Positions 1-34,370 of a DNA stretch of 34,370 nt are shown here, one piece after another. Within the stretch, counting starts at the first letter, position 1; each line of letters opens with the position of its first letter. The translations under genes were made by a program, and so were the position numbers. Source of the DNA: Ignavibacteriales bacterium (lineage in GTDB: Bacteria > Bacteroidota > Ignavibacteria > UBA10030); NCBI GenBank assembly GCA_016193365.1, contig JACPSI010000046.1, forward strand, positions 1 through 34,370, in the 5' to 3' direction. The notes under the pieces were generated by a model that ran no database searches, had not been told where the DNA came from, and saw only the letters and a program-made list of their open reading frames with translations.

Positions 1-1
1 A

Positions 2-1357
2 TCCATGAAACAACACACACCAATACTGTCTTCCGCAGACGCTGAACTTGTCGATCAGATGCTCGGAGAATTTGCTGAGCTTAAAGTAGGCGATTTCGCC
101 GTGCCCGAAAACGAAATTCACGCCTATCGATATGAAGAAGGTTCGTCACAGGTCTTTGTCGACCTTCGCGGGGTAGCGGAAGCTGACATTCATCGAGGGT
201 TTTCGGATGTTCCCGACGAGAAAATTCTCAGGATAACCGGGTTTGGCAAGATTCGTGGACAATTTGGGGAAAGTATATTCTTCGACCTCTCGGCCCGCAA
301 CGGCATGACGCTCGGAGCGAAAGACCATGACGAGCGGTTTGACGTGACGCAGGGGGAGACGCGGTCTACCGTCGGTTCCACCGTTTTCACCGACCAGGCG
401 ACCGGCTATCTTTCATTACATTTTGCCCCTCTCACCGTTTATCTTGGGCGCACAACTGTGAGCTGGGGGAGCGGACTTCAGGAACGGATCGGTCTTTCAC
501 TCTTTAACGAGCCGATGGATCAAATTCGCATGTCGTTGGATTTCCGGAGTTTTCGATTTTCCTATTTTCATGCGAACTTGCAAGGGATCGGCACAACGCG
601 TTTTCTGGCAGGACATCGATTGGATGTGCTTCTGGGCGGCGGTTTCCAGGTTGGCGTTTATGAAACGATTGTGTACGCCGGCAGGGGTGCGGAGCTCGGC
701 TACCTTAATCCCTTGCTTCTTTACCATTTCATGGAGCATCAGCTGGGGGACAAGGACAACAATACTCTTGGCATTGATGTTACGGCGGTGCTCATGCCGG
801 GCGTTCGCCTCTTTACAGAGGTTTTTGTAGACGATCTTTCCCTGGACCAATCCTTCGCAACGTTTTGGGGAAACAAGTTTGCATTCACTGCCGGATTCCA
901 TTGGGCCCAACCGTTCGAGTTCAAGACGCTGGAACTCATCGCCGCGTACACCCGCATCGACCCATTTGTCTATACTCATCAGGATTCACTGAATGTGTAT
1001 TCTCATTACGGATCCAGTATTGGCTCCAGTATCGGTCCAAACGCCGACCGATATTTACTTTCGTGTCTCTGGCGGCCGGCGAGCGACCTTCTGTTCGACG
1101 TGGCCTACTCTTACACCAGGAAAGGAAAAGGAGACCTCTTTACGGCTCATAAGGCGGAGGATGGCGAACAAAAGAATTTTTTGGCGGGCGTAGTGGAGCT
1201 TCGCCACCGCCTGACGCTCAATCTTCGATACCAGTTTTCGAGAGACATGTTCCTGGGGCTTGAAGTATCCACACTTGACGAGCAGAATTCGCGGCAATTG
1301 ACGGGAACGAACGCACAGGGGAAAAAACTCCGGGCCTTTGTCGACGTTAACTATTAG
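2..1357 (+). CDS. Wzi-like capsule assembly outer-membrane protein (5' partial)
   Basis: The reading frame is open from the first bases of the window, and the first Met (position 5) starts no signal peptide, so the true start very probably lies upstream. The visible 450 residues are rich in alternating aromatic/polar stretches typical of an outer-membrane beta-barrel. The segment GRTTVSWGSGLQERIGLS (about residues 148-165), followed by NEPMDQIRM, resembles the Caps_assemb_Wzi family, in which Wzi binds surface polysaccharide at the outer membrane. The protein ends in an aromatic residue (VDVNY), as many barrels do. The next gene, 6 bp downstream, is a membrane glycosyltransferase, which fits a role in surface polysaccharide. 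The alternative is a generic FCB barrel of unknown cargo. The family call is fairly good; the capsule role is inferred. Confidence 0.7.
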   Translation, partial: SMKQHTPILSSADAELVDQMLGEFAELKVGDFAVPENEIHAYRYEEGSSQVFVDLRGVAEADIHRGFSDVPDEKILRITGFGKIRGQFGESIFFDLSARNGMTLGAKDHDERFDVTQGETRSTVGSTVFTDQATGYLSLHFAPLTVYLGRTTVSWGSGLQERIGLSLFNEPMDQIRMSLDFRSFRFSYFHANLQGIGTTRFLAGHRLDVLLGGGFQVGVYETIVYAGRGAELGYLNPLLLYHFMEHQLGDKDNNTLGIDVTAVLMPGVRLFTEVFVDDLSLDQSFATFWGNKFAFTAGFHWAQPFEFKTLELIAAYTRIDPFVYTHQDSLNVYSHYGSSIGSSIGPNADRYLLSCLWRPASDLLFDVAYSYTRKGKGDLFTAHKAEDGEQKNFLAGVVELRHRLTLNLRYQFSRDMFLGLEVSTLDEQNSRQLTGTNAQGKKLRAFVDVNY

Positions 1358-1363
1358 AGATTC

Positions 1364-2533
1364 ATGCCTTCCTTCCTGATGTTCTTTCTCGCCACGCTTT
1401 TGATCTTCTATGCGGCCGTCTTAGGATTGTTGATGAAGGGATTCTCTGATCTGTCGAAAAACTTAAAAGGCAGAAAAGCCACATCATCTCCGGAATCCTT
1501 CCCCTCGGTGTCTATCGTGGTTGCCGCACGGAACGAAGCGCGAAACCTGCCGCGGCTTCTTTCCTGCCTCCTCCAGCAGAACTACCCCGGCGAGAAACTC
1601 GAGGTTCTCATTGTCGATGATCGTTCTGAAGATGAAACGTGGGACATTCTCATCCGTGCGGAACGTGCACATCGGTCACTGAAAGCGCTGCGGGTTACAG
1701 ACCTGTTGCCGGATTTTGCCCCCAAAAAGCGCGCACTCGACCTGGCCATACGTTCTTCCCGGGGAGAAATCGTTTTGCTCACTGATGCCGATTGCACGCC
1801 ACCGCCGACGTGGGTCCGCACGACCGTCAGCTTCTATCGCGACGGAGTGAACGCTGTCCTGGGTTTTTCTCCATATCGCTTTGACAAGCCGCTACCTCGA
1901 ATAGTGGAAAGCATGCTTGCTCTCGATTATTTTTCGCTTGCCGCCATAGCCGCAGCCAGCGTTGGACTGGGCCGCCCGCTCACAGCAACCGGTACAAATT
2001 TGAGCTACCGAAGATCCACGTTTTTGCAGGCCGAAGGATTTGAAAACATCAAGCGATGGGTTTCAGGCGACGACGATTTGTTTATTCAGCGCGCGGCGCA
2101 TGAGAAGCTGGGCCGGTTCTCGTACGCACTTTCACCCAACGCATTCGTCCCAGCAGCCGCGCCGATGAGTTGGCAGCAATTCTGGAACCAGCGCATTCGC
2201 TATGCCAGCAAAGTGAAGCAATACGACGTGGAAATGATTGCTGGTTTGGTAGCTGTGTATCTTCTGAATGCGCTCATCGTTTTCGGGAGCTTGAGCCCTT
2301 TTTGGAATGCATGGAGTTTTTTCTGGCCGGCCGTTGCGTCGTGGGGGATGAAGTCTGTTCTCGAATTTAGTTTCCTCAGACAAGCATCCCGGGGCTTCGG
2401 CCAGGAAGGACTCCTGAAATACTTCCTTCCGACGCAATTTCTCCATCCGCTCTACGTAACAGTCTTTGGCTTGCTTGGCTTGTTCGCACGCTATCGCTGG
2501 AAGGGCGCGATGTTCAGCAAGAAGATCCATTGA
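1364..2533 (+). CDS. Membrane-anchored family 2 glycosyltransferase
   Basis: This 389-residue protein has an N-terminal membrane segment (about 4-26), a GT-A catalytic domain, and two or three C-terminal hydrophobic segments (about 290-375). GT2 hallmarks are visible: SIVVAARNEARNLP near 50-63, IVDDRSEDETW near 83-93 (nucleotide-binding Asp pair), TDADC near 139-143 (the DxD-type metal site), SGDDDLF (acceptor-side acid), and QQFWNQRIRYASK, the QxxRW-like motif of processive or polyprenyl-linked GT2 enzymes. It should transfer a sugar from a nucleotide donor on the cytoplasmic face of the inner membrane. The acceptor cannot be told from sequence. It starts 6 bp after the Wzi-like gene, so the two are probably co-transcribed. 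The ribosome-binding site is weak, which is consistent with translational coupling. Confidence 0.85.
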   Translation: MPSFLMFFLATLLIFYAAVLGLLMKGFSDLSKNLKGRKATSSPESFPSVSIVVAARNEARNLPRLLSCLLQQNYPGEKLEVLIVDDRSEDETWDILIRAERAHRSLKALRVTDLLPDFAPKKRALDLAIRSSRGEIVLLTDADCTPPPTWVRTTVSFYRDGVNAVLGFSPYRFDKPLPRIVESMLALDYFSLAAIAAASVGLGRPLTATGTNLSYRRSTFLQAEGFENIKRWVSGDDDLFIQRAAHEKLGRFSYALSPNAFVPAAAPMSWQQFWNQRIRYASKVKQYDVEMIAGLVAVYLLNALIVFGSLSPFWNAWSFFWPAVASWGMKSVLEFSFLRQASRGFGQEGLLKYFLPTQFLHPLYVTVFGLLGLFARYRWKGAMFSKKIH

Positions 2534-2610
2534 GGAGAATCGCTCTCTCCCCTTGCGGATCCGTATCTCTCTTCATTCTCGTTTAATTGATTCAATTTCG
2601 GATTGAGACG

Positions 2611-2650
2611 CTTCCGAAGGTCGTGTTCTCGCAAGAGAACAATTCGGAAG
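2611..2650. promoter_or_regulatory. Nested hairpin between convergent genes
   Basis: The 125-bp gap between the converging glycosyltransferase and priA genes holds a two-part stem. The outer arms are CTTCCGAA (2611-2618) and TTCGGAAG (2643-2650), a perfect 8-bp match. Inside is GTTCTC-GCAA-GAGAAC (2625-2640), a 6-bp stem closed by a GNRA-type tetraloop. No T-run follows on either strand, so it is not a textbook intrinsic terminator. It could act as a bidirectional 3'-end structure. The same outer arms recur in the inverted repeat at 27865-27905. Confidence 0.6.
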
Positions 2651-2658
2651 GACCATGG

Positions 2659-5184
2659 TCACATCATCCCCTGTGGGTCCACATCGATCGTCAACCTGAT
2701 GCTTTTCTTTTTTCCCAGGTCAGACGTTTCATACTGACGCCTTGCCTTTGACAACGCCGACCTCATGCGAGCCCCCGAAGGGTCAACATCCCGCAGTCCT
2801 TTGATGATCACATGTTTTCGGTATTGATCTTTGATTTTCGGTATTGCTGCATCCGCCGGCCCCAGTACTTTGAAGTGATGGTCTCGGTTGATCGATTCGA
2901 GATAATCAGCGAACTTTTTTGTGTGTTGATACACATCTCCTTCGGTTTCACCCGAAAATTCAACGAGGACAATTCTTGAAAACGGCGGGTAGTCGAGTTC
3001 CCTTCTATACTCCAACTCTTGTTTGTAGAAGCCCATCACATCGTGCGTGAGGACATGATGCAGGCTGTAATGAGCCGGTTGATTCGTCTGGATAACGACT
3101 TCACCCGCAAGGTCGCTTCTTCCTGCCCGCCCGGCAACTTGAGTGAGCAGTTGAAAAGTGCGTTCTGACGCCCGGAAATCAGGGAGAAGCATCTGCGTGT
3201 CTGCCGAAATTACTCCGACAAGAGTGACTCTTGGGAAATCCAGGCCCTTGGCGACCATTTGTGTCCCAAGCAAGATATCGGCCTCGCCGCTGGCAAACCG
3301 ACGCAGCAGTCGATCGTGAGCGCCCTTGCGGCTGGTGGTGTCGAGATCCATCCGCAAAATAGATGCCCGCGGGAACAACTGCTCAAGCTCTTCCTGGACT
3401 TGCTGCGTACCATAGGAATGGAAACGTACATCGGCTCCTCCGCATTCAGGACAGACGGCTGGCGGTGTTTTTACAAACCCGCAGTAATGGCACCGTAAAT
3501 GTTTTTTTGTCTGGTGATACGTCAGCGAGACATCGCAACGGCCGCATTTCTCCACATAGCCACAATCGGGACATTCAACGACATGTGAAAACCCCCGACG
3601 GTTCTGAAGAACGATTACGCCTTCTTTTCTTCGGAGTCGCTCGGCGATTTGTTCGCGAAGGAGCTGCGACACGGAGGATGCAGGAAGCTTAGTGGGAAAA
3701 TCCTTTTTCTGTTCCTTCACTTCCTTTCTGAGCTCCTCAAAAACCCGTTTTCTTTCCTTTGTCATATCCACCAGGTCGATGCGCGGAAGCTGCGCGTTAT
3801 CCACTCGTTCGGGCAATTCGAGTAATCCATACTTGCCGCTGAGCGCGTTATACATGCTTTCCGCTGACGGTGTAGCGGAGCCGAGAAGAACCGCAGCGTT
3901 GTTGTGTCGCGCACGCACAATAGCCACTTCACGGGCGTTGTAGCGCGGCATCGAATCGAATTGTTTGTACGACGCTTCCTGTTCTTCGTCGACGACAATG
4001 AGGCCGAGGTTGTGAAGAGGCGCAAAGACAGCGGAGCGCGGCCCGATGACAATTTTTGTTTTCCCCTCGCGAGCCTGCCGCCAGGCATCGTACCGCTCGC
4101 CGAGAGACATCTGGCTGTGCATGACGGCGACATCATTCCCAAAATGTGCTTTAAACCTCCGAACGGTCTGAGGCGTCAGGGAGATTTCCGGCACAAGGAC
4201 AATGGCTGTTTTTCCTCTCGACAGCGCGATGCGGATGGCTTCGATGTAGACTTGTGTTTTTCCGCTGCCCGTCACGCCGAGCAGTAAGAAGGTTTTATAT
4301 TCCGCCGTGTGGAGAGCCTTTGTAAGAGTGTCCAATGCCTTTTGCTGGTGCTGGTTCAGCAGAAAATGTGTTAACGGCTCGACGTTCTCAAAATCGACAG
4401 CTCGCAGGACTTCTCTTTCGAGAATTTCAAGCAATCCATGTTTGGCGAGTAATTTCACAGAGCTTAACGAAGCGCGTGTTTTTTCCAGGATTTCCCGAAC
4501 CGGCACCTCCCTGTGCCCATCCAGGAAACGGAGAATCGCAATTCGCTTCGCCGTCAGTTTTCCGTTCGGACCCGATGAATCTGACAACGCAGCTCGCCCG
4601 GGTTCCGTGATCCTCCCGAGGAATTGCTTTTTCGGCTTTACCTTCGATCTTGTTATTTCTTCTTCGATGTTGATCCATCCCTTTTTTTCCATTTCGTTGA
4701 GTGTCGCATGAATACTCTGTATTCGAACAGCCGACCGGATTTGAGAAACCGTCAACGCCTGTTTCGATTTCAGCAACTGGATGATCGCCTGTTGACGTTT
4801 TGTCGGTAGTTGAGGCGATGATTCAGAGCTCTGACCAGAACACTTGACGATCCTTTTGCTCTCAACCGATAGCCCTCTCGGAGAGGCAGCCTTCAACACT
4901 TCCCCCAAGGGCGCAAAATAGTATTCAGAAATCCACGAGCAAAGTGTAAGCAGTTCTTCAGTAAACGACGGGGTATCGTCGAGGACATCCTTGATGGGTT
5001 TGAGTGTGCGGACTTTTGTTTCCTCCGGAAGCCCCACAACCACGCCCGTGACAAATTTTCTTCCGAACGGGACGAGCACACGAACGCCATGGCGAACGTG
5101 AAGCTGTAAATCGGCTGGAATCGTGTACGTGAAGGTTTGATCCAGTGGGACAGGAATGGCTACATCAGCGAGCGGTGCGGACAT
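2659..5184 (-). CDS. priA: Primosomal replication restart helicase PriA
   Basis: This 841-residue protein has the full PriA architecture. An N-terminal 3'-DNA-binding domain (about 1-105) and a winged-helix region (about 125-260) come first. A superfamily 2 helicase core follows with Walker A GVTGSGKT (303-310), VPEISLTPQT and GPRSAVFAP. Next is the Zn-binding insert with paired cysteines (CPDCGYVEKCGRCD, then CHYCG and CPECGG), and then GTQMVAKGLDFPRVTLVG and QVAGRAGR. PriA reloads the replisome at stalled forks. The Walker B/motif II reads DEEQ (399-402) rather than the usual DEEH, which is worth noting. The ATG start lies directly beside a 37-bp dyad element and has no clear Shine-Dalgarno. 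It is 92 bp downstream of larC and may be read from the same transcript. Confidence 0.95.
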   Translation of the reverse strand: MSAPLADVAIPVPLDQTFTYTIPADLQLHVRHGVRVLVPFGRKFVTGVVVGLPEETKVRTLKPIKDVLDDTPSFTEELLTLCSWISEYYFAPLGEVLKAASPRGLSVESKRIVKCSGQSSESSPQLPTKRQQAIIQLLKSKQALTVSQIRSAVRIQSIHATLNEMEKKGWINIEEEITRSKVKPKKQFLGRITEPGRAALSDSSGPNGKLTAKRIAILRFLDGHREVPVREILEKTRASLSSVKLLAKHGLLEILEREVLRAVDFENVEPLTHFLLNQHQQKALDTLTKALHTAEYKTFLLLGVTGSGKTQVYIEAIRIALSRGKTAIVLVPEISLTPQTVRRFKAHFGNDVAVMHSQMSLGERYDAWRQAREGKTKIVIGPRSAVFAPLHNLGLIVVDEEQEASYKQFDSMPRYNAREVAIVRARHNNAAVLLGSATPSAESMYNALSGKYGLLELPERVDNAQLPRIDLVDMTKERKRVFEELRKEVKEQKKDFPTKLPASSVSQLLREQIAERLRRKEGVIVLQNRRGFSHVVECPDCGYVEKCGRCDVSLTYHQTKKHLRCHYCGFVKTPPAVCPECGGADVRFHSYGTQQVQEELEQLFPRASILRMDLDTTSRKGAHDRLLRRFASGEADILLGTQMVAKGLDFPRVTLVGVISADTQMLLPDFRASERTFQLLTQVAGRAGRSDLAGEVVIQTNQPAHYSLHHVLTHDVMGFYKQELEYRRELDYPPFSRIVLVEFSGETEGDVYQHTKKFADYLESINRDHHFKVLGPADAAIPKIKDQYRKHVIIKGLRDVDPSGARMRSALSKARRQYETSDLGKKKSIRLTIDVDPQGMM

Positions 5185-5221
5185 ACTTGTTGTTCAGGAG
5201 CTGAGCTCTCTCACAACAAGT
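5185..5221 (-). promoter_or_regulatory. 37-bp dyad abutting the priA start codon
   Basis: ACTTGTTGT (5185-5193) and ACAACAAGT (5213-5221) are perfect 9-bp inverted arms. Between them, GAGCT-G-AGCTC (5198-5208) is a second palindrome with exactly the same centre, position 5203. The element ends at the base next to the priA ATG and occupies the place where a ribosome-binding site should be. It could be an operator for a dimeric regulator or an mRNA hairpin that limits priA translation. No regulator is identified. Confidence 0.5.
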
Positions 5222-5276
5222 TGCGAAGAAGCTCCGCTCCCGAAACATTTGGAGAACGGGCAGAAACGTTGCCCTT

Positions 5277-6443
5277 CTAGGCTCTCAGCTCTTTTTCCAA
5301 CATTTTGTATACTTCAATGAGGGGCATTTTTTTCTCCCGCGCAATTCGTTTGCATTCTTCGAACTCCGGCGAAAACACTTCTTTGCCGTTGTTCATGATA
5401 CCTTTAACTTGGACAAAGCCGAAGCTGGTGTTGACCTGCTTTTCCTTTCGATGCAGTTTCCTGCGTTCAACCGGCTGAATTCTCACCCCAAGAGTCGTCG
5501 TTTCGCGAAAAATAATCGCAAGAATGTCGTCGAGTTTCGAACGTTCAGCCAGCGTGGAAAGAAGCATCCCGGGCCGGCCTTTTTTCATTATGACCGGGAT
5601 GACATAGGCGTCATGAGCTCCGGCGGAGAGCAGTTCTTCGACAACGTAGGGAAAAATCTCCGGGTTCATGTTGTCGATGTTTGTTTCGATACTCACGATT
5701 TCGTCGCTGGCATAAACCGGGTCGAGTTCACCGACCATCACCCGTAGCAGATTTGGCATTTCAGTGAACTCTCTGCTCCCGGCGCCGTAGCCGACGGCCT
5801 CGACCTGCACACGCTCCGTTGAAAGTACGCCCTTTGAGAGCGCTTTGATGATCGCTGCGCCCGTCGGCGTTGTGAGTTCAGCATCAACATCTGTAAGTAC
5901 GGCTGGATAGCCCTTCAGAATCTCAACGGTCGCCGGCGTTGGGATTGGCATCTTGCCATGCTGGGTTTTGACAAAGCCGGCTTTCCCGAGTTTCACCGGA
6001 GAGGAAAACACACCTTCGATGCCGAAATGTTCCAGACAGATTGCCGTCCCGACGATATCAACTATGGAATCCACCGCCCCTACCTCATGGAAATGGATTT
6101 TTTCAAGCGTCGAATTATGTACTTTCGCCTCGGCTACACCGAGTTCATGGAAAATACTCTTTGCGAAATTTTTTACGGCTTGACTGAGGGAACTCGCGTC
6201 GATGAGCGCGTTAATATCTTTGAGATGGCGATGATACGTCGGCTGTTCCGAGACAACGACGTCGATCTTTACGGCAACGATCCCGCTTCGCTCAAGGTGT
6301 CGGGATTCCAACTCAAAGCCCGCGAGGTTGAGTTTTTTCAACTCCCCAGAGAGCTCACTGACCGAAAACCCCGCGCTCACGAAAGCGCCTAATGTCATAT
6401 CGCCGCTGATGCCGGCGATCGTGTCAAAATACGCTATCCTCAC
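5277..6443 (-). CDS. larC: Nickel-pincer cofactor biosynthesis protein LarC
   Basis: LarC inserts nickel (CTP-dependent cyclometallation) into the pincer-type pyridinium cofactor of lactate racemase-like enzymes. The 388-residue protein begins MRIAYFDTIAGISGDM, the family signature. It contains HFHEVGAVDSIVDIVG (about 114-129), TPTGAAI, GYGAGSREF and the C-terminal ETNIDNMNPEIF and IMKKGRPG motifs. In Lactiplantibacillus plantarum LarC is made from two frames by ribosomal frameshifting; here it is one unbroken frame. The start is GTG (6441-6443), one base after the waaA stop, with a GAGGAAG-like ribosome-binding site inside the end of waaA, so translational coupling is likely. No larA, larB or larE is in the window, so its client enzyme is not visible here. 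Confidence 0.93.
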   Translation of the reverse strand: MRIAYFDTIAGISGDMTLGAFVSAGFSVSELSGELKKLNLAGFELESRHLERSGIVAVKIDVVVSEQPTYHRHLKDINALIDASSLSQAVKNFAKSIFHELGVAEAKVHNSTLEKIHFHEVGAVDSIVDIVGTAICLEHFGIEGVFSSPVKLGKAGFVKTQHGKMPIPTPATVEILKGYPAVLTDVDAELTTPTGAAIIKALSKGVLSTERVQVEAVGYGAGSREFTEMPNLLRVMVGELDPVYASDEIVSIETNIDNMNPEIFPYVVEELLSAGAHDAYVIPVIMKKGRPGMLLSTLAERSKLDDILAIIFRETTTLGVRIQPVERRKLHRKEKQVNTSFGFVQVKGIMNNGKEVFSPEFEECKRIAREKKMPLIEVYKMLEKELRA

Positions 6444-6444
6444 G

Positions 6445-7722
6445 TTAAAGAACTTCCTCGAGGTGTTTCAGAAAACGCGCGGTCGCCCCTGTATTTTGTC
6501 TGACGAGACGAAGCGCCTCCGCTCCAGATTTTTTTCTTGCTTTTTCATTCACAAGAAGATGTTTGAGGGTCCGGTAGCAATCCGTCGTGTTTTGCACAAT
6601 GAATCCCGCTCCGCGGCCGGCAAGCTCAACGGCTTCCCGAGAGTTCTCATGCTTTGGGCCATAGACAACGGGAACACCGTAGACGGCCGGCTCAAGGACG
6701 TTGTGAATTCCCTGCTTGAAGCTTCCGCCGACATAGGCGATGTCCGCATACTGGTAGAGAGACATCAGAACACCGACGCTGTCGACAAGAATCACGTTTT
6801 CATTGGAAAAATCATTTAGCTCCGAGAACCGGATCGTCCTTAAGCTACCGTTGAGCGAAATCTCGAGCCGTTCCAGCGTTTCGAGCGTGGGTTCATGAGG
6901 AACCAGGATCATGACGGCTGATTTATCCTCCTGCGCAATGGTCTTGAAAGCCGGAAGAATAACGTTATCGTCTTCCTCCCAGCTGCTTCCTACAACGAAC
7001 ACCTTTTTCCTCGTCAAGATATGAAGAGGGATGAGATGTTTTGCTTTCGCGTCCTCGCTTCTCTGTGAAACCTGGTCATAGCGCGTCTCTCCGATGGACT
7101 GGATTTCCGGTTGCGTGAGGCCGAACGCCTTGAAGGCTTCGGCATCGTCGTTGGAAACAGTAAGGATCGACCGTAAGCCATCGTAGACATACCGATGGAA
7201 GCTGCTGAGCGGGAATACGCGACGCAACGAGTTCTTTCTGAGGGTTGCATTTGCAATAAACGTCGGGATGCCGCGTTTCCGGAGCTCCCACATATGATTT
7301 GGCCAAACATCATAGCGCACCATGACAGCAACCGTCGGCCTGACCATGTCAAGAAATCGACTGGCATTGGCAACAGTGTCGAAAGGAATATACGAGATCA
7401 GATTTGCCAGCTTGTAGTTTTTCGAATGGTCGTAGCCTGAAGGCGAGAAGAAAGTCACAACAATGTCGATGTCTTTGTGGCGGCGTCTGAGTGCAGCAAT
7501 GATGGGCTTGGCTTGCTCGAATTCACCCATGGAGGAAGAGTGGAACCACACGCGTCGACCCGACCTGAGCTTCGAAATATCCTGTGCCAGGTGTTGGAAC
7601 AAACCACGCCGCCCGCTTATCCCCCTCCATATTTTCGGGTTGAAAAGAGCGGCACATTGCATGACAACCCAGAAGAAGGGAAGAAAAAGGACATTGTAGA
7701 TGTAAAACCAGAATTTCTGCAT
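6445..7722 (-). CDS. waaA: 3-deoxy-D-manno-octulosonic acid (Kdo) transferase
   Basis: WaaA (KdtA, GT30) attaches Kdo from CMP-Kdo to lipid IVA at the inner membrane, the first step of LPS core assembly. The 425 residues match the usual length. There is an N-terminal membrane anchor (about 4-25), then FHSSSMGEFEQAKP (60-73) with the catalytic SxGE glutamate near 67. The C-terminal GT-B half holds VVGSSWEEDD, LVPHEPTLE and YVGGSFKQGIHNVLEPAVYG, and ends in the nucleotide-sugar-binding region PKHENSREAVEL. It sits 5 bp after the MOSC gene and 1 bp before larC, so these three genes probably form one minus-strand transcript. Its presence marks the host as an LPS-bearing Gram-negative. Confidence 0.92.
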   Translation of the reverse strand: MQKFWFYIYNVLFLPFFWVVMQCAALFNPKIWRGISGRRGLFQHLAQDISKLRSGRRVWFHSSSMGEFEQAKPIIAALRRRHKDIDIVVTFFSPSGYDHSKNYKLANLISYIPFDTVANASRFLDMVRPTVAVMVRYDVWPNHMWELRKRGIPTFIANATLRKNSLRRVFPLSSFHRYVYDGLRSILTVSNDDAEAFKAFGLTQPEIQSIGETRYDQVSQRSEDAKAKHLIPLHILTRKKVFVVGSSWEEDDNVILPAFKTIAQEDKSAVMILVPHEPTLETLERLEISLNGSLRTIRFSELNDFSNENVILVDSVGVLMSLYQYADIAYVGGSFKQGIHNVLEPAVYGVPVVYGPKHENSREAVELAGRGAGFIVQNTTDCYRTLKHLLVNEKARKKSGAEALRLVRQNTGATARFLKHLEEVL

Positions 7723-7727
7723 CGTGG

Positions 7728-8150
7728 CTACACTACGGTAATAGGGTCGCCGACAGCAATCTTACCGCTTTCGATGACCAACGCGAGCACGCCGCGCCTT
7801 CCCTCCAGATCAGATTGAAGCCCCTTCCGTATCTCCTCCATTCGCTCGCACGGCTTGCATTCCTTCGAGATCTCGAGAATAACCTCGCCAACCTGAAGTC
7901 GTTGCCGGGGTGACAGGGACATGAGAGGAATGCCCTCGGTGGTGATGTTCTCTTTCACGGCTCCAGGAGGGATTTTCAGCGCCTTCAGCGTCTCGTTCTC
8001 AATCAACAGTATCTGTCGGGTGCTTTGCGGGATTGCGTGGATGTCGCCTTTCAGGCCGGTTTCTTTCACCGCTTCGATGGTCTCACAGGAGAGCATCGGT
8101 TTTCGGTGGCCCGTGCAGATCTGAATTGAGGCAACGCGGCCGGTCTTCAT
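7728..8150 (-). CDS. MOSC-domain protein
   Basis: This small protein (140 residues) consists of a MOSC domain and nothing else. Signatures are the GLKGDIHA segment (about 32-39), the ENITTEGIPLMSLSPRQRLQVGEVILEI strand pattern, and a conserved cysteine in the KECKPCERM segment (about 96-104). MOSC proteins bind molybdenum cofactor or carry sulfur on that cysteine. Stand-alone short members act in molybdopterin handling or as MOSC sulfurases of unknown substrate. It is the first gene of the minus-strand run with waaA and larC, and a sigma70-like promoter candidate lies about 45 bp upstream. The biochemical substrate cannot be inferred from the sequence. No molybdopterin biosynthesis gene is nearby. 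Confidence 0.85.
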   Translation of the reverse strand: MKTGRVASIQICTGHRKPMLSCETIEAVKETGLKGDIHAIPQSTRQILLIENETLKALKIPPGAVKENITTEGIPLMSLSPRQRLQVGEVILEISKECKPCERMEEIRKGLQSDLEGRRGVLALVIESGKIAVGDPITVV

Positions 8151-8192
8151 TCGTTTTCAGAACTCGCTTGTTGGTGTCAAGATGGGTTCAGT

Positions 8193-8221
8193 ATTGTAGC
8201 CATTCTTTGAAGGAAATGCAA
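8193..8221 (-). promoter_or_regulatory. Candidate promoter for the MOSC-waaA-larC run
   Basis: On the minus strand, TTGCAT (8216-8221) and TACAAT (8193-8198) are separated by exactly 17 bp, about 45 bp upstream of the MOSC start. The -10 matches 5 of 6 consensus bases, the -35 only 3 of 6. It sits in the 150-bp divergent spacer. This is a pattern match only. Confidence 0.35.
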
Positions 8222-8231
8222 GAAGGGGAAA

Positions 8232-8262
8232 TTGATTTTCGTCGCCAATTCGATTACCTTTT
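8232..8262 (+). promoter_or_regulatory. Candidate promoter for the GAF-SpoIIE gene
   Basis: TTG (8232-8234) and TACCTTTT (8255-8262) are 20 bp apart. This resembles the Bacteroidota housekeeping pattern TTTG / TAnnTTTG, with 7 of 8 bases of the downstream box matching. The start codon follows 38 bp later. It faces away from the MOSC promoter candidate. This is a pattern match only. Confidence 0.35.
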
Positions 8263-8300
8263 CAGGCATTCCTCGAAACCACCACTGATTCCAAGATGGC

Positions 8301-9584
8301 GTGATGACGTCCGCGCAATCCCTTCAGGAAGAAACCCAACGGCTCAAAAGAGCTGTCGAAGAGCTTTCCATTTTGAACGACCTTGCGCGCGCCATCGGCA
8401 GCACGTTGAACCTTGAAGAGATCATGCAGACGATTATCCGCCGCTCTCTTCGCGCGGTCCAGGCTGAACAGGGCGTTATTACGCTTGTCGACAAGAAAAA
8501 CAGCGAGCCAACAAAAACGCTCGTCCGGGCCATGGTGAGCTCCAGCGACCATGTGGAATTCCATCTTCATCAGGCATTGCTCGGATGGATGCACCTGAAC
8601 ATGAAACCTCTGTTGGTCGACAACCCTAAACAGGATGAACGATTCCGCGGCGTGCGGTGGGACGAGTCCGTGAATTCCCTGCTCTGTGTTCCCTTGCTGG
8701 TGAAGTCCGAACTCCGTGGCGTGTTAACAGTTTATAATAAGAAGGACGTCAACAAATTCAACGCCGACGACCAACGCCTGCTCGCGATCATCGCGGCGCA
8801 GTCCGCACAGGTCATTGAAAACGCCCGCCTCTATGACGAGGAAAAACATTATCTCAAAATGCAGGAAGAAGTCCGGCTTGCGGCAAAGATTCAAATGGAC
8901 CTGTTGCCGAACGAAATGCCCAAGCTCGACGCCTATGAGATCGTGGGAAAGACAATTCCTGCCCAAACGGTCGGCGGAGATTATTTTGACTTTATCAGGG
9001 TCGACGGCGACCGTCTTGCCATTTGCCTGGGAGACGTGACCGGTAAGGGCCTTCCCGCTTCCCTCCTGATGGCGAACCTCCAGGCAACACTCCGCGGGCA
9101 GACGCTTGTTGCACGCGAACCCCGTGAGTGTCTCACCCGCTCGAACAAGCTGCTCTACGAAAGCACGAGCCCGGAAAAATTCGCGACCTTGTTCTACGGA
9201 ATTCTGGACAACAAGCGTCATGCGATGTCCTTTTCCAACGCCGGCCACGACCATCCTTTCCTCATTTCCGCAGACGGGTCGGTGAAGCGGCTGGGCACGG
9301 GAGGGATGATGCTGGGTGCATTCGATTCGTTTTCTTTTGAAGATGAGAATGTGCTGATTCAGCCTGCAGACATGCTCGTCATTTACTCAGACGGCATTCC
9401 GGAAGCCATGAACACGTCCGGGGAACAATATAGCGAAGAGCGTTTGACAAAGTTTTTGGTCGAACACCGTAACCTTACACCGAATGGATTGCTCGAAAGT
9501 TTGGTGCGTGAGGTCCGGGAGTATGCCGGGGCCCAGCCGCAATCTGACGACATGACCATCGTCATTATCAAAAGAGCGCCATGA
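8301..9584 (+). CDS. GAF-domain PP2C phosphatase, RsbU/SpoIIE type
   Basis: This 427-residue cytoplasmic protein has a short coiled-coil N-terminus (about 5-25), a GAF sensor domain (about 28-180), a linker helix, and a SpoIIE-type PP2C phosphatase domain (about 195-425). Metal-binding motifs are present: GGDYFDF, GDVTGKGLPASLL, YSDGIPEAM and SDDMTIVI. Such enzymes dephosphorylate a STAS anti-anti-sigma protein and so release it to bind its RsbW kinase. A matching STAS/RsbW pair lies 6 kb downstream. The start is GTG at 8301 with an ATG one codon later, so the exact start is ambiguous by one residue. Its stop overlaps the next kinase start (ATGA at 9581-9584), implying coupled synthesis of phosphatase and kinase. 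Confidence 0.88.
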   Translation: MMTSAQSLQEETQRLKRAVEELSILNDLARAIGSTLNLEEIMQTIIRRSLRAVQAEQGVITLVDKKNSEPTKTLVRAMVSSSDHVEFHLHQALLGWMHLNMKPLLVDNPKQDERFRGVRWDESVNSLLCVPLLVKSELRGVLTVYNKKDVNKFNADDQRLLAIIAAQSAQVIENARLYDEEKHYLKMQEEVRLAAKIQMDLLPNEMPKLDAYEIVGKTIPAQTVGGDYFDFIRVDGDRLAICLGDVTGKGLPASLLMANLQATLRGQTLVAREPRECLTRSNKLLYESTSPEKFATLFYGILDNKRHAMSFSNAGHDHPFLISADGSVKRLGTGGMMLGAFDSFSFEDENVLIQPADMLVIYSDGIPEAMNTSGEQYSEERLTKFLVEHRNLTPNGLLESLVREVREYAGAQPQSDDMTIVIIKRAP

Positions 9585-11905
9585 TTGGAAAAACGATACT
9601 CCATTACAAGATCCTCGAGCAACTGGGCGAGGGGGGCATGGGTGTCGTGTACAAAGCGCTCGACCTGAAACTCGACCGCCATGTGGCATTGAAGTTCCTG
9701 CCGCCGCATCTGCTCAAATCACAGGAAGATGTGACACGCCTTGAGCAGGAAGCAAGGGCCCTTTCAACGCTCAACCATCCCAACATCGCAACGATTCACG
9801 ATATCGAGCAGCCGGAGGGACAGGTATTTCTCGACCTCGAGTATCTCCCCGGAGGAACGCTGAGGACAAAACTTGAAGAGTTCAAAGAATCCGGCCGCTC
9901 CTTTTCCACGCAACGAATCCTGCGGTATGGTGTCGAGATCCTTGAAGGTCTGAGCCACGCGCATCGACGGGGAATTATTCACCGCGACGTGAAGACCGAC
10001 AACATGATGCTCACCGACGACGGAAGGGTTAAAATCACCGACTTTGGACTGGCGAAATTCAAAGGCAAGCCCACGCTGGAGAAAGGCCACACGGTGGGCA
10101 CTGTCGCCTACATGTCTCCCGAGCAAATCCGCGGGGAAGAGATTGACCATCGGTCGGACCTTTTTTCCTTCGGCATTGTCCTGTTCGAGTTACTGACGGG
10201 GCAGTTCCCCTTCCGGGGCGAACATGAAGCAGCTTTTGGATACTCTATTCTTAATGAGGCTCCTCTTTCGGGAAAATCTTTGCGTCCCGACATGCCTGAA
10301 TCGTTGGAAGGAATCATTGCACGGTGCCTTCAAAAAAGAAAAGAAGATCGGTATCAGTCTGCGGATGAAGTTCTTCATGAGCTCAGGACAGTCCTCCATC
10401 GCGCAGAGGGATACGCCATCCCAAAAAACCTTGCCCGAGTCCTTCGGCCATTGGTCGTAGCGGTTTTGCTGCTAGTTCTCGTCGGCGGATATTTCCTGTT
10501 GAAGAGCCCTTCCGGGGTTCCCGCCCAGCAATCGATCGTTGTCCTTCCTTTCGCCAATTTGAGCGACGCAAAGGATGATGAATACTTCAGCCGCGGCATG
10601 ACCGAAGACATCATCACCCAGCTCTCAAAAACCAGCAACCTGCGGATCATCTCCTTCACGTCCTCACTTGACAGAGAAGGGAAGACTCAGAAAATTCAGT
10701 CTGAGGTGAGCAAGTCCGGTGTCACGGCAGTTCTTCAAGGGAGCGTACGGAAGGCTGAAAACCGTGCGCGCATCACCGCTCAGCTTATGGATGCTGTGTC
10801 GAACGCGACGCTCTGGGCGGAGACTTACGACAGGGAATTAAAAGATATTTTCGACGTTCAAAACGAGGTGGCGTCTCGCATTGCGTCTGCACTTCAATCG
10901 AAGCTTTCATCCAACGAACCACCCGAGCCTGCCTCAGCCCAGAAAGAAGACATTGAGGCATACAACCTTTACCTGCAGGGGCGATATTTTTGGAACAAGC
11001 GAACGGCTGAGGGCCTGAACAAGGCCATCGAGTATTTCCAGCTCGCAATCGAAAAGGACCCCTCCTACGCACGCGGATACGCCGGCCTGGCGGACGCCTA
11101 CGTCGTTCTCGCTTCCAACACGTTTGCTCCTCCAAACGATGTTATGCCGAAAGCAAAAGCAGCAGCAACAAAAGCACTGAGCCTCGACAACGCGCTGACC
11201 GAAGCGCATGCTTCCCTCGCGATGGTAGCCTTTTGGTTCGAATGGGACAAAGCAACCGCGGAGAGGGAATTCAAAAAAGCAATCGAGCTGAATCCAAACT
11301 ACGCGACGGCGCGTCAGTGGTACGCCTGGTTTCTGGCTACTACTGGGCACTCGAAAGAGGCAATCCAGGAGATTACGAAAGCACGGGACCTCGAGCCCCT
11401 CTCTTTGATCATCAACACAGAGGTCGGCGCCATTCATTATTTCGCGGGCTCTTTTGAACAGGAGATCGAGCATTACCGGCGCACTCTTGAAATGGACCCG
11501 ACATTCGCCCTTGCGCACATGCATCTGGGGTTTGCCTACCTTGCAGACGAGAATTACGGCGATGCGATTCGAGAGCTTGAATCCGCCGTTCGGTTGTCGG
11601 ACAACAACCCGACTATGGTCGCGGCGCTGGGGAGTGCCCTGGCTGAAGCGGACAAACGCGATCTGGCAGAACAATTCTTTGCCCTTCTTGTAAAGATGTC
11701 CAAAGAAAAATATGTCTCGCCAGCGCACCTTGCCGGGCTTAGTGCTGCTCTCGGCCGGAAAGATGAAGCAATCTCCTACTTGAACAAAGCCCTCGATGAG
11801 AGGTCAACCTCGCTCGTCTGGATAAAGATGGGAAGAGGTTTCGCCTCGCTCAGGTCCGACCCCAGGTTTACTACATTCCTGGCCAAGATTACGCTGGAAA
11901 AATGA
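9581..11905 (+). CDS. Transmembrane Ser/Thr kinase with TolB-like and TPR domains (kinase 1)
   Basis: This 774-residue protein has a eukaryotic-type kinase domain (about 9-275) with glycine loop GEGGMG, VALK lysine (K38), HRDVKTDN (catalytic D136), DFG (154-156), MSPEQ and RSDLFSFG. It is therefore predicted active. One membrane helix follows (about 289-307). The outer part starts with SIVVLPFANLS and GMTEDIITQLSK, a TolB N-terminal-like fold (about 318-440) also seen in cyclase and kinase receptors. TPR-type helical repeats fill about 455-760, with signatures such as DPSYARGYAGLADAY and DPTFALAHMHLGFAYL. The kinase domain faces the cytoplasm and the TPR region the periplasm. It is translationally coupled to the phosphatase gene. 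Targets are unknown; the STAS protein downstream is one possibility. Confidence 0.88.
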   Translation: MIGKTILHYKILEQLGEGGMGVVYKALDLKLDRHVALKFLPPHLLKSQEDVTRLEQEARALSTLNHPNIATIHDIEQPEGQVFLDLEYLPGGTLRTKLEEFKESGRSFSTQRILRYGVEILEGLSHAHRRGIIHRDVKTDNMMLTDDGRVKITDFGLAKFKGKPTLEKGHTVGTVAYMSPEQIRGEEIDHRSDLFSFGIVLFELLTGQFPFRGEHEAAFGYSILNEAPLSGKSLRPDMPESLEGIIARCLQKRKEDRYQSADEVLHELRTVLHRAEGYAIPKNLARVLRPLVVAVLLLVLVGGYFLLKSPSGVPAQQSIVVLPFANLSDAKDDEYFSRGMTEDIITQLSKTSNLRIISFTSSLDREGKTQKIQSEVSKSGVTAVLQGSVRKAENRARITAQLMDAVSNATLWAETYDRELKDIFDVQNEVASRIASALQSKLSSNEPPEPASAQKEDIEAYNLYLQGRYFWNKRTAEGLNKAIEYFQLAIEKDPSYARGYAGLADAYVVLASNTFAPPNDVMPKAKAAATKALSLDNALTEAHASLAMVAFWFEWDKATAEREFKKAIELNPNYATARQWYAWFLATTGHSKEAIQEITKARDLEPLSLIINTEVGAIHYFAGSFEQEIEHYRRTLEMDPTFALAHMHLGFAYLADENYGDAIRELESAVRLSDNNPTMVAALGSALAEADKRDLAEQFFALLVKMSKEKYVSPAHLAGLSAALGRKDEAISYLNKALDERSTSLVWIKMGRGFASLRSDPRFTTFLAKITLEK

Positions 11906-11948
11906 CCTCCCCTTGAATTCACCGCCACTGTTTGCGGGAGGCGCAAAC

Positions 11949-12095
11949 ATGATAGGGCAAACAGTATCCCACTATAGAATCCTGGAAAAGCTCGGCAAAG
12001 GCGGAACGTCCCAAAATTCCCTGCGAGCGCTTTGTGCGAGCAACTGGAATTTTGCGGATCCGACGAAACGAAGCTTAGGCGGAGGCGTGTTATGA
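11949..12095 (+). pseudogene. Decayed kinase N-terminus, now a 48-codon leader ORF
   Basis: From ATG 11949 the first 20 codons (MIGQTVSHYRILEKLGKGGT) match the start of kinase 2 almost residue for residue, and kinase 1 less closely. They also share a GGAGGCG-like leader. Similarity stops inside the glycine-rich loop, where GMG should follow, and is replaced by a short segment holding an inverted repeat. The frame then runs to a TGA at 12093-12095 that overlaps the kinase 2 ATG (ATGA). This looks like a truncated duplicate. As it stands, it could be translated as a leader peptide coupled to kinase 2. Confidence 0.65.
12012..12054. repeat. Inverted repeat in the kinase remnant
   Basis: CAAAATTCC (12012-12020) and GGAATTTTG (12046-12054) are perfect 9-bp inverted arms around a 25-base centre. 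The centre contains GCGAGC twice. The element starts just where homology to the kinase gene ends, so it may be a small inserted palindromic repeat. Other copies are not visible in this window, so its repetitive nature is unproven. Confidence 0.5.
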
Positions 12096-14659
12096 TCGGC
12101 CAAACTATATCTCACTATAAGATCCTCGAAAAACTCGGCGAAGGAGGAATGGGTGCCGTCTACAAGGCCGAAGACACCAAGCTCCGCCGATCCGTGGCCT
12201 TAAAATTCCTTACTCCTGAAATGACTCGCGACAAAGAAGCCAAAAGTCGCTTCATCCAGGAAGCTCAGGCAGCATCGGCGCTCGACCATCCGAATATCGC
12301 CGTCGTACACGAAATCGACGACACAGATGATGGACGCTCGTTCATTTGTATGGCATACTACGACGGCAAAACTCTCAAGGATCAGATTGAAGAAGGGCCT
12401 TTCGGGATCGATAAAGCAATCCGTGTGTCCATTCAAATTGCGGACGGCCTGCAGCGAGCTCATGAAGCCGGCATCGTTCATCGCGATATCAAGCCGGCAA
12501 ATATTATACTTACAGAGCGAGGCGACGTGAAGATTGTCGACTTCGGCGTGGCAAAACTCTCATCGCAAACGCGCGGAAGTTCAACCACCACTGGCGGGAC
12601 AGCGGCGTATATGTCTCCCGAGCAGGCACAGGGTATAAACGTGGATGCCAGAAGCGATTTATTTTCGCTCGGTGTCGTGATGTACGAAATGGTGACAGGC
12701 AAAAGACCCTTTGTTGCTGAGCATGAGGCCGCCCTGATGTATTCCATTGTGAACATCGAACCGTCCCCGCTCTCGGCTGTTCGGCAAGACATTTCAAAAG
12801 AAGTCGAAGCCGTTATTCTCAAACTTCTCGAGAAGGATCCATCAAAGAGATATCAAACCGCTTCTGAAGTCCGGTCGCAGCTGAGACATCTGATCGGGTT
12901 TACGGAATCCACCCGAAAGTTCCTTCTCCAGCCGAACATCATCGTCGATAGAAAGTTGGTCATCTCCGCAGCGATTCTTGTCATCCTCGCCGCAATCATC
13001 GCTTTTCCGAAAACAAGAAATATGGCTGAGCGATTGTTGGGCCTGGGTGCCATCCCGGCGGAAAAATATGTCGCCGTCCTCCCTTTCAGCGCCGTCGGCG
13101 GCGACTCAGCAAGCCAGGCATTTTGCGACGGCCTCATGGAAACTCTCACCAGTAAATTGACACAGCTGCAAAAACCTAAGACGGCGTACTGGGTGGTTGC
13201 TGCAAGTGAAATCCGCCAACGTAAGGTGTCGAGTCCCACCGACGCCGGGAAGTCGTTTGGGGTCACGCTCGCCGTCACCGGCAGTGTTCAACGCCGTGAC
13301 CATCAGGTTCGCGTAACGATAAACCTTGTTGAAGCCGCTACGGGAAAACAGCTCGAATCAGCCATTATCGACAAGTACCTCACCTCTCTTGCCGATTTGC
13401 AGGACGAAGCAGCTCTTACAGTTGCAGAAATGTTTGGTCTCGAAATCCAGCCACAGGACCTCCAGGTGTTGTCAGCAGGCAAGACTCTCGCTTCGCAAGC
13501 CTATCATTTCTATCTGCAAGGCCGCGGGTATTTGCAGAATTATCAGAAAGTATCAAACATCGACCTTGCCGTCCAAATGTTTCAGAACGCCCTGAAAGAG
13601 GACTCGATGTACGCACTTGCGTATGCCGGTCTCGGAGAGGCATACTGGCGAAAATTCGAGGCGACCAAGGATAAGCAGTGGGTCACTCCTGCCGTCCATT
13701 CCGTGGACAAAGCCATTCGTCTCAATGATCAACTTGCTCCGATTCATTTTACGATGGGATTGGTTCAAAAAGGCACGGGAGACTACGATGGGGCCGTCAT
13801 CGAGTTTCAAAGGACTATTGAATTAGACAGCCTCAATGGTGACGCTTATCGTGAACTGGCCGACACCTACGTGCGGCAACAGAGTCTGTTCTTTGCAGAG
13901 GCCACGTTCAAAAAATCGATCGGCATGAAGCCATCGTACTGGGCGGGTTACAGTGATTTGGGAGGATTCTATTATCGTCAAAAGCGATACGACGAAGCAA
14001 TACAACAGTTCCAACGTGTCGCAGAGTTAACTCCCGATAACGCTCGCGTCTATAGTGCCCTTGGCGGAACTTATTTTGCCGCGGGCAAACCGGCTGAAGC
14101 CGTTGAATTCCTCGAGAAATCGGTGTCGATGGAGCCAACCCATGCAGGGTTTTCAAATCTCGCAACGCTATATTTCTTTGACCGAAGCTATGCAAACGCT
14201 ATTCGGTCATATGAAAAAGCTCTTGCCTTAAACGACAAGGATTACCGTGTGTGGGGAAATCTGGCTTCATGCTATTTTTGGTCAGGCCAGCGCGCACAGG
14301 CTATGAGAAACTTTGAACGTGCTGTTGAAAAAGCTGAGGAATTACGGAAGGTCAATCCGCGCGATGCTGTCGTGTTGAGCCATCTCGCTGATTACTATTC
14401 AATGCTCGGCAAGATGACTCAGGCCCTCAGCCTTATCGGCCAGTCGCTGAAACTTGCACCGGAAGCTGTGGACATCATCAGACGTTCCGCAGACGTCTAC
14501 GAACAGATTGGACAACGCGACCAGGCGTTCAGGCAACTTGAGCTGGCACTACGAAAAGGAACAACGTTGCAGGAACTTGAACGCGCACCGGCGTTGAAAG
14601 AGTTGCGCTCTGACCCACGCTACAAGAGTTTGGTTGAACGACAGGGCAAAAAGCCCTAA
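12092..14659 (+). CDS. Transmembrane Ser/Thr kinase with TolB-like and TPR domains (kinase 2)
   Basis: Start chosen at ATG 12092 because the kinase fold begins there (MIGQTISHYKILEKLGEGGMG) and GGAGG lies about 7 bp upstream; a 20-codon extension from 12032 is not family-like. The 855-residue protein has an active-looking kinase domain: K38 in VALK, HRDIKPAN with D132, DFG at 150-152, MSPEQ. A membrane helix spans about 288-305. A TolB-like segment follows (YVAVLPFSAVGGDSA then GLMETLTSKL, about 325-450). A long TPR array fills about 470-840, with units such as DSMYALAYAGLGEAYW and PDNARVYSALGGTYFAAG. Same architecture as kinase 1, so the pair likely arose by duplication. The periplasmic TPR region suggests protein sensing in the envelope. 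Substrate unknown. Confidence 0.88.
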   Translation: MIGQTISHYKILEKLGEGGMGAVYKAEDTKLRRSVALKFLTPEMTRDKEAKSRFIQEAQAASALDHPNIAVVHEIDDTDDGRSFICMAYYDGKTLKDQIEEGPFGIDKAIRVSIQIADGLQRAHEAGIVHRDIKPANIILTERGDVKIVDFGVAKLSSQTRGSSTTTGGTAAYMSPEQAQGINVDARSDLFSLGVVMYEMVTGKRPFVAEHEAALMYSIVNIEPSPLSAVRQDISKEVEAVILKLLEKDPSKRYQTASEVRSQLRHLIGFTESTRKFLLQPNIIVDRKLVISAAILVILAAIIAFPKTRNMAERLLGLGAIPAEKYVAVLPFSAVGGDSASQAFCDGLMETLTSKLTQLQKPKTAYWVVAASEIRQRKVSSPTDAGKSFGVTLAVTGSVQRRDHQVRVTINLVEAATGKQLESAIIDKYLTSLADLQDEAALTVAEMFGLEIQPQDLQVLSAGKTLASQAYHFYLQGRGYLQNYQKVSNIDLAVQMFQNALKEDSMYALAYAGLGEAYWRKFEATKDKQWVTPAVHSVDKAIRLNDQLAPIHFTMGLVQKGTGDYDGAVIEFQRTIELDSLNGDAYRELADTYVRQQSLFFAEATFKKSIGMKPSYWAGYSDLGGFYYRQKRYDEAIQQFQRVAELTPDNARVYSALGGTYFAAGKPAEAVEFLEKSVSMEPTHAGFSNLATLYFFDRSYANAIRSYEKALALNDKDYRVWGNLASCYFWSGQRAQAMRNFERAVEKAEELRKVNPRDAVVLSHLADYYSMLGKMTQALSLIGQSLKLAPEAVDIIRRSADVYEQIGQRDQAFRQLELALRKGTTLQELERAPALKELRSDPRYKSLVERQGKKP

Positions 14660-14693
14660 CAACAATCACATTCCAAACCAAGGGAGGCGACCC

Positions 14694-15023
14694 ATGGTAC
14701 ATCCAAACAAGTATCAAACCGGACAGCTGATTAGAGTGTTCTGTCCCACCAGCAATGGTTGCATCGTTGATCCGGGATCCGTTCAAGTTGGCACAGCAGC
14801 CATAGATGTTGAATGGAGAAACGAAACGCAGGACGAAATAGAAGTGTTCGTTCTTTCCCGTCATCTCGGTAGACCCAAACCGATCACAATCAATCCGAGT
14901 GATACTGGTAGAATCAAGGTTCACCCAAAGGTACCAACGGGCAGGTTCACCTACGCCATTTACTGTCATCAAACAAACAGCTTTGCCGTCGGCGGCTCGG
15001 AGCCAGAAATGATTGTGCCGTAG
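14694..15023 (+). CDS. Small beta-rich protein of unknown function
   Basis: Start chosen at ATG 14694 because AGGGAGGCG lies 3-11 bp upstream; the longer frame would overlap the end of kinase 2. The 109 residues are almost all beta-strand-like, with no signal peptide and no membrane segment. Sequence near 50-90 (VEWRNETQDEIEVFVLS, then SDTGRIKVHPKVPTGRFTY) and the end YAIYCHQTNSFAVGGSEPEM recall a cupredoxin-like sandwich, but a proper copper set is not evident. It lies between kinase 2 and the RsbW-like gene in the same direction with short gaps, so it probably belongs to the same signalling unit. I do not recognise the family. The CDS call is good and the fold is a weak guess. Confidence 0.7.
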   Translation: MVHPNKYQTGQLIRVFCPTSNGCIVDPGSVQVGTAAIDVEWRNETQDEIEVFVLSRHLGRPKPITINPSDTGRIKVHPKVPTGRFTYAIYCHQTNSFAVGGSEPEMIVP

Positions 15024-15033
15024 CAGGCGTTCC

Positions 15034-15438
15034 ATGCAAAAATCGTTTACGCGCTCGACAAAAGCTCTCGATGAAATTTTTGATTTTATCGGGACATTTT
15101 TTCGCGAACATAAAGTTGGCAAAGAGGTTGCGTTTTCGATTAAGTTTGCGGTCGAAGAGCTTTTCACGAACTTTGTGAAATACAACCTCACCAGCAAGTC
15201 AGAGATCTCTCTTAACCTCTCGATAGAGGGAAAGAACCTTGTTGTTCGCCTGATGGATTCAGAAGCGCAGCCGTTCGATCCGACGAAAGCCCCCGACCCC
15301 GACCTGCACGCACCTCTGGAACAGCGCCGGGCCGGGGGGCTTGGAATCTTTCTTGTGAAGCGGATGATAGATAAAATTGAATACCATCATACTGATAAAA
15401 TGAGTACTATTACCCTCGTGCAATCGCTGGAGAAGTAA
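15034..15438 (+). CDS. RsbW-like anti-sigma regulatory kinase (HATPase_c_2)
   Basis: This 134-residue single-domain GHKL ATPase-type protein has N-box FAVEELFTNFVKY (about 36-48, with E and N metal and ATP residues), G1-like LMDSEAQPFDP (about 75-85) and G2-like RRAGGLGIFLVKRMID (about 99-114). Proteins of this type bind a sigma factor or another target and phosphorylate a STAS partner on serine. Start 15034 was chosen because the domain begins with the following strand; seven extra upstream codons overlap the previous gene. The STAS gene starts one base after its stop, the classic RsbW/RsbV pairing though in the reverse order. The target is not shown: no sigmaB-type factor is present, only an ECF factor. 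Confidence 0.88.
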   Translation: MQKSFTRSTKALDEIFDFIGTFFREHKVGKEVAFSIKFAVEELFTNFVKYNLTSKSEISLNLSIEGKNLVVRLMDSEAQPFDPTKAPDPDLHAPLEQRRAGGLGIFLVKRMIDKIEYHHTDKMSTITLVQSLEK

Positions 15439-15439
15439 C

Positions 15440-15724
15440 ATGTTCAAGATTATGCTGGATAATCAGGGAATTGTTCGTCTTCAGGGCAGACTCGATGCAT
15501 CCCAGGCAGAAGAAGCTACGAAAGAGCTTTTGAAGGTCACGAAGTCTGCTGTCGTAGATTTCCGGGAACTCGAATACATCTCAAGCGCCGGGCTGGGCGT
15601 CCTGATCGCCGCTCAAAAAAGGCTGAAAGAATCGGGCCATAGCCTGACACTCACAAACATGAACAACCATATCCGTGACGTCTTTCGCTACGCTCGATTT
15701 GACCTGATCTTCAAGGTCGAATAA
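15440..15724 (+). CDS. STAS-domain anti-anti-sigma factor (RsbV/SpoIIAA-like)
   Basis: This 94-residue protein is a lone STAS domain. The phospho-acceptor loop is EYISSAGLGVLIAAQKRL (about 48-65), in which one of the two serines before AGLG is the expected RsbW phosphorylation site. In the unphosphorylated state it should capture the RsbW-like kinase encoded one base upstream. The two SpoIIE phosphatases at 8301 and 21755 are candidate activators. A GGAGAAG ribosome-binding site lies in the last codons of the preceding gene, so translation is coupled. No sensor domain is attached. Confidence 0.9.
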   Translation: MFKIMLDNQGIVRLQGRLDASQAEEATKELLKVTKSAVVDFRELEYISSAGLGVLIAAQKRLKESGHSLTLTNMNNHIRDVFRYARFDLIFKVE

Positions 15725-15823
15725 TCTTCAGACCCTCGAATTCCTTGCGTTTTCGGCGTTTTTGGGTGAATTGGAGAAATATCACGACTTTCTGACCAAC
15801 TTTATCGACCTTCGATTGTATTT

Positions 15824-16360
15824 ATGAATGATAAGTCCGATTCCGTTCTGGTCAAGGAGTGCCTGTCGGGGATCAAAAAGTCGTTTGAAATCTTGGTCGA
15901 CAGGTATCAGAAGCCTGTCTTTAACGTTGCCTTCAGAATCATCAATAATTATGACGACGCAGCCGAGATTGCTCAAACAACGTTCATCAAAGCTTTCGAA
16001 AACCTTAGCACCTTTGACACCAAACGTAAGTTCTTCAGCTGGCTGTACCGCATTGCGACAAACGAGTCGCTGAACTATCTCAAAGCGCGAAAACAACATG
16101 AACTGCTCAGCGATGACCATGTTTCACACGACCAGACGCCGGACGAGAAGTTTGACGACGCTGAGAGTGATGAACAACTCCAGACTGCACTCATGCAATT
16201 GAACCCTGATTACAGAATTGTCCTGGTTCTCTGCCATTTTCACAATCTATCATACAAAGAAATCAGTTCGATTTTGGATGTTCCTGAAAAAACCGTCAAA
16301 TCAAGATTATTCTCAGCTCGCAAGAACCTTAAGGAACTTCTCGAACGAGAGAACATATGA
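15824..16360 (+). CDS. ECF-type RNA polymerase sigma factor
   Basis: This 178-residue protein has sigma region 2 (about 20-90): YQKPVFNVAFRI, DDAAEIAQTTFIKAFENL, FFSWLYRIATNESLNYLK. Region 4 (about 125-175) has LNPDYRIVLVLCHFHNLSYKEISSILDVPEKTVKSRL, a helix-turn-helix for the -35 element. There is no region 3, which fits the ECF class. It is separated from the STAS gene by 99 bp. I find no convincing promoter there, so either readthrough or an autoregulated ECF promoter is possible. Its stop overlaps the start of the repeat-bearing membrane gene (ATGA at 16357-16360), the usual layout for an ECF sigma and its anti-sigma factor. The regulon is unknown. Confidence 0.93.
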   Translation: MNDKSDSVLVKECLSGIKKSFEILVDRYQKPVFNVAFRIINNYDDAAEIAQTTFIKAFENLSTFDTKRKFFSWLYRIATNESLNYLKARKQHELLSDDHVSHDQTPDEKFDDAESDEQLQTALMQLNPDYRIVLVLCHFHNLSYKEISSILDVPEKTVKSRLFSARKNLKELLERENI

Positions 16361-17478
16361 CTATGACCGACCCCGATAATTTCGACCATATTTTTGAATT
16401 AATGAACAAAGAGATCGACGGAGTGAACTCGAAAAAAGAGAGCGCTGAGCTCAAACGGCATTTGCAAAAACACGCGGACTCAGCACGATACTTTAAAAAA
16501 CTCCAGTCTATTTCTAAAAGACTTGGCCGTGTCAAAGCCGTGACTCCTCCTTCCTACTTGAGGACAACGATTGTCAATTCCATTTATGCTCCGAAAAAAT
16601 TCACTGAAGCTCAACAGTCTGTTTGGGATACTGTCATAAGCAAATTCACTCAACTCTTATTCACCAACAAGGAGGCTTCTATGGAACAAACCCCGACGAA
16701 CCTGTTTACAGGAAAGAAAGGGATCTTCGTCCTGAGTGGCGCCATCGTTGCAGTTGTGGCGATCGTGTATCTTGCCGGTCTCTATCCGCCAGCGGACACG
16801 GAAGATGCGGTGGGCACGATTGGCGGCGTGCAAAAAGCAAAGAAGTATCGTTCTGAACAAATCGCCGAAAAAGACGTTGTCCTGAAGAACGAGAAAAACG
16901 CACGCGTCATCCAGAGCGACAAGTTTCAGAAACTTAACAAGAACGATAGATTCCAGAAAATCGCCAAAGACGCTTCTTTCCAGGAATTGCTCAAAGATGC
17001 AGCTTTCCAGGAACTGCTGAAGGACGCAGCTTTCCAGGAGCTGTTAAAAGATGCGGCCTTCCAGGAGCTTCTGAAGGATGCTGCGTTTCAAGAACTCATG
17101 AAGGATGCGGCGTTTCAGGAACTTGCCAAAGATGCCGCTCATGCTGAACTCATGAAGGATGCCGCGTTCCAGGAACTGATGAAAGATGCCGCATACCAGG
17201 AACTCATGAAGGACGCTGCTTTTCAGGAACTCATGAAAGACGCCGCCTTTGCGGAGCTCCTCAAAGATGCTGCTTTCCAGGAACTTTTGAAGGACGCAGC
17301 TTTCCAGGAATTGCTGAAAGACGCTGCCTTTCAGGAACTGCTCAAGGACGCAGCTTTTCAAGAACTCTTGAAGGATGCCGCATTCCAAGAACTCTTAAAA
17401 GACGCCGCGTTTCAGGAGCTCATGAAAGATGCCGCGTTCCAGGAACTGATGAAGGACGCTGCGAAAGAAGCGTACTAA
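16357..17478 (+). CDS. Membrane anti-sigma candidate with 18 tandem nonapeptides
   Basis: This 373-residue protein overlaps the ECF sigma gene by 4 bp. Residues 1-75 resemble a zf-HC2-type anti-sigma head, but the HxxxCxxC zinc site reads HLQKHADS (35-42), with both cysteines lost. One membrane helix spans about 122-144, placing the head in the cytoplasm. After a charged linker and two looser units (about 188-204), residues 205-366 are 18 exact 9-residue units of consensus DAAFQELLK, with Leu/Met/Ala at position 8, ending DAAKEAY. No Pro or Gly occurs in the array, so it should be strongly helical and periplasmic. An internal ATG at 16681 (residue 109) has a perfect Shine-Dalgarno and could give a 265-residue product without the head. 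The anti-sigma role is inferred from position and topology. I recognise no family for the repeats. Confidence 0.8.
   Translation: MTMTDPDNFDHIFELMNKEIDGVNSKKESAELKRHLQKHADSARYFKKLQSISKRLGRVKAVTPPSYLRTTIVNSIYAPKKFTEAQQSVWDTVISKFTQLLFTNKEASMEQTPTNLFTGKKGIFVLSGAIVAVVAIVYLAGLYPPADTEDAVGTIGGVQKAKKYRSEQIAEKDVVLKNEKNARVIQSDKFQKLNKNDRFQKIAKDASFQELLKDAAFQELLKDAAFQELLKDAAFQELLKDAAFQELMKDAAFQELAKDAAHAELMKDAAFQELMKDAAYQELMKDAAFQELMKDAAFAELLKDAAFQELLKDAAFQELLKDAAFQELLKDAAFQELLKDAAFQELLKDAAFQELMKDAAFQELMKDAAKEAY
16669..16675 (+). promoter_or_regulatory. Strong internal Shine-Dalgarno in the repeat gene
   Basis: AAGGAGG (16669-16675) stands 5 bases before an in-frame ATG at 16681, much better than the signal at the annotated start 16357. 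It would initiate a 265-residue protein that keeps the membrane helix and the repeats but lacks the anti-sigma-like head. Confidence 0.6.
16969..17454 (+). repeat. 18 tandem 27-bp coding repeats (DAAFQELLK)
   Basis: Eighteen in-frame units of 27 bp encode DAxxxELxK, mostly DAAFQELLK or DAAFQELMK. The most divergent unit is DAAHAELMK (residues 259-267). Codons for Ala, Leu, Lys and Asp vary freely between units while the residues hardly change. This indicates selection on the protein rather than very recent DNA slippage, although a few neighbouring units are still similar at DNA level. Confidence 0.97.
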
Positions 17479-17501
17479 CCAAGCCCGTTCCATCTTTAAG
17501 G

Positions 17502-17536
17502 GGAGACGTCGAAAGCGACCAAGCTTCGGCGTCTCC
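17502..17536 (+). terminator. Probable terminator after the repeat gene
   Basis: GGAGACG-T-CGAA (17502-17513) pairs with TTCG-G-CGTCTCC (17525-17536), a 12-bp stem with one GU pair and an 11-base loop. It is followed by the T-rich stretch TCGTTGTTTGT. It lies 24 bp past the stop codon of the anti-sigma candidate and probably ends the signalling transcript. Confidence 0.65.
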
Positions 17537-17649
17537 TCGTTGTTTGTACACCTTCCGCATTTCTGGCTTCTGCACGGTTTTCTAGACCTTCTTGCTTTTC
17601 CGTGAAAAGTTTCTGTCTTTGATAGTCCAGACTATCCGTGCGTCGTCCA

Positions 17650-17678
17650 TTGACGTCCGGATGTTAATCCTACTTTTC
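17650..17678 (+). promoter_or_regulatory. Weak promoter candidate for the gluzincin gene
   Basis: TTG (17650-17652) and TACTTTTC (17671-17678) are 18 bp apart, similar to the TTG / TAnnTTTG pattern. The start codon at 17696 would leave a very short leader. The rest of the 217-bp spacer holds the terminator at 17502-17536 and nothing else I recognise. Confidence 0.25.
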
Positions 17679-17695
17679 CCCGGGGGGGCTCATTC

Positions 17696-20650
17696 ATGCA
17701 ACGTGTTCAAAAAATTCTCGCTGCTTTTGCGTACGCCTGGTTGTTACAGTCAGCGCCTGCGTTTTCACAGCTGAGCTCCCTTGAAACAAAAAACCTCCGC
17801 CTCATTTCGTATGACCGGTCTCATGCTTTTGTCGTGCCGCATCTGGCGCGGTGCTTCGAAAATGCCTTTCGCTTTCATTCAAAGTTGTTCAGCTACACGC
17901 CGACCGAGGAAGTGACCCTGCTGTTGCAGGATTTCGGCGATTACGGCAACGGCGGTGCGACGGCGGTTCCCTTCAACTTGATTAGCGTGGGAATATCTCC
18001 CTTCCACTACGCGTACGAAACAAGCCCAGCGAACGAGCGGATGAACGCCTTGATGAATCATGAGCTCGTTCATATCGTCGCTCTTGACCGCGCTTCTGAA
18101 TCTGACAGGCTTTTCCAATCTCTTTTTTCAGGCAAGATTGTCCCAACGCGCGAGAATCCCCTCTCCATGCTTTACAGCTATCTCACAACACCCCGACGTT
18201 ATTCGCCGAGGTGGTATCATGAGGGCATCGCGTCGTTTCTCGAGACGTGGATGGACGGCGGCATTGGAAGAGCGCTTGGGGCTTATGACGAAATGGTTTT
18301 TCGAACCATGGTTCGTGACAGCGCTTATATCTACGATTATGTCGGGCTGGAGTCGGAGGGTACGACAATCGATTTCCAGGTGAAAGCAAACTCCTACCTT
18401 TACGGAACACGGTTCATGAACTTTGTAGCCTACCAGTACGGTCCCGAGCGGCTGATTCAGTGGGTTTCACGCACGGATGAGAGCCGGAGGTTCTTTGCTT
18501 CGCAGTTCGAGCATGTGTTCGGGGTCAGCCTGGAGCAAGCCTGGTCAGACTGGATTACGTTTGAGCGTCGATGGCAACAGGCGAACCTTGATTCGATTCG
18601 GCTCCATCCGGTCTCCCGGCACAGAGAGCTTTCACCGCAGACACTCGGCTCTGTCTCACGGGCGTTTTATGACAAATCTCAGAAAAAAATCTACGCAGCC
18701 ATCAATTATCCCGGCCAGGTCGCTCATATCGCCGCGATGAAAATCGATGACGGTGCCGTTGAACACATCTGTGACGTCAAAGGAGGTGCATTGTATTATG
18801 TGTCTTCGCTCGCCTATGATTCCTCGTCACGCGTTCTGTTCTATACGACGGATAACAATAAATGGCGCGATCTCAACATGGTTGACGTGGAAACGGGGGT
18901 GTCGAAACTGTTGATTCAGGACGCCCGGACGGGAGACCTCGCGTTCAATCACGCCGACAAATCCCTCTGGGGAGTTCGGCACTTCATAGGATTCTCCACG
19001 CTGGTTCGTATCCCGCCGCCCTACACAGACTGGAACCAGGTGTATACACTCCCCTACGGAAAAGATTTATTTGACATCGACATTGCGGCCGACGGAAAAA
19101 CGTTAACGGGAGCTCTTGCGGAAGTGAGCGGAAATCAGAAACTCATACAGATGGACATTCAGAAACTCATGAAAGGAGACCATTCCTCGGAAATCATCTT
19201 TGATTTTGACAGCAATTCTCCGGCGACGTTCGTCTTCTCGCCCGACGGGAGGTTTTCGTTCGGCACTTCGTACTATAGCGGTGTTTCAAACATTTTTCGA
19301 TATGATTTCGAGAAAAAATCCATGGTTGCACTCACGAACTGCGAAACAGGGTATTTCCGTCCGATTCCGGTTTCTGATGACTCCCTTATCGCGTTTAATT
19401 ATACCGGGACTGGATTCGTGCCGGTGATGCTTACGAACAGAGAACAGGAACATGTCAGCGCAATTAACTTTTTAGGGCAGGCTGTTGTCGAGCGACATCC
19501 CATTGTGACTCAATGGAAATTGGATCCGCCCTCTGAGTCGTCCATCAACATCGATTCGCTGACAACATACTCAGGCGAGTATCGCCCTATTGACCACATT
19601 AAGGTCACATCATTGTACCCGATGGTAGAGGGCTACAAAGATTTTGCCTCGTTCGGTTTGCGGATGAATGCGTCCGACCCGATTCTGATCAACGAAATCG
19701 ACCTCAGCACATCTTATTCACCGAACGCTTTGCTTCCGGCCGGAGAACGGCTTCACGCGCGGTTGAATCTTCACTCGTGGCGCTGGAGGTTCCTTGCGAC
19801 GTACAATGCTGCAGATTTTTATGACCTTTTCGGGCCGACGAAGACAAGCAGGAAGGGGTATTCGGCCGGCGTTCAGTACAGAGAATTCCTCGTCTTTGAC
19901 GAACCGAAAACCATGGATTATCTCGTCACGGGGAGTGCCTATTGGGGGCTGGAGCGTCTCCCTGATTTTCAAAACGTCTCTATCAAATCATTCGACAGGT
20001 TCCTATCGGTCAGCGGAAGGCTAAACTATCAGTATTTCATGCGTTCCATCGGAGCCGTAGAAGAGGAAACGGGATTCCGATGGCAGATGATAAGCCACAA
20101 TAATTATGTCAATGGGGTTTTGTTTCCACGGCTCCTCAGTAATCTCGACTACGGTTTTCTCTTGCCGGTGAGTCATTCTTCCATTTGGCTGCGAGGCTCG
20201 TCGGGGTATTCTTTTGGGGAGCGTGAAGAAGCGTTCGCAAAGTTCTATTTCGGAGGGTTTGGAAACAACTGGATTGATTACCTCGATTCGAAGCGCTTTC
20301 GCGAGTACTACAGTTTTCCGGGCGTGGAACTCAACGAAATTGGAGGAACGAATTACGGTAAACTCACGCTTGAATGGACTCTCCCGCCCCTCCGATTTCG
20401 ACGATTTGGCGTTCAGAGTTTTTACATGAATTGGATGCACCTTTCCTTGTTCGCCTCCGGGCTCTCCACAAACTTCGACAATCCATCCCTCAAGCAGACT
20501 GCTGTGAACGTCGGCGGACAGCTTGATTGCAAACTCGTGATGTTTTCAACGCAGGAATCTACCCTATCGTTCGGCTATGCCGTCGCCTGGCGGGATCATC
20601 TTCCGTCATCAACGAAGGAGTTCATGATTTCATTGAAACTGCTCAAATGA
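17696..20650 (+). CDS. Secreted gluzincin-like metalloprotease with propeller and barrel-like C-terminus
   Basis: This 984-residue protein has a signal peptide (about 1-24, ending PAFSQ). A peptidase_MA-like domain (about 30-300) carries NHELVHIVAL, an HExxH zinc motif at 122-126, and the downstream RWYHEGIASFLE with E176 as the likely third ligand. Then come WD40/TolB-like propeller strands (about 310-620), with segments such as FSPDGRFSFGTSYYSG. The last third (about 660-984) alternates aromatic and polar residues and ends in a hydrophobic strand (EFMISLKLLK), as in outer-membrane barrels. It should act at the outer membrane or in the periplasm. Position between the repeat anti-sigma candidate and a PrsW homologue suggests a role in envelope sensing, but this is inferred. 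The substrate is unknown. Confidence 0.78.
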   Translation: MQRVQKILAAFAYAWLLQSAPAFSQLSSLETKNLRLISYDRSHAFVVPHLARCFENAFRFHSKLFSYTPTEEVTLLLQDFGDYGNGGATAVPFNLISVGISPFHYAYETSPANERMNALMNHELVHIVALDRASESDRLFQSLFSGKIVPTRENPLSMLYSYLTTPRRYSPRWYHEGIASFLETWMDGGIGRALGAYDEMVFRTMVRDSAYIYDYVGLESEGTTIDFQVKANSYLYGTRFMNFVAYQYGPERLIQWVSRTDESRRFFASQFEHVFGVSLEQAWSDWITFERRWQQANLDSIRLHPVSRHRELSPQTLGSVSRAFYDKSQKKIYAAINYPGQVAHIAAMKIDDGAVEHICDVKGGALYYVSSLAYDSSSRVLFYTTDNNKWRDLNMVDVETGVSKLLIQDARTGDLAFNHADKSLWGVRHFIGFSTLVRIPPPYTDWNQVYTLPYGKDLFDIDIAADGKTLTGALAEVSGNQKLIQMDIQKLMKGDHSSEIIFDFDSNSPATFVFSPDGRFSFGTSYYSGVSNIFRYDFEKKSMVALTNCETGYFRPIPVSDDSLIAFNYTGTGFVPVMLTNREQEHVSAINFLGQAVVERHPIVTQWKLDPPSESSINIDSLTTYSGEYRPIDHIKVTSLYPMVEGYKDFASFGLRMNASDPILINEIDLSTSYSPNALLPAGERLHARLNLHSWRWRFLATYNAADFYDLFGPTKTSRKGYSAGVQYREFLVFDEPKTMDYLVTGSAYWGLERLPDFQNVSIKSFDRFLSVSGRLNYQYFMRSIGAVEEETGFRWQMISHNNYVNGVLFPRLLSNLDYGFLLPVSHSSIWLRGSSGYSFGEREEAFAKFYFGGFGNNWIDYLDSKRFREYYSFPGVELNEIGGTNYGKLTLEWTLPPLRFRRFGVQSFYMNWMHLSLFASGLSTNFDNPSLKQTAVNVGGQLDCKLVMFSTQESTLSFGYAVAWRDHLPSSTKEFMISLKLLK

Positions 20651-20662
20651 TGTTCCTTCGTC

Positions 20663-21685
20663 ATGTCCTCTTCGGTTTTTGATTACTCGCTGAACGTCAG
20701 CGTCAGCCTCGCTCCCGTCTTCCTTTTTCTGGCAGCTCTGATTCTTCTGGACAGCTACAAACTTGTGAAACTCCGGGAAGTTCTTTTTACCATTTTCATC
20801 GGATGTCTGGTTGCCATTGTGGTGTACTTTGTCAATCAGTTTGCGTTGGAGTCTCTCAAAATCGACGTGTCCGTGTACGCCCGATACGGGGCTCCTCTCA
20901 TTGAAGAGCTCTTTAAGGTGATTTACCTTGTTTTCCTACTGAGGGCTCACCGTGTTGGGTTTATGGTGGACGCGGCCATTTACGGGTTCGCCATCGGAGC
21001 GGGATTTGCCTTTGTGGAAAACATCTACTACCTGCAGTCCATTAGTGAATCGAGCCTTTTTGTCTGGATTATCCGGGGGTTCGGCACTGCCGTTATGCAT
21101 GGCGGAACGACATCGATCTTTGCAACAATGTCCAAGAACTTCGCCGATGCGAGAGGATCCGAGCACGTCACGGTCTTCATTCCGGGTCTGGCTACAGCCG
21201 TCATCATTCACTCGTTCTTCAATCATTTCTTTTTGCCCCCGTTGATGTCAGCGGTGAGTGTCCTCCTCTCGCTGCCTTTGATTATGCTTCTGGTATTCCA
21301 CCAAAGCGAGCGTGCGACACGTAGCTGGCTTGGTGTGGGGTTTGATTCAGATGCTGAACTCCTGAAAATGATTATCACAGGGGATGTGGCAAAAACCCGG
21401 ATCGGCGAATATCTGCAGATTCTGCAGACTCGTTTCCGCGGCGAAACAGTCGCCGACCTTTTGTGCTATCTGCGCATCTATCTGGAGCTCTCGATTCAGG
21501 CAAAGGGAGTTCTCATGATGCGACAGGCCGGCTTCGACGTGCCCCCGGATGCGGATATCAAAGCTAAATTTGACGAACTGCAATTCCTCAGGAAAAGCAT
21601 TGGAAAGACTGGACAGCTCGCCATGTCTCCTTTTGTCCGGACGAAGGGGAGGGATTTGTGGCAATTACAAATGCTTCAGAAATAG
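20663..21685 (+). CDS. PrsW-family intramembrane metalloprotease
   Basis: This 340-residue protein has several membrane helices in its first 220 residues. The PrsW signatures are present: EELFK (81-85, the EExxK motif), GFAIGAGFAFVEN (108-120, with E119), and histidines in AVMHGGTT (H146) and IIHSFFNHFF (H183, H188). In Bacillus subtilis PrsW makes the first cut in the anti-sigma factor RsiW, and in Clostridioides difficile it acts on RsiT. Here it starts 12 bp after the gluzincin gene and 3.2 kb after an ECF/anti-sigma pair, so that pair is a natural candidate substrate. The C-terminal 110 residues are soluble, helical and not part of the core family. The ribosome-binding site is weak. Confidence 0.88.
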   Translation: MSSSVFDYSLNVSVSLAPVFLFLAALILLDSYKLVKLREVLFTIFIGCLVAIVVYFVNQFALESLKIDVSVYARYGAPLIEELFKVIYLVFLLRAHRVGFMVDAAIYGFAIGAGFAFVENIYYLQSISESSLFVWIIRGFGTAVMHGGTTSIFATMSKNFADARGSEHVTVFIPGLATAVIIHSFFNHFFLPPLMSAVSVLLSLPLIMLLVFHQSERATRSWLGVGFDSDAELLKMIITGDVAKTRIGEYLQILQTRFRGETVADLLCYLRIYLELSIQAKGVLMMRQAGFDVPPDADIKAKFDELQFLRKSIGKTGQLAMSPFVRTKGRDLWQLQMLQK

Positions 21686-21704
21686 TGCATATCAAGCGGC
21701 TACG

Positions 21705-21713
21705 TGTTATATT
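21705..21713 (+). promoter_or_regulatory. Extended -10 promoter candidate
   Basis: TG-T-TATATT at 21705-21713 is a good extended -10 element, 42 bp before the ATG chosen for the second GAF-SpoIIE gene. No clear -35 was found. It supports the downstream start (21755) over the GTG at 21704. Confidence 0.35.
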
Positions 21714-21754
21714 GGTTACCCTCTGAAAAGCCCAAAGCAGGTTGCAAAGCCTCG

Positions 21755-23062
21755 ATGCGAAAGACTAAAGTCCGCATTCTTAAGCCAGCCCAGTTGAAGA
21801 AATCACGGCCGGGTACCAACACCTACATTCGGCGCCTGGAATACCTCATTGAAGCTTCGAAGCAGCTGAACACGACTTTCGACCTTGAAAAGCTTCTTGG
21901 TATTATTCTGAACCTTGCCCTTCGCAACCTGGATGCAGAAAGGGGAACGATTTATCTCATCGATGAAGAGAGGAGAGAGCTGTGGTCGAAAGTGCTCAAG
22001 GGAGCCCGGCTCGTGGAAATCCGACTACCTATCGGAACAGGAATTTCCGGTTACGTTGCGAAAACAGGAAAAACCGTGCTGATCAGCGATGCCAGCAAGG
22101 ACAAACGCTTCTATTCAGGGATCGATAAGAAATCGGGCTTCCAGACGAAAACCATGCTATGCATGCCGATGAGAAATCGGTCCAAAAAAATCATAGGTGT
22201 TTTTCAAATCATCAACAAGAAGCAGGGACAATTCAGCGAAGAGGATAAGCTCTTCCTCGCAGCGTTCTCCGACCATGCAGCGTTGGCAATCGAAAACGCA
22301 CGCCTCCATTTGGCAAGCCTGGAAAAAGAGCGCGTGGAGCGCGAGCTTTCCATTGCGGCTGAAATTCAGCAGCGATTGCTTCCGGAGCAACTTCCAGCGA
22401 TCAAACAATACGACGTTGCGGCGGCGGCCTTTCCATGCCGGACCATCGGAGGTGATTTTTACGATGTTGTGGAGCTGGACGACCACAGGTTTGCCATCGT
22501 TATGGCGGATGTCTCAGGAAAGGGGATTCCCGCCTCTCTCCTAGTTTCAACCCTTCACGCATCCTTTCGTGCCTACATCCAGGCACAAACCGACCTCGCA
22601 GCGTTGGTGACAAGGCTCAATAAAGTCGTGTACGACAACACCACGCCCGACAAGTTTATCACGTTCTTTATCATGATCCTCGATGTGCATAGCCACACCG
22701 TGAATTATGTGAACGCAGGCCATAATTCGCCGTTTCTTTTTCGGGGAAACAATGGAAAGATTGAAGAGCTCGCTGCAAGCGGTTTGCCACTCGGAATGAT
22801 CGGCGATAGTGAGTACACTGCCTCTACGCTTCAACTCGAGGCTCATGACGTCGTCGTACTCTACACCGACGGAGTGACAGAAGCAATGGACAAATCTCAA
22901 AATCAGTATGGCGAGGATCGCTTCCGGCATTGCATTTCAAGTTCGCTGGAATCAGCGGCGGTTGCGTTGAAAGATAAAATCCTCGTCGATGTTCGTGAAT
23001 TTGTCGGACTGGAACCTGCGTCAGATGACCTTACTCTTCTCGTCGCAAAGCGGATGAATTAG
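21755..23062 (+). CDS. Second GAF-domain PP2C phosphatase, RsbU/SpoIIE type
   Basis: Start chosen at ATG 21755 (435 residues). A GTG at 21704 would add 17 residues that look unlike the family and overlap a promoter-like sequence. A basic N-terminus (about 1-25) is followed by a GAF domain (about 30-185), with RGTIYLIDEERRELWSKV and LPIGTGISGYVAKTG, the latter typical of GAF domains beside output modules. The SpoIIE phosphatase domain (about 200-433) carries IGGDFYDV, MADVSGKGIPASLL, YTDGVTEAM and SDDLTLLV, so the metal-binding set is complete. It should dephosphorylate a STAS protein; the only one here is at 15440. It has the same architecture as the enzyme at 8301, but the GAF sequences differ enough to suggest a different input signal. 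Confidence 0.88.
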   Translation: MRKTKVRILKPAQLKKSRPGTNTYIRRLEYLIEASKQLNTTFDLEKLLGIILNLALRNLDAERGTIYLIDEERRELWSKVLKGARLVEIRLPIGTGISGYVAKTGKTVLISDASKDKRFYSGIDKKSGFQTKTMLCMPMRNRSKKIIGVFQIINKKQGQFSEEDKLFLAAFSDHAALAIENARLHLASLEKERVERELSIAAEIQQRLLPEQLPAIKQYDVAAAAFPCRTIGGDFYDVVELDDHRFAIVMADVSGKGIPASLLVSTLHASFRAYIQAQTDLAALVTRLNKVVYDNTTPDKFITFFIMILDVHSHTVNYVNAGHNSPFLFRGNNGKIEELAASGLPLGMIGDSEYTASTLQLEAHDVVVLYTDGVTEAMDKSQNQYGEDRFRHCISSSLESAAVALKDKILVDVREFVGLEPASDDLTLLVAKRMN

Positions 23063-23073
23063 TCCTAAACCTG

Positions 23074-23102
23074 TTGCTTGCCCTCGTTGTTCTTCGTACA
23101 TT
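23074..23102 (+). promoter_or_regulatory. Candidate promoter for the S46 peptidase
   Basis: TTGCTT (23074-23079) and TACATT (23097-23102) with a 17-bp spacer lie 50 bp upstream of the start codon. The match to sigma70 consensus is partial: 3 of 6 for the -35 and 4 of 6 for the -10. Confidence 0.35.
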
Positions 23103-23151
23103 GTCTGCGCTTCTTACGTCGCAACTCTCACTTTAAACCCCAGAGGAAATC

Positions 23152-25314
23152 ATGAAACAACGTGAAATAAGAATTCTCGCCGCATTTTTCATGCTTGTGG
23201 CCGTTGGCGTCGGATGTTCATCTCCGCAGCAAACAATGAAGCCCGAAACGACGACGTCCGTGAGTCACATGACCTTCGACACCGTCAAGGCCGGCCGGTT
23301 CGACACCGGCAGGATGTGGACGTTTGATTTTGCGCCCATGGAATATTTTTCGCAAGCATACAACTTCAACCCGACAAAAGAGTGGTTTGAAAAGGCACGC
23401 TTATCAGCTCTTCGTCTTCCTGGATGCACGGCGGCATTCGTCTCCGAAGACGGTTTGTTGATGACAAACCACCATTGTGCACGCGGCGCTCTGGATGCCG
23501 TGAACAAAGAGGGAGAGAAACTCGCCGAGCTTGGATTCTACGCTGCGACACTGGACCAGGAACGAAAATCGCCTGTGACGTACGTGGACCAACTCATCGT
23601 GATCGAAGACGTCACCGCGGAAGTTCAGCAGGCCTTCGAAAGCGGAACGACGGACAGCGCCAAAACAGCCACCCGCATGGCCAAGTTCACGGAGCTCCAG
23701 CGACGTTACGCGGAAAAATTCAGGGCGACGACAAAAGATTCCATGATTTTCAACGTTGTATCGTTTTACAATGGCGGCCGGTATTCCGTGTACGGTTATA
23801 AGCGGTACGCGGATGTCCGGCTCGTGTATGCTCCAGAGCAAGAGATAGCCTTTTTTGGCGGAGACCCTGACAACTTCACATATCCCCGGTACGATTTCGA
23901 TGTCTCATTCTTCAGGGTCTACGAGAACGGCAAGCCCGTGAAGACATCCAATTTCTTTGCCTTCAGTAAAGAGGGGGCGAAGGAGGGAGAAGCTGTGTTC
24001 GTCATCGGTAACCCGGGGTCAACCAACAGACTTCAGACGATGGCCCAGCTTGAGACCTTCCGTGATTTCATCTATCCTTTTACTCTGAGCATTCTGAACA
24101 GTCGTTACGGCGCCTTATCGTCATATGTTGAGAAACATCCAGAACAACGACTGAAATACATGAGTCAGATTTTTGGGATCTCGAACAGCATCAAAGCAGT
24201 GACTGGATTCCTGGGGGGCCTGCGCGATCCGTATTTGATGGCTCGTAAAAAAGATTTCGAACAAACCTTCAAATCTGCGGTGTTGAACAAGCCCGACCTT
24301 CGGAGCAAGTATGGTGATCCATGGATTGAAGTCGTTGCGCACGAAGACCTGCGTCGCTCTTTGATTGCAGAAACAAACGCCCTGAATCTGCGCGCGCGTT
24401 CAGCATACCTGTCGATTGCGGCAAGCCTGGTGGAATATGCAAATGCGGCGAAAACCTCACCCGAGAGAATTCCGCCCCAATTCCGCCCGGAGCGAATCCA
24501 GGCAGCACGGGCCAACCTCGTCCCCGAAATCGAAACGGCTCTCCTTGCCGACCAGCTCTCGTACATGAAAACTACTCTGGGCACAAAGAACGAAGCATTG
24601 AGCAATCTTGTCGGCGGAAAAACGCCCGTAGAAGCTGCGGATGATATCGCCAGGAACTCAATCATCAGTTCTCAGGAAAAATTTGACGCCCTCCTGGCAG
24701 GAAAGCCCGAGGACGTTCTTTCGTCGTCGGATCCCGCTCTTTCATTTGCCGTACACGTAGCTCCCCGATTCAGCGAACTCCAGGCGAGACTTTCTGAGAT
24801 ACGAGACAAACAGAATGCGCGAGTCCAGGTTCTTGGTAAAGCGATGTATGAAGTCTACGGCACATCTATTCCTCCGGACGCAACATTTACGCTCCGCATT
24901 GCGGACGGCGTCGTCAAAGGGTACGACTATAACGGCACCATCGCTCCGCCGGTGACGACGTTCTATGGGATGTATGATCGCTATTACTCCTTTGGCAAAA
25001 AGGAACCCTGGAACCTCCCGGGCAGCTGGGCCAACCCTCCTGCCAATTTTAACATGAGTACCCCGATCAACTTCGTTTCAACAAACGATATTATCGGCGG
25101 CAACTCGGGCAGTTCGGTCATCAACAAGGATTTGCAGGTCGTCGGCCTCATTTTCGACGGAAACATCGAGAGTCTGCCGGGAAACATTATCCTTGAAGAA
25201 ACAAAAAACCGCGCTGTTTCAGTCCACACAGCCGGGATTCTGGAAGGACTCGAAAAGATCTATAAGGCCGAAAGGATCGTAAAGGAACTCCGTGCAGGAA
25301 AAATCACGCCGTAG
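23152..25314 (+). CDS. S46-family dipeptidyl-peptidase, DPP7-like
   Basis: This 720-residue protein matches the usual S46 length. A signal peptide ends at VGVGC (C22), possibly a lipoprotein site although the lipobox is loose. Trypsin-like active-site elements are CTAAFVSEDGLLMTNHHC (catalytic His at 107-108), PRYDFDVSFF (Asp near 248-250) and IIGGNSGSS (Ser652). An alpha-helical lid lies between (about 310-570). The enzyme removes dipeptides from peptide N-termini in the periplasm and feeds amino-acid catabolism. The residue 18 after the serine is Gly670 (FDGN). In characterised relatives Gly here goes with DPP7-type hydrophobic P1 preference and Arg with DPP11 acidic preference, so DPP7-like is inferred. 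The start has a clear AGAGGAA ribosome-binding site. Confidence 0.92.
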   Translation: MKQREIRILAAFFMLVAVGVGCSSPQQTMKPETTTSVSHMTFDTVKAGRFDTGRMWTFDFAPMEYFSQAYNFNPTKEWFEKARLSALRLPGCTAAFVSEDGLLMTNHHCARGALDAVNKEGEKLAELGFYAATLDQERKSPVTYVDQLIVIEDVTAEVQQAFESGTTDSAKTATRMAKFTELQRRYAEKFRATTKDSMIFNVVSFYNGGRYSVYGYKRYADVRLVYAPEQEIAFFGGDPDNFTYPRYDFDVSFFRVYENGKPVKTSNFFAFSKEGAKEGEAVFVIGNPGSTNRLQTMAQLETFRDFIYPFTLSILNSRYGALSSYVEKHPEQRLKYMSQIFGISNSIKAVTGFLGGLRDPYLMARKKDFEQTFKSAVLNKPDLRSKYGDPWIEVVAHEDLRRSLIAETNALNLRARSAYLSIAASLVEYANAAKTSPERIPPQFRPERIQAARANLVPEIETALLADQLSYMKTTLGTKNEALSNLVGGKTPVEAADDIARNSIISSQEKFDALLAGKPEDVLSSSDPALSFAVHVAPRFSELQARLSEIRDKQNARVQVLGKAMYEVYGTSIPPDATFTLRIADGVVKGYDYNGTIAPPVTTFYGMYDRYYSFGKKEPWNLPGSWANPPANFNMSTPINFVSTNDIIGGNSGSSVINKDLQVVGLIFDGNIESLPGNIILEETKNRAVSVHTAGILEGLEKIYKAERIVKELRAGKITP

Positions 25315-25337
25315 TTTTTGTCATTCCATCGCTCATA

Positions 25338-25370
25338 CGGGCAGACGTGTTGTGTCTGCCCTTTGTGTTT
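25338..25370 (+). terminator. Intrinsic terminator after the S46 peptidase
   Basis: GGGCAGAC (25338-25345) and GTCTGCCC (25353-25360) form a perfect 8-bp GC-rich stem with a 7-base loop, followed directly by TTTGTGTTTT. It lies 23 bp after the stop codon of the peptidase gene. Confidence 0.8.
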
Positions 25371-25408
25371 TGGAACTTCAGACTGCTGTAAAGGTGTTGT
25401 TTAGAACG

Positions 25409-25945
25409 ATGAGATTGCGGAATCTTGCCTGTTGTCTCCTACTCTCGACTGCACTGTTGCAGGGTCAACAGACTCCGCAAAACGCCGACAAATTCTCCAC
25501 GTGGTTATATTTCCAGTTTGTTCCCAATCTGACGTGGACAAGTTTTCCCGCGCAGACCAACTTTGCATTCGAATGGGAGGCTACACCCGTGCTCTACTCC
25601 TTTGGGATGACGAAGCTTCTCTCCCCATGGTATTCATTGATCGTAGAACCTCCCGCACGATTTACCGGCTCCATTGAATTCAATGTCAGCGGCCTTTTAT
25701 ACACTTCCAAAGCCGGTTCTTCACATTTTGGCTCTTCGCTCCAACTTCTTGCCCATGTACCACTGATTGAACGCGGTGAACACCTAGCACTCAATGCCGG
25801 CGTTGCCAGGTACTACGTTGCCAATTCTTCTCCGACGTTCTATGTCGGTGGCCTTTCTTCTCTATTTGGGCTTCTGCACCTGAATGTAAAATACAGCGCC
25901 AACCCGAAGATTTGGATGACCTCGCTGGAGATAAGAATTTTCTGA
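25409..25945 (+). CDS. Small outer-membrane beta-barrel-like protein, unknown function
   Basis: Start chosen at ATG 25409, which begins a signal peptide (MRLRNLACCLLLSTALLQGQ). The longer frame from 25292 would read through the upstream terminator and overlap the peptidase gene. The mature part (about 158 residues) shows alternating aromatic/hydrophobic strands (FSTWLYFQFVPNLTW, FYVGGLSSLFGLLHLNVKY) and ends EIRIF, a typical outer-membrane barrel C-terminus. I do not recognise a named family. Its stop overlaps the next gene start (TGATG at 25943-25947), so it is coupled to the MBL-fold lipoprotein, which suggests a shared envelope role. Confidence 0.75.
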   Translation: MRLRNLACCLLLSTALLQGQQTPQNADKFSTWLYFQFVPNLTWTSFPAQTNFAFEWEATPVLYSFGMTKLLSPWYSLIVEPPARFTGSIEFNVSGLLYTSKAGSSHFGSSLQLLAHVPLIERGEHLALNAGVARYYVANSSPTFYVGGLSSLFGLLHLNVKYSANPKIWMTSLEIRIF

Positions 25946-26874
25946 TGAGGATTTTTTCTCCCGCCTTTTTTTTCTTTCTCTGTGTATTGGAGACAGGGTG
26001 CGGGCCGATTCCCGGTTTTTTCATCCGCATTTCCTCTCAATTTCCAGATCCTATTGAGGCTGTCCCGACCAAGATATCGAACCCCATCCATCCGAATGTC
26101 GAGCTGGCGGTCCTTTGGGTCGGCCACGCAACGGTTCTCCTTCAGATTCATGACAGGATTTTTCTTACAGATCCAGTTTTTACGAACACTGTCGGCATGG
26201 TGGCAAAACGGCTTGTCGAGCCCGGCATAGATCCCTCGAACCTGGACAGAGTTGATTACACGCTCATTTCTCACATTCACCTGGACCATTTTAGTTACGC
26301 AAGCCTGGACGAGCTCCCCAAAAACGGCAAACTGCTAATTCCCTCGGGCGGCGCCCTTTATGCGCCTGAATTCGGATTCTTGGAAACTCGTGAGCTCAGT
26401 GAGTGGGAGACGCTGGAAGAGGACGGTGTGCGGGTCACGGCTGTTCCTGTTCAGCACTTCGCCGGAAGGTACGGATTCGATACAAGCTGGATGCGCGACA
26501 AAGGTTTCACAGGATACATTATTGAATACAAAGGCGTGACAATTTTTTTCGGAGGGGATACGGGATATCATCCCGAATACTTCAAGGAGGTTGGGCGGCG
26601 TTTTTCGGTCGACGTTGCCTTGCTGCCGATCTCACCGATTGAGCCTCGGGACTTTATGGGGCGAGTTCACGTCGACCCGAAAGAGGCTGTGCAAATCTTT
26701 GAGGATTTGCGAGCCCAGACATTGATTCCGATGCATTACAAGACCTTTCTCCAGGGGTTCGACCCCACGCCGGAGTATCCCCTGGAATTGCTTCGACAAG
26801 TCGCCGAAGAAAAGAGAATTTCCGACAGAGTAATCGTGTTGAATATCGGCGAGCAGAAAGTACTGAAGAAGTAA
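25945..26874 (+). CDS. MBL-fold metallo-hydrolase lipoprotein (NAPE-PLD/UlaG-like)
   Basis: Start chosen at ATG 25945, overlapping the upstream stop, because it opens a hydrophobic signal (FSPAFFFFLCVLETGC) with a possible lipidation cysteine at about residue 19. The 309-residue protein has the metallo-beta-lactamase set: LWVGHATVLLQ, SHIHLDH (HxHxDH), a His in VPVQHFAGR, GGDTGYHPEY and PMHYKTF. This arrangement belongs to the NAPE-PLD/UlaG-like group, which hydrolyses phosphodiester or lactone bonds. A bacterial lipoprotein member might act on lipids of the envelope, but the substrate is not predictable. Its TAA and that of the opposing gene share the 10-bp palindrome GTAAGCTTAC. Confidence 0.85.
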   Translation: MRIFSPAFFFFLCVLETGCGPIPGFFIRISSQFPDPIEAVPTKISNPIHPNVELAVLWVGHATVLLQIHDRIFLTDPVFTNTVGMVAKRLVEPGIDPSNLDRVDYTLISHIHLDHFSYASLDELPKNGKLLIPSGGALYAPEFGFLETRELSEWETLEEDGVRVTAVPVQHFAGRYGFDTSWMRDKGFTGYIIEYKGVTIFFGGDTGYHPEYFKEVGRRFSVDVALLPISPIEPRDFMGRVHVDPKEAVQIFEDLRAQTLIPMHYKTFLQGFDPTPEYPLELLRQVAEEKRISDRVIVLNIGEQKVLKK

Positions 26875-26876
26875 GC

Positions 26877-27818
26877 TTACCGTACGCCCGACTCGTTAAT
26901 TTCGATGAGCCTCTTCCCCGTATCAATTCTCGCCGTCAGTCCGAGGGGAATAGTAAGTTTTTTTGGAATATGTCCGTACTGAACGTTCGAAAGCACCGGA
27001 CATTGTACCTGCCGCGAAAGGTCCTCCAGCACTTGAGAGATAGTCAGATGCGGCTTTGAGGCGTCGCTCGGGACGCAATCAGTAAACTTGCCGAGCAGAA
27101 TTCCTGACACGTTTTTGAGAATTCCTGCATTCTTCAATTGAGCAAACATGCGGTCGACTCTGTGGGGGGCTTCGTCGACTTCTTCCAGGATCAGGATTGC
27201 TTTCTTAAGGATGGGCAGATACGGGGTTGCCATAAGGGAAGCGACAAGAGAGAAGTTGCCGCCGAGCAGTCGCCCCGCTGCTTTTCCCGCACGCAGAGTT
27301 TGGAGAGGCTCTGTTTCGGGATTCGAGAGGGTTCCGATTTTTGACGTCGATGTGATTAGCCGCCAGAAATGTTCTTCCGTGTAGGGGTCGATGGAGTTCC
27401 ACATCTCCACGCTCACCATCGGCCCGGAAAACGACACGAGGCCCGTTTTCTTGAACATCGCAAGCTGGAGGGCTGTGAGGTCGCTGTACCCGACGAAGAT
27501 TTTTGGAGTTTTGCGAAGTGCTGAAAAGTCAACCCGCGAAAGGATTCTTGGAGTGCCGTATCCCCCTCGCAAAGCAAAAACCGCTTTCACCTGTCGGTCG
27601 CGGATCATCTCGTTCAGGTCGGCTGCCCGCTGCTCATCCGTACCGGCAAGATAACCTACCACTTCGTGAACATATTTTCCTACCTTCACCCTGTAGCCGA
27701 GCCGTTCGAGATACCGAGCTCCCTTCTCGATTTTCTCACCTGATGAGGGGGTGCTGGCCGGCGCAACAAGGCCTATAACGTCGCCGATTTTCAGGCGCGG
27801 TGGTTTGACGATTTTCAT
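26877..27818 (-). CDS. S66 family LD-carboxypeptidase
   Basis: Start chosen at ATG 27818 (313 residues) because the S66 fold begins with PPRLKIGDVIGLVAPAS. Longer minus-strand frames run antisense into the methyltransferase gene and are not family-like. A GGAG-containing ribosome-binding site lies a few bases upstream. Catalytic elements are GYSDLTAL (Ser112, nucleophile), LEEVDEAPHRVDRM (Glu near 212-213) and YGHIP (His283), the Ser-Glu-His triad. FALRGGYGTPRIL is the conserved early motif. LdcA-type enzymes remove the terminal D-Ala from tetrapeptide stems during murein recycling in the cytoplasm. A 20-residue upstream extension from 27860 would add a hydrophobic stretch; I consider it less likely but it would change the location. 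Related microcin-immunity MccF proteins are an alternative. Confidence 0.9.
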   Translation of the reverse strand: MKIVKPPRLKIGDVIGLVAPASTPSSGEKIEKGARYLERLGYRVKVGKYVHEVVGYLAGTDEQRAADLNEMIRDRQVKAVFALRGGYGTPRILSRVDFSALRKTPKIFVGYSDLTALQLAMFKKTGLVSFSGPMVSVEMWNSIDPYTEEHFWRLITSTSKIGTLSNPETEPLQTLRAGKAAGRLLGGNFSLVASLMATPYLPILKKAILILEEVDEAPHRVDRMFAQLKNAGILKNVSGILLGKFTDCVPSDASKPHLTISQVLEDLSRQVQCPVLSNVQYGHIPKKLTIPLGLTARIDTGKRLIEINESGVR

Positions 27819-27864
27819 GCTCCGAAAAGATAGAAAGAAAACTAAAGAAAAGATATGCATCGAG

Positions 27865-27935
27865 GACTTCCGAAATTTATCATGTTTATTCCTGTTTCGG
27901 AAGTCTGCATACGCCACCAGATAGACTTCTGAAAT
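27865..27935. promoter_or_regulatory. Inverted repeat plus third half-site in a divergent spacer
   Basis: GACTTCCGAAA (27865-27875) and TTTCGGAAGTC (27895-27905) are perfect 11-bp inverted arms around 19 bases. A third copy with one mismatch, GACTTCTGAAAT, follows at 27924-27935. They lie between the divergent LD-carboxypeptidase and methyltransferase starts, where an operator would sit. A further CTCGAC-GA-GTCGAG dyad is at 27962-27975. No regulator gene is next to it. Confidence 0.5.
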
Positions 27936-28008
27936 CCGCTGGCATAGGCAAAGAGAGATTTCTCGACGAGTCGAGTCGTCGACCGAAGTCCATGACGGAT
28001 CCAAAAAA

Positions 28009-28740
28009 ATGATGAATTTTCTCGTTCCTCCTCGCCTTTTTGATGCCGGTGAACCGGAGATGATCGACCGGGAGGACAATGACCCCGCTTTGCTGGAGCA
28101 GGACCTCAGAAACCTCAGAGTCATCAATCGATATTTCGGCGGACTTTCCGCCGTCAAAAGACCCTTGCTTTGTTTGATCAGACAGGTTCCGCGAGAGAAA
28201 ACGCTGGAAATTCTTGACCTCGCCACAGGGTCGGCCGACCATCCCATCGAAATTGCAAAACTTGCCAGGTCGCTGAGCCGTTCAGTCAGAATTGTTGCCG
28301 TGGACAAGAATGCCCAGATACTCGAAATCGCGCGTCGACAAGCAGAAGGGTTCCCTGAGATCACGACCATGCAAGAGGATTTACTTCAACTTGATTTTGC
28401 TGACAAGTCATTTGACATTGTCCTGTGTTCTCTCGCACTCCATCACTTTTCCAACCAAGATGCAATCGCGGTATTAAGCGAAATGAAACGATTGAGTAGA
28501 GTGGGATTCATTGTGAACGATCTGAACCGTTCCTGGATTGGCGCGTGCACAGCATGGTTTTACACGCATGCAACGACGCGGAACCCGTTGACACTGAACG
28601 ATTCATACATTTCCGTACTCCGGGCATTCACTCCAGCCGAGTTGTCACATCTTGCAGAAAAAGCAGGCATTTCAGATATCGAGGTCTCGACAAAACTTTT
28701 TTTTAGATTGCTTCTCGTCGGATCATTTAGGTCGGAATGA
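28009..28740 (+). CDS. Class I SAM-dependent methyltransferase
   Basis: This 243-residue protein has a Rossmann methyltransferase core: motif I ILDLATGSADHPIEIA (about 68-83), the acidic residue after strand 2 in IVAVDKNAQILEIARRQ, DLLQLDFADKSFDIVLCSLALHHF (about 123-146), and a C-terminal region with RAFTPAELSHLAEKAG. A run of adenines precedes the start; two ATG codons lie side by side (28009 and 28012). It is the first gene of a four-gene plus-strand cassette with an SRPBCC protein, a ketosynthase and an FAD oxidoreductase, so its substrate is probably the cassette product (O- or C-methylation of a polyketide or fatty-acyl derivative). That is inferred from the company it keeps. Confidence 0.85.
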   Translation: MMNFLVPPRLFDAGEPEMIDREDNDPALLEQDLRNLRVINRYFGGLSAVKRPLLCLIRQVPREKTLEILDLATGSADHPIEIAKLARSLSRSVRIVAVDKNAQILEIARRQAEGFPEITTMQEDLLQLDFADKSFDIVLCSLALHHFSNQDAIAVLSEMKRLSRVGFIVNDLNRSWIGACTAWFYTHATTRNPLTLNDSYISVLRAFTPAELSHLAEKAGISDIEVSTKLFFRLLLVGSFRSE

Positions 28741-28758
28741 CATTCTGTTCTCCTTAAC

Positions 28759-29208
28759 ATGCGCGCTGATAGCTCCATCCTTATGAAAGCCCCGCTTGAA
28801 CAGGTTTTCGAGACAGCGGCAGACCTCTCGCTGTGGCCGAAGATTCTTCCTCATTACCGATGGATTCAGTTTTTGGAACAATCCAAGACAAAGAATGTTG
28901 TAAGAATGGCGGCCCGGCGAAAGTGGATTCCAGTTCAGTGGACTTCAGAGCAGGAGGTCGACCGTGAGCGAAAAGAAGTCCGTTTTCACCATTTGAAAGC
29001 CTTTACCAAAGGTATGCGCGTGGTGTGGACTTTTACTCCCGTTAAGGAGGGAATCGAAGTGAAGATTCATCATGAATTAGATCCGACCATACCATTCATC
29101 GGGAAGTTCATCGCAGAGAGAATCATCGGCCAGTTTTTTATCAGCTACATAGCCAACCAGACTTTACACCATATGAAACGATATGTGGAATTACGTTATG
29201 GAGCGTAG
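28759..29208 (+). CDS. SRPBCC-family (polyketide cyclase/START-like) protein
   Basis: This 149-residue single SRPBCC domain starts with the strand SSILMKAPLEQVFETAADLSLWPKILPHYRW (about 5-35), the usual opening of the cyclase/dehydrase branch. Later strands include VRMAARRKWIPVQWTSEQ and KGMRVVWTFTPVKEGIEVKIHHELDP, and a long C-terminal helix follows (about 118-145). Such proteins bind hydrophobic intermediates, and in aromatic polyketide pathways they steer ring closure. It begins 18 bp after the methyltransferase, with no clear ribosome-binding site. Its end overlaps the ketosynthase start by 11 bp, which points to tight coupling with that enzyme. Catalytic residues cannot be assigned with confidence. 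Confidence 0.83.
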   Translation: MRADSSILMKAPLEQVFETAADLSLWPKILPHYRWIQFLEQSKTKNVVRMAARRKWIPVQWTSEQEVDRERKEVRFHHLKAFTKGMRVVWTFTPVKEGIEVKIHHELDPTIPFIGKFIAERIIGQFFISYIANQTLHHMKRYVELRYGA

Positions 29209-30442
29209 GCGCGTCGTTATCACAGGAATCGGGGCGGTCACTCCGATTGGTCACGGAAAGGACGGGTTGTGGAAAGGCGCACAATGCGGCACATCCGGCG
29301 TCAAGACGATTGACCGGTTTGACACTTCACAGATTCGGGCAAAAGTTGCCGCCCAGGTCGACGACTTCGACCCGTTGAACTACTTTGATGCGAAACTTTC
29401 CCGCCGGATGGATCGGTTTGCACAGCTGGGGCTCGCCGCTTGCGACATGGCTGTGCAAGACGCAAAGTTTCCTTATGACGTAAAAAAACACAATCATCGC
29501 GTGGGCGTAACCATCGGAACGGCGCTTGGTGGTGTGGCGGGAGCTGAACGGCAGCACGAGGCGTATGTCAAGAGTGGGCTGCGGGCTGTTGACCCCAGCC
29601 TTGCGCTGATTGTTTTTGGGGGGTCGGGATCCAGCAACATCGCGATCCGCTATGGCTTCACCGGGCCGAGCAATGCGAACTCGAACAGCTGCTCGTCCGG
29701 CGCAATAGCCATCGGTGAGGCTTATCGGTATATCAAAGACGGTTATGCAGATGCGATGATCGCGGCAGGGGCTGAAGCTCCGCTCTACGAGCTGACATTC
29801 AGCGCGTTTGCCATTATCAAAGCCATGTCGACGAATGCCGACCCCAATTCCGCCTGCAGGCCATTCGACAAAAAGCGCGATGGCTTTGTCATGGGCGAGG
29901 CTTCGGCTGTTTTGGTCCTGGAGGAACTCGGCCACGCGCAACGGCGAAACGCCCGCGTGTATTGCGAGGTTCTCGGTTATGCATGCAACAACGATGCTCA
30001 TCACATGGTAGCGCCTCGTCCTGACGCGGCATGCGCTATCCGGGCAATGACAGATTCCATACAAGAGGCCGGAATTATGGAAAAGGATATTGGCTATGTT
30101 AATGCTCATGCCAGCTCGACACACCTCAACGACAAGGTCGAAACGTTTGCGATAAGGTCTGTGTTTGCAGAGCACGCAAGAAAAATTCCCGTCAGCGGCA
30201 CGAAATCCATGCACGGGCATGCTCTAGGGGCATCGGGAGCCGTTGAAGCAGCGATTTGTGCTCAGGTTTTTGAGAAACGGTTTCTTCCGCCGACCATTCA
30301 TTATACAAACGCTGACCCTGAGTGCGACCTCGATTACGTCCCGAATGCAGGACGAGAGGCAAGCGTGGATTACATTTTGTCCAACTCGTTTGGCTTTGGC
30401 GGGATAAACGCGTCACTGGTTTTTGGAAGGTACGAACAATGA
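29198..30442 (+). CDS. Beta-ketoacyl-ACP synthase (KAS II/FabF-like)
   Basis: Start chosen at ATG 29198 because VVITGIGAVTPIG follows immediately, as in FabF; a start at 29183 would add five unusual residues. The 414-residue protein carries the Cys-His-His triad of condensing enzymes: NSNSCSSGA (C165), VNAHASSTHLND (H304) and SMHGHALGASG (H341). The contexts differ from housekeeping FabF (ACSSG, NAHGTST, SMTGH), suggesting a specialised pathway. GFVMGEASAVLVLEEL and SNSFGFGGINASLVF are the other family signatures. It condenses malonyl-ACP with an acyl chain. The neighbours (methyltransferase, SRPBCC, FAD oxidoreductase) imply a secondary product. No acyl carrier protein or chain-length-factor partner is present in the window. 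Confidence 0.9.
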   Translation: MERRRVVITGIGAVTPIGHGKDGLWKGAQCGTSGVKTIDRFDTSQIRAKVAAQVDDFDPLNYFDAKLSRRMDRFAQLGLAACDMAVQDAKFPYDVKKHNHRVGVTIGTALGGVAGAERQHEAYVKSGLRAVDPSLALIVFGGSGSSNIAIRYGFTGPSNANSNSCSSGAIAIGEAYRYIKDGYADAMIAAGAEAPLYELTFSAFAIIKAMSTNADPNSACRPFDKKRDGFVMGEASAVLVLEELGHAQRRNARVYCEVLGYACNNDAHHMVAPRPDAACAIRAMTDSIQEAGIMEKDIGYVNAHASSTHLNDKVETFAIRSVFAEHARKIPVSGTKSMHGHALGASGAVEAAICAQVFEKRFLPPTIHYTNADPECDLDYVPNAGREASVDYILSNSFGFGGINASLVFGRYEQ

Positions 30443-30458
30443 CATCCTTTCTCTTATT

Positions 30459-31544
30459 ATGAACACGGTTCTTATCGTCGGAGCAGGGCCCGCGGGATCG
30501 GCGTGTGGAACTTTGCTTGCGCGGGCCGGATTCGACGTCACGATTTGCGAGAAAGCCTCCTTCCCCCGCGACAAAATTTGCGGCGAATGTATAAATCCGC
30601 GATGCTGGGATTTTTTCAACCTTTTGGGTGTTAGCGGAAAACTCAGGGCTTCCCGACATTCGTCTGTGGAACGAATCCTCATCACAAATTCAAAAGGAAA
30701 ACAAATCTCGGCTCGCATCCCCGACGATCCATCTCGGCAGTTTATTGCAATAAAAAGAAGAGACCTTGACCAGATATTGGTTGAAAACGCCAAACATTAT
30801 GGCGCCCGCTTGTTGGAAAACTGCCAGGTGACGAACATTGAATGGTCGGACGGATGGAAAGTGAGCGCGCGAATTCACGGCGACATTTCAATTTTTACAC
30901 CCGGTATCGTTATAGGCTCTGACGGGAGGAATTCCGTTGTCGTAAAGCAGTTTTCCATGGAGGGAACAGGCGACGACAGTGGGCCGAGACGAGTGGCAAT
31001 TCAGTGGCATGCTGTGTTTCAGCCGGGCGTTGGTTCCTCGCTGGAGATGTTTCTTTTCCGCCACGGTTACGGAGGCGTGGTGAATGTCGATGAAAGCACG
31101 TCGAACGTAGCTCTTGTGACGACACCCGAATTGGGCGCTCTGGCGGCAAGAGATTTCCCGACGTTCCTCGGTTTAACCATGCATTCAAACCAAAAGGCCG
31201 TCAACATGTTGAGTTCTCTCAATCCGCTTTCGCGCATCGCAACAACATTCCCCATCAATCCAGCGATCCATACATCAAATCATCCCGACCTGTATCTCAC
31301 AGGCGATGCCCGCCAGACGGTCGAGCCTTTCACGGGAGAGGGAATTTATTTTGCCTTGCAGGACGGAATCTCGACCGCATTGAAGATTCTCGACAAGAGA
31401 GCTGAGTTTCGTAAAACGCCTTTCTGGTCAAATCACATTTTTAGTCCAATCCTAAAGCGGCCACAACTCGCGGAACTCTTCATTTCTGCAGCCTCAAGAA
31501 TACCGTCTATTATTCCCTTCGGCGTGAAGCCGATTCTCGGCTGA
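30459..31544 (+). CDS. FAD-dependent oxidoreductase (geranylgeranyl reductase/monooxygenase-like)
   Basis: Start chosen at ATG 30459 because VLIVGAGPAGSACGTLLARAG, the FAD-binding Rossmann motif, begins at once; the upstream extension overlaps the ketosynthase. The 361 residues include KICGECINPRCWDFFNLLG (about 43-61), typical of the geranylgeranyl-reductase-like branch, and the second FAD motif LTGDARQTVEPFTGEGIYFALQDG (about 278-301). It could reduce double bonds or hydroxylate the product made by the preceding ketosynthase. It lies 16 bp after that gene and is the last member of the cassette. A sigma70-like promoter candidate in the 91-bp gap beyond it suggests that the next gene is a separate unit. 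Confidence 0.85.
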   Translation: MNTVLIVGAGPAGSACGTLLARAGFDVTICEKASFPRDKICGECINPRCWDFFNLLGVSGKLRASRHSSVERILITNSKGKQISARIPDDPSRQFIAIKRRDLDQILVENAKHYGARLLENCQVTNIEWSDGWKVSARIHGDISIFTPGIVIGSDGRNSVVVKQFSMEGTGDDSGPRRVAIQWHAVFQPGVGSSLEMFLFRHGYGGVVNVDESTSNVALVTTPELGALAARDFPTFLGLTMHSNQKAVNMLSSLNPLSRIATTFPINPAIHTSNHPDLYLTGDARQTVEPFTGEGIYFALQDGISTALKILDKRAEFRKTPFWSNHIFSPILKRPQLAELFISAASRIPSIIPFGVKPILG

Positions 31545-31556
31545 ACATCATTCAGC

Positions 31557-31585
31557 TTGATTTTGCTGCGGACATTTGCTAAGAT
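31557..31585 (+). promoter_or_regulatory. Candidate promoter for the VPS10-like gene
   Basis: TTGATT (31557-31562) and TAAGAT (31580-31585), 17 bp apart, lie 50 bp upstream of the start codon. Each box matches 4 of 6 sigma70 consensus bases. Confidence 0.4.
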
Positions 31586-31635
31586 TTTTGCCGTCCTGCC
31601 TTTCACGTCGTTCACATTTTGAGAAGGAGCCTGCC

Positions 31636-34317
31636 ATGAAACATCATATCACCCTTTTTCTCCTCTGCGTTTTCATTCTCCCGTTCGAAACGACATTTGC
31701 CCAGCTCGACACAGCTTTGTTTTCAGGAATGAGGGCTCGCAGTATCGGCCCTGCGGGTATGAGCGGCCGCATCGCGAGCATTGACGCTGTTGTTACTGAC
31801 CCGAACATTATTTATGTAGGGTCGGCAACGGGTGGCGTTTGGAAATCCACGAACGGTGGAGTTACGTGGCGGCCTCTTTTCGACAAGCAACCGGCTGCCG
31901 CTATCGGTGCAGTGGCCGTGTGCCAATCCAATCCTTCTCTAGTGTGGGTGGGCACCGGCGAGGGTAATCCACGCAACAGCGCCGGCGTTGGCGACGGAAT
32001 CTACAAAAGCGTCGACGGCGGAGTATCCTGGACGCACACGGGGCTTAGGCAATCCGAGCGAATTCATCGCATCATCATCGACCCGAGAAACCAAAATGTC
32101 GTCTACGCAGGTGTCCTTGGCCCGATGTGGAGCGACGGGACAGAACGCGGCGTCTACAAGACTACCGACGGCGGAAAGACCTGGAAGAGAATTCTGTTCG
32201 CCAACGAGAAGTCGGGATGCGCGGACCTTGTCATGGATCCTGCCAACCCGGAAAAGCTTTTTGCCGCAATGTGGGAGTTCAGGCGGTGGCCATGGTTCTT
32301 CAATTCCGGCGGCGTCGGGAGCGGTTTGCATGTCACGTATGACGGCGGCGAAACCTGGAAAAAATTCGACGACAAGGATGGACTGCCGAAGGGAGAACTG
32401 GGACGCATCGGCGTCGCCATAGCCAGGAACAACCCCGACATTGTGTATGCCCTCGTCGAGGCAAGGAAGAATTCGTTCCTTCGCTCGAGCGACGGCGGTC
32501 GCTCATGGCGAACCGTAAACGACACGGTCAACGTTGCGCCCCGGCCTTTTTACTATTGCGATATTCGCGTTGACCCGGTGAATGAAAATCGCATTTACAG
32601 CCTCCATTCGAACCTTACGATGAGTGAAAACGGGGGACGTTCCTTCACGAACATTACACCCGGCCAACGAGTTCACTCCGACCACCATGCATTGTGGATT
32701 CATCCGGATGACGGGAAACTCCTGATCGACGGCAATGATGGAGGTGTGGCAATCAGCCATGACCGGGGGCGTACATGGAGGTTTGTCGACAACCTGCCTC
32801 TCGCCCAGTTTTATCATATCAACGTCGACATGGAGATTCCGTATAATGTTTTCGGCGGTATGCAGGATAACGGCTCGTGGAGGGGTCCAAGCGATGTTTG
32901 GGAAAACAGGGGAATCAGGAATTTTCACTGGAATGAAGTGGCTTTCGGCGACGGTTTTGCGACTCTCGTCGACCGCTCGAACCCGAGTTACGGTTATGCA
33001 ATGTCGCAGGGCGGGTTTATCGTTCGGTTCAATGTCACGACCGGGGAGAGAAAAGACATCCGTCCTGCGGGCCCCGAGAACGTCCGACTGAGGTTCAATT
33101 GGAGCGCCGGCATAAATTTCGACCCGTTTGATGCAAAAACGATCTATTACGGAAGCCAGTTTGTTCATAGAAGCACCGACCGCGGTGACTCTTGGACCAT
33201 TATCAGTCCCGACGTCACCACGAACGACCCTGCGAAACAAAAAGCTGAAGAAAGCGGAGGACTGACCAAGGATGTGACTGCGGCAGAGAATCACTGCACA
33301 ATCATGACTATAGCACCGAGTACATTGCAGCAGGGCGTAGTCTGGGTCGGAACCGACGACGGGAATGTTCAAGTGACACAGGACGGCGGGAAATCATGGA
33401 AAAATGTTGTCGACCGCGCCCCCGACCTTGCAAAGAATGCATGGTGTGCTCACATTGAGCCGTCGAAATTTGATGCCGGCACGGCCTACATCGTCTTCGA
33501 CGACCACCGTCGCGGAAACTTCAAGACATACGTTTACAAAGTTGAGAATTTTGGCAATTCGTGGACAAGCCTGACAAGAAATGACCCGACAACAGGCTCG
33601 CGCGATCAATGGGGATATGCACACGTTATCGAGCAGGACCCGGTGAAGAAGGAGCTTTTGTATCTTGGGACCGAATTCGGTTTGTGGGTCAGTTTTAATG
33701 AGGGGAGAAACTGGCAGAAGTGGACCGACGGAGTTCCGACCGTAGGCGTGTACGCGCTCATTGTTCACCCGCGCGACCATGACCTCGTCATCGGCACGCA
33801 CGGCCGCGCCGCTTACATCCTCGACGACATTCGGCCGCTCCGGAGCCTTTCAAAAGAGGTTTTGGAAAAACCGCTGCACGTGTTCGAGATCCCGACGGCG
33901 TACCAGCACACCATCAAGCAAATGGACGGCTACCATTTCCCCGGCGACGCGATGTTTAGCGGTGAGAGCAAAAATTATGGAGCGATGATTACCTACAGCA
34001 TTAACAAGCCAAAACTGATCGAGGCCGGGACGAAGCAACAAGGAGAAGGTGCCGATGATGAGGACAAGAGGATCCCGTCGGATACGATAAAAATCAATGT
34101 GGAGATTACCGACGCTTCGGGTGCAATTGTACGCAAAATGAATACATCAACAACGAAAAACGGGCTCAACCGATTTACCTGGAATTTGCGGAGGGACGGT
34201 TTCCGGCAGCCGAGAATGCAGCCCGGCATACCGCCGGAGTTTCAGCCTCAAGGGCCTGAAGTAGTGCCGGGAAACTACACGGTAAAACTCAAGGCGGGGA
34301 AAACAGAGGTTTCGTAA
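31636..34317 (+). CDS. Secreted VPS10/sortilin-like beta-propeller protein with a suspect stop
   Basis: Start chosen at ATG 31636: AAGGAG lies 7-12 bases upstream, and a signal peptide follows (MKHHITLFLLCVFILPFETTFAQ). The 893 residues begin with the family opening (RARSIGPAGMSGRIASID). They carry many BNR/Asp-box turns, such as STNGGVTW, SVDGGVSW, TTDGGKTW, TYDGGETW and SSDGGRSW, the marks of a large beta-propeller of the sortilin/exo-sialidase type. A DUF-like linker and a beta-sandwich with GNYTVKL follow. The TAA at 34315-34317 cuts that sandwich; after it the same frame continues TVEVLPDPRIPF, which reads like the normal family continuation. The gene may therefore be nonsense-interrupted, or contain a base error, and the true end may lie outside the window. 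The function of the family is unproven. Confidence 0.85.
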   Translation: MKHHITLFLLCVFILPFETTFAQLDTALFSGMRARSIGPAGMSGRIASIDAVVTDPNIIYVGSATGGVWKSTNGGVTWRPLFDKQPAAAIGAVAVCQSNPSLVWVGTGEGNPRNSAGVGDGIYKSVDGGVSWTHTGLRQSERIHRIIIDPRNQNVVYAGVLGPMWSDGTERGVYKTTDGGKTWKRILFANEKSGCADLVMDPANPEKLFAAMWEFRRWPWFFNSGGVGSGLHVTYDGGETWKKFDDKDGLPKGELGRIGVAIARNNPDIVYALVEARKNSFLRSSDGGRSWRTVNDTVNVAPRPFYYCDIRVDPVNENRIYSLHSNLTMSENGGRSFTNITPGQRVHSDHHALWIHPDDGKLLIDGNDGGVAISHDRGRTWRFVDNLPLAQFYHINVDMEIPYNVFGGMQDNGSWRGPSDVWENRGIRNFHWNEVAFGDGFATLVDRSNPSYGYAMSQGGFIVRFNVTTGERKDIRPAGPENVRLRFNWSAGINFDPFDAKTIYYGSQFVHRSTDRGDSWTIISPDVTTNDPAKQKAEESGGLTKDVTAAENHCTIMTIAPSTLQQGVVWVGTDDGNVQVTQDGGKSWKNVVDRAPDLAKNAWCAHIEPSKFDAGTAYIVFDDHRRGNFKTYVYKVENFGNSWTSLTRNDPTTGSRDQWGYAHVIEQDPVKKELLYLGTEFGLWVSFNEGRNWQKWTDGVPTVGVYALIVHPRDHDLVIGTHGRAAYILDDIRPLRSLSKEVLEKPLHVFEIPTAYQHTIKQMDGYHFPGDAMFSGESKNYGAMITYSINKPKLIEAGTKQQGEGADDEDKRIPSDTIKINVEITDASGAIVRKMNTSTTKNGLNRFTWNLRRDGFRQPRMQPGIPPEFQPQGPEVVPGNYTVKLKAGKTEVS

Positions 34318-34370
34318 ACGGTCGAAGTCTTGCCCGACCCCCGTATTCCCTTTTCTGCCGAGGGGCGAAA
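34318..34370 (+). pseudogene. Downstream remainder of the VPS10-like frame
   Basis: The 53 bases after the TAA stay open in the same frame and encode TVEVLPDPRIPFSAEGR. The VxxDPR pattern is what I expect after GxYTVxL-K in VPS10-like proteins of FCB bacteria. The window ends before any further stop. This is either the separated 3' end of the gene or the result of a sequencing error at 34315-34317. Confidence 0.55.

Follow-up and report, generated by a model that had tools for sequence, protein, structure and literature searches.

A candidate anti-sigma factor with a nonapeptide-repeat arm, encoded in a conserved operon with an ECF sigma factor, a predicted outer-membrane protein and a PrsW-family protease

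The known Gram-negative designs that report the state of the outer membrane to a cytoplasmic sigma factor, such as RseA/DegS and the FecR/TonB receptors, are few. The Dma anti-sigma factors of Bacteroides represent one more, in which an anti-sigma domain, a transmembrane segment, a disordered tether and the protein's own barrel extend from the inner to the outer membrane (PMC13088901). In the RsgI-SigI system from B. subtilis, the extracytoplasmic region is described as sensing the wall and gating intramembrane proteolysis (PMC10202637). The locus described here, from an Ignavibacteriales bacterium, holds an ECF sigma gene followed by a candidate anti-sigma gene with a long repeat arm. It lies in a stretch of 34,370 nucleotides, hereafter the window, where the genes of interest are:

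15013..15438, + strand: RsbW-like anti-sigma/serine kinase (HATPase_c_2; PF13581, E 1.3e-19), at the same place upstream of STAS and ECF genes in most relatives
15440..15724, + strand: STAS anti-anti-sigma protein (PF13466, E 2.7e-16), a conserved neighbour
15824..16360, + strand: ECF sigma factor (PF08281, 4.6e-18; PF04542, 4.1e-16), with SigW as the nearest NCBIfam model (NF007223, 131 bits, below cut-off)
16357..17478, + strand: candidate anti-sigma/arm fusion protein of 373 aa, from the sequence and the relatives' loci
17696..20650, + strand: predicted outer-membrane protein (OMP) with a signal-peptide-like N-terminus, gluzincin motif (HELVH...WxxE), propeller and Omp85-like barrel
20663..21685, + strand: PrsW-family intramembrane protease (PF13367, E 1.8e-21), with the catalytic EExxK, ENxYY and His motifs present
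21704..23062, + strand: GAF-SpoIIE phosphatase (PF07228, 1.3e-52)

The conserved gene order runs from the RsbW-like kinase through STAS, ECF sigma, anti-sigma, arm protein and an OMP of ~985 residues to PrsW. The ECF-anti-sigma-arm-OMP arrangement is found in 40 loci, the window included, with the OMP directly after the arm, and PrsW comes next in 32 of the ~34 loci where the contig permits the check. Arm and OMP are again neighbours in a second genome set (Aminicenantes/Chrysiogenales), where some of the loci also contain PrsW. A few loci (L077, L096) have no PrsW gene close to the arm, none was found in L142-L144 or L147, and locus L087 lacks the OMP. The operon is widely conserved and apparently undescribed. 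The OMP, named from low-scoring family matches together with the motif, is 40-86% identical to 21-22 homologues, in which HExxH and the downstream Glu are invariant, and members of its family match Peptidase_MA_2, PD40 propeller and Omp85_2.

A partner-switching set (RsbW-like kinase, STAS and SpoIIE-type phosphatases, at 15013-15724, 8301-9584 and 21704-23062) adjoins the ECF sigma gene, and the kinase-STAS pair is kept beside it in most relatives; this RsbW/STAS pair of the same operon could, instead, control the sigma factor. Directly upstream of the operon are two Ser/Thr kinase-TPR proteins, at 9581-11905 (matching PknB models and TPR families) and 12032-14659 (Pkinase plus TPR). An ORF of 129 aa at 14634-15023 is seemingly the counterpart of a protein of 153 aa in locus L033 (3117-3578) that carries a twin-arginine-like signal, although the window ORF is an open frame without the start region of that counterpart.

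The candidate anti-sigma gene, P0001 (16357-17475 plus a stop to 17478), stands directly behind the sigma gene and, as the earlier note had reported, the two overlap by 4 bp (15824-16360 and 16357-17478). The following parts can be distinguished in it:

16384..16596, + strand: N-terminal putative sigma-binding domain (residues ~10-80), without Cys, homologous to the relatives' separate ~260-aa anti-sigma proteins and with a weak RsiW fold match
16669..16675, + strand: internal Shine-Dalgarno AAGGAGG, at the same place in most fused genes and with low silent divergence
16681..16683, + strand: internal ATG (Met109), the likely arm-only start, at the position where the separate arm gene of relatives begins
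16708..16779, + strand: single transmembrane helix, N-in/C-out by hydropathy and the positive-inside rule
16813..16884, + strand: juxtamembrane motif GTIGG..KYRSEQI..DVVL, with invariant T, G, Q and D in the alignment of relatives
16915..16968, + strand: two degenerate nonapeptide units, from unit analysis
16969..17454, + strand: 18-nonapeptide array (residues 205-366), each unit predicted to be one short helix from the repeats and AlphaFold

The note's proposal that P0001 is an anti-sigma candidate is consistent with its place beside the sigma gene, its weakly RsiW-like N-terminal domain, its one transmembrane segment and the presence of PrsW in the operon. Foldseek aligned the N-terminal domain with RsiW (5wuq) at a probability of 0.51 and a TMt of 0.63, but at an E of 8.3, which is weak, and the NCBIfam anti-sigma model NF052375 matched the window protein at E 1.7e-4, below its cut-off. 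P0001 has no Cys, and with it no HxxxCxxC zinc motif; this motif is absent from many anti-sigma factors. The positive-inside rule predicts an internal N-terminus and an external arm for each of 22 heads, and the arms are almost without Cys, which supports the extracytoplasmic arm that had been proposed.

In the head that the relatives share, a positively charged N-flank leads into a single membrane helix, then YPP/YPWP and GTIGG-x-KYRxxQIxxxDVxL; the arm follows. A search with the head profile returned one copy per positive genome, in 37 of 391 genomes of the class and 15 of 395 of the phylum, counts that include a few weak false matches, such as L095, a false positive whose protein we take to be BatA-like. 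The head also occurs in the second genome set, from Candidatus Aminicenantes and Chrysiogenales records (13/148 relatives).

The array comprises 18 consecutive nonapeptides in unbroken register, eight of them exactly DAAFQELLK, five DAAFQELMK and five with single or multiple variants; it is preceded by the two degenerate units (DKFQKLNKN and DRFQKIAK-) and followed by a short tail, DAAKEAY. The count of 18 in-register units made in the earlier note is borne out by the unit listing, by Tandem Repeats Finder (period 27 nt, 17.7 copies) and by a period-9 self-similarity of z = 48 over shuffled sequence. Its statement that the array follows a single membrane helix was right in that one helix precedes it, but not directly: ~60 residues separate the two, and these carry the family's conserved motif GTIGGVQKAKKYRSEQIAEKDVVL.

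Comparison of the units with one another gives pS 0.92 and pN 0.09. With most silent positions differing between the DNA units, the array can be neither newly expanded nor a product of misassembly. The congeneric ortholog (G001/L100) holds the same 18 units in identical order, with silent sites saturated and dN at 0.010 across the array, compared to a dN of 0.23 in the N-terminal domain. Judged by these rates, the array is therefore old, with an equal unit number in both members of the genus, and its protein sequence is under strong purifying selection, held more tightly than the putative sigma-binding domain. This selection on every unit argues against the reading of the repeats as a flexible or disordered tether, a mere spacer or wall-contact region like that of RsgI or the Dma tether, in which the sequence would be incidental. 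Disordered tethers do occur in Dma (PMC13088901), and the sequence and length of the unit change freely between genera, but the predicted helix-forming register is kept across phyla, and we regard a tether of this kind as rather improbable.

That register was defined in 23 nonapeptide arms, where ~82% of units begin with Ser, Asp, Asn or Thr, position 4 is hydrophobic, and positions 7 and 8 are mostly Leu, Ala or Met. In the relatives' nonapeptide arms, 207 of the 212 prolines fall at unit position 2, behind the N-capping Ser, Asp, Asn or Thr; the search for the register scored an N-cap at position 1 favourably but made no use of proline. A cap at position 1 with Pro at position 2 is the pattern expected of a helix N-cap and first turn, so each unit would begin a new helix. 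AlphaFold, run on the window protein with four sequences (array pLDDT 64-80), likewise predicts no rod but, in nearly every unit, a helix of 7 residues and a break of 2. The arm thus probably consists of very short helices strung together, not of a single rod, a build supported by fold prediction and by the proline pattern. The prediction for an Aminicenantes arm (ADRAFAGLM) had a low-confidence pLDDT of 37 and was left out of this support.

The earlier note had instead proposed one continuous helix of ~24 nm, acting as a ruler or strut that measures or spans the periplasm. The absence of Pro and Gly from the 18-unit array, which was correctly noted, would suit such a helix, as would the 18 units in both congeners and arm lengths that barely vary within a genus (297, 297 and 300 aa; 377 and 375 aa). 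Nevertheless, the monomer prediction that had been proposed as a check gave a helix broken in nearly every unit, and the relatives' prolines at unit position 2 mark a helix start in each. The comparison of copy number between relatives, one of the checks proposed beforehand, found repeats absent in some homologues and arms ranging from 190 to 881 aa, an outcome that the note itself had named as refuting its view. This spread, together with the arms that lack repeats, makes a fixed 24-nm ruler very improbable. The accompanying argument against a simple two-stranded coiled coil is consistent with the sequence. With an outer-membrane protein as the constant neighbour, a tether reaching toward the outer membrane may still apply.

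The arms are 190-423 residues long in the first genome set and 240-881 in the second, some of these lengths being cut by contig ends. Depending on the clade, the unit has 6, 9, 12, 16 or ~25 residues, and a few homologues have no repeat; unit sequence and unit length vary freely between genera, whereas arm length is nearly constant within a genus. Arms of 660-880 residues, up to about four times that of the window, occur in L140-L144 and L147 of the second set, and the first arm units (LLQND.VQ.LI.N-like) are conserved between both genome groups. The contigs of L078, L081, L106, L109, L034 and L035 end inside the arm gene, which suggests that assemblies break at the repeats and that the copy numbers of the arms are incompletely sampled. 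The distant arm proteins of the same operon in L084, L085, L086 and L088 hold non-periodic arms whose ends carry short NKEN/NQGIG-like motifs resembling beta repeats, and arm type therefore seems to have been swapped in evolution.

Short helices could also serve as a chaperone-like client sensor, in which they would form a hydrophobic groove like that of STI1/DP domains, bind unfolded outer-membrane proteins or hydrophobic segments, and signal envelope protein stress to the anti-sigma factor through the occupancy of the groove. In STI1/DP domains, short amphipathic helices separated by helix-breaking prolines (PMC8010706) make a groove for hydrophobic segments (PMC8010706, PMC13083928), and STI1-HOP_DP matches, lost after permuting the unit columns, were found in 7 of 38 arms (best 5.8e-19). 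The match in the window, however, scores 24.8 bits against a gathering threshold of 29.1, with no stretch passing alone, and some relatives exceed the gathering score, yet likewise with no stretch passing alone. Moreover, permuted arrays match other families at up to 6e-10, and the arm of L090 matches coagulation factor V repeats at 8e-29, so E-values for these repeats are inflated. Foldseek of the predicted structure against the PDB gave no significant match to the array. Client sensing through such a groove is accordingly considered unlikely, and STI1 membership was kept as a lead only, since the column-permutation control gave spurious matches of similar size to other families. Other Pfam/NCBIfam matches in the array (NblA, TPR_END, RatA and others) were rejected as repeat artefacts, with no stretch passing alone. 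The likeness of the SPDFSRLMA arm of L090 (7699-8826) to the nonapeptide repeats of human coagulation factor V is probably a chance resemblance between periodic sequences.

In many relatives, the anti-sigma factor (~260 aa, with its own transmembrane segment) and the arm protein are encoded by separate genes, while in others, including the window, they are fused. On the OMP tree, this label changes six times, with at least five changes forced by well-supported branches, and such repeated fusion and fission argues that arm and anti-sigma factor work jointly. Of the 19 fused genes, 15 retain an in-frame ATG with a Shine-Dalgarno sequence at the position where the separate arm gene starts, compared to 4 of 715 in-frame ATGs in the neighbouring OMP genes; part of this is due to the conserved residues K-E-A/V, synonymous shuffles giving an expectation of 6.4 of 19. 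Between the window gene and its ortholog, 3 of 24 silent sites are changed in codons 96-124, against 141 of 292 elsewhere (Fisher p 5e-4). The retention of both elements at the old start, together with the low silent divergence, makes an arm-only product likely. The conserved arm-only start, and the fact that arm and OMP remain adjacent where the anti-sigma gene is separate, would also fit an arm that serves the OMP as a partner in structure or outer-membrane assembly and whose fusion to the anti-sigma factor is a by-product of gene order. As fusion and fission recur, and always with the anti-sigma factor, we give this little credence.

The weakly RsiW-like domain, the PrsW gene and an ECF sigma factor near SigW make regulated intramembrane proteolysis the simplest model. 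We infer that the N-terminal domain would keep the ECF sigma factor in the cytoplasm, one membrane helix leading to a periplasmic arm of 18 two-turn helices, arranged as a nonapeptide solenoid or string. This arm, in cis here and in trans where the genes are separate, would sense the state of the outer envelope jointly with its likeliest partner, the neighbouring gluzincin/propeller/barrel protein. A disturbance of the arm, or of its contact with the OMP, would open the anti-sigma factor to cleavage by PrsW and thereby release the sigma factor, and the conserved internal start would additionally yield an arm-only protein. An RsiW/PrsW-type envelope-stress switch, with the periplasmic short-helix arm and its outer-membrane partner as the sensor, is a reading to which we would give an even chance. 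A fuller proposal is put forward more tentatively, namely a two-membrane sigma-signalling system in which a new nine-residue alpha-repeat arm would couple an outer-membrane metalloprotease/propeller/barrel to an ECF anti-sigma factor and PrsW, one gene giving both the anti-sigma-arm and the arm-only protein.

If true, this would be a further design for outer-membrane-to-sigma reporting, one that is not confined to a single phylum and whose operon unites every part, the presumed outer-membrane sensor and site-1 protease among them. Should the outer-membrane link hold, the whole arm-OMP-PrsW operon may merit more interest. The array would be a very small helical repeat, with a predicted 7-residue helix and a 2-residue turn, unmatched among the solved structures searched, and the natural series of arms, from ~20 to 90 units, is suited to learning if the signal depends on length, on sequence or on both.

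The earlier note had known of no anti-sigma factor with such an arm. No description of nonapeptide or nine-residue helical repeats in anti-sigma factors emerged from the literature searches, and neither Dma nor RsgI is described with this helical array, but both are functional precedents (PMC13088901, PMC10202637). Like Dma, the system seen here combines a candidate anti-sigma domain, one transmembrane segment and a long periplasmic reach with a predicted outer-membrane barrel. In Dma, the barrel belongs to the same chain and the tether is disordered, whereas here the array ends 7 residues before the C-terminus, leaving no C-terminal beta-barrel in the protein, the separate barrel protein carries a protease and a propeller, and the arm is predicted to be helical. 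RsgI senses with its outer part, as the arm would here; the present protein differs in its predicted helical nonapeptide array, its Gram-negative type of envelope and the lack of an RsgI_N domain, for which Pfam gave no match in the window protein. A further mark of the RsgI family is constitutive site-1 cleavage after which the two pieces remain associated. The arm shares its predicted short amphipathic helices with the STI1/DP domains of Hop, ubiquilin and Sgt2, which are described in eukaryotic cochaperones with ~5 helices per domain, unlike the 18 to ~90 uniform units found here. With RsiW-SigW-PrsW, the envelope-stress system of Bacillus subtilis, the locus has in common an ECF sigma factor, a single-pass anti-sigma factor with a weakly RsiW-like N-terminal domain, and a PrsW site-1 protease, here with a putative role. 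It differs from this system in the absence of zinc-site cysteines, in its long repeat arm and probable outer-membrane partner, and in having all parts in one operon.
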